The notes beneath the pieces are model-generated. The model was not told where the DNA came from and did no database searches. It worked only from the letters and a program-made list of their open reading frames with translations. Shown here piece by piece: positions 1-64,000 of a stretch of DNA of 64,000 nucleotides; position 1 is the stretch's first letter, and every line of letters starts with the position of its first letter. This DNA comes from Planctomycetota bacterium (GTDB taxonomy: Bacteria; Planctomycetota; Phycisphaerae; Phycisphaerales; UBA5793). The DNA lies in contig JABFGK010000001.1 in the NCBI GenBank assembly GCA_013112555.1, forward strand, positions 2,268,581 through 2,332,580, given 5' to 3'. The position numbers and the translations under genes are program-made.

Positions 1-663
1 GAAGCGTAACACTTCACAAATCGACTTGAGCCCCTTACCGAGCAATCCGCCCGGGTGCCGTTTGCGGTAATCTTCGACGGTGAACTGCCGGCGCCGGCTC
101 ACGGCCAGTGCCACGGCATCACCCAATGCCAGCATTGCCGTCGTGCTTGCTGTCGGTGCCAGGTTCAGCGGGCAGGCTTCCATCACATCGCCGATCGACA
201 GGTGAACCGTGGACAGGCGGGCCAACTCGCTGACAGGATTTGACGACATTCCAACGACCGGGATTCCATCGGGTTTGACCAGCGTGGCCAGGGCCACAAC
301 TTCGTCAGTATTCCCGGAGTAACTCATGGCCAACAGCACATCATCAGCGCGGATACGGCCAAGATCGCCGTGCACGGCCTCTGCCGGATGCACAAAATGG
401 CTCGGGACGCCGATGCTGGCCATCGTTGAACTGAGTTTCTGAGCGATCAGGCCGCTTTTTCCCATGCCGGTCGTCACCACATGACCGTGGCAGGCCTCAA
501 GCACATCAATCGCCTGATGCAGTTCATCGCCGAGTTCGTCCGGCAGCCGCTGGACGGCTTCAGCCTCGGCACGAATGGCCCCGAGTACAAACTCGCGCTC
601 GTCGGCCCGGAGGTCACCAACGGTCACCCGGGTTGCTGATCGTGAACCACTCATTGCCGCCAT
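1..663 (-). CDS. kpsF: D-arabinose-5-phosphate isomerase, KpsF/GutQ family (3' end outside window)
   Basis: The family interconverts D-ribulose-5-phosphate and D-arabinose-5-phosphate, the first step of KDO synthesis for lipopolysaccharide. The 221 visible codons hold a SIS sugar-isomerase domain with the characteristic GMGKSG motif, the stretch HPAEAVHGDLGRI and the SYSGNT motif. The frame is still open at base 1, just after the LLGKG segment that links the SIS domain to the paired CBS domains in full-length members (about 320-330 residues), so the CBS part is missing here. I chose the ATG at 663. A second in-frame ATG at 654 is equally possible. It is divergent from scpA. Cytoplasmic. The family assignment is firm. 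Choosing between KpsF and GutQ roles is not possible from sequence alone. Confidence 0.9.
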   Translation of the reverse strand, partial: MAAMSGSRSATRVTVGDLRADEREFVLGAIRAEAEAVQRLPDELGDELHQAIDVLEACHGHVVTTGMGKSGLIAQKLSSTMASIGVPSHFVHPAEAVHGDLGRIRADDVLLAMSYSGNTDEVVALATLVKPDGIPVVGMSSNPVSELARLSTVHLSIGDVMEACPLNLAPTASTTAMLALGDAVALAVSRRRQFTVEDYRKRHPGGLLGKGLKSICEVLRF

Positions 664-827
664 ACCACTCCAATCTCCAATCCTGTCCGGGTCAACGGGT
701 CAGCCGACACGCGGCCCCGTCAATCCGAAGAAGCACCTGATCATTCATTGGCGTCGATCGAATCATAGACGCGCCAACCGGCTACACTCTGGTACGAATC
801 CCAGCGACCTGATACCAGAGCGGAAGT

Positions 828-1742
828 ATGGCTGAACACGAATATACGGTGCGGCTGGATGCCTTTCACGGCCCACTCGACCTGCTGCTTTTCCTGTGCC
901 GCCGGGCTGAGGTGGATGTCGTCAACATCCCAATTACCCAGATTACCGACCAATACCTCGAGTTCCTTGAGCAGTGCGATCAGATCGACGTTGAGCAGGC
1001 CGGCGAGTTTCTGGTCATGGCGGCCACCCTCATGGAGATCAAGAGCCGCGTTCTCGTCCCGCCTGACCCGGATGCCGAGAACGGGGATGGCTCAGATGCA
1101 GCCTCTGATGACATGCTCAGTCAGCTCCAGGAATCAGACCCACGGTATGAACTCATCCAGCAACTGCTGGCCTACAAGCGGGTCCGCGAGGCATCAGCCG
1201 TTCTCGAACGCCGCCGACAGGACTGGCTGGCCCGATACCCGGCCGCTTCACACCCAGTCAACTCGAAGGCACCGCCGACCGCCCAGCCTTCGAGTCTCGA
1301 TGAGCCGTCCGAAGGGCACGAGGACGATCCTGCATTACCCCCACCTCAGGAGACCGATCTCGAGGATATCGGGATCTGGGATTTGTACGAGGTCTTTCAG
1401 CGGATTATCGAGGCCGTCGACTTTTCCCGACTCGGGGATCATCTGGTGGAATACGACGATACACCGTTGCAACTCCATCAGGAGGACCTGCTTGATCAAC
1501 TCAATCGATCAGACGACGGGATCGTGTCGATGCGGTCAGCAATGAAGGGTCGGAATCGGAGTGAGATGATCGGCCTGTTTCTTGCCACACTTGAACTCGT
1601 GCGGCAACGCCTGGTGAGCGTGAAGCAGGACCGCATCCATGAGGACATCGTGCTGGTGTTGAGACCGCAATCAGAAGACGACAATGCAGAAGCGGAACCG
1701 GACGCAGACGCCAAGCCACAAGACCCGGGGCCCGGCGCGTAG
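828..1742 (+). CDS. scpA: Segregation and condensation protein A (ScpA)
   Basis: This is the kleisin subunit that bridges SMC heads with ScpB in bacterial condensin, needed for chromosome compaction and segregation. The 304-residue protein begins with the diagnostic N-terminal helix motif FHGPLDLLLFLCRRAEVDV, followed by the conserved stretch with EFLVMAATLMEIKSR. A charged, proline-rich linker at about residues 130-185 is unusually long. A winged-helix-like C-terminal part then binds SMC (about 190-285, with the LFLATLELVRQR motif). Length is slightly above the usual 240-280 because of the linker and an acidic tail. It converges with the small gene at 1745-2005, leaving only two bases between stops. 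No scpB is present in the window. Confidence 0.95.
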   Translation: MAEHEYTVRLDAFHGPLDLLLFLCRRAEVDVVNIPITQITDQYLEFLEQCDQIDVEQAGEFLVMAATLMEIKSRVLVPPDPDAENGDGSDAASDDMLSQLQESDPRYELIQQLLAYKRVREASAVLERRRQDWLARYPAASHPVNSKAPPTAQPSSLDEPSEGHEDDPALPPPQETDLEDIGIWDLYEVFQRIIEAVDFSRLGDHLVEYDDTPLQLHQEDLLDQLNRSDDGIVSMRSAMKGRNRSEMIGLFLATLELVRQRLVSVKQDRIHEDIVLVLRPQSEDDNAEAEPDADAKPQDPGPGA

Positions 1743-1744
1743 TG

Positions 1745-2005
1745 TCAGCCCGCACCCCCGATATCAGCAAAGTCGTCTGCCTGGGGAACGGCCTCGCCCT
1801 GCTCGTAGTCCACATCATTGCCGTCCACACGCCAGCCCATCGGCTCGCTGCTGAGCATGATTCGACGCTCGCCGGCATACTCATCGCATGACTCGCGGTC
1901 GGCAATCTGCCGAATGGCATCCTGTTCAGAAATGGCCTCCACGTGCCAGCGTCGCTCACGCTGAACCGTCATCTTGACCACTTCAACAACCTCGTACCTC
2001 TTCAA
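1745..2005 (-). CDS. Small conserved-type hypothetical protein
   Basis: This 86-residue protein is not recognised. It is acidic at its C-terminus (EQGEAVPQADDFADIG) and has an N-terminal strand-helix pattern (VEVVKMTVQRERRWHVEAISEQDAIRQIADRE) resembling small domains that modify a repeated alpha-beta unit. No signal peptide, membrane segment or cysteine pair is visible (one Cys only). It converges tightly on scpA, two bases apart. The start is supported by lying just after a purine-rich stretch (GAGAGGTG on the minus strand). A codon pattern like that of neighbouring genes suggests a genuine small gene rather than a shadow, but function cannot be given. Confidence 0.6.
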   Translation of the reverse strand: MKRYEVVEVVKMTVQRERRWHVEAISEQDAIRQIADRESCDEYAGERRIMLSSEPMGWRVDGNDVDYEQGEAVPQADDFADIGGAG

Positions 2006-2209
2006 GCCACACCTCTCGTTCCGGAGTGTCTGATCATAGTCGCCCCACGTGGGAGACCGACAACCGGCATCTCATCCGGCACTCACTTGTAAACGAACCG
2101 ATACCTCCCGTCAACTGGGATCATGCCTGAGTTGGCAGAAAAGTGGATATGCCGGTCTGGACAAATGGCCATCTATCAACGCCTGAGGGACTCCGGCGGC
2201 AGTGCCACC

Positions 2210-2240
2210 ACAAAAAAGACGGGCACACGCTGTGCCCGCC
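2210..2240 (-). terminator. Rho-independent terminator of the Asp-box gene
   Basis: On the minus strand a GC-rich hairpin (GGCGGGCACAG / TGTGCCCGTC, small loop) is followed by a run of six T. It lies about 65 bases downstream of the stop of the 2305-4578 gene, in the right orientation to end its transcript. The rest of 2006-2304 holds no gene that I can support. Confidence 0.75.
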
Positions 2241-2304
2241 TCTGTGCTCGCCCGCCTCGGCTATGCGGTACGAGCCGGGTGCTGTTGAATCGTGTAGGTG
2301 CCCC

Positions 2305-4578
2305 TTACGGCATGATGGCTCGACGAACCGAGTTGCTCAGAACCGATTTATTCCCGCCGTTACCACGTCGCGATAGGGTCTGGAACCAGACATCACGCAG
2401 CGGGGCATTGGCCGGCACCGGCTGCGACAACACAGCCACACCATTGGCGTCAGAAGCAGCTGATCCGAAATCGGTAACCGGATTGATCAAATCAATGCAG
2501 AGTCCGCCGAGTTGCCGGGGACACGGGCCGTTGCCGGTCCCCTTCGTGCTGTACAGGAAGTGAACCGTCTCACCGGGCACGGCACCGTGAGCCGTAAACT
2601 CAGCGGTTGCTCCTCGGTGCAGTTGGTTGGCAGTCAGCCACATGGCACCATCAGGCAACGGGTTCGTCGCATGAATCTCGCCGTTGAATCCGGCTGCCCA
2701 GACCCGCCCCGTCTCGGTCACCGACACGGCCTGGAAGTACCCCAGGGAACCATTGATCGTCTCGCGCTTCCAGGTAGCCCCGCCGTCGGTTGAGTGCAGC
2801 GAAACATCGCGACTGAAACCGCCGTCGGTCTGTGCGATAGCCCAGAGGTCGACGCCGTCCCGGCTGTCAACAGCAAACACTGTTCGTATGTCGTTGCCGA
2901 AACTGTTTGTCTCCCAGGTCCGACCGCCGTCGCGGGTGCGAGCGTAGTACCCCCACCAGCCGACGATCCAGCCGTTCATCGGATCAACGTACACGATGTC
3001 CTCAATGAGCGGATCGCCGGGAATAAGGATCTCCTCCCACGTCGCGCCACCGTCTTCGGTGCGCTCGAGGATCCCGCCGACGCCGTGAATCCAGCCGTGC
3101 TGATCATCAACAAACTGAACGCGCCCCCAGATGGCACCATGGTTGAATGGGGTTGTCCAAGTCTGACCGCCGTCCGTCGTGTGGTAGACCGATTGATCCC
3201 GCCCCCACGTCAGGTCCTGGCCGACCACCCAGATGTCCTGCTCGGTGACACATTCCACGTCATAGGCCCAGAATCCTTCGGGGAGGTCCGGGTATCCAAT
3301 TGATTCCCAGGTGAGCGCCCCGTCGGTCGTCTTGAACACGGTCCCGCCCAGCCCAACGGCGACCGCAACGCGCTCATTCAGGATATCAACACCGCGGAAG
3401 GTCTCATCACGAAGAAACTGCTGTCCGGTGACCTCCGGCTTCTGGACCACCCAGTTGTTGCCACTGTCAGTGGTCCGAACCAGATACGTGTTCTCAGCAA
3501 CCGCCAGGCCGAATGAGTCATCAAGCATTTCAATCTGGTAGATGGGCATCCCGATGCCGCGCGACACGATCTCCCAGGTAAACCCGCCGTCGGACGTTCC
3601 GATCAGAATGCCATGCGGCCCGACGACCCACCCGTGCTGGTCATCGAGAAAGTTCACTTCCCACTTGTACGGCAGGTCGCCGATCTCATCGAACACGAGC
3701 GTCCAGGTGAACCCGGCATCGGTGGACAGCCAGATGTCGCCCTCATGCGAGAGCCCGATCAGACGGGTCGATGTCACAGGGAACAACGTGCTGTGCGGTC
3801 CGTGCTCGTCGAAGGCCTGTGAGATCGGCACCCACGTCTGACCGGTATCGGTCGATTCATAGATTCGTAAGTCGCCGACGACGGAAGCCACGGCACGATT
3901 GGCCGTCGTAAACACCACGTGATTCGTCACGATCGGCAACGCGAGATCCCAGGTCTGCCCGCCGTCAGTCGTTCGAAAGATCCCATCGTCCTGCCCATTG
4001 AGTCCGATGCCCGGGGCCAGGCCGATATTCAGATCACGGAAGTCCATGCTGAACATGACGGGGCAGTCCGGGTAGCCGGAACGGATCTGCCAGGTGACAC
4101 CGCCGTCATCCGTGAATGCACAGGCGCCGTTTGCCCCGATGTAGCCGACCGTGGGGGTCAGGAAGTCGATGTGCGACCACGAGCCGGCCGGTATGTCAGT
4201 CATGGGAATCCAGTTCACGCCGCCATCGACCGTGCGCCATGCCTCACTGTTGTTCCCGGTAATGTAGCCGTGCATCGCATCGACGAACTTGATCGAGTAA
4301 TACGGCCCGTACCAGTACTCGCCTCGATCCCGCTCGACCCACGACTCTCCGCCATCGAAGGTCTCGATGATGTTGAGTTGCTCGCCAACCACAAAACCGT
4401 GGTCCGGCGTATTGAAGGCGACGCCATGCAAACTTACCTCCGTCGGGTACGGCCCCTGCTTCTCCCAGCGTGTCTGTGCCTCGGCAGAGAGGGACACGCC
4501 AATGGCCAGCGTGGTACCGCATACAAAGCGGAGCAGTGTATTCAAGTCTCTGTTGTTCGTGTTCTTCGATTGTGTCAT
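2305..4578 (-). CDS. Secreted Asp-box (YCF48/BNR-type) beta-propeller protein
   Basis: The 757-residue protein starts with a Sec-type signal (basic N-terminus, hydrophobic stretch, cleavage near SAEAQT at about residue 35). The body holds about thirteen Asp-box repeats of the form T-x-D-G-G-x-T-W, for example RTVDGGVNW, FTDDGGVTW, RTTDGGQTW, HTTDGGQTW and HSTDGGATW. That number suggests two propellers, as in sortilin/Xgh74-like folds. The relationship to photosystem assembly factor YCF48 is by repeat type only and implies no photosynthetic role. The last 95 residues form a separate beta domain with two cysteines (LYSTKGTGNGPC, LGGLCIDL) that recurs in the protein at 6556-7494. Probably extracellular. 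The substrate is unknown. It is transcribed alone and ends at the hairpin at 2210-2240. Confidence 0.85.
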   Translation of the reverse strand: MTQSKNTNNRDLNTLLRFVCGTTLAIGVSLSAEAQTRWEKQGPYPTEVSLHGVAFNTPDHGFVVGEQLNIIETFDGGESWVERDRGEYWYGPYYSIKFVDAMHGYITGNNSEAWRTVDGGVNWIPMTDIPAGSWSHIDFLTPTVGYIGANGACAFTDDGGVTWQIRSGYPDCPVMFSMDFRDLNIGLAPGIGLNGQDDGIFRTTDGGQTWDLALPIVTNHVVFTTANRAVASVVGDLRIYESTDTGQTWVPISQAFDEHGPHSTLFPVTSTRLIGLSHEGDIWLSTDAGFTWTLVFDEIGDLPYKWEVNFLDDQHGWVVGPHGILIGTSDGGFTWEIVSRGIGMPIYQIEMLDDSFGLAVAENTYLVRTTDSGNNWVVQKPEVTGQQFLRDETFRGVDILNERVAVAVGLGGTVFKTTDGALTWESIGYPDLPEGFWAYDVECVTEQDIWVVGQDLTWGRDQSVYHTTDGGQTWTTPFNHGAIWGRVQFVDDQHGWIHGVGGILERTEDGGATWEEILIPGDPLIEDIVYVDPMNGWIVGWWGYYARTRDGGRTWETNSFGNDIRTVFAVDSRDGVDLWAIAQTDGGFSRDVSLHSTDGGATWKRETINGSLGYFQAVSVTETGRVWAAGFNGEIHATNPLPDGAMWLTANQLHRGATAEFTAHGAVPGETVHFLYSTKGTGNGPCPRQLGGLCIDLINPVTDFGSAASDANGVAVLSQPVPANAPLRDVWFQTLSRRGNGGNKSVLSNSVRRAIMP

Positions 4579-5054
4579 GATGCGTGCCGCCTGTGCGATC
4601 GATCCGCTGTGAGTACGAGGTATCCAGTGCTGTCAACTGCTGTATTGCAATCGGTGTGCCATTGACCTGATCCGACTCGTGGCACTCTTGAATGACGGCC
4701 TCAACACACTGAAAACGCAGACACATAGCCGCAGCAATGTTTGCTGCACCCGCCGGATCCTCTCATCAGTTTCAGCATCACCCGGCCACACCGGTGTTCG
4801 ATTGGTGAAAACTTTGATCACCCATGTGTCCCGCCGACATGTCACGACCGGTCGAGCTGCAGCCGTTCTCAAATGATCGCAGGCACGCGTGTACCAACAC
4901 GAGGACCTCGGTCCCAGTCTGATATTAGAAGTAGATCAAATCAGATAATCTGATATCATACTGCGGTAACCATGTACAAAGGCCGACCCTGCCTGTGGAT
5001 GGCACCGACTCACTTCTCGGCCTTGCAGCGTATCACTTCAGGGGTACTTGATAT
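4579..5054. other. 476-bp intergenic region between divergent genes
   Basis: Starts of two divergent genes flank this stretch. It must contain both promoters but no convincing -35/-10 pair is visible. The right half (about 4918-4965) is conspicuously AT-rich and holds the palindrome described separately and a TATCAT hexamer at 4954-4959. Short open frames here look like noise. Confidence 0.5.
4940..4954. promoter_or_regulatory. Perfect AT-rich inverted repeat, candidate operator
   Basis: ATCAGAT-A-ATCTGAT is a perfect 7-bp inverted repeat with a one-base centre. The half-site TCTGATAT occurs again 30 bases upstream (4918-4925). The palindrome abuts a TATCAT hexamer (4954-4959) that could be a -10 element for the gene starting at 5055. 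Placement and symmetry suggest a dimeric repressor site. No regulator is identifiable. Confidence 0.4.
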
Positions 5055-5804
5055 ATGACTTCACAGAGCGCGCCGCAGAAAGTATGTGTGATCTGCCACG
5101 AGGACTGTTCCGGCAAGCCACGAGTGAAGGACAATCAGGGGCGCTACTACTGCCGCACCTGCTTCGATGATGCCAAGCGGGCTGCGGCAGCCAGGCGCGA
5201 AGCGGAGCGCATCCAAGAGCAGGCATTCGCCGTCACTGATCCGACAGAGCCCGATGCGAGCCCCATTTTCGATGATCTCGATGTCCCTGATCAACCGCAG
5301 GGTCAGGGATACTTGCAGTTGTGCCCCTCATGTCGACAGCAACTGCCGGCCGAAGCGACCGTGTGTGTTGATTGTGGCATCTACCTTGCAACAGGGAAAG
5401 CGATCAAGGTCAAGAAGGAGAAGAAGAGGAAGAAGTACACACGTGACGGCGAGCCAGATCGCAGCATGGTGGACTACTGCAAGTCACCGTTTGCCCTCGC
5501 GATCGCGCTGCTCGTGTTCTTTGGTCTGTACTTCTGGATGGCCCGCTCAAACGAGTCGCTGGCTGTCAGCTACATCGGCGTGGCATCGATCTTCTCATTG
5601 GCAAGTGGTATTCTCATCCTCGTCTCAGCATTTATGACGAGTGTGACCCAGGGACTCCTGTCCTTGTGTGTGCCGTGCTATGTCATCTACTATATCGCCG
5701 GTGTGTGCGAGAACACCTATCTGCAAGTACTGTTTCTCGTCAACGTACTCGTGTCAGCGTCGCTCTACACATTTCCTCAGTACTCATCATTGGTCTCCAA
5801 CTGA
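5055..5804 (+). CDS. Zinc-ribbon membrane protein, function unknown
   Basis: The 249-residue protein is built of two zinc-binding modules and a membrane domain. The N-terminus has CVICHEDC and YYCRTC (residues about 10-40). A second ribbon has LCPSCRQQ and CVDCGIYL (about 95-115), followed by a very basic stretch (KVKKEKKRKK). Four hydrophobic segments occupy about residues 145-245. Such ribbon-plus-membrane proteins are common in planctomycetes and have no agreed role. The stop overlaps the start of the DUF2752 gene by one base (TGATG), so the two are probably co-transcribed and translationally coupled. Confidence 0.7.
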   Translation: MTSQSAPQKVCVICHEDCSGKPRVKDNQGRYYCRTCFDDAKRAAAARREAERIQEQAFAVTDPTEPDASPIFDDLDVPDQPQGQGYLQLCPSCRQQLPAEATVCVDCGIYLATGKAIKVKKEKKRKKYTRDGEPDRSMVDYCKSPFALAIALLVFFGLYFWMARSNESLAVSYIGVASIFSLASGILILVSAFMTSVTQGLLSLCVPCYVIYYIAGVCENTYLQVLFLVNVLVSASLYTFPQYSSLVSN

Positions 5805-6301
5805 TGAAGCAAACCGCACTCACAACTTCGCTCAACACGGTGCGCAACATCGTTTCCGGCCGATGCTCCATGGCTTGTGGTACGGCCGCCGATCAGACAC
5901 TCATCGAGCGGTTGCTCGGCAAGCGCTTCCTGCTCGCTGCCTGGATCATTGTCATCGGTGCATACATTCACCCGCCCCATGGCATGGGCATCCAGTTCTG
6001 CTGGATGAAGCGGCTCACCGGCGCCGATTGCCCCGGGTGCGGCCTGACACGAAGCATCAGTTGTGCTGCCCGTGGCCTGTTCCAGCAGAGTTGGGAGTAT
6101 CACCCGTTCGGCATGGTGCTCTGGACCGTATTTCTGCTGGTCGTCGTCACGAGCCTCCTGCAACGCACCAATGTCCTGGCAGAACCAGACCGGCGTGTGC
6201 CGGTCAGCGATCGGTTGATCAAGGTGATCTACGGCTTGTTCGTGGCTGCCTTCCTCGGGTATGGCATCTGCCGAGCAGTACTCCTGGGACAGAGCGTGTA
6301 A
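5804..6301 (+). CDS. DUF2752 family membrane protein
   Basis: This 165-residue membrane protein carries the DUF2752 signature: a cysteine-rich loop CWMKRLTGADCPGCGLTRS followed by a helix and the HPFG motif. Three hydrophobic segments surround it. I chose the ATG at 5804 rather than an upstream frame extension, because it overlaps the stop of the preceding gene and the extension looks unlike protein. The family is found widely in planctomycetes, Bacteroidetes and cyanobacteria and its function is unknown. Pairing with a zinc-ribbon membrane protein suggests a common membrane process. Confidence 0.85.
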   Translation: MKQTALTTSLNTVRNIVSGRCSMACGTAADQTLIERLLGKRFLLAAWIIVIGAYIHPPHGMGIQFCWMKRLTGADCPGCGLTRSISCAARGLFQQSWEYHPFGMVLWTVFLLVVVTSLLQRTNVLAEPDRRVPVSDRLIKVIYGLFVAAFLGYGICRAVLLGQSV

Positions 6302-6370
6302 GGCTGTACCCCGCAGACGCCCGTCTCCCGTAGCATGGCCCCCCGAAGCCGCGCACACTCACCCCACATT

Positions 6371-6414
6371 GCAGCGCACCATACCTCACTACGCAGCGCA
6401 CCATACCTCACTAC
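6371..6414. repeat. 22-bp perfect tandem duplication
   Basis: The unit GCAGCGCACCATACCTCACT plus AC is present twice in immediate succession (6371-6392 and 6393-6414) in the intergenic space downstream of the DUF2752 gene. Nothing indicates a function. It may be a recent slippage duplication. Confidence 0.8.
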
Positions 6415-6484
6415 ATCGGACCCCGGCCGCCTCTGACAATGGAAAATTCAATGTCTGGCCGGCCGATGGTGATGACACCACACT

Positions 6485-6512
6485 AAAAAACCCCCTGCGT
6501 GTGCAAGGGGTT
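6485..6512 (-). terminator. Terminator of the choice-of-anchor gene
   Basis: On the minus strand AACCCC pairs with GGGGTT across a 12-base loop, followed by a T run (positions 6485-6490 on the plus strand are A). It is 44 bases past the stop of the gene at 6556-7494. It may also stop the convergent DUF2752 transcript. Confidence 0.65.
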
Positions 6513-6555
6513 CTGTTTGGGATTGATGGTATGAGTGGGCCGGACTTCAGCCTTA

Positions 6556-7494
6556 CTATTGCACCGGCACCTTGAGGACCTCGGTCTTGAGCCCGGGCTG
6601 TGCTGCCTGAAGCCACAGCGTTCGGCCAGACAAACTTGCCGGCACGCGGCCGCTCCAGCCGGCGGAGCCTTCGTCATCTGACATGACCGGCGATGAGACA
6701 GCGCGAGGATTGCTTAAATCGATCGTGACGCCAAGGAATGGAACCCACTGGGTACCGGTGCCTGATGTGCTGGCAGCCAGATACGTCATCGTGTTCGGCA
6801 GCACGTTCAGTGTGTAGACGAAGGCCCGTTGCCCACCGACCAACGGGTCCGGGTCGGTGACGACCACCGCTGCTGCGGATGGCTGCCACTCGTATTGGAG
6901 TGTAAACACACCGGTATGCACGTGGCTCTTGGCATCAGTCCAGAAGAACGGCGGCGGCGGCGGGATCGTCAGCGACAGATACGGGTACATCGTGGCATCG
7001 AGCAGCCCCTCACCTCGAAAGATGCCGAAGTCCTCGGACCTGATGTCAATACTGGTGCCAATCACATCGGCATACGTCCATTCGGTGTAGTCATCACCCT
7101 GGTATTGCATTCCGTCATTGGCAGCGAGGTCGACCGAGTAAATACCCAGGCCGCTTCCGGTAATCGCGCCCAGGTCGAGGCCGTCGAAGTTGAACATCAT
7201 GAGAAGGCCGGATTCGACAAACCACTCATCCTGCGTGATGGCACGTTCCTCCTGGTTCTCCGCCCACATCGTCAGGTCGTAAGTGCCGTCCATGATAAGC
7301 GTCACCCCGGTCAATACCCGAGTGCCGTTCTGAGTGTCAAACTGAGGAAATTGCAGATCGAGCGGCTCGTTGCCCTGGCTCACATCCCAGGTGTACTCGA
7401 TCTGGTGCTCCTCCACATTGGCCAGTGCAGGTGAAACGCCCACCAGGGTTGCGGTGAGCGCGCACAACGATACAGAAGGAAATCGAAACATCAT
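6556..7494 (-). CDS. Secreted choice-of-anchor-type protein with shared C-terminal module
   Basis: The 312-residue protein starts with a signal peptide (MMFRFPSVSLCALTATLVGV..., cleavage near ALA-NV at about 25). Residues 27-205 have the pattern of choice-of-anchor E-type extracellular domains (LQFPQFDTQNG near the start, an alternating beta pattern, a proline run PPPPPFFW late). From about residue 218 a second domain (STSGTG, LGVTIDLSNP, LWLQAA) matches the C-terminal module of the Asp-box protein at 2305-4578, although its cysteines are absent here. No membrane anchor is visible. It is likely secreted or bound to the cell surface. An SD-like AAAGGAG lies seven bases before the ATG. Confidence 0.7.
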   Translation of the reverse strand: MMFRFPSVSLCALTATLVGVSPALANVEEHQIEYTWDVSQGNEPLDLQFPQFDTQNGTRVLTGVTLIMDGTYDLTMWAENQEERAITQDEWFVESGLLMMFNFDGLDLGAITGSGLGIYSVDLAANDGMQYQGDDYTEWTYADVIGTSIDIRSEDFGIFRGEGLLDATMYPYLSLTIPPPPPFFWTDAKSHVHTGVFTLQYEWQPSAAAVVVTDPDPLVGGQRAFVYTLNVLPNTMTYLAASTSGTGTQWVPFLGVTIDLSNPRAVSSPVMSDDEGSAGWSGRVPASLSGRTLWLQAAQPGLKTEVLKVPVQ

Positions 7495-7918
7495 TTGGTT
7501 TCTCCTTTAAGAGTCGGCAACCGCACGACATTCCCTATCTGCCGTGTGATCCGCCGGTCGCTAGGTATGCAGGCTGCCACTGTGCGATGGCTGCCCTCGT
7601 GAGAGAAGGTACCACAGTCCTTCAAGCATGCAAGGTTGTTCGTACAAATACTGTTGACATTTCATCAGAATCCGGACTCCGACATCGTGACGGGGCAGAC
7701 ATCTGTCAGTACCTTCCGTCACGTTGCACGATTGGCACCACGACTTGACTGAAACAGAATGAGAAACGATGACTAGCGGTTGTTTCTGCCGCTGAAATCG
7801 GCACAGCGAATCACATGGTACTGTGACTGCTGCATTGGAGCGTTCGCTCATCATCGTCATCTTGCATGGGTACTGGCTACCGAGTGGAGTTCAAACCCGT
7901 GGGCGACAAGGATACCGC
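7495..7918. other. Intergenic region between divergent genes
   Basis: This holds the start regions of the genes at 7494 (minus) and 7919 (plus). A perfect TTGACA occurs at 7654-7659 on the plus strand but no -10 hexamer stands at the right distance. Nothing else can be supported. Confidence 0.4.
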
Positions 7919-9004
7919 ATGACCAATCCTCTGCTCGTACCATTGACGTTTCGGAATGGCCGCTCGGCCCGTAATCGGGTCTGGCTCGCACCGATGACCA
8001 ATATGTCCAGTCACGCCGACGGCACCCTCTCGGACGATGAACTCGCCTTCCTCGCAGCCCGTGCCGAAGGCGGCTTCGGCATTGTGGAAACGTGCGCTGC
8101 ACACGTCACGCGCGACGGTCAGGGGTGGGCAGGCGCGCTGGCGATGTTCGACGACACCCACCGTGCCGGGTGGCAGCGACTGGCCCAGGAAGTGCACGCA
8201 CACGGCTCACTTCTGATCGGCCAGGCATATCACGGCGGATCCCGCGCGTATCGATCGGCTGACCACCCCGTTCCGTGGTCGTGCAGTCCAGCGGCACCTG
8301 ACGAGCCGGAGGTGCGCCAAGCAACCCCGGATCTGATCGAATCCACCATTCAGGCCTTTGCCGATGCGGCTCGCCGACTCGAGTCCGTGGGAGTGGATGG
8401 AATCGAGTTGCACGGCGCACACGGGTATCTGCTGTGCCAGTTCCTCAGTTCGGTCCTCAATCAGCGCAGCGATGAATGGGGCGGCTCATTGAAAAACCGT
8501 GCTCGGCTCGTTCGCCGGGTGCTCCAGGCGTCACGGGCGGCCGTGAGTGATGACTTCATACTCGGGGTGCGGCTCTCCCCGGAATCATCATCAAGCCTGC
8601 CCGGCCTCGACCTTGACGAGACGCTTCAGGTGGCATCCTGGCTCTGTGACGACGGCGCGGACTTCATCCACATCTCGCTGTGGCACGCAGAGAACAACAG
8701 TGCCAAGCGCCCCGATGAGCACCCTGCCCGGATCTTTCGCGATGCCCTGCCTCACGATGTTCCACTCATTACTGCCGGCAACATCTGGACCATGGAAGAT
8801 GCGATGGCCCAACTCGATTACGGTGCGGATGCCGTGGCACTTGGCCGTGCTGCGATCGCCAACCCGGACTGGCCCGGGCGGGTCATCGAGCAAGGGTTCG
8901 ACCCGAGCCGCCCACCGCTGACAGCCCGTGAGTTGCAGGAGCGAGCCCTCGGCTCGGTGTTCATTGACTACATGCGCAAATGGAGCGACTTTGTGGCGGA
9001 TTGA
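7919..9004 (+). CDS. NADH:flavin oxidoreductase, old yellow enzyme family
   Basis: This is a predicted FMN-dependent oxidoreductase of 361 residues with a TIM barrel. The diagnostic block HGAHGYLLCQFLSSVLNQR followed by DEWGGSLKNRARL is present (about residues 160-190), as are the FMN-phosphate-binding elements TAGNIWT and GADAVALGRAAIANPDWP near the C-terminus. Start at 7919 is favoured by AAGGA six bases upstream and by homology starting at MTNPLLVPLTFRNG. An upstream in-frame extension lacks this. Family members reduce activated double bonds (enones, nitro compounds). The physiological substrate here is unknown. Cytoplasmic, apparently monocistronic. Confidence 0.92.
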   Translation: MTNPLLVPLTFRNGRSARNRVWLAPMTNMSSHADGTLSDDELAFLAARAEGGFGIVETCAAHVTRDGQGWAGALAMFDDTHRAGWQRLAQEVHAHGSLLIGQAYHGGSRAYRSADHPVPWSCSPAAPDEPEVRQATPDLIESTIQAFADAARRLESVGVDGIELHGAHGYLLCQFLSSVLNQRSDEWGGSLKNRARLVRRVLQASRAAVSDDFILGVRLSPESSSSLPGLDLDETLQVASWLCDDGADFIHISLWHAENNSAKRPDEHPARIFRDALPHDVPLITAGNIWTMEDAMAQLDYGADAVALGRAAIANPDWPGRVIEQGFDPSRPPLTARELQERALGSVFIDYMRKWSDFVAD

Positions 9005-9497
9005 TACGGGTCATGGGGCCATGGCAAAGATGTGAAGATGGTGTTGTTCCAACCGCAGACATGGCGAGCCTCTCACGCCAGGCCGATTGCCTGATTGTTC
9101 ACATTCGAGGATTCCACCCCCGGCTCAGTAGGGCCAGTGGCCATGAGGACACCATAAAGACACCCCCAAGTATCGTGCGGAGTACCGCAATGGTCGGCCT
9201 CGTCGTGCTGGCAATCGCGACGTATGCGGCAGACGGTATCATTGGGCGACACAGATCAGATCGAGGAAGATCACGGCAGCGAGGATCCGCAAACCGTTGC
9301 AGACACGGGAGTTGACACCCAAAGACATGACCCGTCACCGGATGGCAACGGGTCATCGAAATAGCAGGTGATGAGACTCGCACTCACGACGTTCAGCCTG
9401 AGAAGCAGCTCGGAAACCCCGCTGATTGAGACGATTCTGGGGAACGCCCAGCCCGTGACAAGGCGGTAATCGGTCGGCATGAGAGCAGTCGACCGGC
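9005..9497. other. 493-bp region with at most one small gene
   Basis: Between the oxidoreductase and the convergent fasciclin gene I see only the small candidate at 9190. No RNA gene, repeat or strong terminator was found. A short palindrome CATGGGGCCATG follows the oxidoreductase stop. Confidence 0.4.
9190..9315 (+). CDS. Candidate small membrane peptide, possibly frameshifted
   Basis: An ATG with a good ribosome binding site (GGAG, seven bases upstream) opens a 41-codon frame beginning MVGLVVLAIATYAADGIIG, which is a plausible membrane helix. The remainder in this frame is arginine-rich and unlike protein. One frame over, from about 9245, the sequence reads as an acidic tail rich in D, E, T and S ending at a stop at 9364. 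A single-base change near the GGG at 9244-9246 would join helix and tail into a 58-residue protein. Either a degraded gene or noise. Confidence 0.3.
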   Translation: MVGLVVLAIATYAADGIIGRHRSDRGRSRQRGSANRCRHGS

Positions 9498-11255
9498 TTA
9501 GCGTGATGCTGTCAGGGTCGTCGTCTCGGTGGCGGTGGCCGGTTCGGCCTGGTTGACCAGGCGTGGGTAGATGTCGTCCAGCGCACGGCGGTAGATCCAG
9601 GCGCATTTGGTGCGATCCGGCTCAGTCTCGGCTTCGGCCAATGCCATCTCCAGACGCTGAATCACCTGGCGACCCAGATCCTGCGAGCCCAATCCGATCA
9701 TCGATTCGATGACGACTTCGTATACCGCGGCACAGCCGGCGGCCTGACCGGTGTTGAACAGCGGTGCGCCACGGCTGATCGCGAGTTCGCAGAGGCGGAT
9801 GGCTTCGACAGAAGCGGTGGCGGATACGGTTTGGATCGGCTCGGCTTCGCGTGTGGGCAGGAGGACCGTATCGATCAGGTGAACGACACCGTTGGCCGCT
9901 TCGATGTCAGTGGTGATGACGGTGGCGTTGCCAACCTGCAGGCGACCTTCGATGATGGCGAAGTTGACTGAGTTGCCAAAGAGCGTCTGGGCGCGACGAT
10001 TGGCGAGCAGTTCGTTGGCATACAGGCGGCCGGGGATGACGTGAAGGCCCAGGATATCGATGAGTTGGGAGCGGTTCGATTCCTGCAGCAGTTCATCGAG
10101 CGTGCCGGGCGGGAGGTTGGCAAACGCGGAGTCGACGGGTGCGAAGACCGTCCAGGGGCCGTTCTCCGAACTGACTTGTTCACTCAGGCCGGAGACGGAA
10201 ACGGCAGCCGCCAGTGTGGTCAGTTGGCTTGATTCGCCGGCCACTTCACCGATGGACTTCAGTTCCGGCATGAGCACGGTGTCTATTACATGGACGATGC
10301 CACCGTCGAAGGGGACATCGACGGTGACGAGACCCGCACCACCGATCGAAATCGGACCGGAGGTGTCGATCGCGATGCGCTGCCCATTCAAAGTCGAGAT
10401 CGAGCGGCGCGACATGACGTCAGAGGACCTCACGGCAGACGTGGTCACGTGGTACGTCAGGATGGAGCGAAGCGTGTCGCGGCCGGCAGGCTCAAGCAGC
10501 GCGCGAACGGTTGCTTCCGGCAGTGCGGCGAAGGCTGCGTCGGTGGGGGCGAAGATGGTCACTGATTCATCGGTGGGAAGTTCGAGTTCGGCTGCGGTGA
10601 CGAGTTCGAGCAGTGTGTTCAATCCCGCGGCACGGGCGACGGTGACAAGATCGCTGCCGTTGGTTGATTCAACGGCGCGGGGCTTATCGCCAAAGGTTCG
10701 TATGGAGTCGATCTCGAGGGAGAAGGCTCCCGGCTTCTTGTCTGCCAGCGTGACGCCGATCGACTCGATCCTGGCCGGCTCGAGTGCCGGTGCGTTGGGG
10801 ACCAGCCGACCGAACGAATACAGACGGAAGTCGTCGAAGGGAAGCTGGATGGTGGTCCACTTGCCGGCTTCGGTCTGGAAGTCCTGCTGGAAGCCGCCGG
10901 CCATGAGCCGGACGTTGGAGCATCGGACGTCGAACTTGTAATCTCGCCCATCGCCACGCACATTGATCTGGATCCCGCGTGCGCCAGCGAAATCGTCGCC
11001 CGAGACGTTGGTGCGCATCTGGGAAAACCCGCCGTTGTTTTCCAGGGACAGGTCACCGGCAAACTGGAGGTTGCCAGTCTCGTTCTGGCTGACTCGTCCG
11101 GAGGAGCGGCCACCCATGACGCCGTCGACGACGATGCGCCATGACTCTGCCCCTCTGCCCAAATCCGACTGGCTGTAGGAGTCGGCGACATTGAAGACCA
11201 CGGAGGCAGCGAGCATCGGCACGGTCATGATTGTACTTGCGATGAGAGAATTCAC
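9498..11255 (-). CDS. Secreted CIA30 domain plus two fasciclin domains protein
   Basis: The 585-residue protein has an N-terminal signal-like stretch. Next comes a CIA30 (complex I intermediate-associated protein 30) beta-sandwich at about residues 35-185, with VVDGVMGGRSSGRVS, then FAGARGIQINVRGDG and WTTIQLPFDDF. Two FAS1/fasciclin domains follow at about 200-330 and 345-470 (TIFAPTDAAFAALP, TVFAPVDSAFANLPPGT, each ending in the VIDTVL motif). A C-terminal helical part of about 100 residues is unassigned. I chose the GTG at 11255 because AGAGG lies eight bases upstream; a longer frame to 11480 has a non-protein-like N-terminus. It lies downstream of the ECF sigma and anti-sigma-like genes on the same strand, which suggests it may be a target of that sigma factor. 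Fasciclin proteins usually mediate surface adhesion. Confidence 0.85.
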   Translation of the reverse strand: MNSLIASTIMTVPMLAASVVFNVADSYSQSDLGRGAESWRIVVDGVMGGRSSGRVSQNETGNLQFAGDLSLENNGGFSQMRTNVSGDDFAGARGIQINVRGDGRDYKFDVRCSNVRLMAGGFQQDFQTEAGKWTTIQLPFDDFRLYSFGRLVPNAPALEPARIESIGVTLADKKPGAFSLEIDSIRTFGDKPRAVESTNGSDLVTVARAAGLNTLLELVTAAELELPTDESVTIFAPTDAAFAALPEATVRALLEPAGRDTLRSILTYHVTTSAVRSSDVMSRRSISTLNGQRIAIDTSGPISIGGAGLVTVDVPFDGGIVHVIDTVLMPELKSIGEVAGESSQLTTLAAAVSVSGLSEQVSSENGPWTVFAPVDSAFANLPPGTLDELLQESNRSQLIDILGLHVIPGRLYANELLANRRAQTLFGNSVNFAIIEGRLQVGNATVITTDIEAANGVVHLIDTVLLPTREAEPIQTVSATASVEAIRLCELAISRGAPLFNTGQAAGCAAVYEVVIESMIGLGSQDLGRQVIQRLEMALAEAETEPDRTKCAWIYRRALDDIYPRLVNQAEPATATETTTLTASR

Positions 11256-11521
11256 GAGTTTCACCTCTTGTTGACTGATTGAAGACACTGGCCGGTCGTT
11301 GTGGGTCACCTGCCAGCGGGTTGTACGGTCGGTCACATAACGGATTCCAGGCGTATTCGACGGTCGCGGGTACCTGGATTCGCGACTGCGATCTTTTTTT
11401 TGATCTCGCAGGTGACACACGCGCCCCGCGCTACAGACTGTTGTTGAGGCCGGCCTGTGGGAGCAACATGAGACAAGCAAAAGCCACTGCTTGCGGCCCT
11501 ATGTCACCGGTGGTCAGGCGC

Positions 11522-11806
11522 TTACTCGGATCGACGAGGGTGATTCCAGGGGTTTTTCGCCAGAATGGCCACGGCAGCGTGATTGATCTTCTGCCGCATG
11601 CTGATGACGAGTGGCCCTGGTTCGATGTCGAAGAGGGCCACATCGAGAAGGGCAGCCAGGGCATCGTACGAATCGATATCATCGGCTTCACACTCGGAGA
11701 GCAGTGCATCCAACTCGGTCGTCTCCCTGTCGGTCAACGGCTCGATAGCGCGGGCAGCGAGAAGCTCGTGCAGGCGATCCGAATTGAGTGGTTGTTGGAG
11801 TGTCAT
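11522..11806 (-). CDS. Anti-sigma-factor-like protein, probably truncated or frameshifted
   Basis: The 94-residue protein begins MTLQQPLNSDRLHELLAARA, a pattern I associate with N-terminal regions of planctomycete anti-sigma factors. It starts inside the stop codon of the sigma gene (ATGA overlap), typical for a sigma/anti-sigma pair. It stops early after AKNPWNHPRRSE. In the +1 frame from the same point (CCC-T at about 11536-11539) the reading continues 42 codons to a stop at 11431, with a weakly hydrophobic stretch (IGPQAVAFACLMLLPQAG) that could be the missing membrane segment. So either a frameshift truncates it or it is an unusually short cytoplasmic regulator. No zinc-binding HxxxCxxC motif is present. 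Confidence 0.55.
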   Translation of the reverse strand: MTLQQPLNSDRLHELLAARAIEPLTDRETTELDALLSECEADDIDSYDALAALLDVALFDIEPGPLVISMRQKINHAAVAILAKNPWNHPRRSE

Positions 11807-12483
11807 GAGCCGATTCCTGATGCTTCTCGCGCCTGCTGTTCTCGTTCCGCCAGCACTTCACGAACACGAATGAGACCGCGGCGGGCATGGGTCTTTACGG
11901 TCCCCAGGGGGATTTCGGTGATCTGCGATATCTCCTGATGCGTGTAGCCCCCGTGAATGGCGAGTTGGAGGACCTGTTGCTGGTCGGAGCTGAGCTGTTC
12001 CAGAGCCTGCCGTGCTCGCTGCGCCTCTTCGCTGACCGAGGTGTGGTCCGAGGGGAGTGTCAAGCTCTCTGCAGCCCGTTGTTTCAGCGTCTCCAGTCGA
12101 CGGTGTTCGCGGTCCTGTGATCGGCGCCGATCAATCAGACGGCGGCGGGCGATCATCGCGACAAAGGTCGTCTCAGCGCCCTTCTCCGGGTCGAATCGAG
12201 CGGCATTCTGCCACAGTACGAGAAAGATCTCCTGCACGGCATCTTCGGCTTCGGTCGAATCGCCACTGAATCGGCGGGCCAGCGACCAGATGAGAGGACC
12301 ATACGTGTCGATGCACTCCTGCATCGCAGTCATCTCACCGGCTGCGACTTTGGGAAGAAGCGCGTTACACACCGTGGCTTGCCTTTCGCCGTCGGTGGAC
12401 GTGAACCATGGATCGTCCAGCGCGTGGTTGCGGGTCCACTGTCTGCCGGTCAGGATCCGTGTTCGTTTTAGTGTGGCAATCAT
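11803..12483 (-). CDS. ECF-type RNA polymerase sigma factor
   Basis: The protein is 226 residues. Region 2 is at about 60-125 with the typical AEDAVQEIFLVLWQNAARFDP and a following W-less FVAMIARRRLIDRRR segment. Region 4 is at about 165-215, with the helix-turn-helix HQEISQITEIPLGTVKTHARRGL. No sigma 1.1 or region 3 is present, as expected for the ECF group. The first 35 residues before the domain are poorly conserved in appearance, so the true start may be internal (a GTG about residue 38). The gene overlaps the anti-sigma-like gene by four bases and follows the B12-sensor gene by 134 bases on the same strand. It probably directs transcription of a small surface/stress regulon including the fasciclin gene (inference). 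Confidence 0.9.
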   Translation of the reverse strand: MIATLKRTRILTGRQWTRNHALDDPWFTSTDGERQATVCNALLPKVAAGEMTAMQECIDTYGPLIWSLARRFSGDSTEAEDAVQEIFLVLWQNAARFDPEKGAETTFVAMIARRRLIDRRRSQDREHRRLETLKQRAAESLTLPSDHTSVSEEAQRARQALEQLSSDQQQVLQLAIHGGYTHQEISQITEIPLGTVKTHARRGLIRVREVLAEREQQAREASGIGS

Positions 12484-12617
12484 CCGTCATCTTGCGACAA
12501 TCGCCAGGTTGTGCAGTTTGATCACTACTTGTCACGTGCATCAGGTACACACTGTTTGCCTTTTTACCCCGACCTGACCTCTTTGGATTCGACGCTCCCC
12601 GGCGTCTGGATTAACGA

Positions 12618-13691
12618 CTAGTCAGAATTTGTTGCATCGCGGTCGGTCAACGCAGTAGCGATGCGCAGGCCCTCCGGAGCATCGCGGGCTACCGCATCAG
12701 CGCCGACCTTCTTCCAGAGCCCGGGGAAAGCGACGAACGGGCGCCCGCCTATCAGAATATTCAACTTTTCTGAGGCCTGTGCGCGTGTCGTGCGAACCAC
12801 TTCGACGACCGATCGGAGATGCAGCGTGCTCGTACATGACAGGGCGAGCAGATCAGCGTCGTGCCGGATCACTGTCTCGACCACGCTTGGGTGGGGGATG
12901 CCGGCACCGATGTACTGGCACCTCCAACCTGCCAACTCGAAGACGATCGCCACCATGCGCAGACCGATGGCGTGTTGTTCACCCGCCACGGTCGTCGCCA
13001 CGACCGTGCGACCGTTGAGGGGGGCCGGCTCGATGCGATCGTGCAGCAGGACCAGGACGGATTCCGTGATGGCAGTGGCAGCGTGTTCGTCTGCGATGGA
13101 GATTTCGTCCATATGCCACAGGCGACCAAGTTCCGCCTGTGCCGGCTGAATGATCCTCACCAGGATGTCATCGATCGGACATTCTCGCTCCAGTGCCTGC
13201 ACGCAAACAGCGATCGCCGCTGCCTGATCGCCGGTCAGCAGGGCCTCAAGATAGCGAAGCGCCGCTGTATCCATCTGTGCCAGGATCGCAGAATCAGGCG
13301 ATCGATTCTCGCCTTCAAGGTCTTTGGCAGCGAGATGACAGAATTCCGCGGCGCACTGACCCATCGGACCGGGCAGTTGTTCAATCATCACTTCGCGCAG
13401 GCACTGAAGGCTGATGCGCAGATCGTTGTCATCAACTTCGCGCGCACGAAAGGCATCACCCAACCAGAGAATCGATTCGGCAAACACGCCTGGTTCATCC
13501 AGCGCGATGGCCTGGGCGAGATAGCCGAGGCGGGTGACGATGGCACCCTCCCACTGCGATCGCCAGTTTTCTCCAGAGCGCCCAGCGAGTTGGGGATCTC
13601 GTCTCAGGTGCTCATCGAGAGTCCATTTGGCCAGCGGGCGGGACGACTGGTCAATCAGGCGGCTGAGTTGCAGAGCAGCATCAGTAGTCAT
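12618..13691 (-). CDS. Cobalamin-binding sensor with CarH-type W-x9-EH motif, no DNA-binding domain
   Basis: The 357-residue protein has an unassigned helical N-terminal domain (about 1-140), a four-helix B12-binding cap and a Rossmann B12-binding domain. The cap shows W192 followed nine residues later by E202-H203, which is the W-x9-EH motif that contacts the adenosyl group in CarH/LitR photoreceptors. The Rossmann domain shows E238-x-H240-x-x-G, the lower-ligand motif for base-off/His-on cobalamin. Unlike CarH there is no MerR-type helix-turn-helix at the N-terminus, so it would have to signal through a partner. I start at 13691 (MTTDAALQ), preceded by GGGGGAAGATCAAGAG. An extension to 13742 is possible. 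Situated directly upstream of an ECF sigma gene, it is a candidate light or B12 sensor controlling that sigma factor. Confidence 0.85.
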   Translation of the reverse strand: MTTDAALQLSRLIDQSSRPLAKWTLDEHLRRDPQLAGRSGENWRSQWEGAIVTRLGYLAQAIALDEPGVFAESILWLGDAFRAREVDDNDLRISLQCLREVMIEQLPGPMGQCAAEFCHLAAKDLEGENRSPDSAILAQMDTAALRYLEALLTGDQAAAIAVCVQALERECPIDDILVRIIQPAQAELGRLWHMDEISIADEHAATAITESVLVLLHDRIEPAPLNGRTVVATTVAGEQHAIGLRMVAIVFELAGWRCQYIGAGIPHPSVVETVIRHDADLLALSCTSTLHLRSVVEVVRTTRAQASEKLNILIGGRPFVAFPGLWKKVGADAVARDAPEGLRIATALTDRDATNSD

Positions 13692-13999
13692 CTCTTGATC
13701 TTCCCCCTCTCTGCATATCACGCCCGGTGGCTCTGCATCCATGTGGTGTCACGTGATTGGATACAGAAGGAGCAGGGATACTCCAAGCGGCATGAGATCG
13801 CCTTCCCCCGCCTGCTCCACCGGATCTGGAAACTCCAACTCTGGGGATGTACCAACCAGTATATCCCATGCAGGGTGCGAGTTGACCCAAAGCCGGTCCG
13901 ACGTGGCCAGCCAATCATCTGTTCAGACAAGTCCATATTCGCACTCGGGGATCAGATCGGCTCTAGAGTCGTACACTGATCTGACAATGGAGGCCGGCC

Positions 14000-16900
14000 A
14001 TGATACGGACGTGTTGCTCTCTTCGTGGAATAGACCGCAGGAACGCTGCGCAATGCACAAGACCTGCTCTCTCAAGCCCGGGGATCTCGAACGGGCCCCG
14101 CCAGACCTCCGACCACCTGGACACATCGAGAAGCCCGATCTGCATCATCAGCAGGGCTGTGGCAGCCACCCTGGCCGCCCTCGTATTCGCCAGCGCGACA
14201 TGGGGCGACGTCGGGGCAGAACGACTGATCGAGGGCTTTCAGAATCCACCGGCCGAGGCGAGGCCGGATGCGTTTTGGCCCTGGCTCAATGGGCATGCAG
14301 ACAAAGCACGAATCACTGAGGAAATGGAGCAGTTCAAGGCCGCCGGCTTCTCGCGGCTCCAGGTGTGGGATGTGCTGGCGCTGTCGGATCCGGATCATCT
14401 GGTTCCAACGGGCCCGACCTTCCTCAGCGATCCCTGGCTTGACAATTTCGCGCACGCGCATCGGGAGGCACAACGGCTGGGGTTGGAGCTCGGGCTGCTC
14501 AGTGCCAGCGGATGGAATGCCGGCGGGCCGTGGGTCTCGCCGCAGCAGGCCGGGATCGGACTCTATCACTCGGAGCAGATCGTCGAGGGCCCGGGGCAGG
14601 GTGATCTGCAACTCACCTTCCCGGAGGTTCCCGGGCATTGCCCTCGTGACGCTGACGGCCGGCCCCAGTACTGGAACACCGTCGCCGTTCAGGCTGTCCC
14701 CGTTGCTGACGATTCTCGACTGGATCCCGCGCGCGTCATCGATCTGACGGACCGCCTGGCTGATGCTGACTCGCGATTGACATGGGACATACCAGACGGC
14801 ACCTGGGCCGTGCGCTGGTTTATCTATGCCAATACCGGTCAGCGACTCATTGTGCCCAGCCCGAACTCCGGCGGCCTGCAGATTGACTTCTTCGATCCTG
14901 ATGACAGCCGATCCTACTTCACCTATGTACTCGATCGACTCGAATCCGCCATCGGCCCGCTTCAAGAGTCAGCCTTGTGCTATCTCGAAGTAGATAGCCT
15001 CGAACTGGAGGGAAGCCGACTCAACGCATGGACGGAGGACATTCTTGACGTCTTTCGTGAGCGCTATGCATATGACGCGAGGCCGTACCTGTCCGTGCTG
15101 AAAGGTGCCGCAACAGCCGATCCCACCGGTGCCCGCTTCCTGCACGACTGGACGCGACTGGTCAGTGACCTGATGATCGAAAACCACTACCGCCTCGGGA
15201 ACGAGATGCTCCACGAGCGAGGGATGTTGCTGGCAGCAGAAGCAGGCGGGCCGGGGCCGCCGATCTGGAACAGTTGCCCGGTCGATGCCCTGGGGGCGCT
15301 TGGTGCCGTCGGCCTGATGCGCGGCGAGTTCTGGCCCAAGCATCGGAGCATGTTCAACGTCAAACAGATCTCATGTGCTGCACACACCTATGGCCAAACA
15401 ATCGTCGACGCAGAATCGTTTACCTGCTGGCGGCACTGGCGCGATGGGCCGTACTACCTGAAACTGGTCGCCGATCAGGCCTTCATCGACGGGCTCAACC
15501 ACATCACCTTTCATACGGCCCCCCACAGTCCCGCTTCAGCCGGCCTGCCCGGCTTCGCATATCACGCCGGCACGCACATGGGACCGAATCTGATCTGGTG
15601 GCCGATGGCCGAGCCGTTCATCGACTACCTTTCGCGCTGCTCGTTCATGCTCCAACAGGGCAGACCGGTCGCTGATGTGTGCTTCTTCCAGGGGGACGGC
15701 GCACCTGCATTTCATCCCCTTGCGGTGGATCTCGATCCGAGCATCCGCTCTGCCGGATACGACTATGACGTGGTTGATAGACGCGTGCTTCTTGAATCGA
15801 TGACCGTGTCCGACGGGCGGCTCACACTCCCGCATGGCGTGAGTTATGCAGTGCTCGTACTCCCGGATGATGACTCGATCAATCCGGCAGCCCTGCGAAA
15901 GATCAAGGCACTGGTCCGCGATGGCGCGACGGTCATCGGCCCGAAGCCGGTCCGCAGCAATGGGCTGACGTCATACCCGGACTGCGACACTGAAGTCCGC
16001 ACGCTGGCTCAGGAACTCTGGGGAAGCAGAGACGGTGAACAGGTCATCGAGCACCGGTTCGGCCGAGGCCGCGTACTCAGTCGCCGGCCGATCGTCGAGG
16101 TGCTCGAACAGATGAACGTCCTGCCCGACTTCGCGTGGGACAACGGCGATGCCCGGACAAGCCTTAGTTACGTCCACCGCGCCACCGACGACGCCGATCT
16201 CTACTTCATTGTTAACAACAACGAGCGATGGGAGGACATTGAAGGTATCTTCCGTGTGAGTGGGTCTAGCCCTGAACTGTGGGACCCGACCGATGGGTCG
16301 TGGCAACCACAGCGCCGGTTCGAGACTGACGGCAGCACGACGCGCGTCAGCCTTCGCCTCGCCCCCGGCGGCTCAACATTCGTTGTCTTCCGCAACGGTC
16401 CAGCCCATCCAACGCCTTTGACCGTCTCATATTCGACCTCGGAGTGGTCCGGAGTGCCGGCACCTGACGTGGCTCACTGCGACACGCCCAACGGGCCGGC
16501 ATGGCTCTCGGATGGAAACAGTACCCCGGCAGACGAATTCATCGTCTACGACCTCGGCTCGGCCGCTGACCTCGGCCATGTCGATATCTGGAACTTCCAT
16601 AACCAGACCCGCGGCCTGCTCAACCGAGGCATCCACGAGATGGATCTATCCGTCTCTGCCGATGGGCAGACCTATGACAATCTCGGCAAGGTCGAGTTAC
16701 AGCGCGCACCGGAAATCGGTGAACGCGGGTTCCAACAACAGGTTCCTATCAACGCACAGGGGGCCCGGTACGTTCGCTTCGATGTCGTGTCAAATCATGG
16801 GAGCAACTGGATCGGGCTGACAAACTTCGTCGGGCTGAATCGCGTTGCGTTCTTCGACTCAAACGGCACAACCGTCCACCCGGTACGGGTCCACGACGTT

Positions 16901-17593
16901 TCATCCGGCACCGCGCACGACCCGGCCACTGACACCAATCACCCCGGCGCTCGCGCAGCCGTCGAGTTAGTCTCAGATCACGACAGCCGGACCACGGCAT
17001 ACCTTTGGGGAACCGGGGGCGACGTCACCATCCGCGCCGGCCGTTCGGTCATCTCGATTGATGAGACGATGGAACTGCCGGCCATTACTGAGATACCCGG
17101 CCCATGGCGCGTCCGATTCCAGGCCGACCGCGGTGCTCCCGCAGAGACGACGTTTGCAACGTTGATCTCCTGGCCTGACCACCCGAATGACGGGGTCCGC
17201 TACTTCTCCGGGATCGCTGAGTATTCCCGCACCTTTACGGCTCCCGACGACCTGCCGGCAAGCGATACGGCTGTTGAACTGGACCTCGGACGAGTGGCAG
17301 GCGTGGTCCGAGTGACGCTCAACGGCCGGGATCTCGGCGTGCTGTGGAAACCGCCATTCTCCGTGGACGTAACCGGGTCACTCCAGCAGGGCGAGAATGA
17401 ACTACGGATCGAACTTGCCAACACCTGGCATAACCGACTTGTCGGCGACGCCGACCTCACGACGGACCAACGCATCACCCAAACGAACGTGCGCGGATCC
17501 TTCGGGCCGAATACCCCGCTCATTGAGTCGGGATTGCTCGGGCCCGTCCGGCTCCACGTTGCAAGAGTGGTTGCGATCAAAGACGGGGGATAG
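14000..17593 (+). CDS. GH106-like alpha-L-rhamnosidase, secreted
   Basis: This is a 1197-residue glycoside hydrolase of the GH106 type. The N-terminal block ERLIEGFQNPPAEARPDAFWPWLNGH, the (beta/alpha)8 region with GFSRLQVWDV and GLLSASGWNAGGPWV, and the later LVADQAFIDGLNHITFHTAPHSP block are typical. Accessory beta domains follow: a discoidin-like domain at about 830-960 (ADEFIVYDLGSAADLGHVDI, WIGLTNF) and a C-terminal GH2-type jelly-roll at about 1085-1180 (LDLGRVAGVVRVTLNGRDLG). A hydrophobic stretch (about 50-70, AVAATLAALVFASATWG) serves as signal peptide after a long N-terminal leader. The start at 14000 is backed by GGAGG six bases upstream. It would release rhamnose from plant or algal polysaccharides outside the cytoplasm. 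Confidence 0.88.
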   Translation: MIRTCCSLRGIDRRNAAQCTRPALSSPGISNGPRQTSDHLDTSRSPICIISRAVAATLAALVFASATWGDVGAERLIEGFQNPPAEARPDAFWPWLNGHADKARITEEMEQFKAAGFSRLQVWDVLALSDPDHLVPTGPTFLSDPWLDNFAHAHREAQRLGLELGLLSASGWNAGGPWVSPQQAGIGLYHSEQIVEGPGQGDLQLTFPEVPGHCPRDADGRPQYWNTVAVQAVPVADDSRLDPARVIDLTDRLADADSRLTWDIPDGTWAVRWFIYANTGQRLIVPSPNSGGLQIDFFDPDDSRSYFTYVLDRLESAIGPLQESALCYLEVDSLELEGSRLNAWTEDILDVFRERYAYDARPYLSVLKGAATADPTGARFLHDWTRLVSDLMIENHYRLGNEMLHERGMLLAAEAGGPGPPIWNSCPVDALGALGAVGLMRGEFWPKHRSMFNVKQISCAAHTYGQTIVDAESFTCWRHWRDGPYYLKLVADQAFIDGLNHITFHTAPHSPASAGLPGFAYHAGTHMGPNLIWWPMAEPFIDYLSRCSFMLQQGRPVADVCFFQGDGAPAFHPLAVDLDPSIRSAGYDYDVVDRRVLLESMTVSDGRLTLPHGVSYAVLVLPDDDSINPAALRKIKALVRDGATVIGPKPVRSNGLTSYPDCDTEVRTLAQELWGSRDGEQVIEHRFGRGRVLSRRPIVEVLEQMNVLPDFAWDNGDARTSLSYVHRATDDADLYFIVNNNERWEDIEGIFRVSGSSPELWDPTDGSWQPQRRFETDGSTTRVSLRLAPGGSTFVVFRNGPAHPTPLTVSYSTSEWSGVPAPDVAHCDTPNGPAWLSDGNSTPADEFIVYDLGSAADLGHVDIWNFHNQTRGLLNRGIHEMDLSVSADGQTYDNLGKVELQRAPEIGERGFQQQVPINAQGARYVRFDVVSNHGSNWIGLTNFVGLNRVAFFDSNGTTVHPVRVHDVSSGTAHDPATDTNHPGARAAVELVSDHDSRTTAYLWGTGGDVTIRAGRSVISIDETMELPAITEIPGPWRVRFQADRGAPAETTFATLISWPDHPNDGVRYFSGIAEYSRTFTAPDDLPASDTAVELDLGRVAGVVRVTLNGRDLGVLWKPPFSVDVTGSLQQGENELRIELANTWHNRLVGDADLTTDQRITQTNVRGSFGPNTPLIESGLLGPVRLHVARVVAIKDGG

Positions 17594-17608
17594 GGCTCGG
17601 TATCGACG

Positions 17609-17643
17609 ATGGCTGGCACGCGCACGCGTCGACCGCCAGCCAT
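17609..17643. terminator. Perfect 9-bp hairpin between convergent genes
   Basis: ATGGCTGGC at 17609-17617 pairs perfectly with GCCAGCCAT at 17635-17643, across 17 bases. It lies between the convergent stops of the rhamnosidase and aminotransferase genes. It lacks a T tract on either side, so termination activity is only suggested by placement. Confidence 0.45.
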
Positions 17644-17655
17644 GAGACGTCGTTC

Positions 17656-18930
17656 TCACCGCGATTCCTGCACGTCCGACCGATCGCTATCGAGTGTGTC
17701 ATCGAGCGCTGCGATCAATCGATCCACTTCGCCCGGGGAGTTGTAGTGCACCAGACTCACACGCACGACACCGTCACCGGCAGCAAGCCCGAGCCGTTCG
17801 CACAGGCGATAGGCGTACATGTGGCCGTGCCGGATGCCGATGCCGTGACGACACACTGATTCAGCGATTTCACGAGATGACTTCGACGTGTGAACAAAAC
17901 TGATCGTGCTCACACGGGATTCCTCTGCGTGAGTCGGCCCAATGATACGAATGTCATTGCGGCTCTGAAGGTACGCAACGAGCCGGCCCTGAGTCTGCAT
18001 TTCCAGGTTCGTCAAGATGTCAAACGCACCTTCGATTCCGGACCGATCGATCGGGCCTGCCCCTGTATCGCCGATCACGAAGCGGAGATAGTCCTGAAGG
18101 GCCAGCAGGCCGGCACAGCCCTCGTAGGACACGCCGTTGGCTTCGAACTTGTACGGGATCTCCTGCTTCGGAATGAAGAAGTGATGCGGGCCGGTGAGTT
18201 CATCAATCGCGTCGTGCTTGCCGAACAAGGCTGCCATATGCGGCCCGTACACCTTGTACGTCGAATAGATGTACCAGTCGACGTCCCAGGCTGCGACATC
18301 GATCGCTCGATGCGGCGCGTACGCGACACCATCCACGACCACGCGGGCACCGACTTCGTGCGCGAGTGCCGTGATCGCCGGCACGTCCTCAATATCGCCC
18401 AGCAGATTCGAGACATGGACACAGGCCACGATCGCCGTCTTCTCACTGAGAAGCGCCTTGAGATCATCGAGATGTGATTGGCCTGTCTGCGGATCGCAGG
18501 TCCAGATCTTCACGGTGAAACCACGATCAGCCAGGCGGTCCCACGGCCCGACATTCGCCTCATGCCCCGACTCCATGACGATGATCTCAGCGTCCCCAGG
18601 AAGGGCACGGGCGTAACAGTCGGCCAGCATCATGGACAGCGAGGTGCACGACGGGCCGAGGATGACGGTGCCCCGATCCTCACCATTCATGAATCGGTTG
18701 ATGAATTCGTGTGCATCGGCGACAGTCTGCGTCGCCTGTGACGACAACTCATACGGCGCACCGAGCTGCACATATTCGCGGAGCATGAAGTCGCGGATGG
18801 CATCGGCCACCACTCGCGGCACCTGCGACCCACCCGCATTCTCCATAAACGCCATCGGCCCGGCCAGCGCCGGGAACGCGCTCCTGATCCGTTCCACATC
18901 GATGGCAGCGTCAGTCCTGGTCATTGTCAT
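17656..18930 (-). CDS. Class V aminotransferase, cysteine desulfurase-like (VC1184 type)
   Basis: This is a PLP enzyme of 424 residues. The start ENAGGSQVP, the ESGHEANVGPW region, the PLP-aspartate segment ARVVVDGVAYAPHRAIDV and the lysine in YSTYKVYGPH match the cysteine desulfurase-like VC1184 branch of class V aminotransferases. The mobile-loop cysteine of true IscS/SufS enzymes is not evident, so sulfur transfer should not be assumed. The start at 18930 is preceded by AGGATG. A long in-frame N-terminal extension to 19194 looks untranslated. No iron-sulfur genes are adjacent. Cytoplasmic; substrate unknown. Confidence 0.85.
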   Translation of the reverse strand: MTMTRTDAAIDVERIRSAFPALAGPMAFMENAGGSQVPRVVADAIRDFMLREYVQLGAPYELSSQATQTVADAHEFINRFMNGEDRGTVILGPSCTSLSMMLADCYARALPGDAEIIVMESGHEANVGPWDRLADRGFTVKIWTCDPQTGQSHLDDLKALLSEKTAIVACVHVSNLLGDIEDVPAITALAHEVGARVVVDGVAYAPHRAIDVAAWDVDWYIYSTYKVYGPHMAALFGKHDAIDELTGPHHFFIPKQEIPYKFEANGVSYEGCAGLLALQDYLRFVIGDTGAGPIDRSGIEGAFDILTNLEMQTQGRLVAYLQSRNDIRIIGPTHAEESRVSTISFVHTSKSSREIAESVCRHGIGIRHGHMYAYRLCERLGLAAGDGVVRVSLVHYNSPGEVDRLIAALDDTLDSDRSDVQESR

Positions 18931-19047
18931 TGATTCATCCTGATTGATTCTTGCTCTGCGGCTACGACGGTGATTCGTACACGACACGAGAGATACTAGG
19001 TCGGTCCTGTCAGGACCGGATTCAGCGCGGGAATCGGAGCGATCCGG

Positions 19048-19110
19048 TAGGCGGTCACAAGGCAGCACCAGCGCGCACCGTACCAGACCGGGCCGAAAAC
19101 TGGCCAAACG
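19048..19110 (+). pseudogene. Fossil of an integrase 3' region
   Basis: The stretch aligns at the DNA level with the 3' part of the intact integrase at about 33206-33275. GCGCGC-CCGTACCAGACC matches with one difference, and after a 10-base gap GGGCCGA-ACTGGC matches again with few differences. Similarity seems to continue weakly on both sides. No open frame or attachment site remains. It lies in the upstream region of the aminotransferase gene. Confidence 0.45.
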
Positions 19111-19198
19111 GATCGGCGAGCTGAAGAATGCAAATCGCTGGGGTATCGCTGCGCAACGGACTATATTGCACGCACTTATGAACGACACTGGCATGCCG

Positions 19199-19582
19199 GG
19201 CAGCGCATAGGTAGCCCGCCCGTGCGCCAGGGAACCGTTTGCCTACCTGCGCGCGTCTTTGTGAGAAAATCGGTTTCTGGTATGGCAGCCAACGGCACTC
19301 GGGTGCGGAGCTTCATCACCACGCTCTCCCTGGACGTTCGTACCCTTGCATGTGGAGTCAGCCTCCCCGTTGTGCGAATTGGAGAATGTGCTATCTGGAA
19401 AACTCCGTCTTGGCTTCCGACTAGGCCTTGGCAGCTTCCGACAACCCGGTATACTGGAGTTGTTCGTTGGAGGGTTAAGGGAGAGTCTGACACCGGTAGC
19501 CGTCCGGGTGTGGCCGCCTGTGACGGTGTCTGTGCTGGTAGTGATAGAGCCTGAGTAGATCATGTTTCTGAAGGAGATTTAC
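19199..19582. other. Intergenic region upstream of the lipoprotein gene
   Basis: No gene is supported here. The only signal is the promoter listed at 19428-19455. Base composition is somewhat more AT-rich than in the flanking chromosome. Confidence 0.4.
19428..19455 (+). promoter_or_regulatory. Sigma-70-type promoter of the lipoprotein gene
   Basis: TTGGCA (19428-19433) and TATACT (19450-19455) are separated by 16 bases, five of six consensus matches each. It is on the correct strand, about 128 bases before the GTG start at 19583. Confidence 0.5.
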
Positions 19583-20224
19583 GTGAGGATAGCAGTGGTC
19601 AACGTGTGCATTCCCAAAACCCAGATTTCGACTCTCCTGCTGATGATCGCCACAGTGGGACTCACATTCGGCTGTAGTACATACAAGGTGCGGCCCATGC
19701 CAATGATGGGAGCTCTTGACGCACCGAGCCGCACAAGCATGGCGTCTGTAGACATAGGTGCAAAGGCACTGACTGATAAGACGGAACTCAAGGCTACGTT
19801 TAACTATGACATGCTATCTAAGGGGATTCTTCCCATTCATCTGGCTGTTGATAATCACTCCGCACGCGAAATCGAGCTGGTGCGTGCGCGAATTGAGCTC
19901 GTAACGGCTTCTGGCCAGGCCCTTGAGCCCATCAACCCTGGGGCAGCATCAACAGGAGAAGGAAGAAATGCAATGGCCGAAGCAATATTCTTCTTCGGCA
20001 TATTCTCATATGACAACGCTAATAAGTACAACGATGACCTGCAGCGTGATTGGGCTGAAAAGGGCATGGGGGAGGTCCAGCTTGTGCGACCAGGTAGGGT
20101 GATGAACAGGTTTCTATATTTCAATGTAGGATCAGGCTTCAGCCCCTCCGGCTCAACACTCTCAGTACCCTTTCAGATTGAAGGCGCAGGTGATCGCCTA
20201 ACCGCGGCACTTCGCCTTGATTGA
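19583..20224 (+). CDS. Lipoprotein of unknown function
   Basis: This is a 213-residue protein with a lipoprotein signal: hydrophobic segment LLLMIATVGLTFG followed by the lipobox cysteine (TFGC, about residue 32). The mature part is mainly beta in appearance, with a central segment predicted to be an Ig-like or LEA-type fold (LKATFNYDMLSKGILPIHLAVDNHS, then IELVRARIELV), and a short hydrophobic patch EAIFFFGIF. I chose the GTG at 19583 because AAGGAG lies seven bases before it; an ATG at 19562 would place that Shine-Dalgarno inside the gene. It lies between integrase fossils, so may be cargo of an older element. Function unknown. Confidence 0.7.
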   Translation: MRIAVVNVCIPKTQISTLLLMIATVGLTFGCSTYKVRPMPMMGALDAPSRTSMASVDIGAKALTDKTELKATFNYDMLSKGILPIHLAVDNHSAREIELVRARIELVTASGQALEPINPGAASTGEGRNAMAEAIFFFGIFSYDNANKYNDDLQRDWAEKGMGEVQLVRPGRVMNRFLYFNVGSGFSPSGSTLSVPFQIEGAGDRLTAALRLD

Positions 20225-20484
20225 CGCGCACTGGATAGCACAAGCGTGTGATCAGCGCAGCAAAGGGCAGAGAAAACGGGCTCTTGTCTTCTTGGAAGCG
20301 TGACTTTGACATATCATCCGCCAGACGGAGGTTATCCCGAAAATCAGGAGCTCCCGTCGCCCGCTACGGCAGGTAGCGCAGAATTCGGCGAAGCATCGAG
20401 CTGCTGAATACCAGCAGCCATCCTGGTCATCGCCATGCTGCTTCCGTTCGTGATGCTACTCTACATATTGAACACAGCCCATCA

Positions 20485-21288
20485 GTGTTTGCCGGTATGA
20501 GCATGAAGAGACGTGTGTGGGACATTGTCGAAGTTGCCAAGCCCGGCGACGTAGCAAGCCGTACCTTTGACATCGCCATTCTGGCGCTGATCTTCCTGAA
20601 TGTCATTGCAGTTATCATCGGGTCGATTCATGAAGTCGAGCAGCGGCTGGGCGGCTTTCTCTCCGTCTTCGAGACTGTCTCCGTATTCGTGTTTACACTG
20701 GAGTACCTTGCCCGAATGTGGGCCTGCACGATGGATGACAAATACTCGAACCCTTTCAGCGGCCGTCTGCGGCTGGCACTGTCGCCGATGGCCATCGTTG
20801 ACCTGCTGGCAATCCTGCCGTTTTACCTGCCGTTCATCGGTGTTGACCTTCGATCACTGCGGGTATTGCGTCTGCTCCGGATCGTGCGTGTCGCCAAGGT
20901 GGGGCGGTACTACTCATCGCTTACCTTGATAAGGAAGGTGTTCCGGGCGAGAAAGGAAGAATTGATCCTGACATCGGCAATGATGGGTCTGCTGCTCGTC
21001 GTCTCATCCAGCCTGCTCTACTACTGTGAAAATGGCGCTCAGCCAGATACATTTTCCAGCATTCCAGCCACCATGTGGTGGGCAGTAGCAACACTGACAA
21101 CCGTTGGATACGGGGACATTTACCCCGTAACCCTGCTTGGGAAACTGTGCGCCAGTGTCATTGCTATCCTTGGGATTGGCATGTTCGCACTGCCGACGGG
21201 GATCATTGGGGCCGGATTTGTTGAGGCTGTGCAGAAGACGAAGTCTGAACCCGCCCGATGCCCGCATTGTGGGAAGTTAATTGAGTAG
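20485..21288 (+). CDS. Voltage-gated potassium channel (ion transport family)
   Basis: This 267-residue protein has six transmembrane segments. The S4 voltage sensor is clear (RSLRVLRLLRIVRVAKVGR, about residues 125-143). The pore loop has the K+ selectivity filter T206-V-G-Y-G-D211, followed by S6. The C-terminus ends with a single CPHCGK pair, too short for a full zinc ribbon but typical of related bacterial channels. A second start at 20497 is possible and neither start has a strong ribosome site. Inner membrane, probably a homotetramer. The stop codon directly abuts the fossil element at 21288. Confidence 0.9.
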   Translation: MFAGMSMKRRVWDIVEVAKPGDVASRTFDIAILALIFLNVIAVIIGSIHEVEQRLGGFLSVFETVSVFVFTLEYLARMWACTMDDKYSNPFSGRLRLALSPMAIVDLLAILPFYLPFIGVDLRSLRVLRLLRIVRVAKVGRYYSSLTLIRKVFRARKEELILTSAMMGLLLVVSSSLLYYCENGAQPDTFSSIPATMWWAVATLTTVGYGDIYPVTLLGKLCASVIAILGIGMFALPTGIIGAGFVEAVQKTKSEPARCPHCGKLIE

Positions 21289-21339
21289 TGAAAACGGCAA
21301 CCACCGCGTCTCACTGGGCCGGTTCATAACCGACAACAG
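21288..21339 (+). pseudogene. Fossil of a DUF5681-like element gene
   Basis: These 52 bases align to 21928-21979 in the intact element gene with roughly 80 percent identity by eye, including the GGGCCGGTTCA core. They encode a relic of the GRFTTGNSGG motif (GRFITDNS here). The gene is cut off at 21339 and joined to the integrase fossil. Confidence 0.65.
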
Positions 21340-21350
21340 CATCGAGCGCG

Positions 21351-21449
21351 ATCAACCGCTACTCGCATGCCGCATGCATCCATGACCTGAAGGCTGCGCT
21401 CGATTGCTTGCCGGGCACACCTGCACGACCGGGCAGCGAATCGCAGGCC
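21351..21449 (+). pseudogene. Fossil 3' end of a tyrosine integrase
   Basis: Translated, this reads RYSHAACIHDLKAALDCLPG followed by TPARPGSESQAE. The intact integrase around its catalytic tyrosine reads RYSHARIHDLTAALDGLPG followed by VPTRPGTESQAE (33076-33167). One codon is inserted. The fossil runs directly into the left attachment repeat at 21450, so it is the right end of an older element at the same tRNA site. Confidence 0.8.
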
Positions 21450-21506
21450 GAAAAAAGAAACAGCCACCGTCCGGATTCGAACCGGAGACCTGCAGATTAC
21501 AAATCA
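21450..21506. repeat. Left attachment site (attL), tRNA-Thr 3'-half copy
   Basis: A perfect 57-bp copy of 33353-33409. It contains the antisense of the tRNA-Thr from the discriminator base to the anticodon loop. The tRNA 5' half is absent, so this copy is not a gene. It marks the left boundary of the element. Confidence 0.92.
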
Positions 21507-21709
21507 ATGGCTCGGAGTCCGCAAGCACTGAAACTACAGATACTTACGATGGCGACTCCGACAGCGCGCAGCGCATAGCGCAGCAGAGTCCGGAAAAACT
21601 GTTTGCTGACCACCCCGAGTTGCAAGACCTGTTCGATGGCTGGCCAGTATTGCCGGAAGCGGTCCGGGCGGGCATCATGGCGATGGTACAGGCCAGCAAG
21701 CCGGAGTGA
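21506..21709 (+). other. Orphan coding tail that completes the integrase in the excised form
   Basis: These 68 codons (stop included) are in frame with the 57-bp repeat exactly as the integrase is at the other end. The encoded 67 residues have an acidic Ser/Thr-rich linker and then a helical segment ending WPVLPEAVRAGIMAMVQA, which resembles the C-termini of planctomycete integrases as I know them. In the integrated state it lacks a start except a TTG at 21404 within the fossil. It is best explained as the displaced integrase C-terminus. Confidence 0.7.
21561..21586 (+). promoter_or_regulatory. Candidate integrase arm-binding site (left)
   Basis: The motif AGCGCA-TAGCGCAGC, with ACAGCGCGC before it, closely matches one at 33211-33237 in the same orientation. 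In the circular form the two would flank the attachment core at about 55 and 115 bases. They may be arm sites, or simply repeated coding sequence (AQRxAQ in both). Confidence 0.35.
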
Positions 21710-21863
21710 TGGACAGGCCGGGGGGTATGGGGGTCGGATTCCTGGCCGGTCATGGCGTAGACCGCTTGATGAGGCACGCGCGTTTTTGTTGCTTTCTGAT
21801 ATGATCTATTCCAACAGGCGGACGGTTGAGACACGAACGGACCACGGGCGGGAGCAATCGGGC

Positions 21864-22238
21864 ATGAGCAGGACAGCACACACACGGACACAGACAGCAC
21901 AGCAAGCCGGGGCACCGTCACCAAACGGTGATAACGGCAACGGCCGGGACTCACGGGGCCGGTTCACCACCGGCAACAGTGGCGGGCCGGGCAATCCGTA
22001 TGCGCAGCAGGTCGGGCGGCTGCGGACGGCCATGATGGAAGCCGTCACAGAGCAGGACTTGCGGGAGGTGGTCGAGAAACTGGTCCGGCTGGCCAAGTAC
22101 GGTGATGTGCCGTCGATCAGGATGCTACTCGACCGTCTGCTCGGTCGGCCCGTGGAAGCCGATCTGATCGAGCGTATCGAGCGGCTGGAGGCTGCCCTAT
22201 CAGGCAAGGCTGACGGCACGGGGGATCAGACGGCATGA
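21864..22238 (+). CDS. DUF5681-like small element protein (terminase-associated type)
   Basis: The protein is 124 residues. After a Gln/Thr-rich N-terminus comes GRFTTGNSGGPGNP, the signature arrangement of DUF5681 proteins found beside terminase genes in phages and islands. A helical region (about 55-122) then has a long amphipathic coiled-coil-like end (ADLIERIERLEAALS). Start at 21864 has GGAG nine bases upstream. Its ATGA overlap with the next gene indicates an operon. A role in packaging or DNA binding is suggested by family context only. Confidence 0.6.
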   Translation: MSRTAHTRTQTAQQAGAPSPNGDNGNGRDSRGRFTTGNSGGPGNPYAQQVGRLRTAMMEAVTEQDLREVVEKLVRLAKYGDVPSIRMLLDRLLGRPVEADLIERIERLEAALSGKADGTGDQTA

Positions 22239-22447
22239 GCCTGCAAAGCCGAATCACGCGGCTGGAGCGGTCCGTAGGGCTGGACCTGGACCACTGCGAT
22301 ACCTGCGGCTATCCCGGCCGGGCCGTGCGGGTGGTGATGACTCCCAACGATTCCGAACTACCTGCCTGCCCTGATTGCGGACGGCCGATCGACCCGGACG
22401 GCAGGCCGGTGCATGACTGCTGCAAGCGGATAATCATCCCCGAGTAG
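22235..22447 (+). CDS. Small zinc-ribbon protein
   Basis: The protein is 70 residues with two CxxC knuckles (CDTCGYPG and CPDCGRPI) and a further Cys pair near the end (DCCKR). It starts with a helix, MSLQSRITRLERSVG, similar to the end of the preceding protein, which hints that the two interact. It overlaps that gene by four bases (ATGA). Such proteins commonly follow DUF5681 genes. Function unknown. Confidence 0.6.
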   Translation: MSLQSRITRLERSVGLDLDHCDTCGYPGRAVRVVMTPNDSELPACPDCGRPIDPDGRPVHDCCKRIIIPE

Positions 22448-22612
22448 TGTGTACATTTGTGTACACTGTATCGGGCCTGCACCGGGCACAGTGCTTGACC
22501 CCCGATAATGGCGAATTGCCTATCATTCTTGATAGCCAATCGCTTTTTCATGCTGATAAGACTGCCCGCAGCGGTTTCATGTACAATCCTGTAGACATAC
22601 TCCAGTATATTC

Positions 22613-22640
22613 TTGACTCTATCCCAGAAAATGGGATAGT
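22613..22640 (+). promoter_or_regulatory. Toxin-antitoxin promoter with embedded operator
   Basis: TTGACT (22613-22618) and GATAGT (22635-22640) are spaced by 16 bases. The spacer and -10 region contain a perfect inverted repeat CTATCCCA-GAAAA-TGGGATAG (22619-22639). A repressor bound there would block polymerase, the usual autoregulation scheme of toxin-antitoxin operons. It lies 34 bases before the toxin start. Confidence 0.6.
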
Positions 22641-22673
22641 GATTAAACCGGTGGGCCGATGGAGACGTAGTGG

Positions 22674-23108
22674 ATGGTAGAGAAGAGGTGTACCAGCAAG
22701 AAAAGACCGACGCGCGAGCGTAGGACCCTTTGCTACCCAAAGGACCTTCCGCAGCCGAGGGATTGGCTACGATTCGTCCACCTACCGCCATTTGACCCGG
22801 CATTCAAGAAATGCGGATTGGATGACGAGGACCTCAGGGCCCTTGAAATGCTGGTGATGGTCAATCCAGAGGGGCACCCTGTAATCACGGGCACTGGAGG
22901 AGTTCGCAAACTGCGATTCACTTCAAACCGGTGGTCGTCTGGAAAGCGCGGAGGAGCCAGGGTCTACTACCTGCATGTTGCCGAAAAAGGAATAGTGTTC
23001 TGGCTGTACATACACATGAAGAACGAACAGGACAATCTAACAGATGCTGGCAAGAAGGTTCTGAGAAGCCTTGTAGAAGAGGTGGTGGATTACTTGGAGA
23101 ATGGCTAG
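22674..23108 (+). CDS. RelE/HigB-type toxin
   Basis: This 144-residue protein has the HigB2/RelE-like pattern: LDDEDLRALEMLVMVNPEGHPVI, then GTGGVRKLRF, SGKRGGARVYYLHV, and the C-terminal DLTDAGKKVLRSLVEEVV. Family members are ribosome-dependent mRNA endonucleases. An extra basic N-terminus of about 30 residues precedes the domain, so a later start is possible though no better ribosome site is visible. The 3' end overlaps the antitoxin gene by eight bases. Toxin-first order is typical of hig-type loci. Confidence 0.82.
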   Translation: MVEKRCTSKKRPTRERRTLCYPKDLPQPRDWLRFVHLPPFDPAFKKCGLDDEDLRALEMLVMVNPEGHPVITGTGGVRKLRFTSNRWSSGKRGGARVYYLHVAEKGIVFWLYIHMKNEQDNLTDAGKKVLRSLVEEVVDYLENG

Positions 23109-23568
23109 TAGCCATGAGGGAGAGAGGCTTTTGTCAAAGGGCAGCGAACTAGGCGAACCTATGAATACCGACGACAACAACACCAAACCTGCGAAGGACG
23201 CCCGTGACGGCGCATCCCCAGTGGAGAGTGCGCTGATTGCTGGCCTCACGCACCTACGCGACACTCTGAAGCGAGGTGAGCGCCTTGAGAAACGATACAC
23301 AATGCGCACGGTCGACCTGAATCTTGAACCTCAAGACTATGATGCTGAACATGTCAGAAAGACGCGCGAGTTGCTGAGAGCCAGCCAAGCCGTATTTGCA
23401 AAACTGCTTGGCGTAAAGGCCAAGACCATTCAGTCCTGGGAGCAAGGTGTAGTTCCGCCTGCTATGGCCCGTAGACTGCTCGACTTGGTGAATGACAACC
23501 CCCAACAGTGGCTAGACATACTTCAACGTGCAGCCGAAGAAAAGACTACTCAGGAAAGCCAAACTTGA
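23101..23568 (+). CDS. HigA-type antitoxin, XRE helix-turn-helix
   Basis: The protein is 155 residues. The C-terminal half has a helix-turn-helix of the HigA2 type (VRKTRELLRASQAVFAKLLG followed by VKAKTIQSWEQG and PPAMARRLLDLV). The N-terminal part is charged and probably forms the toxin-binding region. An alternative start at 23161 would give 135 residues; the 23101 start overlaps the toxin stop. It probably neutralises the toxin and binds the operator at 22619-22639 (inference). Confidence 0.82.
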   Translation: MASSHEGERLLSKGSELGEPMNTDDNNTKPAKDARDGASPVESALIAGLTHLRDTLKRGERLEKRYTMRTVDLNLEPQDYDAEHVRKTRELLRASQAVFAKLLGVKAKTIQSWEQGVVPPAMARRLLDLVNDNPQQWLDILQRAAEEKTTQESQT

Positions 23569-23618
23569 TCTTGCCCATATGCACGCCAATCTAGCAACTG
23601 GCATTCTCCTTCATCAAG

Positions 23619-26600
23619 TCAATGGCCATGTGCACACAGCAGGTCATACGTATCAAGAATGTGTTCTGCCGTACTCACTTGGCCAAGCAGCGGGTTATTC
23701 TCGTGAATCCCCTTGAATGTGCTGAGTATGTACTCGGCATCATCTCGATCAATCCCGTACAACATAAAGAAAGCCGCGTCAAGTTCGGCCATCAGTTGCG
23801 CGCGATCTGCAGCATCCCACTTGTGCAACTGACCATTATACGCTTTCTTGAAACTACCTGTATTGAAATCACATGCCTCTGCCAATGGCAGCATATCCTC
23901 TGCCGTACAGGACAACTTCAGCACCCTCTCGCTGATCCATGTCACTAGATTTGTGCGCTTATGCCACTTGCACTTGGCTCCGTAGACATCTGGAGCAAAC
24001 ACCGGCAGTTGTTCAAGGATGAAGAAGTTGATATCTACATTGTGCACCTTTGGCCGCGTGAGAAAGTCAAATACGAACGCGTTCAGATTTGCCGCAAGGC
24101 ACAACTCAAGGCGAGGAGACACGCTCTCGTCCGGCTCAATCAAACACATAGAGTTCACGAATCCGACATCTGGCAACATTGAGGCAATCATCGTGCGTGT
24201 ATTCGTGGCACTGGTGACACGTTTGTATCCCAGCCAGTATCCCCTCTCGTCCACAACCTTCGCAACCTCATCATCCGCTATCCAGTATCGTGGCTGACAC
24301 AGCAACTCTGGATTCTGGTGAGCGGCTTCGGATGTTCCAATAGTCTGCCCCTGTCGGACCCAATTACCCTCCTCTGTCATCGCGCTTGCTGCCCGGTGAT
24401 CGTACATCTGGACCATCTTCGCCTCATACAATGGCAAGTACACGCGCTTTCTTCTGCTGTGAACAAACCAGTTGCCATCCAGTTTGTATCCTAACTTACC
24501 AACTTCGACAGCCTCTCTGAAAAGACCAGAGTCTGACGTTTGATTGAACAGTCCCTGCCTGAATCGAATACCCCACGGATTTCCCGTTTCACCCTTTCGG
24601 GATTTGTCGCACAGAATCGGCACCCTTCGGTATACATCCTGTGAAAGTCGCGCGTCCCGTCTGCTCCTAAATACTGGGCAAGTACAGGTGTTTGGATTCA
24701 GCAGCATCAAATCATCACTCGACAACGGCACGTGGCGCGCCCTGTCCTTTAGGTCTTCAATCCTGTGTACGAAAAACACAAAGTCAGCAGCAGCAGCCTG
24801 ATATGCCGCCCCACCAAAGTTGAGAATGCAAAACTTGAATCGCCCATCAACATCTGGAAAGAATCGCTTTGTTCTATTCTCGAAGTCGTACAGTCGAATT
24901 AGCCGGTCAGTACTGGCAATTGCTGTGAAGAAGTCCTTAGTAGTCAAATCAGAGGCGATACCTGATGGAGTCAACAATCCAACACGCCCATTTGCAGCCA
25001 CCAATTTCAAGGCCAATTCCGCAAATGCAGCGCATGTATTGGTCCTGCCCTTGCCTGTGAGAGGATACTCTCCGCTCTTATGGCAATAAGTACGCTGCGC
25101 GTCGATGCTACTCTTGACAGTCTCGAATCGCTGAAAGAGAGCGGGGTTATCCTTTTGCAGTGTGCTAACGAGTCTTCGTCGCTTGGCACCGGTTGTCGCA
25201 GTTGCGATTTCTGGTGCTGGGAGTGAGAAGAACTCTCTTTCAGACAGGTCCATTCGCTCCCACGGAGGGTTCCCTATCACACAATCAAAGCCACTCTCAT
25301 CTCTGTTGAATACCTCTGGAAAGCGCTCTCTCCAGTCGAAAGCAGCCTCATGCACAGTGACATCATGAACCAATGAATTACCGTGAACGATATTGTGCGA
25401 TAATGTCGCTAATGACTGTTGCTGAGTAGCAGACCGTACCCACAATGCAAGTTGGGTAATCTCTACGGCCTCAGGCGACAGATCCACTCCGTAGAGATTG
25501 CCATTCAGTATCCAGTGAGGCACATCTGCATGCAACTCACGTGCCCCTGACACTCCATGGCGCTCAAGGTGACCGATCACCTCAGAGTACCTTTGCTCAA
25601 GTGTGTTGTATGCCTGGAAGAGAAATGCACCTGAACCACACGCAGGATCGACTATTTTCAGGTTACGCAGAATGTCGAGGGCTGTAGACCAGTACTCTGC
25701 ATTGTCGTGGTTCTCTCCAAACGATTCGGACGCCTCATTAAACCGATGCTCTATCAGTTCCTCCACCGTGTATCGCACAATCAGGCTTGTGAGTTCCGGG
25801 GGTGTGTAATAGATGCCTAATCGCTTTCGCTTGGCAGATTGAGGCATTTCAGCGAACGCGCGGGCCTTGTCAGCACTTCCCCCAAACAAGCCGGACTGCT
25901 TCAGTTTCTCAAGTTCTGTAATTGACCGTTCAAACAGATGGCCAAGTACGTCAAGATTCACCTCATCGGCAAAGTCGTAGGAGCCGATTGTCTTGAAGAA
26001 ATTGGTCCACGGCTCATCTGGAAGTTCAATCTCATCCACGGCATGTGTTGCAAAGAGTCCACCGTTATAGGCAGGTATGCCATGATCCTCGCTGCCCGCA
26101 TCGACAAACCGAAATAATGCCTTAAAGTTCTGCCAGCGAGGATTCGTTACATTCGAGAATCCAGCAAGTTGACCGTGTGCACGTTCAATGGTCTTCTCAG
26201 ATAGGAGGCCACGATCTTCGCAGAACGCGATGAACATGACGCGATCAAAGAGGCGCTGAGCCATCTCTATGGCGTCGTCGAGAGAATAGCCCCGTTCGAT
26301 GTGAAGCAAGGCGATGAGATTGGTACGGTGTCTTGAGTACGACGCGTAGAGTTCATCCCCAACCGCACGCTGCCGATCATCAGTCTTCTTCAGCAACTCG
26401 ATAGCACGGGGCGGGTGATTCAGAATGCCTTCTATGAGGCCCTTGGGCCTGAAGAGAACATAGAACTGTCTGAAGATCCTCTTGTCACGCAGAGACTGTA
26501 GTGAGAAGTGCTCGTAGGCTCGGCGCGTAGAGTCTCTTTCATATAGCCTAAAACTGACAATGTTTGATACTACACCCCATCGGCAGTCCTTGGGCATATT

Positions 26601-27071
26601 GACCAGGTAGTCCCAACACTGCTCTATTGCCGTTCGGTTGTTGGAGCGGTCATGGTCAACGTGAACCGTCGGCCCCTTGAGTTCCACCACGGCAAGTGGT
26701 GTACCAGAATCGTTACCGTCATCGTCTGTGAAATGTCCTAGCACAGCATCAGGTGTTTGCATGCCAAAACTGCGGTGCTGTTCGAGATTCCACTCTTCGG
26801 CATTCTCCGCTGCACGGACGTAGCCAAGGGCCTGACCAAAGACTTCGTGTAGGAAATCCCCCTGTAGTTGAGTCTCTTTGAGTTTGAGCAGTCGGCCGGA
26901 GGTCTCAAAGTCCGCCCACTTGCAGAGTATGGCGTATGCCGCATCGGTCTCGGTATCGTCAAGTTGACGATCGTCGGCGGCTTCTCTCAAATAGCGCTCA
27001 AGTATGAGCCTGTCTGTCTTCGGCTGTCGCTCTGCCAGTGGGTTGTCGTTGAAGAGTCGCATATTGCTCAT
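23619..27071 (-). CDS. Type IIG restriction-modification enzyme (single chain, Eco57I-like)
   Basis: The protein is about 1150 residues. The N-terminal part has a PD-(D/E)xK-type nuclease pattern (TPDAVLGHF ... AVVELKGP, roughly residues 105-140). The central N6-adenine methyltransferase domain has motif I VDPACGSGAFLFQAY and motif IV CVIGNPPWERM. The C-terminal third is a target-recognition region (WIADDEVAK, FILEQLPV). One chain therefore cuts and methylates, a self-contained defence module. I chose the ATG at 27071 over 27119 because the extension (with CNCTEC) looks untranslated. It is convergent with the toxin-antitoxin pair and divergent from the unknown gene at 27304. The AT-richer composition than flanks points to recent transfer. 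It could also be a BREX-PglX-like methylase, but no other BREX genes are here. Confidence 0.85.
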   Translation of the reverse strand: MSNMRLFNDNPLAERQPKTDRLILERYLREAADDRQLDDTETDAAYAILCKWADFETSGRLLKLKETQLQGDFLHEVFGQALGYVRAAENAEEWNLEQHRSFGMQTPDAVLGHFTDDDGNDSGTPLAVVELKGPTVHVDHDRSNNRTAIEQCWDYLVNMPKDCRWGVVSNIVSFRLYERDSTRRAYEHFSLQSLRDKRIFRQFYVLFRPKGLIEGILNHPPRAIELLKKTDDRQRAVGDELYASYSRHRTNLIALLHIERGYSLDDAIEMAQRLFDRVMFIAFCEDRGLLSEKTIERAHGQLAGFSNVTNPRWQNFKALFRFVDAGSEDHGIPAYNGGLFATHAVDEIELPDEPWTNFFKTIGSYDFADEVNLDVLGHLFERSITELEKLKQSGLFGGSADKARAFAEMPQSAKRKRLGIYYTPPELTSLIVRYTVEELIEHRFNEASESFGENHDNAEYWSTALDILRNLKIVDPACGSGAFLFQAYNTLEQRYSEVIGHLERHGVSGARELHADVPHWILNGNLYGVDLSPEAVEITQLALWVRSATQQQSLATLSHNIVHGNSLVHDVTVHEAAFDWRERFPEVFNRDESGFDCVIGNPPWERMDLSEREFFSLPAPEIATATTGAKRRRLVSTLQKDNPALFQRFETVKSSIDAQRTYCHKSGEYPLTGKGRTNTCAAFAELALKLVAANGRVGLLTPSGIASDLTTKDFFTAIASTDRLIRLYDFENRTKRFFPDVDGRFKFCILNFGGAAYQAAAADFVFFVHRIEDLKDRARHVPLSSDDLMLLNPNTCTCPVFRSRRDARLSQDVYRRVPILCDKSRKGETGNPWGIRFRQGLFNQTSDSGLFREAVEVGKLGYKLDGNWFVHSRRKRVYLPLYEAKMVQMYDHRAASAMTEEGNWVRQGQTIGTSEAAHQNPELLCQPRYWIADDEVAKVVDERGYWLGYKRVTSATNTRTMIASMLPDVGFVNSMCLIEPDESVSPRLELCLAANLNAFVFDFLTRPKVHNVDINFFILEQLPVFAPDVYGAKCKWHKRTNLVTWISERVLKLSCTAEDMLPLAEACDFNTGSFKKAYNGQLHKWDAADRAQLMAELDAAFFMLYGIDRDDAEYILSTFKGIHENNPLLGQVSTAEHILDTYDLLCAHGH

Positions 27072-27303
27072 GTAGTGGCATTCGGTGCAGTTGCATGGGG
27101 CTACTGGGGTGAACCGCATCGGGGCGGGTCAGGGCAGGATTGTAGCACGTGTACGCACCAGTCATCGCCAGACACCAATACTGGACCGTATAATCCACCA
27201 GGAGGCCGGTAGGCCACCGGCTTTGCGGCATGGATCGGGGCGGCGGTTCGTACCTGTCCCGTGGTCCCGATCCTGCCGACCATCCGGAAGACAGGTAGAG
27301 CAC

Positions 27304-28935
27304 ATGACCACTCGTGACCAGTCAGGCGATGCGCCGACGCTCATTCGGCAAGCCTATGCACTTGTACGCTCGAATCCGGAAGCAATCACTGAGGCTGCCA
27401 GATGGCTGGATACGGAGTATTCAGTCCATGCGCTACGGCGGCGGAACCTACGCGCAGGCCGAATGGAGCGGGCAATCAAGGCACTCTCTGCTCACGGCTA
27501 CTCACAGGAGGAACTGTCACGGCACAGGCGGACTCTTGACCGCCTGCACCGACCGTCTCAACAGTCTGCATTTCGCGTTCTGTTGCCGGATGACCAATCA
27601 GACGGTATGCCGCTTGCGCGCCTGAGTGCGGCTCTTGTCGATACGGCAGCCGATCCGACTGTACTTGACCACACTTCCACACACGAAGTCCGACCACGAC
27701 AATGGGCCTGGCGCGTGCTGCTACTCGTGTGTCTGGCAACCGATGGGGATTCACACGAGTATCTAGCGGGGCACACCGCCTTTGCTTCGATTGGCTGGAC
27801 TGAGGCTGCAGACGGTGGACTTGGCCTGTGCATGGCCGACGTGTACGGGATCGCAGAGTGTGAGGAACCCTGGCACGGGATCATTCAGCGGGCCTTAGCA
27901 ATACTGGATGAATCGAGAGAGCATCCGGCAATAGATGACTTGCTGATCCACCTGGAGCAGTTTGTCGAGGATGAAGGCGGCACGTCATTCGCCACACTTC
28001 CCAAACACCTACTGGATGCCCGACTGCTCACGGTGGCTGACGCCGATGGCCTGATTGAGTTTGGCAAGCGGAACCACTGCAGGACTGGCAGCGGCGAGAA
28101 TGCCACACTGCACATCGAGAGCGGCTGGAGTTTCAACAGCGTCACCGGGCGTGCGATGAAGCCGATGGCCCACTTCATCAGTGAAGTACTGGAATACAAC
28201 GGCGATCCAGCGATAGCGGTGCATGTCAGACTGACTCCCAAAGGGAGGATAGAGGCTGCACGGGCAGTGCGGGAGCGTACCAGACCGGCACTCAGCACAG
28301 ACGAGCAGGAGAGACTACGGCGATCACTAATGCAGGCCCGTCAGCGCATTGCGGACATCGACTACAAGGCTATCGGAGGCACAGAAGCACACCGGCAACT
28401 CGAAATCCAGCAGCGGGCAGTTATGCGCATTGTCCAGTCCACATATCCTGCTGCCCCACTAGGCGGTCTTGCGGTCTTGGCCGGGGAGCGTGACTTATTG
28501 CCAGCATGGGAGAGTCTGTCTCGCAGACTTGAAGCGGATCATCCCGATGTGATGAGAGTGGATGATATCAGCGATGCCAGATTACCACTGCTAGGCGAGA
28601 ATCGGGCACTCCATATCAGTCCGCCTGATCGTATAGCCGTCTGGATCGAACATGCGCTTTCGGTGGTCGATGTATTGCTCGAACTGCTGGGGTGCGGCAC
28701 ACTCTCAGGTTCTGTAAACAGCGCAGCGGATCGAGATAGCGACTCGAAGTCTCCCCACAACAATTGGTATGACGCGACCTGGTACAAAGCGAAAGCAGGG
28801 ATTCCACCTGCTCGCCTACGCCAAGCAGCGCATGATGGACGCCTTCAAAAGCGAAAGCGCGGGCGTGCCAACTTATATCCTTACGGGGAGGTAAAGGCAC
28901 TCTGCCTTGCTGATTGGCCTGACAATCTTCCGTGA
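27304..28935 (+). CDS. Unknown 543-residue element protein with C-terminal winged-helix-like end
   Basis: I do not recognise this protein. It is helical for most of its length, has no signal or membrane segment, and contains no known catalytic motif that I can identify. The final 55 residues (YKAKAGIPPARLRQAAHDGR, then LQKRKRGRANLYPYGEVKAL) resemble the helix-turn-helix modules at the ends of planctomycete plasmid and phage proteins. Start at 27304 is preceded by ACAGGTAGAG. It is divergent from the restriction-modification gene with a 230-bp shared upstream region. Its stop codon lies inside the first copy of the iteron array, so it may bind those repeats and act as a replication initiator, or be a companion of the restriction enzyme. 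Confidence 0.6.
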   Translation: MTTRDQSGDAPTLIRQAYALVRSNPEAITEAARWLDTEYSVHALRRRNLRAGRMERAIKALSAHGYSQEELSRHRRTLDRLHRPSQQSAFRVLLPDDQSDGMPLARLSAALVDTAADPTVLDHTSTHEVRPRQWAWRVLLLVCLATDGDSHEYLAGHTAFASIGWTEAADGGLGLCMADVYGIAECEEPWHGIIQRALAILDESREHPAIDDLLIHLEQFVEDEGGTSFATLPKHLLDARLLTVADADGLIEFGKRNHCRTGSGENATLHIESGWSFNSVTGRAMKPMAHFISEVLEYNGDPAIAVHVRLTPKGRIEAARAVRERTRPALSTDEQERLRRSLMQARQRIADIDYKAIGGTEAHRQLEIQQRAVMRIVQSTYPAAPLGGLAVLAGERDLLPAWESLSRRLEADHPDVMRVDDISDARLPLLGENRALHISPPDRIAVWIEHALSVVDVLLELLGCGTLSGSVNSAADRDSDSKSPHNNWYDATWYKAKAGIPPARLRQAAHDGRLQKRKRGRANLYPYGEVKALCLADWPDNLP

Positions 28936-28980
28936 ATATCCGTGAGAATGCGTGAGCAAGCGTGAATGAGCGTGAGGGCA
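28931..28980. repeat. Five 10-bp direct repeats (iteron-like)
   Basis: CGTGA followed by A or G occurs at 28931, 28941, 28951, 28961 and 28971, exactly 10 bases apart, with variable filler. The consensus unit is CGTGARNNNS. The exact helical period places every copy on the same face of DNA. It is immediately upstream of the AlpA-like and primase-helicase genes. Candidate origin or cooperative operator. Confidence 0.75.
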
Positions 28981-29064
28981 GTTATTCCGGCCTTGCATGC
29001 TTTCATAGTGCTGTCATTATGCACGTGGCCGATGGTGGCCAATGCTGAAATGACAGGACTTACT

Positions 29065-29289
29065 ATGGCGAGCAAGCAACAAAGCGAACAACAGTTAATC
29101 ACTCTTCGACAAGCGGCCGAACTCTGCGGGGTAGGGAAACGCAGTTTCTGGCGGTACAGCAACTCCGGCCGGGCACCGCGACCCGTGCGACTGACGGCGC
29201 GATGCGTGCGCTGGCGACGGGCTGAAATCGAATCTTGGATCGAGCGCGGCTGCCCCGATCTGCGGACCGTGCCGAACAACAAGCACTGA
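29065..29289 (+). CDS. AlpA-like excisionase-family regulator
   Basis: The protein is 74 residues with a winged helix-turn-helix of the AlpA/HTH_17 type (LITLRQAAELCGVGKRSFWR followed by GRAPRPVRL and RWRRAEIESWIERG). AGGA lies seven bases before the ATG. A longer frame to 28966 would run through a hydrophobic stretch inside the repeat region and is unlikely. In satellites and prophages such proteins activate excision or early genes. Gene order (repeats, AlpA, primase-helicase) supports that role here. Confidence 0.85.
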   Translation: MASKQQSEQQLITLRQAAELCGVGKRSFWRYSNSGRAPRPVRLTARCVRWRRAEIESWIERGCPDLRTVPNNKH

Positions 29290-29353
29290 CATTGAGAAAC
29301 GCGACATTCCCACACCTGGCCGGGCCGGGAGTGTCGCGTATGGAGTTATTGCA

Positions 29354-31519
29354 ATGTCAGCGATGAACCGCATTATAGAAGCGCTCCGTTCGCACGGCTG
29401 CGATCCGAAGCCGCGCGGCAGAGGGTACAGAGCGCGATGCCCTGCGCACGATGACCGCAATCCGAGTCTCGACGTGGACGAAGGCGATGAGGGTCGCGTG
29501 CTGATGACCTGTCGGGCCGGATGTGATAACAAACACATTGTCGCCAAAATCGGAAAGACAATGGCCGACCTGATGCCGGATCATCAGGGAGGAACGAGCG
29601 GCAACACCCGGAGGACGGCCACCAAAGCGAAGCGCCCATTCGATACGCTTGAAGCGGCCATCCAAGCCGGCGAGCGATCGACAAAGGGCACGCACGCTGC
29701 CACATACATATACAAAGCGCGGGAGGGTTCGGTTGTTGGCGCGGTGGTCCGGTTCGATCTGCCGACACCTGGGGGTGAGAAGCAGACTAAGACGTTTCGA
29801 CCGTTTCACTTTGTACAGGAAGGCTGGCGATTCGGCGACCCGCATGGGGGCTTCCCGCTATACCGGCTGCATTTACTTGCACGGGATGGCAGTAGGCGCG
29901 TTGACTTATTTGAGGGGGAGAAGTGCGCCGATGCAGCAGCCGAAATCGGCTTGAACTCCACGAGCATCGCGCACGGCGCGCGGGGCATCAAGACTACCGA
30001 CCTATCACCCCTGACAGAGCAAACTGTGTACCTGTGGCCAGACCATGACAAGGCTGGGGAAGCGTGGGCGCAGGAGTTGGCGGCGGCACTGAGGGACATC
30101 GGCTGCAAAGTCTACATTTGCCGTATACCCGGCCTTCCGGACAAGGGCGATATCGTGGACGCGCTCGGCGTTGATGGGCCGTGGCATGATCTGGACGCGG
30201 CGGAATGCCGGGAACTGATGGGAGCGATCGTAGAGGCTGCGCCTGTGTGGAGAGCACCCGAAGGCGCAAGGGATACCGCCAGATCAGCAGCAACTACCAC
30301 GGGTCTGGGACTGAGGGCAAAGCCGATGAGCGAGATCGAACCTGCACCGGTGATGTGGCTATGGCCAGACCGTATCCCACTTGCAAAGGTCTCCATCTTT
30401 GCGGGGGAGCCTGGGAAGAACAAAAGCACTATCGCGCTCGACATTGCGGCGCGTGTATCGACAGGCTGCGGCTGGCCAGACGCGCAGGGTGTGACATACG
30501 AACCCGGAAGCGTGCTGCTTATATCGGCAGAAGATGGAGCAGCGGACACGATTCGACCGCGACTCGATCTGGCGGGTGCCGACGTATCGCGAATCAAGTG
30601 GGTAGAGGGAACCGATGCAATCCCGCCATTCGACCCGGAGCAGGCAGTCAAGCCAGAACCCGAACTCAGGCCATTCGACATTTCGCAGGACATCGCAGAC
30701 CTGGAGCAGACCATCAGCAACACACCTAACTGTCGGCTCGTGTTACTTGACCCGATTGGTGCGTTCCTTGGCGACAGTACGAACTCGCACCGCGATGCCG
30801 ACGTTCGACGATTGCTACACCCGCTGTCCATGCTGGCCGAACGTACCGGCGTAGCGGTTGTGGCCATCATGCACTTTCGGAAGTCCGGCGGATCGGGCGT
30901 TCATGCAGTCCAAGGAAGCATTGCGTGGACGGCAGCGGCGCGTGCTGTCTGGGGCTTTATGGAGGACTTTGATAACCCGCACTTGGGCCGCCTGATGCTC
31001 CCGATGAAGATGAATCTGGCACGCGACACGAACGGCCTGGGCTGTCGAATAGAGAGCGGCGACAACGGTCATCCGTACATCGAGTGGTATCCGGTTCCGG
31101 TGGAAATGACCTATGACGAAGCAATGGCCGAAGCAGCACGGTTGCAAGCAGAGACCGAACGAAGAGCACCGGGGCCGGTACCGGAAGCGCTGAACACGGC
31201 GGTCTCGTGGCTGGAGGATGCCCTGGCCGATGGGCCACGACAGGTACGGGAGATAGAGGGAGTGGCCAAGACAGCAGGAATCAGCGAGGGCACCCTGAAG
31301 CGAGCACGGCGAAAACTCAACGTCATATCTGAACCCGGTGCCGGGCGCATCTATTGGATGCGAATGCCGGAGCAGGTGGAGCAGGATTCACCAGAACACG
31401 AACGACCTGCGCAACCTGCGCCATGTGATCTGTACACGACGTCGGAACCTGCGCCACCTGTCGCGGAAAACCCTACTAACGGCAGCGAAAGCAAAGGTGG
31501 ATCAGGTTGTACAAGTTAA
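29354..31519 (+). CDS. Primase-helicase (zinc finger, TOPRIM, RepA-like ATPase)
   Basis: The protein is 721 residues. A DnaG-type zinc finger lies at about 25-60 (ARCPAHDDRNPSL, MTCRAGC). A TOPRIM domain spans about 175-260, with LFEGEKCADAA and LWPDHDKAG. A RepA/DnaB-like hexameric ATPase follows from about 330, with Walker A G351-EPGKNKS358 and Walker B-like LVLLDPIGAFLGD. A winged-helix-like region (about 610-670) and a low-complexity tail end it. GGAG lies nine bases before the ATG. It should prime and unwind element DNA, consistent with autonomous replication after excision. Confidence 0.88.
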   Translation: MSAMNRIIEALRSHGCDPKPRGRGYRARCPAHDDRNPSLDVDEGDEGRVLMTCRAGCDNKHIVAKIGKTMADLMPDHQGGTSGNTRRTATKAKRPFDTLEAAIQAGERSTKGTHAATYIYKAREGSVVGAVVRFDLPTPGGEKQTKTFRPFHFVQEGWRFGDPHGGFPLYRLHLLARDGSRRVDLFEGEKCADAAAEIGLNSTSIAHGARGIKTTDLSPLTEQTVYLWPDHDKAGEAWAQELAAALRDIGCKVYICRIPGLPDKGDIVDALGVDGPWHDLDAAECRELMGAIVEAAPVWRAPEGARDTARSAATTTGLGLRAKPMSEIEPAPVMWLWPDRIPLAKVSIFAGEPGKNKSTIALDIAARVSTGCGWPDAQGVTYEPGSVLLISAEDGAADTIRPRLDLAGADVSRIKWVEGTDAIPPFDPEQAVKPEPELRPFDISQDIADLEQTISNTPNCRLVLLDPIGAFLGDSTNSHRDADVRRLLHPLSMLAERTGVAVVAIMHFRKSGGSGVHAVQGSIAWTAAARAVWGFMEDFDNPHLGRLMLPMKMNLARDTNGLGCRIESGDNGHPYIEWYPVPVEMTYDEAMAEAARLQAETERRAPGPVPEALNTAVSWLEDALADGPRQVREIEGVAKTAGISEGTLKRARRKLNVISEPGAGRIYWMRMPEQVEQDSPEHERPAQPAPCDLYTTSEPAPPVAENPTNGSESKGGSGCTS

Positions 31520-31708
31520 TTCTGCTGTAGGGAACATGCACGACTAAGCCAGAGGGGGAGGGGTGAAACCTGAGGGACGCGCCCGTAGACCGACGCCTAC
31601 AGCAATTTTTTTCATGTCATGGGTTCGACGGCCACGAGCCAGTAGGCCCACGCTGAGCCGATCGACGGGCAGGTAGTCCACCAGCAGACACGACCCTAAA
31701 CCCGGCCA

Positions 31709-31724
31709 CTTGTCAGCGGACAAG
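31709..31724. promoter_or_regulatory. Inverted repeat upstream of the XRE regulator
   Basis: CTTGTC-AGCG-GACAAG is a perfect 6-bp inverted repeat 20 bases before the XRE regulator start. It could be its operator or a hairpin in the leader. The remainder of 31520-31743 has a T7 run after a weak hairpin (about 31580-31613), possibly ending the primase transcript. Confidence 0.4.
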
Positions 31725-31743
31725 GGACGGCCTACGATGAAGC

Positions 31744-31968
31744 ATGACACAGATCGAGGAAACACTGATAGCGGCCATCGAATCGAGCGGGCAGAGCCGG
31801 TACAAGATCGCTCAAGGCAGCGGAGTGTCCGAAGGCGTCCTGAGCCGTTTCGTGAACCGGCAGCGCAGCATCACGATCGAGACGGCGGAGCGGCTGGCTG
31901 CGTACCTGGAACTGACCATCGACATTCACCCGGCCGGGAAGTCCGGCCGGAAGCGTAAGGGACGGTGA
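31744..31968 (+). CDS. XRE-family regulator next to the integrase
   Basis: The protein is 74 residues. A lambda-repressor-like helix-turn-helix fills it (SRYKIAQGSGVSEGVLSRFV followed by NRQRSITIETAERLAAYL), with a basic tail (GKSGRKRKGR). Its stop lies three bases before the integrase ATG, so the two are co-transcribed. It likely regulates integrase expression, as Cro/CI or Rpr-like regulators do. Confidence 0.88.
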   Translation: MTQIEETLIAAIESSGQSRYKIAQGSGVSEGVLSRFVNRQRSITIETAERLAAYLELTIDIHPAGKSGRKRKGR

Positions 31969-31971
31969 TCT

Positions 31972-33426
31972 ATGGCGAGCGTGTACCGACGAACAGGCAA
32001 GCGCGTCTATTCCGTGGCATGGATCGACGAAAACGGCAAGCGGGCTACGAAGGCCGCAGGCACCACCGACAAGCGGGCTGCACGAGAATTGGCACAGAAA
32101 CTCGAAGCCGATGCCATGCTCAGACGGCGGGGGATCATCGACTCCGGGGCTGAGCGCATGTCCAAGCAGGAGAGGCAGCCCATTGCCGACCACGTGGGAG
32201 CATATGAGACAGCACTGAAGGCCAAGGGCAATTGCAGAAAGCACATCAAGACCACTGTGCAGTACGTGCGTAAAGCACTGGAATCGTGCGCCTTCAAGTC
32301 GGCAGGCGATATCGAGCCATCGGCGGCCACTGCCTACATACGAACGCTGCAGGATTCCGGCCTGAGCACCCGAACCTGCAATGCTCGACTCCGGGCACTC
32401 AAATCGTTCACCCGCTGGCTGTGGCGCAATCGCAAGGTACGGGTCGATCCGCTTGTTTCGGTGTCGCTGGACGTTGCCGGAGAGCGCACAGGACGAAGGC
32501 TAGAGCGTAGGGCGTTTACCGATATTGAACTGAACTGGCTCATTCGAGCGGCTGCGCAGGGGAACACGTACCGGAAAATGTCCGGAGCGGATCGGGCCAT
32601 GATGTACCGGCTGGCGGTACAGACCGGCTTCAGGGTGTCCGAACTCGGATCGCTCAAGGTGTCGAGTTTCAACCTGGACGGCAATCCTCCGACAGTGACC
32701 ATACAGGCGGCCTACTCGAAAAGGCGCAGAACCGATGTGCAACCGATCCGGCCGGACTTTGCTGACGAACTGGCGGGCTGGCTGCAGGACAAGCCATCAG
32801 ACGGGCCGGTATTCCAGTTGCCCGGCAAGCCGCATGTCATGTTCAAGGCGGACCTGAGCCAAGCACGGGCCATGTGGATCACAGAGACAGACGATCAGGC
32901 CGAACGGAATCGGCGTGAGCAGTCAGACACTCTGCGGGCACTCGATTCGGCTGGCCGACGGCTTGACCTGCACGGCTTGCGGCACACGTTCATATCCCGA
33001 ATCGTACAGGGGGGTGCATCGGCAAGGACAGCGATGGAACTGGCCAGACACTCCACACCGACATTGACCATCGCCCGCTACTCGCACGCTCGAATCCACG
33101 ATCTGACGGCCGCACTTGACGGCCTGCCGGGAGTGCCGACACGACCGGGCACCGAATCACAGGCCGAACCCATGCGAGCGACAGGCACATCTGACGCTAC
33201 TTGTCATGTGACAGCGCAGCGCAAAGCGCAGCGCGCCCCGTACCAGACCCGGCCGGACCGGGCCGATACTGGCGCGTCGGACAACCTCCGGCTGAGCGGG
33301 GCAAACCACGATAGCACTCGTGAAAACAGCGGTTTTTCGCAGGATTCATGCGGAAAAAAGAAACAGCCACCGTCCGGATTCGAACCGGAGACCTGCAGAT
33401 TACAAATCAGCCGCTCTACCAACTGA
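31972..33426 (+). CDS. int: Tyrosine integrase whose 3' end crosses the attachment site
   Basis: This is a 484-residue recombinase in the integrated state. An Arm-type N-terminus is followed by a SAM-like core-binding domain (about 70-155), then the catalytic domain with R221 (TGFRVSEL), H334-G-L-R337 (HGLRHTF), H360 (ARHST) and nucleophile Y370 (ARYSH). After the tyrosine come about 100 low-complexity residues, and then the frame enters the 57-bp repeat (KKKQPPSGFEPETCRLQI). It ends five codons later inside the tRNA antisense. In the excised circle the frame would continue through 21506-21709, giving 546 residues. The start at 31972 follows the XRE gene by three bases. It catalyses integration into tRNA-Thr. 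Confidence 0.92.
   Translation: MASVYRRTGKRVYSVAWIDENGKRATKAAGTTDKRAARELAQKLEADAMLRRRGIIDSGAERMSKQERQPIADHVGAYETALKAKGNCRKHIKTTVQYVRKALESCAFKSAGDIEPSAATAYIRTLQDSGLSTRTCNARLRALKSFTRWLWRNRKVRVDPLVSVSLDVAGERTGRRLERRAFTDIELNWLIRAAAQGNTYRKMSGADRAMMYRLAVQTGFRVSELGSLKVSSFNLDGNPPTVTIQAAYSKRRRTDVQPIRPDFADELAGWLQDKPSDGPVFQLPGKPHVMFKADLSQARAMWITETDDQAERNRREQSDTLRALDSAGRRLDLHGLRHTFISRIVQGGASARTAMELARHSTPTLTIARYSHARIHDLTAALDGLPGVPTRPGTESQAEPMRATGTSDATCHVTAQRKAQRAPYQTRPDRADTGASDNLRLSGANHDSTRENSGFSQDSCGKKKQPPSGFEPETCRLQISRSTN
33211..33237 (+). promoter_or_regulatory. Candidate integrase arm-binding site (right)
   Basis: ACAGCGC-AGCGCAAAGCGCAG is itself a near-tandem repeat of GCGCAGCGCA. It matches 21561-21586 in the same orientation, 116 bases from the attachment repeat and inside the integrase coding region. 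Confidence 0.35.
33353..33409. repeat. Right attachment site (attR)
   Basis: A perfect 57-bp copy of 21450-21506. It overlaps the 3' half of the intact tRNA-Thr (through the anticodon loop) and 12 bases beyond the tRNA 3' end. It also encodes the end of the integrase on the opposite strand. Confidence 0.92.
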
Positions 33427-33437
33427 GCTACGGTGGC
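33365..33437 (-). tRNA. tRNA-Thr (anticodon TGT)
   Basis: The 73-nt cloverleaf has acceptor GCCACCG/CGGTGGC, D arm GCTC-AGTTGGTA-GAGC, anticodon loop TTTGTAA (anticodon TGT) and T arm TCCGG-TTCGAAT-CCGGA. CCA is not encoded. The anticodon stem GCTGA/TCTGC has a central T-T mismatch. The 3' half lies inside the attachment repeat, so the gene is a chimera of chromosomal 5' half and element-supplied 3' half. Confidence 0.93.
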
Positions 33438-33688
33438 AATGAAGAACACGCAGCAGACAGGCGATGCCTGCTGCCCGCCCGGCATTCTACTCCCCCCACT
33501 GCCGACGGGCCGCGATCGATCGCGCGCGCCTCCCCCCACCCCCCGGCCGGTTGCGTTGGCCACGATGATAGCCGCACTGCTGCCTGACGCCAGCCATGCC
33601 CGCCTCCCAACCGGGTACAATCCGGGACCATCACACGACAGCGAACAACCCGGCGTGCCGGGATAGCAACGATGAATCGAGGAGTGCC

Positions 33689-34918
33689 ATGGCGCACACA
33701 ACCGTCACCGAGCGGATGAAACAACTGATTGCAGAGGAACTGCCCGGCCTGATCGGATTTCGGCGTGACCTGCATGCCCATCCGGAACTGATGTACGAAG
33801 AAGCACGCACCTCACAGCAGGTCCAGCGTGCGCTCGAGGAACTCGAGATCGAGTTCGCCTGCAACCTCGCCGGCGGAACCGGCGTGCTGGCCTATCTCCC
33901 GGGACAGGACGAGGCACGGGCCGTGGCCCTGCGAGCCGACATGGATGCCCTGCCGATTACGGAAGCGACCGGTCTGGACTATGCCTCGCAGAATCCGGGT
34001 GTCATGCATGCCTGCGGCCACGACGGCCATACGACCATGCTGCTCGGTGCCGCCCGCGTCCTGAAACGGCTGGCAGCGGAACTGCCTGATGACTTGCCTC
34101 GGCCGGTCAAGTTCATCTTTCAACCCGCAGAGGAAGGCGGGGCCGGGGGACTTCGCATGGTTGAGGATGGCGTCCTCCAGGACACGGTCCTTGGCCCGGC
34201 AGCGAGTGAAGCCTACGGAATCCACTGCTGGCCCCTGCTGGAATTGGGCAAAGTCTCGACCCGCGTCGGCCCACTGCTGGCGGCAGCAGATATGTTCACA
34301 GCGACCATCACCGGGCAGATGGCCCATGCTGCCTGGCCACATCGGTCGATCGATCCGATCACGGCAGCCGCAGCGATCGTCAACTCACTGCAGACCATCG
34401 TGAGCCGGAATATCGATCCGATCGAGTCGGCCGTCGTATCAGTCACGCGATTAAACGCCGGCACAGCCAACAACGTGATCCCGAACTCGGCCACGCTGGG
34501 CGGCACGGTCCGCACCCTCTCCGAAGCCGACCGGGCGCTCGTGAAGCAGCGCGTGACGGACATCATCACCGGCGTCGCCCAGGCACACGGCTGCACCAGC
34601 GCGCTCGAATGGGAGGGCCAGGGGTATCCGGTAACCATGAATCACCCGGAGGCAACAGCCAAGTTCTTCCGACACGGCCAGCAGGCCGTCGGGACGGGGC
34701 GGTGCCCGGAATGGCCGGCCCCCGTCATGGGCGGCGAGGACTTCTCGTTTTACTGCAAGGAAGTCCCGTCGTGTTTCTTCGTACTCGGGCAGGTCCCTGA
34801 CGGGCAGGCGAACCCCTATCCTCAGGTTCACACACCCGAGTTCAACTTCAACGATGACAGTCTGGCCCTCGGGGTCGAGATGTTTTGCCGACTCGCGCTC
34901 GACCTGGACGATGAATAA
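33689..34918 (+). CDS. M20-family amidohydrolase (aminoacylase/hippurate hydrolase type)
   Basis: This 409-residue metallopeptidase carries the M20D set: RADMDALPI, HACGHDGH (metal ligands), FQPAEEGGAGG (catalytic Glu-Glu), a dimerisation-domain HAAWPH and the C-terminal MGGEDFSF. GGAG stands four bases before the ATG at 33689; an earlier in-frame start at 33596 overlaps the intergenic region. It hydrolyses N-acyl or N-aminoacyl bonds with two zinc or manganese ions. The exact substrate is not predictable. Cytoplasmic. It is the first chromosomal gene past the element. Confidence 0.92.
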   Translation: MAHTTVTERMKQLIAEELPGLIGFRRDLHAHPELMYEEARTSQQVQRALEELEIEFACNLAGGTGVLAYLPGQDEARAVALRADMDALPITEATGLDYASQNPGVMHACGHDGHTTMLLGAARVLKRLAAELPDDLPRPVKFIFQPAEEGGAGGLRMVEDGVLQDTVLGPAASEAYGIHCWPLLELGKVSTRVGPLLAAADMFTATITGQMAHAAWPHRSIDPITAAAAIVNSLQTIVSRNIDPIESAVVSVTRLNAGTANNVIPNSATLGGTVRTLSEADRALVKQRVTDIITGVAQAHGCTSALEWEGQGYPVTMNHPEATAKFFRHGQQAVGTGRCPEWPAPVMGGEDFSFYCKEVPSCFFVLGQVPDGQANPYPQVHTPEFNFNDDSLALGVEMFCRLALDLDDE

Positions 34919-34951
34919 CCTGGACGAGGCTGAGATAAGGGACGTGGGCAT

Positions 34952-36136
34952 ATGGATAGACGCCGAAAGACGATCCTGAAGGTTGCTTTGTGGGCGCTCG
35001 GATGCGCTGCAGTCTCCGGGGTCCTGGCCGTCCTGTTTGATAACGATGACGTGATGATCCGCGTCATGTGCACCACGATCGGCATGGCGGTCTGTGCGGG
35101 AATTATCCTGCCGTTATCCATGATGCTGGAACGGACTCGGACCCGTCTGGCCGGCATCTTCGGGATTGCAGCAGCCGTTCTCGAGTTTCTGACCGTGCTG
35201 GCGCTGATCTGGGTCACTGACATGCCGGGCTACTCCAATTACGAGGAGGAGTTGCTCGTCTCAGCACTCTCACTGGGCTTTGCAGCCAGTACGGCCGTCG
35301 GGATGCTCGTGCTGGCTCGAACCGACGGGACTCAACTGGCCGCGTGGTGTGGGATCGTCGGCATGGCCGGCTTCACGATTATGATGTGGGTCGCCACCTG
35401 GATGCCCTGGAGATGGCAAGCAGAGAATGGCGCTTTCATAACCGCATGGTGGTTCGCCTATGCCGGCTTTGTGTGCCTCGGCTGCCTGATCGGGTTCCGC
35501 CGAGGGCCGGACCGTCATCTCTGGCGCTGGGCCGGAGTCGCGATCACACTCATTTGCCTTCCGCTGTTCATCACCGATGCCTGGAATCCCCACACGATCA
35601 AACAGTGGCTCTATGGCTCGGGCGTGACGCTCTCGCTGCTGGTGTGCTATTCGAACCTGCTGCTGTTTATCCCATCGAAGCCGGGGACGCGCTGGGCGCA
35701 CTATGTGTCAATCGCAGCAGCCGTCTTCACGGTCATCATGATCAACATCCTCGTGATTACCGATTTCAGGGTGAATGAGGACGTCCTGTACAAACTGATC
35801 TCGGCCGGCTCAATCGTGACCGGCTGCGGCACGCTCGCCGTTGCCGTCCTTCAAGCGCTGTTCCGACGGACGGGGGAGATCACCGGCTCAACCGCAGCAC
35901 TCATCACGGTGTCAATGACGTGCCCGCGCTGTGCGCTGACACAGGAGGTCAGCGTGGGTAAGAGTGCCTGTGTCGCCTGCGGGCTTCGGATCAGACTGAG
36001 CATTGATGATCCGGGTTGCCCCGAATGCGGCTATCTGCTGCACCACCACCCGACGGACCGATGCCCGGAGTGCGGGCGGGTGATCCGGACGAAGCAGCAG
36101 GACATAGGGACGGTCAAACCGCCGTCAGCGTCATAA
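34952..36136 (+). CDS. Polytopic membrane protein with C-terminal double zinc ribbon
   Basis: The protein is 394 residues with about nine hydrophobic segments between residues 10 and 315. A cytosolic tail has two ribbons (CPRCALTQEV ... CVACGLRI, then CPECGYLL ... CPECGRVI). The last ribbon matches the planctomycete 'CPECGYdL' knuckle found on many membrane proteins. No transport motif is visible. It follows the amidohydrolase by 33 bases and is probably co-transcribed. Function unknown. Confidence 0.7.
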   Translation: MDRRRKTILKVALWALGCAAVSGVLAVLFDNDDVMIRVMCTTIGMAVCAGIILPLSMMLERTRTRLAGIFGIAAAVLEFLTVLALIWVTDMPGYSNYEEELLVSALSLGFAASTAVGMLVLARTDGTQLAAWCGIVGMAGFTIMMWVATWMPWRWQAENGAFITAWWFAYAGFVCLGCLIGFRRGPDRHLWRWAGVAITLICLPLFITDAWNPHTIKQWLYGSGVTLSLLVCYSNLLLFIPSKPGTRWAHYVSIAAAVFTVIMINILVITDFRVNEDVLYKLISAGSIVTGCGTLAVAVLQALFRRTGEITGSTAALITVSMTCPRCALTQEVSVGKSACVACGLRIRLSIDDPGCPECGYLLHHHPTDRCPECGRVIRTKQQDIGTVKPPSAS

Positions 36137-36186
36137 GCAAAACCGGCTGCCGCATCAAGTGAGTTGTCATTCACATGGAAAAAAAG

Positions 36187-36217
36187 AACCGACCCGGTCC
36201 GTGGCCTACCGGGTCGG
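36187..36217 (-). terminator. Strong hairpin with T tract on the minus strand
   Basis: ACCGACCCGGT (36187-36197) pairs perfectly with ACCGGGTCGGT (36207-36217), loop of nine. Seven A precede it on the plus strand (36178-36184), so the T tract serves the minus strand. No minus-strand gene is evident upstream of it. For the plus-strand gene ending at 36136 the hairpin would act without a T tract. Confidence 0.6.
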
Positions 36218-36704
36218 TCGAGATGCCGATGTGCCGAGTGGGTGCTCGGCAGTGTCCACTGCGCCCAAAGTCGGTCGCCCTGTGCACGGCCCGCGGTCAA
36301 AGAGTCTCGGCGTGAAAACAAGCCGGGAGTTCGATCGCAAGCACGGTGTGCCCGGCGGTCGATGGCGGCGTCCCAGCAGCGGACGGCGGCACCATATTCG
36401 TCAGGGCGCGCTCAGTGGTCCAATAGAGGTGGACCTGCGGCTCTGGGTACTCGCGCCCTGACAGTTAGAAGTTCGCCCCGGACGAATCGGCGGTTCCCGG
36501 TTTTCATGCTTTACGTCAGAGGATTGCAATAATCAGGCTTACTCACAGTATTTCTTGTCGTTCATGCCAAGTGCTCCCCGATCACCCAGCCCTGCAACAT
36601 GAGTGATTCCAAAGCACCAGTGCCAATCCCGACCGTAATACTGGTTCAGACCGAGTCGGTACCGCATACGATTCTGTGCCCGATGAGACACGAGGACCCT
36701 GCCG
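36218..36704. other. Intergenic region without a supported gene
   Basis: Nearly 490 bases separate the hairpin from the phosphoesterase start. No coding pattern on either strand looks real. The minus-strand terminator at its left edge raises the possibility of an unannotated small minus-strand RNA in this stretch, but no promoter is clear. Confidence 0.35.
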
Positions 36705-37779
36705 ATGATTCGCACCATCCTGACTCGACGACAATCATCACGGCTCGGTCAGGCGACCGGCGGGAATACCGGTATCTCGGCTCCGACAACCCCCAATGTT
36801 GCCGGGGCATCTCAACAGGGCCCAAAGAGGCCCCCAGCGGCACCGCGAATGTCACGGGTTCGACATCGAGTGAGTCGGGCTGCCAATCAGATCAGCAACG
36901 GGCGATTACACCGCCATGCGACCCGAAAAAAGCCCGCGATCGTGGCCCGAACGGTCTGGTGCCCGCGCTGGCCACAGGCGCTCGACGGCTTCACGATTCT
37001 CCATATCTCAGACTTCCATCTCGGCGAGTTATTGACGCCCGATCAGGCACTCGGCATGGTCGCTGATGCACAGGAACAGGCCGGCCCGGTTGACTTGCTG
37101 GCCATGACCGGTGATCTGATCGACTTCGACGACTTCTCAGGTGCCCGGACACTCCTGGCCCGCCTGGCAGCCTATCCGGCCCGATACGGGGCATGGGCCG
37201 TGACCGGCAACCATGATGTCCTGGTGGATCCGGATGCGTTTTCGAGGCTGTATGACGGTGTCGGCATCCACCTCCTGGACAACCAGAGCCACGCCGTCTG
37301 CCCGGCCGGCCGGCCCGAGATAACAGTCTCCGGGATCGAGTGGGGCAAGAGCAGGCGCCCGGCTCTCGCATTTGGTTCGGCACGTGTGCGGGACACGGTC
37401 CAATGCCACGTCACCCGGCAGACGTGCTGAGAAACAGGGGCTGCATGACAAGGACCAGCCGGCACATGTGCTGCTGAGTCATCACCCGGACGCCTTTCGA
37501 TCAGCCTCGCGCATTCTTGTTCGAAAGGTTGATCTCGTGCTGTCCGGGCACACGCACGGCGGTCAGATCAACCTGAGGCAAAGCAGGCCGGCGCATGCTT
37601 CCAGATTGCCCCGCAGTTCTTTTTCGCTCACAAGACACCGGTATCAATGGGGCATTTTCCGACGAGGACACTGCCGGCTCCATGTGACGTCCGGCGTCGG
37701 GTCGTGGTTCCCAGTGCGTGTCAAGTGCCCGCCGGAAATAGCCTTACTGACGGTTCGAGCCGGTCATCGCCAGTCGTAG
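36705..37779 (+). pseudogene. Metallophosphoesterase interrupted by a frameshift
   Basis: The first part (36705-37430) has the calcineurin-like motifs DFHLG, GDLIDFDDF and GNHDV. The second part is in a different frame (about 37400-37779) and has LLSHHPDAF, SGHTHGGQI and a normal family C-terminus (SGVGSWFPVRVKCPPEIALLTV). Together they make a YaeI/YkuE-like enzyme of about 355 residues including an odd basic N-terminus of about 85. The shift is of +1 type between about 37395 and 37430. A sequencing error or an inactivating mutation are the likely causes. The start has AGGA eight bases upstream. Confidence 0.85.
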
Positions 37780-38044
37780 CATGATTCTGATGATGTCGGC
37801 GATCGCCTCCCGGGCAGGAAGAGTTGGGCTGCTCCCGATGTCGGTATGGTCAATTGTCGGAACGGTAGGTAAGATGGACTGCTGTCAGTCAGGCTCGGAT
37901 CAACGCCGACGTCTTCGCTCTGTGCTATCTGTCAACAAGCCCGTGGTTGTTGACAGCGGATGGTGACGCCGGTTTCAAGCCGTTGCGTGCCTCTCGTCGC
38001 GTTGGTACCTGCCGTCCGGGCTGCGAACAGTGGAGGTTCCGGCC

Positions 38045-38791
38045 GTGCGCGAGTTTCGCAACACGATTCTGATCGTCGGACTGTTTCTCTTCTTCGGCTG
38101 GGCATTCTGGGCCTGGTTCTGGAACCCACAGATCAGTCGTGAATGGCTGCTCGCCAACAAAGCCCTGAGTGCCGGGCTTTTCGTCGTCACGGGACTCGTC
38201 CTCATTTGGGCGTTGAAGTTTGAGGACAAACTCCCCGATCTCCTGGCTCATTATACCGGTGGCATCTACTACGAACAGAACGGCCTGTGCTTCATGCCCG
38301 TCATGCGGAAAGAGGGCGATCGCGCTTTCCTGTGCATCTACTACGAGAATCGCTACGAGAATGCCTGTGATGCCATCGTGCACATCAGGCCGCCAAAGCA
38401 GGCCATTCAGCACCGGCCCGATGCCTATGACATGCGTTTTGCCTTCCAGTGCGGCGGAGGAGCGGTCGGCGTCATCCAGCAGCCGGTCGCAGTGCACCCG
38501 AAACTCCAGGGTCAGGTGATTGACGTTCAGATCGCAGCGGCCGTCAACTTCCCCCACAATCGCGGGGACCAAGTCCGATCACACCGCGGCATGCCGTGCG
38601 GCACCTTCGAAGTGGATTGGGGCGTCAACTTCCGCACCGGGATGCACGAACTGTCCGGCGAGATCGAGTTACTGGAGCCGGTCAGCGTCCATCTGCCGAT
38701 CCCCCGCGGCGTGAGTAACCGCATTCGAGCCGGCCAGCACTGGCGGCAACAGCTTCTGTCTGCTGCGGATCAACCCCACAAGAACACGTGA
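38045..38791 (+). CDS. Two-helix membrane-anchored protein of unknown function
   Basis: The protein is 248 residues. Two hydrophobic helices sit at about 5-25 and 45-65, then a soluble mainly beta domain of about 180 residues with no recognised motif. I chose the GTG at 38045 because GGAGG lies eight bases upstream. An alternative GTG at 38030 would contain that site. It stands between the phosphoesterase relic and the EEP-domain gene. The soluble domain includes IYYENRYENACDAIVHIRPP and several cysteines. Not recognised. Confidence 0.6.
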   Translation: MREFRNTILIVGLFLFFGWAFWAWFWNPQISREWLLANKALSAGLFVVTGLVLIWALKFEDKLPDLLAHYTGGIYYEQNGLCFMPVMRKEGDRAFLCIYYENRYENACDAIVHIRPPKQAIQHRPDAYDMRFAFQCGGGAVGVIQQPVAVHPKLQGQVIDVQIAAAVNFPHNRGDQVRSHRGMPCGTFEVDWGVNFRTGMHELSGEIELLEPVSVHLPIPRGVSNRIRAGQHWRQQLLSAADQPHKNT

Positions 38792-38940
38792 GCCGCGCAC
38801 CCGGCCTCGACCGGCGCGAATACCCCATCCAGACTTTCGTCTGTGGATCGACTGCCGCCGGTCTGTTCGGCTATGCTTGTGTCTCTGCGTATCAGAGCGA
38901 ACCGTTGTCTGAAACCCTTGCGAAATCGGGAGTTTGCACC

Positions 38941-40551
38941 ATGTCACTCAAGAGGTGGATGCCGTTGCGAGGCTGGGCCTGCCCTCTCATGTCGATCGGC
39001 TGCGTATTGCTGGCCGGCACACCAGCCGTCGGCCGACAGGATGCACCCGCTCAGCCGGCGGAGCCGAGTCACACCGCTCCGGTCGTCATCGACGGCGATT
39101 TCAGTGACTGGGCCGACCTGATCCCATCGTCTCCAAACATCTTCCCGACATCGGATACCACATTCGCCGACATCGGCTTCGTGTGGACCAGGGCAGACTC
39201 ACAGTGGCTCTATCTGCGATTCGAAATGCGACGAGTCCTGAACCTGCAGGGCATGGATGGGACCATCACCCTGAGGCTCGACCTTGATGGCAACCCGGAT
39301 ACCGGTGCCACGCTGGAAGGACTCAGCGATAAACTGACCATGGGCGGTGTGGACGTCGAGCTGCTGTTTTCTCCCACCGGCGCACGGGGCCGACCGATGG
39401 GTACGTCCGCTCGCATCTACCGGACCGACGGGTCGGCGTCATCGACCATGAACCCGTACCTGCTCAAGACATCGTTCGCACCGACCTACGCAACCGACAG
39501 CGTTGAGTTGCGAATCAGCCGAGACGGAATCGAGGCCGGAGAAGGGAACCCGATCGCACGCACTATCGCAGTGGGCAGCACCGGAGTGCAAGGCCAGTTG
39601 TTTGCGACTGACCGCACCGGAATGCTCGTTGATCACAGCGATGTATTCCGCTTTCCATCTGAAGACTTCGAAGCGTCGTCAACCGGCAGCCCTGCAGCCT
39701 TGCCGTTCCCAACCCCCTCACGTGCGCCGGGGACGCGAGTCCGATGCATCTCGTGGAATGTCCATCGCGGTGAGTTGTTCAAGAGCCCGGCTGCCTTTGC
39801 ACGCGTGCTGACGGCACTCGATCCGGACGTGATCTGCTTCCAGGAGTTGGATTTCAATGCGACCACAGACAAGCTGCAGCAGTGGCTTCGACAATACCTC
39901 GTTGATGGAGACTCATGGGAGGCGCGCGTGAGCCCCAACACCGGGACCGGTGTGGCATCGCGCCTGTCAACCGTCGCGGTTGGGCCGACCGTCATGCCGG
40001 CCGTGGGGACCACCAATCGGAGCCTGCGAGCCACCAGCCTGCTCATCGGTGTGCCCGGCTCCGGCCTGACACCAGGCCGACGCATTGTGTTCATCAGTAC
40101 GCACATGAAGTGCTGTGGGACGGCCGGTGACTCCTCGGACCTCAAGCGAATCGAGGAAGGGAATCTGATCCACACACTGTTGCGACGGATTCGGTATGAC
40201 GCGGATCCGAGCGGGATCGTCGTCATGGGCGATTTCAACCTGGTCGGGTCGCGTGCACCGCTTGATGCGATCATGCGAGCCGAAGATCTTGACGGGTCGG
40301 ACCTGCTGGATGTCGCCCCGAATGTGCTGGGCGATCAGATCAACACGACCTGGCGGAGCAGCAATGAGCCGTTCCTGCCGGGACGACTCGACTTCGCGTT
40401 GGTCAGTGATTCCACACTGCCAGTACTCAGCAGTTTCGTCTTCGATACCCACCTGCTGCCGACGGACCTGGCCGCGGCGATGTGTGTCGAGTCCGACGAT
40501 ACGACACAGGCTTCCGATCACCTGCCAATCGTGGTCGATCTGGGCTGGTAG
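38941..40551 (+). CDS. Secreted protein with endonuclease/exonuclease/phosphatase domain
   Basis: The protein is 536 residues. A signal peptide (about 1-30) precedes a DOMON/CBM9-like domain (about 45-220; IDGDFSDWADL is the typical entry) and an EEP domain (about 260-535). The EEP domain has SWNVHRGELF, QELD, GDFNLVGSR and the final SDHLPIVVDLGW catalytic His. GGAG stands eight bases before the ATG. An extended frame to 38788 overlaps the preceding gene and is rejected. The enzyme could cleave phosphodiesters in extracellular nucleic acids or phospholipid headgroups. The substrate is not predictable. Confidence 0.85.
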   Translation: MSLKRWMPLRGWACPLMSIGCVLLAGTPAVGRQDAPAQPAEPSHTAPVVIDGDFSDWADLIPSSPNIFPTSDTTFADIGFVWTRADSQWLYLRFEMRRVLNLQGMDGTITLRLDLDGNPDTGATLEGLSDKLTMGGVDVELLFSPTGARGRPMGTSARIYRTDGSASSTMNPYLLKTSFAPTYATDSVELRISRDGIEAGEGNPIARTIAVGSTGVQGQLFATDRTGMLVDHSDVFRFPSEDFEASSTGSPAALPFPTPSRAPGTRVRCISWNVHRGELFKSPAAFARVLTALDPDVICFQELDFNATTDKLQQWLRQYLVDGDSWEARVSPNTGTGVASRLSTVAVGPTVMPAVGTTNRSLRATSLLIGVPGSGLTPGRRIVFISTHMKCCGTAGDSSDLKRIEEGNLIHTLLRRIRYDADPSGIVVMGDFNLVGSRAPLDAIMRAEDLDGSDLLDVAPNVLGDQINTTWRSSNEPFLPGRLDFALVSDSTLPVLSSFVFDTHLLPTDLAAAMCVESDDTTQASDHLPIVVDLGW

Positions 40552-40587
40552 TGCCGGACAGTTGCAATCACATGCCTGCCAACCGTG

Positions 40588-41970
40588 CTAAGTCCCGTTC
40601 GGTTGATTCGAATCGGCTGAGGCACCGGATGATTCCAGGTGATCCTGAATTTGCTCCTCAGACAGTTTCCGCAGGCGCACCCGCTTGAGATGAGTCCGCT
40701 CAGCCGTCATGACCGTGACCTCAATCCCATTGAGGACGAATCGCTCTTCAGGCTCAGGAATGCGCCCGACGGTCGCGAACACCCACCCCCCGACGGTATC
40801 GAAGTCCTGATCCTCCGGGAGCGTGGTCCCCCACTCATCATTCAGATCGTCAATGTGATAACGGGCATCGACGACGACAGTGCCGTCTTCAGCCTCGTGC
40901 ATTGACGGCTCGGCTTCATCCTCCGGCTCGTGTTCATCGTGGATCTCCCCGACAATCTCCTCGACGATGTCTTCAATCGTCACGAGCCCGGCCGTCCCCC
41001 CGTATTCATCCAGCACGATGGCCATGTGCACCTGGCGCTTCTGGAAGTCAGACAGGAGATCGGCGATCCGGCGGGATTCGGGGACCAGGATGGCTTGCCG
41101 CAGCAACAGCTTCAACTCGAAGTCCTCGATCGGCCTGCCGACATACGGCAACAGGTCCTTCACATACAAAATGCCCTCGATGTGGTCGAGGTCAGTTGTA
41201 TAGACGGGAAATCGTGAGTGGCCGGCCTCAATCACAAAGGCCTTGATCGCCTCAAGATCGTTGGACAGTTCGATCCCTTCCACGTCAATGCGCGGCGTCA
41301 TCACCTCGTAGACGGTGGCCGTGCGAAAATCAACGACTGCCTCAATCATGTCACGCTCGGCCTCGCCGATATTGCCCTCGCGCTGACTGTCCTCCACAAC
41401 CTGCCGCAGTTCTTCTTCCAGGTCATCGCGTTGTTCTGCACCGACAAGCCGCCGAATCGCCTCACTGAGCCAGAGCAAAGGGATGACAAACGGCTTGGAG
41501 AGAAAATCCAGCGTGGGGAGCAACCAGAGCGACAGACGGACCATCGGCGTGGCCACATGCTCCGAGATGGACCATGCCACACCCACATCCACTAACCAGA
41601 GCCACCCAAAGACGATCAATGCACCGATGGCCAGATGAAGCGTATTCTGAGCCGTCTGTGCACTCAGCGTCGCCTCATCACTGCCACCGACTGCGGCCGG
41701 GGAGACGCCGCCATGCATCCCGATGCTCAGGAGCACGGAGAGAATGAGTACGGCTGCAAACAGACGCCGCCATACGGCCACGGAGAGGATGAGTTCTTCC
41801 TCCCGGTCGCGCATCCAGTCAATCCACCGCTTGCGGTCCGATGGCTTGAGTTTGAGTTCCAACTCACCACGCGAGTACTCGACCAGCGACATCTGAAGGG
41901 CCGAGCAATAGGCACTCAGCACAGCCGAAATGACCGTAATCCAGTTCCAGTATTGCGATTGTTCAAACAT
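40588..41970 (-). CDS. Hemolysin C/CorC-family CBS-domain membrane protein
   Basis: The protein is 460 residues. A CNNM-type N-terminal region with about four hydrophobic segments (1-190) precedes a CBS pair (about 215-330, including [14 protein letters not shown] and [21 protein letters not shown], then [26 protein letters not shown]). A CorC_HlyC transporter-associated domain at the end has [10 protein letters not shown]. The family is linked to Mg2+/Co2+ handling rather than haemolysis. It lies 112 bases downstream of ybeY on the same strand. Pairing of ybeY with corC-like genes is widespread. Confidence 0.9.
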
Positions 41971-42082
41971 GGTGTCAGTGATACGCGATTCGTCAATCGA
42001 AGGATCACCCTGCCGTTCACTTCATGCGCAGTGATGATCGGTCGATTCAGTCCTTTCCAGGTTCGTCAGCCCCATCGTGAAT

Positions 42083-42706
42083 TCATCCCGGTTCATCGCT
42101 CGCATCTTCGCCGGGCTGACAATAGACGCGCCCGACTCCAATGCCTTGCAGAATCTCGTCTTCGCGATCGTGCATCGCATCATGCTGCTGCGGGTCATGA
42201 TCGTCGTACCCGAGGCAGTGAAGCAGACCGTGAACGATGTACAGTAAGACTTCATGGTTCAGGTTGTGGTTCCGCCGCAGACTCTCGCGAAAGGCAACAT
42301 CGGCACACACGATGATCTGTGTACAGACCGAACACGATGATTCATCGACAGACTCGTCGGCTTCCTCGTCGTTGAGATCGAACGTGATGACATCGGTGGT
42401 GCCCGGAATACCGAGGTACTGCTCATGCAATCTCGACATCTCCTCGTCATCAGTAATCTGCACGTCAATCGATCCGGCGTCAATCCCGGCACACTGCGCA
42501 GCGGCCAGCGTCAGGCTCAGAAGCCGGTCGGTATTGAGTTGATGGAGGGGGTCATCGGCATCGTGACGGATGCGACGGATGAGCGGCTCAGTCAGGGAAA
42601 TATCTGCTGTCAATAACGGGACGGCATCGGCATCACCGTCCCCGGTTGATTGCGGACCCGGGTCGGCAGTGGAGCCTGATTCATCAGCAGCCTGTGCGGT
42701 AGACAT
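42083..42706 (-). CDS. ybeY: Endoribonuclease YbeY (16S rRNA maturation)
   Basis: The zinc ligands are in HGLLHCLGYDDHDPQQHDAM, the family H3-x-H-x5-H motif. The upstream TDVITFDLND segment is also typical. The protein functions in 16S rRNA 3' processing and ribosome quality control. The N-terminus before the domain is long and Ala/Ser/Asp-rich. Starts at 42706 (ATG, used here) and 42751 (ATG) are both possible, and neither has a strong ribosome site. It precedes the CorC-like gene and follows plsY. Confidence 0.9.
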   Translation of the reverse strand: MSTAQAADESGSTADPGPQSTGDGDADAVPLLTADISLTEPLIRRIRHDADDPLHQLNTDRLLSLTLAAAQCAGIDAGSIDVQITDDEEMSRLHEQYLGIPGTTDVITFDLNDEEADESVDESSCSVCTQIIVCADVAFRESLRRNHNLNHEVLLYIVHGLLHCLGYDDHDPQQHDAMHDREDEILQGIGVGRVYCQPGEDASDEPG

Positions 42707-42804
42707 GCGCGATACTCGATCCAATGAGGGCGATTCCGTGTTCCCTAGCATATCCGGTATCGACCGGAGTGCCAATCCGGGAACGCGAAGTGTTGCTGGA
42801 AGGT

Positions 42805-43572
42805 CTATTTCGGCGGCGTTGTGGGAGGATCCTGTGCCTCATCCGGCAACGCCTGCCCGATCTTCGGTTCGGTGCCGTTGAGCAGACGCTTGATGTTTGA
42901 TGTGTGCTTGAAGGCCACGAAGACAGCCATCAGCACGGTCACGGCCAGGAACGGCCAGCCGTCAGCCAGCCCACGGCCCCAGGCAGACAGGCCGCTGCCG
43001 GCTTCGGAGGATGCATCAAGATCACGCGGCATCTGCACCACGACATACCACAACGGCAGCGAGGCGGAGGCCACGATGCTCGATAACGAGATGTAGCGGG
43101 ACAGACGAACACAGATCAGCCAGACGGCCATCGCACCCAAAGCGGGCCAGGTCAGGTGCGGGTACATCCCCACCATGGCCCCGAATCCGGTGGCAACCCC
43201 CTTGCCACCCTTGAAACCAAGGAATACCGAGAACATGTGCCCGCCAATGGAGGCAGCCCCCACCCCAAGCCACCACCATGACTGAGCCGAGGTCAGCGTC
43301 GGCTGCGATTCGGATTGAAGATCAAGGGCCATCGTCCCGAACCAAAGACCTGCCACCACAACCGGCACCAGCCCTTTGAGCACGTCAAGTGTGAAGCAGA
43401 TCATGCCCCAGGAGCGACCGAGTGTCCGCCCGACATTCGACGCCCCGACATTGCCGGACCCGTGCTTCCTGATGTCAATACCCTTGATACGGCCGAGAAT
43501 CAGGGCAAATGAGATCGAACCGGTCAGATATGCGGCTGCCAGCATTATCAGCCATCTGGTGGTTTCATTCAT
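42805..43572 (-). CDS. plsY: Acyl-phosphate:glycerol-3-phosphate acyltransferase PlsY
   Basis: The protein is 255 residues with five or more transmembrane helices. It has the three PlsY signature loops: GSISFALILGRIKGIDIRKHGSGNVGASN near the start, FLGFKGGKGVATGFG in the middle, and KHTSNIKRLLNGTEPKIG at the end. The enzyme makes lysophosphatidic acid from acyl phosphate at the inner membrane. Its start overlaps the stop of the glycosyltransferase gene (ATGA), so they are coupled. Confidence 0.95.
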   Translation of the reverse strand: MNETTRWLIMLAAAYLTGSISFALILGRIKGIDIRKHGSGNVGASNVGRTLGRSWGMICFTLDVLKGLVPVVVAGLWFGTMALDLQSESQPTLTSAQSWWWLGVGAASIGGHMFSVFLGFKGGKGVATGFGAMVGMYPHLTWPALGAMAVWLICVRLSRYISLSSIVASASLPLWYVVVQMPRDLDASSEAGSGLSAWGRGLADGWPFLAVTVLMAVFVAFKHTSNIKRLLNGTEPKIGQALPDEAQDPPTTPPK

Positions 43573-44822
43573 GCTGATGCACCCATTCCGTGAGTCGGTG
43601 AACCGCCATGCGAAGGTATTGCGGCGATCTTATCATCGGCGATCCGCTGCAGCAGGCGTTCAAGACGGCTGACAAAGTCCTCAAACTCAAACATCGGCAC
43701 CAGCGCCCGGGCCGCTGCAGTGGCCACCATCCGCTGCTCAGCATTGAGCATGTCGGCCATGGCCTCGCACAACTGATCCACGTTTCCGGCTGCCACCGTG
43801 CGACCAGCTGTTGACCCGGACTGCGTTTCGACCCGATCCATGCCGGCCGTCACGTCCGAGGCGATGATCGGCTTCCCATACCCGAGACATTCCCATGCAA
43901 AGCGCCCCACGGTCGAATGCAATGCCGGTAACACACCAACATCACAGGCATGCAGCAGGGCCGGCATCTCTGCGGTGCGCCCAAGAATCCGGATGTATTT
44001 CTCACACCCCTTCAAGATCGAGAGATCATGGCTGATCCACTGGCCCTCGCCGGCCATCACGAGGATCGGCCTCGGGCATGGCGCGGTCGTATCAGCCTGC
44101 TGCGCTCGATACGCATCGACCAGCCTCGCAAAGGCATCGATCAGCACGCGCCGGCCGTGCGGAGACGCAACGGTCGCCTCCCAGAGAAACATCACATCCT
44201 GGGCGTCCATTCGGAGGCTCGACCGGATCTCATTCCGAATCCGGGCAGCCTCGTCACCGATGTCAGCATGTCGACACAGTGGGGAACAGCCGGGAATCAG
44301 TTCCATCCGCGATTCCAATGTGGGATCAGCAGCCAGCAGGTCGTCATACATATGACGGCTCAGTGCTGCAACACAGCGGAGGTCAGGATCTGACCGGGCC
44401 ACACTTTCAACTGCCAATCGCTCCAACAGTTTGAGCCGCTTGACGATGCGTGCCTTGCCGTGGGGTGCCCCATCCCGAATCGAGCTGTCACGCGCCAACG
44501 CGGTTCGTGCCCAGCCGAAGAGCGGGACCAAAATGTCACCTGGGATGGCCGGGAAAAAACTCAGCGTCACGTCCGGGCGCTGCCGGGCGATGACCCGTCT
44601 GGCCCACAGACGCATGAGCGTGAGGCGATGGGACTCTCCACTCTGGAAGTCCCGGCGTGTGCAGATAGCCAGATCGTTGAACAGGTCAGGATCGGTCACG
44701 GTGTCACAGATGATCAGGATATCGTGGCCTCGTGCCTGCAGCGCGCGAGCCACCTCCACCACAATCTGTGATCGTGCCCCGACGAGCCGGCGGATATGTT
44801 CAAACCCGATGATGATTCGCAC
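43569..44822 (-). CDS. Glycosyltransferase, GT4-like
   Basis: The protein is 417 residues of the GT-B fold. The N-terminal domain has an FEHIRRLVGARSQIVVEVARAL loop. The C-terminal nucleotide-sugar part has LVMAGEGQW, the HACDVGVLPALHSTVGRFAWECLGYGKPIIAS block, and a terminal helix. The E-x7-E-type motif is partly kept (AWECLGYGKPII). Sugar donor and acceptor are unknown. It overlaps plsY by four bases. The N-terminal motif resembles heptosyl/LPS-core glycosyltransferases, suggesting envelope glycan synthesis. Confidence 0.82.
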   Translation of the reverse strand: MRIIIGFEHIRRLVGARSQIVVEVARALQARGHDILIICDTVTDPDLFNDLAICTRRDFQSGESHRLTLMRLWARRVIARQRPDVTLSFFPAIPGDILVPLFGWARTALARDSSIRDGAPHGKARIVKRLKLLERLAVESVARSDPDLRCVAALSRHMYDDLLAADPTLESRMELIPGCSPLCRHADIGDEAARIRNEIRSSLRMDAQDVMFLWEATVASPHGRRVLIDAFARLVDAYRAQQADTTAPCPRPILVMAGEGQWISHDLSILKGCEKYIRILGRTAEMPALLHACDVGVLPALHSTVGRFAWECLGYGKPIIASDVTAGMDRVETQSGSTAGRTVAAGNVDQLCEAMADMLNAEQRMVATAAARALVPMFEFEDFVSRLERLLQRIADDKIAAIPSHGGSPTHGMGASA

Positions 44823-44849
44823 GATACGGCCTTCTCGATCTCACATGCC

Positions 44850-46289
44850 TCAGAAACGGACCATGACATACAACACTGCGAGCACCAGTTGGACCACGGC
44901 AAACGGGAATGCTCGGGTAATAAAGCCGGTAAAGGACAGTTTCAGGTTGTACTTGTGAATAATGGTAACGGCCACCAGCGTCGAGGCAGACCCGATCGGC
45001 GTCAGGTTGCCGCCGAGGTTGGCCCCGAACACGACGGACCACCACATCGGCGAGTCAGCCGGCGTGTTGGCCGATTCGAGGATGCGCGCCAGCATGGCAG
45101 ACAAGGGGATATTGTCCGTCACGGAGCTCGCTCCGGCAGCCGCCACCATCAAGGCCCCGGGACCGGTGTTGTCCCCGAGATTCATCACGGGCGTCAGCCA
45201 GTTGCCGATCATGTGAAGAACAGCCGCGTGCTCCATCACGTTGATCACCATGAACAGAAAGGCAAAGAAGAGCAGCAAGTCCCAGTCCAGGGCCGCGTAG
45301 AAGCGCGATACCTCGTGCCGGTACGCAATGAGCATGAAGACGGCAAACGTCAGTGCCACAAATCCCATGCCCAACTCGTTGAACAGCGGCAGGATCGACT
45401 GACATGCGAGGCAGCCGATGAACAACACGAACGCGATTCCGCTGATCACAAAGAACCGCTTGGACTCAATCCCATCGGTCTCATCAAAGGAGTCGACCAG
45501 TGACGCGGCCGCTTCCTTTTCCTGAGTCGTGGACAACCGTCTGATTCGAAACAGGAAAACGGCCATGATCAAGGTCGCTGCCGTAGCAACGGCTGCATAC
45601 GGGCCGGCAATGATAAAGAACTTCGCAAAGGAAATGCCCGCTGCATTGCCCACAATGATGTTGGGCACAGAACTGATCAATGTCAGCAGACCGCCGATAT
45701 TCGTCAGCAGTCCCTCGGCAAGCAGAAACCCGAGCAGGAGTGATTCTCGCCCGAGTTTCTTGAGCGAGACGCCAGTCAGGGAACCAACGATGATCATGGC
45801 AGCGACATTGTTCAGCACGGCACTGAAAACGACCGTCAGGATGCCGTAAAACAGCAGCAGCAGCAAGGGATCACCCCGTGAGAGTCGGGTAAGCCGCATG
45901 GCAATGTATGAGAAAATGCCGGACTGACTCGTCACATCCACGAACAGCGACGATCCGAAGATGATGGCTATGACCTCCCAGTCAACGGCCGGGACATAGA
46001 TGGGCAGTTCGTGCCCGTCGATGACCATCTGATCAAACGGCAGCAGATGAAACGCAGTCGCCAGCAGCAGGCAGACCATCGCTGCCACGCCGGTGATGAC
46101 GGACTTTCTGGCGTGCAGTTTCTCCTCCAGCGCCAGCGCCAGGATCATCACGGCAAGCAAACCGGCAAAGAGCCAGGTAATCCATGCCTCCGGGTGACTC
46201 GCGTGCATTGCCGGGGGGGCTCCCGATCCGTGGGCAAGGCTGGTACTGCCGGCCGGGAGCATCGAAAGAAGTTCAAGAACAGGTCTCAT
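44850..46289 (-). CDS. Ion transporter superfamily permease (NhaD/ArsB/SLC13-like)
   Basis: The protein is 479 residues with about 12 hydrophobic segments and two inverted hairpin regions, one at GILTVVFSAVLNNVAAMIIV (about 150-170) and the other at GASSVTDNIPLSAMLARI (about 400-418). The motif NNVAAM and the paired S-x-x-x-D-N-x-P pattern are typical of the NhaD and ArsB branch. It probably exchanges sodium or another ion for protons; the substrate is not resolved. It follows the universal-stress-type gene on the same strand at 44 bases. Confidence 0.85.
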   Translation of the reverse strand: MRPVLELLSMLPAGSTSLAHGSGAPPAMHASHPEAWITWLFAGLLAVMILALALEEKLHARKSVITGVAAMVCLLLATAFHLLPFDQMVIDGHELPIYVPAVDWEVIAIIFGSSLFVDVTSQSGIFSYIAMRLTRLSRGDPLLLLLFYGILTVVFSAVLNNVAAMIIVGSLTGVSLKKLGRESLLLGFLLAEGLLTNIGGLLTLISSVPNIIVGNAAGISFAKFFIIAGPYAAVATAATLIMAVFLFRIRRLSTTQEKEAAASLVDSFDETDGIESKRFFVISGIAFVLFIGCLACQSILPLFNELGMGFVALTFAVFMLIAYRHEVSRFYAALDWDLLLFFAFLFMVINVMEHAAVLHMIGNWLTPVMNLGDNTGPGALMVAAAGASSVTDNIPLSAMLARILESANTPADSPMWWSVVFGANLGGNLTPIGSASTLVAVTIIHKYNLKLSFTGFITRAFPFAVVQLVLAVLYVMVRF

Positions 46290-46332
46290 ACATCAGTATC
46301 CTGAGCGGGGCGCGTGGGGTGCCGGGAGCGGC

Positions 46333-47199
46333 TTACAACATCAGCAGGGGAACGTCACTGAATTCGACGGCAATCGAGTAGGCCATCCCATGCATCGCAA
46401 TCTGCGTTTCGTCTTTCGTATTGAACACAACCAGATCCACGGCATGCTCATCGACGAGTCTCCTGAAGTCGGCCACACGATGGCCCAGACGAATGACTGA
46501 CTTAACGGTCACGTCCGGCCTGACCTGCCCCAACTCAGTTGTACACGACTCCACGTACTCCGTCGGCTCGCCCAGGAGGACGTCGTGCAATCGTTCACGG
46601 GCCAGGTCGGTGTTGATGTCCGGTATCTTCCCGATGGCCTCAATGTAGCGATCGAAGACCTCATCGTCCTCGATATGGCACAACCACAGTGTCCCATTGG
46701 CCGTCGTGAAGCGTACGGCCGAACTCACCAGCGTGTGGTCGCCGTACAGATGGCTCGTAATAACCATGACGCTGGCCGGGCTCCGACTGACTCCGGTCGT
46801 GTCATCAGGCAACAGCAGAACCGGAATCTTGGTCTGCTGCGTCAACTCGTCAACGACGACCCCGAGGCTGTGCCGCGCCAGTGTGACCGGGTCAGCCACA
46901 TTTCTGTGTGTGATCAACAGATCCGGCTGCAGGCTGCGGATGTGCTCGTGCAAATCTGCGATGACCCTGACGCCGTCAAGCCCGACAACCACTTCGGCAA
47001 TCTCCGGACCGGTCCCTTCAGACCCCAGCGCCTCGACGAGCGGGTGCCAGGGGTACGGCTGCCCTTCGGTGGTGGCCCTGGCATCATCTGTGATCAGAAG
47101 CGCCTTGCCGAACGGGAGTTGCCGGAATGCAAAATGTTGCTTATCGGCCCTTCGAAAGACCGATTCAAAGCGATCTATTCGATCCAGTGCATCTGCCAT
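46333..47199 (-). CDS. Universal stress protein-like, tandem
   Basis: The protein is 288 residues and covers roughly two USP-like alpha/beta units. The first has HEHIRSLQPDLLITHRN and TKIPVLLLPDD. The second has SVMVITSHLYGDHTLVSSAV and ends with AVDLVVFNTKDETQIAMHGMAYSIAVEFSDVPLLML, the typical USP termination. The ATG at 47199 is preferred over the extended frame to 47337, which runs into the divergent promoter region. It lies 43 bases upstream of the ion transporter and is likely co-transcribed with it. Nucleotide binding (G-x2-G-x9-GS/T) is not clearly preserved. Confidence 0.8.
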   Translation of the reverse strand: MADALDRIDRFESVFRRADKQHFAFRQLPFGKALLITDDARATTEGQPYPWHPLVEALGSEGTGPEIAEVVVGLDGVRVIADLHEHIRSLQPDLLITHRNVADPVTLARHSLGVVVDELTQQTKIPVLLLPDDTTGVSRSPASVMVITSHLYGDHTLVSSAVRFTTANGTLWLCHIEDDEVFDRYIEAIGKIPDINTDLARERLHDVLLGEPTEYVESCTTELGQVRPDVTVKSVIRLGHRVADFRRLVDEHAVDLVVFNTKDETQIAMHGMAYSIAVEFSDVPLLML

Positions 47200-47362
47200 T
47201 GCAATTCTCTCGAATGATTCCGAATCAGGGATCAAGGTTCCGACCGATGTATAGCAGTCATGAGCGGCCCGGCCAACCTGTTGGATGAGCGGGCCCGACG
47301 ACAGGCAATGCTCGGCTGATGACAGACCTGCCATCACCCCCAGGCAGCTGGAGAGGTGCGAC

Positions 47363-47734
47363 GTGAGAGCATATCAACCCGACAGTACCCCGGAAGCAGC
47401 CATCATTCTTCTTGATGATGAGCTGACCGAATCAAACAGCCCCTGTCTCTGGCAGGCGGCTGCGAGCCTGCTGGCCAGCGGCTCGAGGACGCTGATTGTG
47501 GATTGCTCACACCTGCAGTATGTCTCAAGTTACGGGCTGGCTATTTTGCTGCGGCTTCGGAAAATGCTCGTCGAGGCCGTGCCCTCCAGCCATCCGCTGG
47601 CCATGGCCCTCGTCTGCCCCAACCGCCAGATTGTTGACAGCATCCATGCGGCCGAGCTCGATTCCGTGTTCGTGATCTATCGCGATCTGGATGCGGCCGT
47701 CCGGAGTTGCGGGCGGCACAGCGCCGTCTGCTGA
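47363..47734 (+). CDS. STAS-domain protein (anti-sigma factor antagonist-like)
   Basis: The protein is 123 residues. It has the STAS pattern: IILLDDELTES, TLIVDCSHLQYVSSYGLAILLRLRKML, then ALVCPNRQIVDSIHAAELDSVFVIY. The residue after SS is Y rather than the phosphorylatable S/T arrangement usual for SpoIIAA, so control by phosphorylation is uncertain. The GTG at 47363 has GGAG-AGG six bases upstream. It is divergent from the USP gene and convergent with fliM. Confidence 0.75.
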   Translation: MRAYQPDSTPEAAIILLDDELTESNSPCLWQAAASLLASGSRTLIVDCSHLQYVSSYGLAILLRLRKMLVEAVPSSHPLAMALVCPNRQIVDSIHAAELDSVFVIYRDLDAAVRSCGRHSAVC

Positions 47735-47791
47735 CATCGGCACCGGTCCGCTCATACCCGAAAGACCCACGACTGCTTCGGCCTGAAGCCC

Positions 47792-48808
47792 TCATACTCG
47801 ATCGGTGTGGGTGATCGGCCGGATGATTCGCAGTGCTCGATTCCCACGATGTTGCCCGATGTGAGCCAGGAACTTGCGCTCGCCTTCCACACTGAGGACG
47901 ACCGGGCGTGCCGCCGGCTTGTCGGTCATGATCAGGTCACCTTCAGCCAGACTCATCAGATCGTCAAGCGTAATCGTCGTCTCGGCCAGGATGCCTGAGG
48001 CTTCCAGCGCTGCGTTGGAAATGTTGGCCGTCACTTGCTCGATGTACCGGTCGCGTTCCTTTAACGGATGGACGTTGAACCAGTTCTGCGCGCTGAGTTT
48101 GTCCATGAGCGGTTCGATGACGTTGAAGGGAATGCAGAGGTTCATCGTACCGGCCCGAGTCGTCATCTTGATCTCGAAGCCGAGCACAATCACCACTTCA
48201 TTCGGCGGCACGATCTGCACGAGTTGCGGATTTGAATCCATCTCCCCGATCTTGAACTGCACCTGGCAGATCCCCGACCAGGCCTCCGACAAGGCCGCCA
48301 TGGCCCGTTCGAGAATCACGCTGATCAGCCGAAACTCGATGCCGGTCATTGGCCGCTGCGGGATGAACAACTCGGAGTTCGAGCCGCCGAGCATGCGGTC
48401 AATGATCGGGTACACGATCAGCGGGCTGACTTCGAGACAGAGCGTGCCCTCCAGGCCGTCGCAGTGAACCAGCGTGAATGCCGTCGGATTCGGCAGGCTG
48501 GCAATAAACTCGGCATACGTCATCTGTTCAGCGTTGGCGACGCGGATTTCCACGATCGTTCGCATGAACCCGGACAGTGCTGCCCCAAAGACGCGGGCAA
48601 ACGACTCGTGCAGCGTTTCCAGGGAACGCATCTGCTCCTTCGAGACGCGTTCCGGGCGCTTGAAGTCGTAGGGCCTGATTTCGACCTGTTCGAGGTCGCG
48701 CCGCTGGCGCGTGAAGAGTTGGCCGTGGGTGGTCTCCTCCTCAATATGCCCTTCGTCAACGGCTGCCAACAGGGCATCAATATCAGCCTGATCGAGAATC
48801 TCGTTCAT
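47792..48808 (-). CDS. fliM: Flagellar motor switch protein FliM
   Basis: The protein is 338 residues. The N-terminal CheY-P-binding motif is present in the form LDQADIDALLAAV. The middle domain (about 50-235, with LHESFARVFGAALSGF and GGSNSELFIP) and the C-terminal SpoA/surface domain (about 255-330, ETTITLDDLMSLAEGDLIMTDKP) complete a full-length protein. It forms the C-ring of the flagellar motor. No other flagellar gene is in the window. The stop is convergent with the STAS gene. Confidence 0.95.
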   Translation of the reverse strand: MNEILDQADIDALLAAVDEGHIEEETTHGQLFTRQRRDLEQVEIRPYDFKRPERVSKEQMRSLETLHESFARVFGAALSGFMRTIVEIRVANAEQMTYAEFIASLPNPTAFTLVHCDGLEGTLCLEVSPLIVYPIIDRMLGGSNSELFIPQRPMTGIEFRLISVILERAMAALSEAWSGICQVQFKIGEMDSNPQLVQIVPPNEVVIVLGFEIKMTTRAGTMNLCIPFNVIEPLMDKLSAQNWFNVHPLKERDRYIEQVTANISNAALEASGILAETTITLDDLMSLAEGDLIMTDKPAARPVVLSVEGERKFLAHIGQHRGNRALRIIRPITHTDRV

Positions 48809-49133
48809 CGGCTCCTGCCTGCCATCAGTGTGCTCATGCCACCCGCATGGCCATGTCGGATCGGGAGCATGATCCCCTGGGAGGGACCGGCGCAGAGACT
48901 CCCTTAGAGTCGATTATCGGACAAGTGCCCGGGGTTGCTTTATCTCAGATCGGCATGATTCCCTGCCGACCCAACAACCTCACGGGGAATCGATGCCCCG
49001 ACAGGGCAATGAACTGCATCCCCAAGCCGGCCGTACTGAGCCTGAAATGGCCTCTATAGTTGTCGACCCGCAGGGGGGCAGGAAGGCACGTTGGCCATCA
49101 CTTTGACAGTCTGTGGATTCGGAGACCTGCTCA
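48809..49133. other. Divergent promoter region between fliM and the DsbD-like gene
   Basis: No gene is seen in these 325 bases. A TATAGT hexamer at 49055-49060 is a possible -10 element for the DsbD-like gene, but no -35 partner is at the proper distance. Confidence 0.4.
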
Positions 49134-51725
49134 ATGACCAGGGAACGTAGTCGCTTGCGGTCGATCTTCACCCTGCCTGCGCTGATTTCGGCCTTGATGA
49201 TGATCATCGGCCTGTCCGCCCGACCGGTGGCCGCACAGGAGGATGATGGGGAGGACACGTATGTCCGGCTCAATCTGGCCTGGGAGCAGGATGCTGCCGA
49301 AGCCGGCAGTTGGGTCGGATTGGCCGTCGTGATGGACCTGGATGAAGGATGGCACATCTGGCCGGGCCTGGGGACGCCGGATGAGAACCCGGACTACATT
49401 GCCACGTCGATCGGTGTCACGCGCCCGACCGGATGGAGCGTCGATCCCATCCAATGGCCTCGCACCCATGACTTCACGTTCTTTGGCGAAGAGTTGCTGG
49501 TCTATGAGGGCCGCGCGATTGCCTACATCCCGGTGCATGTGCCCGAAGGAACTGCGGCCGGCTCGTACACCTTCTCCATAGACCTGTACTACCAGACCTG
49601 CGATGACTCGGTCTGTCTGGCACCGACCACGATTACGCAGGCAATCGCGCTGCAGGTTGCCGCGGCAGATGCTGACGAGCCGCAGAAAATCAACACGGAA
49701 ACGTTTGCCGGCTATGCCCCCCCCGCTGCTGTCGCCGATGAGTCGGAGGCACCGGAGGTCGTTATTGACACGCCGGATCGGGTCTCACTGTCTCTGGTCT
49801 GGCAGCGCCCGAGCCTCGTGGCCGGCGATCAGATCGGCCTGGCGATTGTGATGGACTTCGAGGAGAACTGGCATATCTGGCCGATCGAGGGGTCCGGGGA
49901 TGGCGGCATGCTCCCTTCACTTCTGACGATCAACCTGCCGGAAGGCTGGGAGATTGAGGGAATGCAGTGGCCGGACACGCACACGATCGTGGCCGGCCAA
50001 GAGGAGTTCTCAGAAGAGCACGAGGTCTATGAAGGACGGGCGGTCGCATTCGCTTCGGTCTCGCTGCCTCAGACAGCAAAGGCCGGCATCTACGAAATCA
50101 GCGCCTCAGTTGAGTACCAGGCTTGTAGCGATCAGATTTGTGAAGGCCTGGCCACTGTTGAGGCACGCATCAACACAATGGTTGCCGGCCCTTCGGCCGG
50201 CCAGGCCCCGCCGCCGGATGAAGCCACCTCCGCCCTGTTCACGACCTTCAATCCAACATTCAAGCCGATTGAGGCAAGCGAGACAGACTCCGAGAGTGAG
50301 GCGGAATGGCTCACCGACATCAAGCCGCACTTCAAAGGAGACAACCTCCACTGGTGGGCCGCATTCTTCTTCGGCTTTCTGGCGATGGCCTGGATGGCAG
50401 TCCAGACGTGGGTGATCAGTCAGCGAGGTGGGGTCAAGATACTCGTGGCCCTTATCGCGATTGCCGTGATCGGAATCTGGCTCAATGTCACCGTCGGACT
50501 GACCGGCAAGTCGAAAATCCACTGGGTCGACTTCACGCCGGACGTACTCCAGACCGCGATGGACACCCCGGATCAGTTTGTCGTGATGGAGTTCACAGCC
50601 GACTGGTGCCTGAACTGCAAGACGCTGGAACAGACCGTCTATGCACATGAAACCGTCGTCACGAAGATGAACCAGCCGAATGTGACGGCCATCAAGGTGG
50701 ACCTGTCACATCAAACGGAGGATGAAGCGGCCCAGTTGATCGCGTTCGGCGGAGGAGGCATCCCACTCACTGTCGTCTACCAGCCGGATGAGGACTATCC
50801 GACGACCGTCCTCCGTGGACCCTTTACCAGAACGGCACTGCTGAAGGCACTTGGCGGCGAATCGGGTGATACGAGTGCCAACACGACCCAGTTTAATTTC
50901 CTGTCGTGGCAGTTTTCCATCGGGACCGGTGCGTGGGTGTGGATTCTGCTGCTGGCGTTTATCGCCGGCTTCTTCATGAACTTCACACCATGCGTGCTGC
51001 CGGTCATCCCGCTGAAGATCCTGTCACTGCAAGCACACGCGAAGCACCCGGCCAAGTGCTTCGGCCTGGGCGTCGTTTTCGGACTTGGGATCGTTGCCGC
51101 CTACCTGGTTCTCGGCGTGTTCATTGCCGTCGTGGCCCTCGGATCGCGAAAACTGCAATGGGGTGAGATGTTCTCGTATTGGTGGGTCAGCATGCCACTG
51201 GGCCTCATCATCGCAGCGATGGGACTGGGGATGCTCGGCCTGTTCACAATGCGGCTGCCGAACTTCGTCTATATGTTCAACCCGCAGTCCGATTCGGCCA
51301 CCGGGAGTTTCTTCTTCGGGGTTTTCACAGCAGTCCTGTCGACACCGTGTACAGGTCCTCTCCTCGGGGCGGCAGTCACCTGGGCGACGACCCAATCCCC
51401 CGTTATGGCACTGAGTACGTTTTTGATGATGGGCGTCGGGATGGCCTTCCCATATGTCCTGCTCACGGCGCGGCCTGCCTGGATTGACCGCCTGCCTCAT
51501 GCCGGCCCGGGAAGCGAGTTGATCAAGCAGGTCATGGGACTGCTTCTCTTTGCCGTCGCTGCGTGGTTCATTGGATTGGGTGTGATCAGCCTGGGAACAA
51601 CCAAAGAGGTTGAAGCCGAGTCGACTGCCATCATTCTCGCAGAGTCGCACAGCGATCTGCAGGCGCGACACCTGTCGGATGGTGATTATCCGTTCGAAGA
51701 CTTCAATGCCTCGATCCGCTCCTGA
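49134..51725 (+). CDS. DsbD-like thiol:disulfide interchange protein with permuted domain order
   Basis: The protein is 863 residues. After a signal peptide there are two DsbD-alpha-type domains (about 35-175 and 210-350) each with a Cys pair (YQTCDDSVCL, YQACSDQICE). Next a helix pair (about 405-455), a thioredoxin-like domain with C492-L-N-C495, then the DsbD-type membrane domain with C620 (FTPCVLPVIPLKI) and C739 (STPCTGPLLGA). In classical DsbD the thioredoxin domain is C-terminal; here it precedes the membrane domain, and the tail after it is only a short stretch. Function is probably transfer of reducing power from cytoplasmic thioredoxin to the periplasm. The last 40 bases overlap the convergent ligase gene. 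Confidence 0.88.
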   Translation: MTRERSRLRSIFTLPALISALMMIIGLSARPVAAQEDDGEDTYVRLNLAWEQDAAEAGSWVGLAVVMDLDEGWHIWPGLGTPDENPDYIATSIGVTRPTGWSVDPIQWPRTHDFTFFGEELLVYEGRAIAYIPVHVPEGTAAGSYTFSIDLYYQTCDDSVCLAPTTITQAIALQVAAADADEPQKINTETFAGYAPPAAVADESEAPEVVIDTPDRVSLSLVWQRPSLVAGDQIGLAIVMDFEENWHIWPIEGSGDGGMLPSLLTINLPEGWEIEGMQWPDTHTIVAGQEEFSEEHEVYEGRAVAFASVSLPQTAKAGIYEISASVEYQACSDQICEGLATVEARINTMVAGPSAGQAPPPDEATSALFTTFNPTFKPIEASETDSESEAEWLTDIKPHFKGDNLHWWAAFFFGFLAMAWMAVQTWVISQRGGVKILVALIAIAVIGIWLNVTVGLTGKSKIHWVDFTPDVLQTAMDTPDQFVVMEFTADWCLNCKTLEQTVYAHETVVTKMNQPNVTAIKVDLSHQTEDEAAQLIAFGGGGIPLTVVYQPDEDYPTTVLRGPFTRTALLKALGGESGDTSANTTQFNFLSWQFSIGTGAWVWILLLAFIAGFFMNFTPCVLPVIPLKILSLQAHAKHPAKCFGLGVVFGLGIVAAYLVLGVFIAVVALGSRKLQWGEMFSYWWVSMPLGLIIAAMGLGMLGLFTMRLPNFVYMFNPQSDSATGSFFFGVFTAVLSTPCTGPLLGAAVTWATTQSPVMALSTFLMMGVGMAFPYVLLTARPAWIDRLPHAGPGSELIKQVMGLLLFAVAAWFIGLGVISLGTTKEVEAESTAIILAESHSDLQARHLSDGDYPFEDFNASIRS

Positions 51726-54229
51726 ACGCGGGCCTGCTGCTTCGGCGTCAGTTGTTTCATTGGATCAAGGCGAACGAGATCATTGAGTAGCACGACGCGC
51801 TCATATGCTGCCAGCGCCCGCGGTGCATCATTGCCATACTCGTCAAGCAGTTCTGCGTATCGCCTCGCCAGCGCCAGGCCGTATGGGTCAAGCGCACAGG
51901 CGGCTTCGAGTGCCGTGATGGCCCGCTGCGGATCCGAGTCGCTTCCCAGGTCGAGGTCGAACCGCCGCATGTACGCGGTGGCAGCAAATGAATACACATC
52001 AGGGCGATCCGGCCACCTCTTCACATCCTGTTCAACCAGATCAAGTGCCACAGCGAACGATTCACGGGCTGCTTCACGATCGTCGGCAGCCACTTCAATC
52101 TGAGCCAGCGTGACCCACAGTTTGGCCATCTGGCGAATCGGGACCGGGTCCGACGGCAGGCGCTGACTCGCCTGATCAAGCAGGACCACAGCATCGCGTA
52201 TGCGAGCAATATCAAGTTGCAGCATCGAGCGCCCGATGGCGTCTTCGGCCTCGCTCATCACATGCGCGTAGCGCTCCCCATCACGCGTATTGGCAGCAGC
52301 CTGTGCTTGGCGCATCAGGCCGTCAATATGCGGGTCGCACTCGTTGTCCTTGAGGATGGTCGCGGCAGTAACCAATTGCTGAATCTGGACATCGGTGGCA
52401 GCCCCGACCTGTCGCGCACGCGCCAAGGCACCCTGGACTTGCCCGACGGTCGCGAGCGCCTCGGCAGCACGCTTGACCACGGCCCGTTCGGCTCGGACCG
52501 GCCACCAGACCAGGACGGCATGGCTGATGCTCAGCACACCCATGAACGCTGCAAGCCCGTATATGACTGCGGGCCGTCGGCGAACAGGCTTCGGGTGTGA
52601 TGACGCCGGACTCGCCGGCACGGCTTCGGCAGAGGCCGCACCGAGGACGAGCCAGATGATCGACGCGACGCCTACCTGGGACAGTGTCATCTCAATCTGA
52701 CAATGCAGAAAGACGACGCTCAAGGCCGCCCATGAGGCCCACCGGAGCGAGGTCCACGAGCCGGCTGATCCGAGCATCGGCAGAACCAACATCAGCAGGA
52801 ACGCCACGACCCATGCCAGCGGCCAGAAGACAACCATGAAGTCGAGGTACATCGCTTCGCCGGCGATCAGGGCCGAGGCTGTCATGACGGTAATGCAAAT
52901 ACACAATGGCATGACCCAGCCGGTCCAGCGGGCGGCAGGCGGGTACTCCGGATCATCGGTGTCCGGTCCCGGTTCGAGAGTGGGGCCGAGCCATGACGGA
53001 GAAGCCTGCCGAAGGAAGCCCCATACCGACAGACCGATCAGCGCCACTCCACCCACTCCCAGGGTGGCCAGCCAACTCAGAAACACCTGATGCGGGTCAG
53101 CCACTTCTTCGGGGCTTAATGCCGGCTTGAACAGCAGATACGCATTCTTGAATCCATCGGGACCGGTCCCGAACCACGCATGCTCACACAGAATCCTCCA
53201 GCCTGCCTGCCAGTAGTGCCACCGAAACAGGAGGCTGTACCCGTCGAGTGTAAACGACTCTCCGAGCAAGGCTCCTCGCAGACAGGTGACCACAACGGCC
53301 AGCACCAACAATGCGATCGTGAGCGAAAACGTCCAGGGCCTGACCCGTTTCCTCCATCGGCGAGGCAACAGCACCATGCCGGCCAGCGCGATCCCCACAA
53401 CCCCGGCCCCGATTGCCCCTCGTGAGAATGTGAGTGCGAGCATGGCCAGCGAGGCCATGGCTGTCAGCGCGATCACTCCGATCCAACCGCTCGACAGTTT
53501 CGAGCGAGCAGCGGTCAGGGCGGCTGCCACCCAGAAGGTTGCCAGCATGGCGGCGATCGTGCCAAACACGTTGGACAACGGCTGCCAACCGCTTGCCTCC
53601 CGCTGTTCGAGTCGCCTGACGTACATGCGCGCCTGGGCAGAGTCTTCGGCCCACCCACGGGCGCGGAAGAATTGATCCTTCGTCTGGGCAAAGTCATCGA
53701 CGGTAATCTGGTGCTCCACCACGACCTGATACACCGCTTTGGTGGTGAGCGGGGCTGCCAGCGCCATGACGGCTGCAATCAGAATGATGCGAAAGTGCAG
53801 GTGCCTCGCCAGCGTAAACGCCCCGATACCGGTGCAGGCAGCAGCCAGCCAGGCAGAGCCGATCCAGAGGTTGCCGAGATCGGATCGGCCGTGATATATC
53901 AGGGCCGGGATGATCAACGCAACCGTGATAATCGGCCTGAACACCCATCCGGGTGACCGCTGATGTTCGCCGGCCGAGGCGAGCAAAGCGAGCGTGCAAC
54001 CGATCAAGGACAGACAATCGAGGGCAAGACTGCCGGCCGGCCCGATACCGGTCGGCAGCGCGCCTGATACGCGCGGGTCCATGTCGAAGTACGGGTCGGG
54101 GCTGATCAGGATGCAGACGCGCAACAACGCCGGGATGACGAGCAACAAACAGGCAAGCCAGCCCGTCCAGTGCTTCCATCCGGATCCGGTTTGGCCCGGC
54201 TGCTCCGGCATTGTCCCTTGAGTGTTCAC
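51686..54229 (-). CDS. O-antigen ligase-like membrane protein with TPR tail
   Basis: The protein is 847 residues. Twelve or more hydrophobic segments (1-560) contain a periplasmic loop with WHYWQAGWRILCEHAWFGTGPDGFKNAYLLF, a Wzy/WaaL-type motif. The soluble C-terminus (about 595-840) has TPR-like helix pairs (ARESFAVALDLVEQDVKRWP, RALAAYERVVLLN). The start is GTG at 54229, overlapping the previous stop (GTGA). It probably joins or polymerises lipid-linked glycans. The 3' end overlaps the DsbD-like gene by 40 bases on the opposite strand. Confidence 0.8.
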   Translation of the reverse strand: MNTQGTMPEQPGQTGSGWKHWTGWLACLLLVIPALLRVCILISPDPYFDMDPRVSGALPTGIGPAGSLALDCLSLIGCTLALLASAGEHQRSPGWVFRPIITVALIIPALIYHGRSDLGNLWIGSAWLAAACTGIGAFTLARHLHFRIILIAAVMALAAPLTTKAVYQVVVEHQITVDDFAQTKDQFFRARGWAEDSAQARMYVRRLEQREASGWQPLSNVFGTIAAMLATFWVAAALTAARSKLSSGWIGVIALTAMASLAMLALTFSRGAIGAGVVGIALAGMVLLPRRWRKRVRPWTFSLTIALLVLAVVVTCLRGALLGESFTLDGYSLLFRWHYWQAGWRILCEHAWFGTGPDGFKNAYLLFKPALSPEEVADPHQVFLSWLATLGVGGVALIGLSVWGFLRQASPSWLGPTLEPGPDTDDPEYPPAARWTGWVMPLCICITVMTASALIAGEAMYLDFMVVFWPLAWVVAFLLMLVLPMLGSAGSWTSLRWASWAALSVVFLHCQIEMTLSQVGVASIIWLVLGAASAEAVPASPASSHPKPVRRRPAVIYGLAAFMGVLSISHAVLVWWPVRAERAVVKRAAEALATVGQVQGALARARQVGAATDVQIQQLVTAATILKDNECDPHIDGLMRQAQAAANTRDGERYAHVMSEAEDAIGRSMLQLDIARIRDAVVLLDQASQRLPSDPVPIRQMAKLWVTLAQIEVAADDREAARESFAVALDLVEQDVKRWPDRPDVYSFAATAYMRRFDLDLGSDSDPQRAITALEAACALDPYGLALARRYAELLDEYGNDAPRALAAYERVVLLNDLVRLDPMKQLTPKQQARVQERIEALKSSNG

Positions 54230-55422
54230 GGCTGATCCTCACGCACGGCCCGGTTGAGTAGATGCTCATAGCCGGCCATCACAGCCAGTATCACAATCGT
54301 TTGAATTCCTGCCAGCAGCGCCTGCCAACCGGGAAGGCGCCCGAGGCCGATGCCGCTCAGGCCGATGGCCAGCGTACAACCCCAGATCACGAGGACGGCA
54401 CGGGCCGGGGAGAGCCCACGCTGGACGAGCCGATGCGACAGGTGCTGCTGGTCGCCGACGAGCGGATTGCGCCCCTGACTGAGGCGAATCGCAACCACGG
54501 AGCAAAAGTCGTACAACGGGACGGCCAGGATGACCAGCGGCATGAATACGCCGTACCAGCCGGAGGTCGGATCATCATCCGGGACGTAGGTGGTTCGGAC
54601 GGTCAGGAATCCCAGGAGAAAACCGATAACAAGCGATCCCCCGTCGCCCATGAAGATGCTGGCCGGTGGGAAGTTGAACATGAGGAAGGCCAGCAAGGCG
54701 CCGAGCAACAGGGCCAGCACGGCAGCAATCAGCCACTGTGCATTGATGCACGCAGCGATCAGAAAGAGCGTCGCAACAATGGCCGTCACGCCGGCTGCCA
54801 GGCCGTCCATATTGTCCATGAAGTTGATGGCATTGGTCACGACCAGCAACCAGAGGACGGTCAACACAATCGACGGCCACGGAGCCACGGCATCCAGCCC
54901 CGGTTGTGTATCCAGTAGCGTCAGCAGTCGGCAATCAAAGAGCCAGACCATGACCAGCGCACAGCCTGTCTGAACACACAGTTTGATCCACGGTCCCAAC
55001 GGCCGTCGATCATCAATCACTCCCATCACGTGCAGGATGAGCAGGCAGACCAGCAGCCCGACTGCCATCATCGTCTGCTGAGATATCCGTGGAAGGTGCT
55101 CCTGCAGCGCGGTCCCGTAGGAGCCGAGAAAGTCGATGCCGGCCCAGTGCAGGACGATGAGTCCGACGGTCATCGGCAGGGCCACGCCGAAGAAGATGGC
55201 AATCCCGCCGGTGTTCGGGACGGCCCGCACATTGGCTTTGGCATGCCCCTGGGCACCTTCGCCGTCCAGGCAGCCGAGGCGACGCCCGAATCGCCTGGCG
55301 ACGATGACGGACGGGACAGCCACGACGAAAGCCGTCGGGATGAGCAGGAGTATCAATCGTACCACTGGATGCATACTGGGCAGATCCTGAATAGTCGTCA
55401 GTGACGCCGGTTGGAGTTTCAC
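54226..55422 (-). CDS. WecA/MraY-family glycosyl-1-phosphate transferase
   Basis: The protein is about 398 residues with some ten transmembrane helices. The family motifs are all there: RAVPNTGGIAIF early, GVIDDRRPLGPW (DD pair), NAINFMDNMDGLAAG, FNFPPASIFMGDGGSL and the C-terminal DQQHLSHRLVQRG. These proteins transfer a sugar-1-phosphate to undecaprenyl phosphate. In this context it most likely starts a surface polysaccharide, not peptidoglycan, because no mur genes are near. The GTG at 55422 overlaps the ggt stop. An ATG at 55374 is an alternative start. Confidence 0.9.
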   Translation of the reverse strand: MKLQPASLTTIQDLPSMHPVVRLILLLIPTAFVVAVPSVIVARRFGRRLGCLDGEGAQGHAKANVRAVPNTGGIAIFFGVALPMTVGLIVLHWAGIDFLGSYGTALQEHLPRISQQTMMAVGLLVCLLILHVMGVIDDRRPLGPWIKLCVQTGCALVMVWLFDCRLLTLLDTQPGLDAVAPWPSIVLTVLWLLVVTNAINFMDNMDGLAAGVTAIVATLFLIAACINAQWLIAAVLALLLGALLAFLMFNFPPASIFMGDGGSLVIGFLLGFLTVRTTYVPDDDPTSGWYGVFMPLVILAVPLYDFCSVVAIRLSQGRNPLVGDQQHLSHRLVQRGLSPARAVLVIWGCTLAIGLSGIGLGRLPGWQALLAGIQTIVILAVMAGYEHLLNRAVREDQP

Positions 55423-57251
55423 CAGCCGGCAGGCTCGCCCCCCTTGCGTGGGTCGCTCGCAGCCCCGTAGGTTCCGTCCGGAGCCCGAAGAATCAGTTGC
55501 ACGTTGCCGATGTCGGGCCGCCAGTCCACGGCATGGCCTCGATCCCGCAGATCCCTGATGAGCGGGTCATAGGAATCGGAAGATCCCTGCTTCCATCTGT
55601 TCTCAAACCAGAGGGTATTCGGGAGCCATTGATGGTGAATACGGGGTGCGGCCACGGCCTGGTTCGGACTCATCCGAAACAGAAGGCCGTTGAGCAAGAC
55701 CTGCAGTGTGCCGGAGATGATGCGCGGGCCGCCGGAGGCACCGGCCACGGCCACGACATGGCCTGCGTCATCAAGCACAATGGTCGGCGACATACTTGAC
55801 AGTGGGCGCTTGCCCGGCTCCGGCAGATTGCGATCCGACTGGACCAGCCCGAACGCATTGGGCTGCCCGGGATCGGTCACAAAGTCATCCATCTCATTGT
55901 TCAGCACCAGCCCGAACTCGGGCACGCACAACAGTGAGCCGAACTCGAGGTTGATCGTCTCGGTGCAGGCTGCGGCATTGCCCCAGCGGTCAACCACGGA
56001 CAGATGGCTGGTGCCGGCATCCTCGATCACATCAGCGGTTATCTGCGATGAGCCATAGTCCTGTGAGTCGAGTGTGCGGGCCGGGTCGAAACGCTCGGCG
56101 AGTCGGTCAACTCGGTCGTTGTCCAGGAGGTGCCCCAGGGGGACTGATGCATACTGATCGTCAGCGAGCCACCGGGCGCGGTCGGCAAAGGCGTGTTTCA
56201 TGGCCTCGGTCAGCAGATGGGCGTACCCGGGGTCGGCCGGACCGGGCGCATGATCCACGACCGATTCGTAGTGTTCGAGTATCCGGAGTGTTTCGAGCAT
56301 GGCCACCCCGCCACTGGACGGCAATGGCATCGCCAGGAAGCGGTAGCCAAGCCTGTTGGCCTTGAGCGGCTGCTTCGACTCAACCTCGAACGCCGCCAGG
56401 TCCTGCTGTGTCATCTGTGGGCAGGCTTCGATGATGGCCGCGGCGACGGGACCGGCGTAAAACCCTGAAGCGCCGTACTTTTCGATCATCTCGAGCGTGC
56501 GCGCCAGTTCCGGTTGTTTGAGTGTGTCGCCCACGGTCGGGTGACCGGAAAACAGGAACCGCTCCCACAGGAAGCGGAACCCGGGCTCGCCGAGGCGTTG
56601 TCTCCACTCCGGGTGTTGTTCCAACTTCTCGATGACCCGTTCACAGGCACCGACATAGTGGTCATCAATGGCAAAGCCATCGCGCGCTGCGGCAATGGCC
56701 GGCTGAAGCACAATGCCCCGGTCCAGTGTGCCGTACCGGTCCAGCGTCTCCAGTAGCCCGGCTACGGTCCCGGGAATCCCGACTGCATCCGGTCCGATCG
56801 TGCTCGCATCGGGAATGCCGAGACTGACGTAGTACTCGGGTCCGACGGCCGATGGGGTGCGTTCGCGATAGATCAGGGCTGCACTGACCGGCCTGCCCAG
56901 CGGATTCCGGTTCAGGTAGACGACCATGAACCCACCGCCGCCGAGCCCGCATGAATATGGCCGGACGACGGCCTGACAGAAGGCAGCCGCGACCGCAGCA
57001 TCGACCGCATTGCCGCCCTGCCGGAGCATGTCGAGGCCTGCCTGCGAGCCGATCCGGTGATCGGCGGCCACCACCCCGCGTGCATACGTCGGCTGCGACC
57101 AATCGGGCCCCGGTGCCCGGTCCATCTGATGTGCCAGACCGGCTGAATGTGAGTGACACCCTCCGGCCGTCACGGCAATCAGCGCGCACAGGAGGAGGCC
57201 GATTCCGAGTCGATGCCGGGTGACGGTTGCGTGAAATGCAGTCGTAGTCAT
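55419..57251 (-). CDS. ggt: Gamma-glutamyltransferase
   Basis: The protein is 610 residues. The N-terminal export region has a lipobox-like end (VTAGGC, about residue 33). The large subunit begins with GVVAADHRIGSQAGLDML and has LGGGGFMVVYLN. The autoproteolytic cleavage site precedes the nucleophilic Thr in AGTSHLSVVDRWGNAAACTETINLEFGS (about residue 400). The small subunit follows with SSMSPTIVLDDAGHVV. It hydrolyses or transfers the gamma-glutamyl group of glutathione in the periplasm. I start at the ATG at 57251. The longer frame to 57383 precedes the signal sequence. It is coupled to the WecA-like gene by GTGA overlap. Confidence 0.92.
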   Translation of the reverse strand: MTTTAFHATVTRHRLGIGLLLCALIAVTAGGCHSHSAGLAHQMDRAPGPDWSQPTYARGVVAADHRIGSQAGLDMLRQGGNAVDAAVAAAFCQAVVRPYSCGLGGGGFMVVYLNRNPLGRPVSAALIYRERTPSAVGPEYYVSLGIPDASTIGPDAVGIPGTVAGLLETLDRYGTLDRGIVLQPAIAAARDGFAIDDHYVGACERVIEKLEQHPEWRQRLGEPGFRFLWERFLFSGHPTVGDTLKQPELARTLEMIEKYGASGFYAGPVAAAIIEACPQMTQQDLAAFEVESKQPLKANRLGYRFLAMPLPSSGGVAMLETLRILEHYESVVDHAPGPADPGYAHLLTEAMKHAFADRARWLADDQYASVPLGHLLDNDRVDRLAERFDPARTLDSQDYGSSQITADVIEDAGTSHLSVVDRWGNAAACTETINLEFGSLLCVPEFGLVLNNEMDDFVTDPGQPNAFGLVQSDRNLPEPGKRPLSSMSPTIVLDDAGHVVAVAGASGGPRIISGTLQVLLNGLLFRMSPNQAVAAPRIHHQWLPNTLWFENRWKQGSSDSYDPLIRDLRDRGHAVDWRPDIGNVQLILRAPDGTYGAASDPRKGGEPAGW

Positions 57252-57363
57252 GGGATTGAGGATAGGCGCACGACGGCACGAATGCGTATCGGAGAGGCAG
57301 CCGCGGTACAAGAACGCTGTGCCCACTGTCGGGGATGAGCAAGAGGAAGCCTGTGGACTTCGG

Positions 57364-58704
57364 TTAGGCCAGCAGCCGCTCAAGGTAGTGGATATCGATC
57401 TCAGCGTTGATGAAGCCGGAGTATTTCAACAGCCGCCGGTGAAGCCCGATCGTGGTCGGGATGCCCTCGATCTGGAACTCCGTCAACGCACCCAATGTCC
57501 GCTGGATCGCATGCTCTCGATCGCGACCGGCGACAATGAGCTTTCCGATGAGCGAATCGTAGTTGGGCGGGATTCGGTACCCTTGTCGACAATGGGTGTC
57601 GACCCGGACTCCAGGCCCGCCGGGCACATCGAACCGAGACAGTGTCCCGGGGCGCGGCGCGAAGTTGTGATCCGGATCCTCGGCATTGATGCGACACTCG
57701 ATCGCATGGCCCCGAATCGATATCTCGTCCTGCGTGAAGGGCAGCGGCTCGCCGGCTGACACGCGGATCATGGCAGCCACAATGTCGATGCCTGTGATCA
57801 TCTCGGTCACGGGGTGCTCGACCTGGACGCGGGTATTCACCTCGAGCATGTAGAATAACTGATCATCATCCATCAGGAACTCGACGGTGGCGGCACCCGA
57901 GTAGCCGGCTGACTGAATGAGCCGGGCTGCGGCCGTACAGAGTTTGTCACGTTTGTCCGGGTCCACTCCCGGTGCCGGCGCTTCCTCGATCAGTTTCTGA
58001 TGCCGGCGTTGAGTCGAGCAGTCGCGGTCAAACAGATGAACGGCATTGCCGTGCTGATCGCCCATTACCTGGACTTCAACATGCCGAGCCGTTTCGAGGA
58101 ACTTCTCGACATAGACCGCCCCGTTCCCGAAAGCGGCTTGGGCTTCGGCCTGGGCTGCATCGATGCCGGTTTCGAGTGATACCCGATTGTGCGCGATGCG
58201 CATGCCGCGCCCGCCGCCGCCGGCCGATGCCTTGACAATCACCGGATAGCCGATCTCCTCGGCAATCTGCAGGGCTTCCGCCTTTTCCTCGATGGCCGAT
58301 TCAGACCCGGGAAAGACGGGGACGTTGGACTGCCTGGCCAACTTCTTGCAGTTGATCTTGTCACCGAGTGCCGACATGGATTCAGGGGAGGGGCCGATGA
58401 AGGCGATCTTGCACGATCGGCAGATCTCGGCAAAGTGCGCATTCTCAGCCAGGAAGCCGTAACCGGGATGGATGGCATCGACATTGGCGACTTCTGCAGC
58501 CGAGATGATCCGTGGGATATTGAGGTAACTCTCACTCGCGGGCGGGGGCCCGATACAGACGGCATCATCACAGTAATCCAGCCACGGGGCACCCCGGTCG
58601 GCCTCGGAAAAGACGCAGACGGTCTGGATCCCGAGTTCGCGCGCTGAGCGGATGATTCGCAGTGCGATTTCGCCACGATTCGCAATCAGGATGCGACTGA
58701 ACAT
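57364..58704 (-). CDS. accC: Biotin carboxylase, acetyl-CoA carboxylase subunit
   Basis: The protein is 446 residues, full length. The ATP-grasp region has KASAGGGGRGMRIAHN, the HVEVQVMGDQHGNAVHLFDRDCS block and EVNTRVQVEHPVTEMITGID with the catalytic arginine. It carboxylates biotin on BCCP with ATP and bicarbonate, the first half-reaction of malonyl-CoA synthesis. It follows accB by 64 bases. It is most likely an operon, pepQ-accB-accC. Confidence 0.97.
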   Translation of the reverse strand: MFSRILIANRGEIALRIIRSARELGIQTVCVFSEADRGAPWLDYCDDAVCIGPPPASESYLNIPRIISAAEVANVDAIHPGYGFLAENAHFAEICRSCKIAFIGPSPESMSALGDKINCKKLARQSNVPVFPGSESAIEEKAEALQIAEEIGYPVIVKASAGGGGRGMRIAHNRVSLETGIDAAQAEAQAAFGNGAVYVEKFLETARHVEVQVMGDQHGNAVHLFDRDCSTQRRHQKLIEEAPAPGVDPDKRDKLCTAAARLIQSAGYSGAATVEFLMDDDQLFYMLEVNTRVQVEHPVTEMITGIDIVAAMIRVSAGEPLPFTQDEISIRGHAIECRINAEDPDHNFAPRPGTLSRFDVPGGPGVRVDTHCRQGYRIPPNYDSLIGKLIVAGRDREHAIQRTLGALTEFQIEGIPTTIGLHRRLLKYSGFINAEIDIHYLERLLA

Positions 58705-58768
58705 GGTCGAACGTTTCCTTCACCCTCTGGTAGTCGGTCCGATGGTGATCTGCAGGCCGCTGAAGCGG

Positions 58769-59263
58769 TCAGGACGGGTCGATCTTGAACAGCGGCTGGC
58801 CGTAGTCAACGGCATCACCGTCCCCGACGAGCACCTCAGTAATCGTCCCGCGACACTCAGCCTTGATTTCGTTGAAAACCTTCATGGCCTCGACAAGACA
58901 CACGACTGACGACTCCGAGACTTTCGTCCCGACGGTGGCAAATGACTCAGCGTCCGGGTTCGGCTTCGAGTAATACGTCCCGACCATCGGGCTGTTGATC
59001 GTCGTCCCGGTGTCCGTTGAAGGTGGTGCAGCCGTCGAGTCGCCTCCGGGGGCAGGCGTCGATGTGGCGCCCGCGGGAGTGGATGTGGTGGCGGAACCTG
59101 ATGCGGCTGTGGCAGCACCGGCCAGGTAGGCCGGACCAATGACCGGTGTCGCGCCGGCTCGTCGCAGCGTCACACTCTGGTCGCCGTCTGCAATGTCCAG
59201 TTCCACCAGGTCATGTTCCACCATCAACCTGATCAGGTCTTCGATGACTTGACGCTCAATCAT
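58769..59263 (-). CDS. accB: Biotin carboxyl carrier protein
   Basis: The protein is 164 residues. An N-terminal helix precedes an Ala/Thr/Pro/Ser-rich linker at about 50-88 and a biotinyl domain that ends the protein. The biotin-accepting lysine is K128 in VEAMKVFNE. The [15 protein letters not shown] segment with the small 'thumb' region typical of bacterial BCCP is present. It is the carrier for AccC, in the same operon. Confidence 0.96.
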
Positions 59264-59384
59264 GTCGTCTGCCTTCTGTTCGATTTCATTTCACCGGGCA
59301 TGTACCACGACCTGCCCTACACCTTCAGCACCGTCCCCGGTGTGCGCGCGATCCTGCCCCCTCAACGTCGCCACAACACACTTC

Positions 59385-60548
59385 CTAGACAGGCAGAACA
59401 GCGCTCTCCAAGTCCTTCTTCATACTCGAGAGCACTCGATGGCCCGTTCGTGTGACCAGAACGTCATCCTCGATCCGCACGCCGCCGACCCCGGGGAGAT
59501 AGATCCCCGGCTCCACAGTCACAACCATGCCGGCCTCGAGCGTGTCGTTTGCCCCGCTGCGCGGCCCGAGTGAGGGCATTTCGTGAACATCGAGCCCGAT
59601 GCCATGCCCCAGGCCGTGGCCAAAGGTCTCTCCATACCCAGCCTTTGCTATGACGGAGCGGGCAGCGGCATCGACGGCCAGACATTTCGCCCCCGGCTTG
59701 ATCGCATCAATGGCAGCCAGTTGTGCTTCAAGCACAATCTGATAGATCTCGCGGATCTTCCGGCTCATCGTTCCGACGGACCAGGTCCGTGTCAGATCAC
59801 TCCGGTAGTCCCGGTAGATCGCGCCCCAGTCGATGAGCAACGGCTTGCCGGCACGGACTTTGGCTCGAGCAGACGGGTAGTAGTGCGGCTTCGATCCATT
59901 GGCACAGGCTGCCACGATCGGGCCGAAGGCCGGCCCGGTTGCCCCTCTGATTTCCATCTCGTACTTCAGTCTGGCAGACAGATCCAGTTCAGATTGCCCC
60001 ACTCGGAGATCGGCCAGCGTAGCCGATACGGCCTCCTGAGCAATGCTGACGGCCTTCCGCAGGGCCCGAATCTCGGAATCGTCCTTGATCTTCCTGATAT
60101 CGGCCATGATTCCGGTCGTGTCAGCGCAACGGCGGGCACCGACCGACTTGGCAATTGCCTTGCGAGCACTGACGGTGAGATGATCGGCCTGGAGCCCGAC
60201 GGACTTGCACTTGAGCCCATCGACGACTTCAGCGAGTTTGCCGGCCATCGGCCCGCGTCGAAGGGCCATCTGGGCCCACTGCGTGACCGGTGCCAGCAGT
60301 TCCTCGTAGCGGGAATCCGTCAGCAGGACGGCCTTGCGGGAGGTCATGATGAAGTAGCTGTCATCCCCGGGCAGCCCGATGAGGTATCCGACATCCCGCG
60401 GGTTGCTGATGACGAGGGCGTCCACTTGGTGGGCTCGCATGGCCGCCCGGACTTTCTTGTGTCGGGCAGCGAGTTGGGCAGCAGGCCCGGTCTGTCTTGC
60501 GGGTGCCTTCTTCCGAGCGGTCGACTTTTTATTGGTTTTTGTGCTCAT
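59385..60548 (-). CDS. M24 Xaa-Pro aminopeptidase/dipeptidase
   Basis: The protein is 387 residues. A creatinase-type N-terminal domain is followed by the M24 pita-bread fold with the metal ligands in LLIDWGAIYRDYRSDLTRTW (two Asp), GHGLGHGIGLDVHEMPSLG (His), VTVEPGIY (Glu) and VRIEDDVLVT (Glu). A very basic N-terminal region (TNKKSTARKKAPARQ) is unusual. It removes N-terminal residues before proline. Sits directly upstream of accB, the common pepP/efp-accB-accC arrangement without efp. Confidence 0.93.
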   Translation of the reverse strand: MSTKTNKKSTARKKAPARQTGPAAQLAARHKKVRAAMRAHQVDALVISNPRDVGYLIGLPGDDSYFIMTSRKAVLLTDSRYEELLAPVTQWAQMALRRGPMAGKLAEVVDGLKCKSVGLQADHLTVSARKAIAKSVGARRCADTTGIMADIRKIKDDSEIRALRKAVSIAQEAVSATLADLRVGQSELDLSARLKYEMEIRGATGPAFGPIVAACANGSKPHYYPSARAKVRAGKPLLIDWGAIYRDYRSDLTRTWSVGTMSRKIREIYQIVLEAQLAAIDAIKPGAKCLAVDAAARSVIAKAGYGETFGHGLGHGIGLDVHEMPSLGPRSGANDTLEAGMVVTVEPGIYLPGVGGVRIEDDVLVTRTGHRVLSSMKKDLESAVLPV

Positions 60549-60687
60549 AAAGTCCGGGAGTATACCGTGAGGTGGATTGTCAGGCGACCGGAGCAGCCCG
60601 CCAGGCCGTGGCAGAAGCGGCAGGATACGTCATCGCCGGAGCGGTGCGTGCGTGTGTGTGTAAGGGGGTGGGGTGTAGGAGGGGCAA

Positions 60688-60761
60688 TGGCCAGGGCCGG
60701 ATTTGAACCGGCGACACCCGCATTTTCAGTGCGGTGCTCTACCAGGCTGAGCTACCTGGCC
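60688..60761 (-). tRNA. tRNA-Phe (anticodon GAA)
   Basis: The 74-nt cloverleaf has acceptor GGCCAGG/CCTGGCC, D arm GCTC...GAGC, anticodon stem CCGCA/TGCGG with loop CTGAAAA (anticodon GAA) and T arm GCCGG-TTCAAAT-CCGGC. CCA is not encoded. No sign of integration at this tRNA. Confidence 0.95.
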
Positions 60762-60926
60762 GTTTCAACTCGCTGTGTATCGAGACCCGGGAGGCGAGCC
60801 CACGTCTGCGATCGGCAAAGCGTACTCCCTCACATCGGTCAGTCAAGACCAGAACTTTGCCTGATCGTCGGGCTTGGGGCAACTCACGACCGGCTCAGAC
60901 CCGCTGGGCGGCCGAATCTGAGGTTG

Positions 60927-60963
60927 AAACGGCCCCGAGATGATGAACATCGCGAGGCCGTTT
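60927..60963 (-). terminator. Terminator hairpin of the cupredoxin-like gene
   Basis: AAACGGCC (60927-60934) pairs perfectly with GGCCGTTT (60956-60963), and the inner bases extend the stem with GATG/CATC. It lies 34 bases downstream of the stop of the minus-strand gene at 60997, with a short T run inside the stem end. Confidence 0.6.
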
Positions 60964-60996
60964 GTATTGGTCGATGGAGTATTGTGCGTCTGTCGA

Positions 60997-61758
60997 TTAC
61001 TTCTTGGCCGGCGGCTTGTAGGTGAAGTCGATCGTGGTCTCCTCACCCTCGACGACGGTCACTTCGATGGTCTCTTCGACAGGGGAGAACTTGTCGAATT
61101 CGTGCCAGACTGACAGTGTGTACGTGCCGGCCGGGACGTTTTCGATCTTGAACTCGCCCTGGTCATCGGAGACAGCGTGGAATGGGTGATCGAACACGGC
61201 AATGTAGGCACCCATCCAGGCATGGACATCGCACTTCAAGGTCATCGGCGGGTCGTAGTCGGCCTTCTTGAAGACCACTTCCTTGACCATGTTCTGGGCC
61301 GGCTGGCTTTCATTGAACCCGGGGTTGTTCTCGGCCTTGAGATTCAGGTTGTGCATGGTCTCGTCGCCGTTCTCGAAGTGAACGGTTTGGCCGGCCATGA
61401 CACTGACGACATGCGGGACGTATTGGCAGCCATGCTGCTCAACCGCGACCGCATCCTCGGGGGCCTCGAAGTCGCCGTCCAACCCGTCACTGATGTAGAC
61501 GACGACGTTGCACAGCGTGCCCTTTTCCTCATTGAAGATATACGTTTCGCGCTCAAGCGGTGCGTCCTTGCGGTTCTGAACGCAATAGGCGTCACCGCTG
61601 ACGCGGATCAACTTCGGCTTGGCCATCCGGCCTTCGAATTTCGTCGACCCGACAATGGTGCCGCCTTCAGGGGCTGCGGTCGCGACCGCCTGGATCATCA
61701 ACACCCCAACGACAAGCCCTGCTCCAGCCATCAACTTTGCTGTGTTCATCTTCTTCAT
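60997..61758 (-). CDS. Secreted cupredoxin-like protein with carboxypeptidase-regulatory domain
   Basis: The protein is 253 residues. A signal peptide ends near residue 30 (ATAAPEGG). A plastocyanin-like domain at about 32-165 has CVQNRKDAPLER, QHGCQYVPHVVSVMAGQ and the copper-site candidates HNLNLKAENN, then LKCDVHAWMGAYIAVFDHP. A beta-sandwich at about 175-245 has FKIENVPAGTYTLSVWHE, the carboxypeptidase-regulatory motif. Similar proteins accompany electron-transfer modules in planctomycetes, and copper binding is probable but not certain. It is preceded by AGGAAC. Confidence 0.82.
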   Translation of the reverse strand: MKKMNTAKLMAGAGLVVGVLMIQAVATAAPEGGTIVGSTKFEGRMAKPKLIRVSGDAYCVQNRKDAPLERETYIFNEEKGTLCNVVVYISDGLDGDFEAPEDAVAVEQHGCQYVPHVVSVMAGQTVHFENGDETMHNLNLKAENNPGFNESQPAQNMVKEVVFKKADYDPPMTLKCDVHAWMGAYIAVFDHPFHAVSDDQGEFKIENVPAGTYTLSVWHEFDKFSPVEETIEVTVVEGEETTIDFTYKPPAKK

Positions 61759-62216
61759 ATCCGACTGTTCCTTCTGGTCATGAGCCCGCTCACCTCCGAA
61801 GTGAGCGTGAGTTCAGACGATTCTGTACGAGTTCAGACGCCTCCGGTTCGTGCACTACACTGACGCTTTCAGTCCGTACCTATTCCACGCTCGTCATCTC
61901 GTGAGCATGTCGATGCGTCTACTGTTATGCAGTTCCCTGATAAAAGGCACCCATTGTATCCGGCGAGCCGGAGGCCGCCAGTTTCAGCCGGCACAATCGA
62001 TTGAAATGAACGAGCGATTGTTCACTCGCCCTGCCAGCATACTATCGGATAGTTTTATCCGCTGATGTGCACAAGAGATTCTAATGTATGTGTTGATTCC
62101 GACCCGGTTGACACCCACCGTCCGTGTACTCAACGCCGCTGTAGTACGACTGGTAAACAAGGAGCGGCAAGTCCCAATAATGCACCGGGTGCGTCTTTCT
62201 ACCGGATGAATGTATC
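61759..62216. other. Divergent region with repeat elements
   Basis: This 458-bp region lies between the cupredoxin-like gene and the DUF456 gene. It holds the repeats listed at 61788-61839 and the palindrome GCACCGGGTGC at 62182-62192, 25 bases before the DUF456 start. No gene is supported. Confidence 0.4.
61788..61839 (-). promoter_or_regulatory. Hairpin plus 20-bp-spaced direct repeats upstream of the cupredoxin-like gene
   Basis: GCTCAC (61788-61793) and GTGAGC (61801-61806) form an inverted repeat. GAGTTCAGACG occurs at 61809-61819 and again at 61829-61839, exactly 20 bases apart (two helical turns). All lie 30-80 bases before the start at 61758. Candidate activator or repressor sites. 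Confidence 0.4.
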
Positions 62217-62750
62217 ATGTTTACAACCCTTCTCATCCTGTTCTCAATCGTCAGCGTGATGTCACTGGCGCTGACCCTGATCGGGCTGCCGGGCGCATGG
62301 CTGGTCATTGCAGTCGGGATTGTGTGCCACTGGCTGCAGGACTGGACATGGTTTTCGTGGTGGACGATCGGCGGGTGTATTGCACTCGCACTGGTTGGTG
62401 AGGTGCTTGAGTTCGCCTCCGGAGCAGCCGGAACGCACTGGGCCGGAGGGAGCAAACGCTCAGGGGCCGGTGCCCTGATCGGCGCGCTGGTCGGCGGTCT
62501 TGCCGGGTCCATGTTCCCGCCGATCATCGGGGCGCTGATCTGGGGCGTCGTGGGCGCCGGTGTTGGGGCCATCGTCGCTGAGATCACCGTTCACGACGAC
62601 ACGGGCGCACCCCGTACGATGAAACAGACGTTGGGGATCGGAGGGGGTGCGGCAGCCGGTCGGCTTGCCGGGACCATTTCGAAACTGGCTGTCACGGCGA
62701 TCATTGCCATTGTCATGTTCGTCGCTGCCTGGATCCCGGGCCCGGCCTGA
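62217..62750 (+). CDS. DUF456-family membrane protein
   Basis: The protein is 177 residues with about five hydrophobic segments, glycine-rich (GAGALIGALVGGLAGSMFPPIIGALIWGVVGAGVGAIVAE). The start LTLIGLPGAWLVI and the later EVLEFASGAAGTHWAGGSKRSGAG match DUF456. Function of the family is unknown. A GGATGAA precedes the ATG. It converges on citrate synthase through the hairpin at 62781-62815. Confidence 0.88.
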   Translation: MFTTLLILFSIVSVMSLALTLIGLPGAWLVIAVGIVCHWLQDWTWFSWWTIGGCIALALVGEVLEFASGAAGTHWAGGSKRSGAGALIGALVGGLAGSMFPPIIGALIWGVVGAGVGAIVAEITVHDDTGAPRTMKQTLGIGGGAAAGRLAGTISKLAVTAIIAIVMFVAAWIPGPA

Positions 62751-62780
62751 GTGTCGATTGGTCTCACACCATCCATGAGA

Positions 62781-62815
62781 AAACCGAGCGCCACAACGTC
62801 AGCAGCGCTCGGTTT
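62781..62815. terminator. Bidirectional terminator
   Basis: AAACCGAGCGC (62781-62791) pairs perfectly with GCGCTCGGTTT (62805-62815), loop of 13. The A/T flanks serve both strands. It separates the convergent DUF456 and citrate synthase genes. Confidence 0.75.
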
Positions 62816-62864
62816 ATGGGTATTGATGGAGCCGGGATCAGTTCAGCACTGAACCGGAGTTGTC

Positions 62865-64000
62865 TTATCGCTCATCGAAGGGCACATAGGGTGCGTTGTG
62901 CGGGCCGATGTAGGCTGCCCGAGGCCGCATGATTCGATTCGCCTCGTTCTGTTCGAGGATGTGCCCGACCCAGCCGGTGACGCGACTGATGGCAAACATT
63001 GGCGTGAACATGTCGATTTCGATCCCGATCGACTTGTACGTGGTGGCCGAGTAGAAATCGACATTGGGATAGATGCCCTTGCTGCCGACGCGGGCGGTCA
63101 TGACCTCTTCGACCATCGTGCTGAGTTCGTACAGGTCGTGGTTGCCGGTGGAGTCGGCCAGATCCTTGGCAAAGGCTTTCAGGAACGTGGCCCGTGGGTC
63201 GAGCGTCTTGTAGACGCGGTGGCCGAAGCCCATGATCTTCTTCTTGGTGGCCATCGCCTCGTCGAGATACTTCGTGACGTTGTCGGCTGATCCGATTTCC
63301 CTGAGCATGTACATGACGCGCTCATTCGCCCCGCCGTGGAGTTGCCCGTGCAGGGCAGCAATGCCACCGGTCACAGCGCCGTAGACGCTGGACATGGTGG
63401 AACAGATAACGCGCGAGGTGAAGGTGGAGGCGTTCAGGCCGTGATCGGCATGGAGGATCAGGCAGACGTCCAATGCGCGAGCCATTGTCTCATCCGGCGC
63501 TTCGCCGTTGATCATGTAGAGGATATTACCGGCGATGTTGAGGTCCGGGTCCGGATCGACAAGCGGCAACTTCTTGCGAGCGCGGTCGAAGTAGGCGACG
63601 ATGGCCGGCATCTGACACACGAGCCGCATGCCTTTTTCGCGCAGGCCCTCCGGAGAGATATCGTCCGGGGTCTCATCAAAACTCGCGAGGTAGCTCACCG
63701 CTGTGCGCAGGACATGCATCGGAGCGGTCTTGGGCGGAATGTTCTGGAGTAACTCCTTGACGGGCGTGGGCAGCGTGTAGTGGGCACGCAGTTGGGCCGT
63801 GAAGTCCTTCAGTTCTGCTGCCTTGGGAAGCCGCTTGTGCCACAGGAGGAACGCGACCTCCTCGAACGTGGACTTCGTGGCAAGTTGGTCAATCGGGATT
63901 CCGAGGTACTCCAGGATTCCTTCGGTCCCGTTGACGTAGGACAGAACTGTCTCAGCGGCGATGACGCCTTCCAATCCTTTCGGTGCATTTGACTCTGTCA
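62865..64000 (-). CDS. gltA: Citrate synthase (start codon at window edge)
   Basis: The 378 visible codons hold the catalytic elements: ALDVCLILHADHGLNASTFTSR (catalytic His), LHGQLHGGANERVM, GFGHRVYKTLDPRA (His) and VDFYSATTYKSIGI (catalytic Asp in the PNVD segment). The enzyme condenses oxaloacetate and acetyl-CoA in the TCA cycle. The frame is open to the right edge: the last bases read TG ACA GAG TCA, so the ATG most likely begins one base outside the window. Type II length would be longer; this compact form (about 380) is the Gram-positive/archaeal-like type. A 2-methylcitrate synthase role cannot be excluded. Confidence 0.95.
   Translation of the reverse strand, partial: TESNAPKGLEGVIAAETVLSYVNGTEGILEYLGIPIDQLATKSTFEEVAFLLWHKRLPKAAELKDFTAQLRAHYTLPTPVKELLQNIPPKTAPMHVLRTAVSYLASFDETPDDISPEGLREKGMRLVCQMPAIVAYFDRARKKLPLVDPDPDLNIAGNILYMINGEAPDETMARALDVCLILHADHGLNASTFTSRVICSTMSSVYGAVTGGIAALHGQLHGGANERVMYMLREIGSADNVTKYLDEAMATKKKIMGFGHRVYKTLDPRATFLKAFAKDLADSTGNHDLYELSTMVEEVMTARVGSKGIYPNVDFYSATTYKSIGIEIDMFTPMFAISRVTGWVGHILEQNEANRIMRPRAAYIGPHNAPYVPFDER

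What the first reader, a model, noticed from the sequence alone, without database searches (positions are those of the whole stretch)
31972..33426. Integrase gene crosses its attachment site, so integration would replace a 67-residue C-terminal tail
Seen: the integrase frame runs through the 57-bp repeat and ends five codons later (SRSTN) in the tRNA antisense. The left copy of the repeat is in the same reading frame and continues for 67 codons (21506-21709) to a stop. In the excised circle the two would join into a 546-residue integrase whose tail ends in a helical region with WPVLPEAVRAGI. In the integrated state the same gene makes 484 residues. Known: attachment sites inside integrase genes occur, for example in SSV-type archaeal viruses. 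Inference: here the swap changes only a C-terminal module and could bias the enzyme towards integration or excision.
Basis: partly seen in the sequence, partly recalled or inferred. Interest (0 to 1): 0.87.

Follow-up and report, generated by a model that had tools for sequence, protein, structure and literature searches.

The report
Integrase that swaps its own tail
In this bacterial mobile element the DNA site predicted to be used for insertion into the chromosome lies inside the integrase gene itself, so insertion would replace the enzyme's conserved tail by a few residues read from a tRNA gene, which likely lets the enzyme work differently in its free and its inserted state.

Summary
In detail: a 484-codon integrase ORF runs through a 57-bp repeat into tRNA-Thr, and the left copy of that repeat opens in the same frame into 67 more codons. 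It is not a one-off. In 38 elements whose integrase crosses its repeat, the left copy reads in the integrase frame into the same C-terminal module (W-P-x-L-P...) in 33 (23 of 27 in a first set, 10 of 11 held out), at twelve tRNA isotypes. In 7 elements whose integrase stops before the repeat, none does in that frame. In 21 of 37 elements the coding DNA on both sides of the core shares direct repeats, mostly 12-bp tandem pairs that look like integrase arm sites. A 43-kb phage contig without a detected tRNA gene carries the uninterrupted tailed integrase. AlphaFold of a tailed homolog shows a disordered linker followed by a two-helix tail. So attP, putative arms included, appears to be coding sequence, and integration would strip the tail. 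attP inside int with a changed C-terminus is known for Myxococcus phage Mx8; a tail conserved across a bacterial phylum was not found in my literature searches. That the tail favours integration is inferred, not shown.

The parts
31972..33426 (+). integrase ORF in the integrated state, 484 codons, tyrosine recombinase; ends inside the tRNA gene
   Evidence: Pfam PF00589 1.5e-13 and PF02899; PHROG integrase 9.8e-35; ORF
33353..33409 (+). right copy of the 57-bp repeat (core, attR side), covering the 3' part of tRNA-Thr, inside the integrase frame
21450..21506 (+). left copy of the 57-bp repeat (core, attL side)
21506..21709 (+). tail codons in the integrase frame, 67 aa plus stop; conserved module PELQDLFDGWPVLPEAVRAGIMAMVQ near the end
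   Evidence: module HMM
33214..33232 (+). putative P-arm repeat pair (GCGCAGCGCAAAGCGCAGC), 120 bp before the core, coding AQRKAQR
   Evidence: function inferred
21566..21584 (+). putative P'-arm repeat pair (GCGCAGCGCATAGCGCAGC), 59 bp after the core, coding AQRIAQ
   Evidence: function inferred
33365..33437 (-). tRNA-Thr(TGT), intact, the target gene
   Evidence: ARAGORN
31747..31968 (+). 73-aa HTH protein directly before the integrase, possible regulator
   Evidence: Pfam HTH_3 1e-6
28966..29289 (+). AlpA-type protein, candidate directionality factor
   Evidence: Pfam AlpA 1.2e-7; PHROG excisionase and transcriptional regulator 1.4e-12
29354..31519 (+). primase/helicase-like protein of the element
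   Evidence: PHROG 7.7e-35
21351..21452 (+). remnant of another integrase C-terminus, in a different frame from the core reading; likely left by an earlier element at the same tRNA

Best explanation
The integrase gene contains its own predicted attachment site, so integration would replace the enzyme's conserved C-terminal module by five residues read from the tRNA gene, and the tailed form is likely the one that acts while the element is free. In detail: the coding sequence after the catalytic domain holds putative P-arm repeats, the 57-bp core, putative P'-arm repeats and then a conserved module predicted to be two helices. In the circle (inferred) all this would be one ORF of 546 codons. 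Recombination at the core (inferred) would leave the tail codons at the left end of the element and join the integrase frame to the tRNA antisense, giving 484 residues with the whole catalytic domain. A lone integrated element would then not encode a tailed enzyme, so the selection that has kept the tail most likely acts in the free (or tandem) state. The mechanism I commit to: the tail helps the integrative reaction, and its loss leaves an enzyme that does not re-integrate well and works in excision with a directionality factor. That last step is inferred.
For: Layout in the window. In-frame tail module in 33 of 38 crossing elements, 10 of 11 in the held-out set, 0 of 7 where the integrase stops before the repeat (Fisher p 1.7e-5, held-out set alone 0.011, not corrected for relatedness). 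Frame open for 50 or more codons past the core in 35, 6 and 1 of 38 for the three frames. Tail HMM: 48 hits below E 0.01 in 54,600 ORFs, next 0.27. Codon positions 1, 2, 3 differ at 0.38, 0.24, 0.62 in 56 module pairs. Shared direct repeats before and after the core in 21 of 37, against 1 of 296 mismatched pairs. Uninterrupted tailed integrase on phage contig L132, no tRNA detected there. Relatives that stop exactly at the core peptide beside one that has the tail (P0008, P0019, P0006). AlphaFold of P0014: linker 449-548 disordered, tail helices 551-559 and 566-579.
Against: No recombination, circle or expression was observed. Five of 38 crossing elements lack the module in frame: L045 has a different 79-codon extension, L062 51 codons without the motif, L072 13 codons, L096b none (its repeat is that of a tandem neighbour), L170 29 codons with masked bases. 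Some family members do without a tail: 24 of 224 homologs with an ATGT-like motif end within 30 residues of it, and only 1 of 11 viral integrase ORFs has the tail. Sixteen of 37 elements show no strong shared repeat. The direction of the effect is a guess from logic.
Confidence: 0.6

Rival explanations
1. The tail is an instability signal: the free element makes a short-lived integrase, and integration removes the signal and yields a stable one, as the C-terminal tag does for the mycobacteriophage BPs repressor.
For: [quoted passage not shown] The tail sits at the very end of the protein and is hydrophobic.
Against: 0 of 33 tails end in an ssrA-like pair of A, V or L with an A; the last four residues vary, whereas the conserved part lies upstream and is predicted to fold. 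Degrons of other kinds are not excluded.
Confidence: 0.15
2. The overlap is compaction only: attP was swallowed by the 3' end of the gene, the tail is a structural end piece, and losing it has no effect on activity.
For: Some family members end before the core and lack a tail, so the body can persist without it; Mx8 attP in int shows that such overlaps arise.
Against: The module is kept in 33 of 38 crossing elements whose integrases average 37% identity, with a codon-position pattern of protein selection.
Confidence: 0.17
3. The left-end ORF is a separate small gene that is expressed in the integrated state, and the shared frame is secondary.
For: 25 of 33 tails have an in-frame ATG, GTG or TTG between core and module.
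Against: Only 11 of 33 have an ATG there and 8 have none of the three. A separate gene would not need the integrase frame, yet the frame agrees in 33 of 38.
Confidence: 0.05

Closest known systems
Myxococcus phage Mx8 integrase (int; Mx9 described as similar in principle)
   Same: attP lies within int; integration makes a new 3' end and an enzyme that stays active but with changed specificity (PMC6070905 passage); a small excisionase gene, Uoi, starts just before int and overlaps it.
   Different: Mx8 Int matches the window integrase weakly (21% over 292 alignment columns, E 1e-4 in a single comparison) and has no match to the tail module (best E 0.4, at residues 147-158). Described for single phages; here a tail module is conserved in many elements of one phylum.
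Archaeal suicidal integrases (SSV, pTN3, pT26-2)
   Same: attachment site within the integrase gene (PMC8371274 passages)
   Different: There integration splits the gene into two inactive parts; here the catalytic domain is not split. [quoted passage not shown]
Integration-dependent immunity of mycobacteriophage BPs and its relatives
   Same: attP inside a gene; integration shortens the product at its C-terminus (PMC4557955 abstract)
   Different: The gene there is the repressor and the lost part is a degradation tag; here the gene is the integrase and the lost part is predicted to fold.
Lambda-type integrases
   Same: Fold of the body: Foldseek matches to lambda integrase (1z1b_B, TM by target 0.61), to Tn1549 and, first in rank, phage Brujita integrase; putative arm repeats on both sides of the core.
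   Different: Lambda attP lies outside the int coding sequence (recalled); here core and putative arms are coding.

Membership tests
Tyrosine recombinase / phage integrase | catalytic domain above the curated cut-off | tested here: met
   PF00589 51.3 bits against a cut-off of 27.1
Tyrosine recombinase / phage integrase | strand exchange at the att core | not testable with these tools
   only the repeat at both ends of the element is seen
Archaeal suicidal integrase (SSV type) | attachment site within the integrase gene | tested here: met
   the repeat lies in frame within the ORF
Archaeal suicidal integrase (SSV type) | integration splits off the catalytic part | tested here: not met
   catalytic match at residues 202-373 of 484, well before the core
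Mx8-type integrase (attP in int, C-terminus exchanged) | attP in the int coding sequence and an int frame that goes on past the core at the other end | tested here: met
   window and 33 of 38 elements with the module in frame
Mx8-type integrase (attP in int, C-terminus exchanged) | both forms active, with different specificity | not testable with these tools
   no activity data here; for Mx8 from the review passage
Mx8-type integrase (attP in int, C-terminus exchanged) | close sequence relationship and the same tail | tested here: not met
   21% over part of the sequence; no tail module in Mx8 Int
Integration-dependent immunity (BPs type) | attP lies in the repressor gene | tested here: not met
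   the crossed gene is the integrase
Lambda-like attP | arm-type sites on both sides of the core | tested here: inconclusive
   shared direct repeats in 21 of 37 elements, the window included; binding not tested

The most novel reading that the evidence does not exclude
A bacterial phylum-wide integrase family writes its whole attP, arms included, into a disordered stretch of its own coding sequence and uses recombination as a covalent switch: the tailed enzyme integrates, the act of integration cuts the integration module off the gene, and excision puts it back, so the enzyme itself remembers the state of the element.
Probability: 0.4. Interest if true: 0.87.

Novelty: new variant of a known kind. 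Interest (0 to 1): 0.76.

Why it matters
Directionality of tyrosine integrases is usually put down to a separate factor. Here the gene itself would be rewritten by the reaction, and sequence records hold dozens of matched pairs (tail codons at one end of the element, enzyme at the other) at twelve tRNA isotypes. That makes the question directly testable: add or remove one small module and measure both reactions. It also gives an annotation rule: an integrase of this family that ends in a tRNA-antisense peptide has likely left its tail at the other end, so the tail ORF helps to mark the far end of the island. And it carries attP-inside-int in bacteria from the Mx8 and Mx9 phages to a widespread family with a conserved tail.

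Tried and rejected
Coincidence of frames: rejected by the frame control (35, 6 and 1 of 38 open for at least 50 codons). Tail as a chance ORF: rejected by the HMM gap (48 hits below E 0.01, next 0.27, in 54,600 ORFs) and by the held-out set. Of those 48 hits, 23 are training tails and some are duplicates; six lie where I did not explain them (two in L086, one each in L087, L163, L220, and a second one in L082) and one is at a contig edge (L159).

SSV-type suicide: rejected, the catalytic domain is not split. Known tail domain: Pfam found nothing in the left ORF; a three-sequence tail profile against PDB sequences gave three short matches (best E 0.0028 over 14 residues, taken as chance). Named phages and plasmids: tblastn of P0014 at 1e-20 found none in either. 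The first genome-contig scan with the single window protein found no relative; the alignment-based scan found 255 relatives and kept 80.

No attL was found, although one or two further stretches upstream were read, for L052, L067, L070, L086, L087 and L088 (integrase crosses a tRNA) and for L066, L073, L074 and L096. L082 shows the tail in frame by hand but has no tRNA call and is outside the 38; L188 likewise shares a 15-residue core peptide with a tail ORF but has no tRNA call and is not counted. L132 could not be shown to be circular: the tool gave no end class for it. L040, the second integrase of this genome, has three stops inside and counts as stop-before-core; it was only described. 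In the arm test L048 was dropped (linker under 60 bases) and the best tandem period (9-15 bp) was not tested against a null.

Papers: nine searches. None of the 20 listed of 39 papers held 'planctomycet'; (Planctomycetota, prophage, integrase, attP) found no paper; I saw no description of this family in the listings. This covers open-licence PMC text only; one paper listed (PMC8115907) was not opened. A crude count of tRNA-like peptide endings (131 of 197) is not relied on.

Full report
The observation. The integrase ORF 31972-33426 (+) has 484 codons and ends five codons after an exact 57-bp repeat, inside tRNA-Thr(TGT) at 33365-33437 on the minus strand. The other copy lies 11,903 bp to the left, at 21450-21506, and reads in the integrase frame for 67 more codons to the stop at 21707-21709. 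The intact tRNA is on the right and the repeat covers its 3' part, the usual picture of an element in the 3' end of a tRNA gene. In the excised circle the two halves would join as a 546-codon integrase.

The element. It is about 11.9 kb long. It carries an Eco57I-type restriction-methylase protein (23619-27119), a weakly RelE-like plus HTH pair (22674-23568; below Pfam's cut-offs), an AlpA-type excisionase/regulator (28966-29289), a primase/helicase-like protein (29354-31519) and a small HTH gene just before the integrase. No capsid or terminase match came up among the proteins tested (ten, eight). The genome has two contigs. Its kin are planctomycetes: the integrase DNA of a same-family genome (G372) matches Planctomycetota isolate KLAP200, and that of a same-order genome (G384) a Phycisphaerae MAG.

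Is it general? A search of 392 genomes of the phylum gave 72 places in 51 genomes at E 1e-40. I fetched 57 stretches around such places and 3 around weaker matches of the own genome, which gave no hit at 1e-20, and extended 20 of them upstream. A second, held-out set is the best 80 of 255 loci in named genomes; 13 viral loci came. After removing 10 duplicates there were 141 integrase loci: 59 in set A (with the window), 71 in set B, 11 viral. Of these, 117 have a tRNA within 800 bp and 45 a recognisable second repeat copy (31 in A, 14 in B); for the others the copy was not found, often because the contig or the flank ends. Of 114 integrase ORFs with such a tRNA and a stop, 101 read at least 15 bases into the tRNA.

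Among the 45, 38 integrases cross the repeat (frame open at least 21 bases into it). The left copy opens in the same frame into the module in 33: 23 of 27 in A and 10 of 11 in B (L192 and L198 by HMM). The exceptions are L045, L062, L072, L096b and L170. The 33 follow Ser 8, Lys 4, Met 4, Arg 4, Thr 3, Leu 3, Cys 2 and Glu, Gly, Tyr, Val and Asn 1 each. Two of them, L065 and L193, enter a tRNA gene in the sense direction and still show the module. In the seven elements whose integrase stops before the repeat (L040, L077, L078, L085, L171, L179, L217) the module is never in the integrase frame; in L085 it is in the +1 frame. The 33 integrases are 24-71% identical (mean 37%). The counts are not corrected for relatedness, and the A tails were used to define the motif, so B is the fair test.

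The module. Consensus roughly xDLxxIVxAWPxLPExIRxAIxAMV; L at -7 in 30 of 33, P at +4 in 27, R at +8 and I at +11 in 24 each (W and L at +3 are fixed by the pattern). Among 56 pairs at least 50% alike the differences are 0.38, 0.24 and 0.62 at codon positions 1, 2 and 3, as expected of a translated sequence. Tail similarity follows integrase similarity only weakly (r 0.27; 12 of 5000 permutations reach it). P0006 and P0188 carry nearly the same tail on integrases 46% alike, so tails may also be exchanged.

attP as coding sequence. Comparing the linker DNA before the core with the DNA after it, 21 of 37 elements share a direct repeat of score 13 or more, against 1 of 296 mismatched pairs; for inverted repeats it is 1 of 37 (L048 was dropped for a short linker). 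In the 21 the shared piece lies 96-174 bp before the core in 19 and 32-60 bp after it in 16, and the linker copy is a tandem pair of 12-bp period in 16. In the window these are 33214-33232 and 21566-21584. I read them as arm-type sites; that is inference.

Free forms. In the viral contig L132 integrase and tail are one ORF of 573 codons in the middle of 43,208 bases that also hold a terminase; no tRNA was found on the whole record, while all 14 control genomes rang. Of 11 viral integrase ORFs it is the only one with the tail; several others end soon after the catalytic domain. The same protein is listed with two contigs, the longest 43,793 bases (P0200). Of 283 homologous proteins (the best 120 listed in each of three searches), 9 have the tail. 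P0006 has it, while its 73-80% relatives P0008 and P0019 stop exactly at the core peptide. In L059 an upstream integrase remnant reads into the tail of the next element.

Structure. AlphaFold of P0014, a natural tailed homolog and not the window protein, gives mean pLDDT 82 and pTM 0.66. Residues 449-548 are below 50; the tail forms helices 551-559 and 566-579 with block values of 75-86. The body matches integrases of phage Brujita, lambda and Tn1549 among others. So the predicted recombination site would be written in a linker that tolerates many peptides, and the module hangs behind it.

Mechanism. Shown: the layout, its conservation, the shared repeats, the uninterrupted phage form. Inferred: circle formation and expression in this host, arm function, and the effect of the tail. 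The argument for a free-state role is that a lone integrated element would not encode the tailed enzyme, yet the tail is conserved. I favour a role in the integrative reaction over a degron (variable end residues; predicted folded module) and over mere compaction, which the tail-less members of the family keep alive.

What is known. A review passage says that Mx8 attP lies within int and that integration creates a new 3' end that does not inactivate the enzyme but modifies its specificity (PMC6070905). The Islander paper notes that some integrases, such as those of Mx8 and SSV, extend across attP (PMC4383910 passage). [quoted passage not shown] BPs uses the trick on its repressor (PMC4557955 abstract). 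So the kind is known; the conserved tail, the coding arm-like repeats and the spread over a phylum I did not see in nine paper searches.

Noticed in passing
window 21351-21452: Remnant of another integrase C-terminus directly left of the left repeat, 76-85% like the window integrase at DNA level but without the linker: likely a trace of an earlier element at the same tRNA.
   Followed up: partly
L002, L003, L005, L007 (own genome): Further integrase genes or pieces lie beside other tRNA genes of the same genome (Arg, Gln, Gly, Thr-CGT); the Arg one has three stops inside.
   Followed up: partly
P0006 and P0188: Two integrases 46% alike carry nearly the same tail after different core peptides, which suggests that tails can be exchanged between elements.
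   Followed up: no
L045, left repeat copy: A crossing integrase whose left copy opens in frame into 79 codons of a different sequence (LPADLEGALAALPSEEREAVFEHV...): perhaps a second kind of tail.
   Followed up: no
L085, L151, L213, L218: The tail module is present but out of frame with the integrase as read, so these genes are perhaps frameshifted; left as they are.
   Followed up: no
window 22674-27119: Cargo of the element: a RelE-like plus HTH pair and an Eco57I-type restriction-methylase protein, as in many defence-bearing islands.
   Followed up: no
L059 and L096: Two integrases in a row, one of each pair beside a tRNA; in L059 an upstream integrase remnant reads into the tail of the downstream element.
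   Followed up: partly
L197: One relative lies in a MAG named Alphaproteobacteria; true transfer or misbinning was not examined.
   Followed up: no
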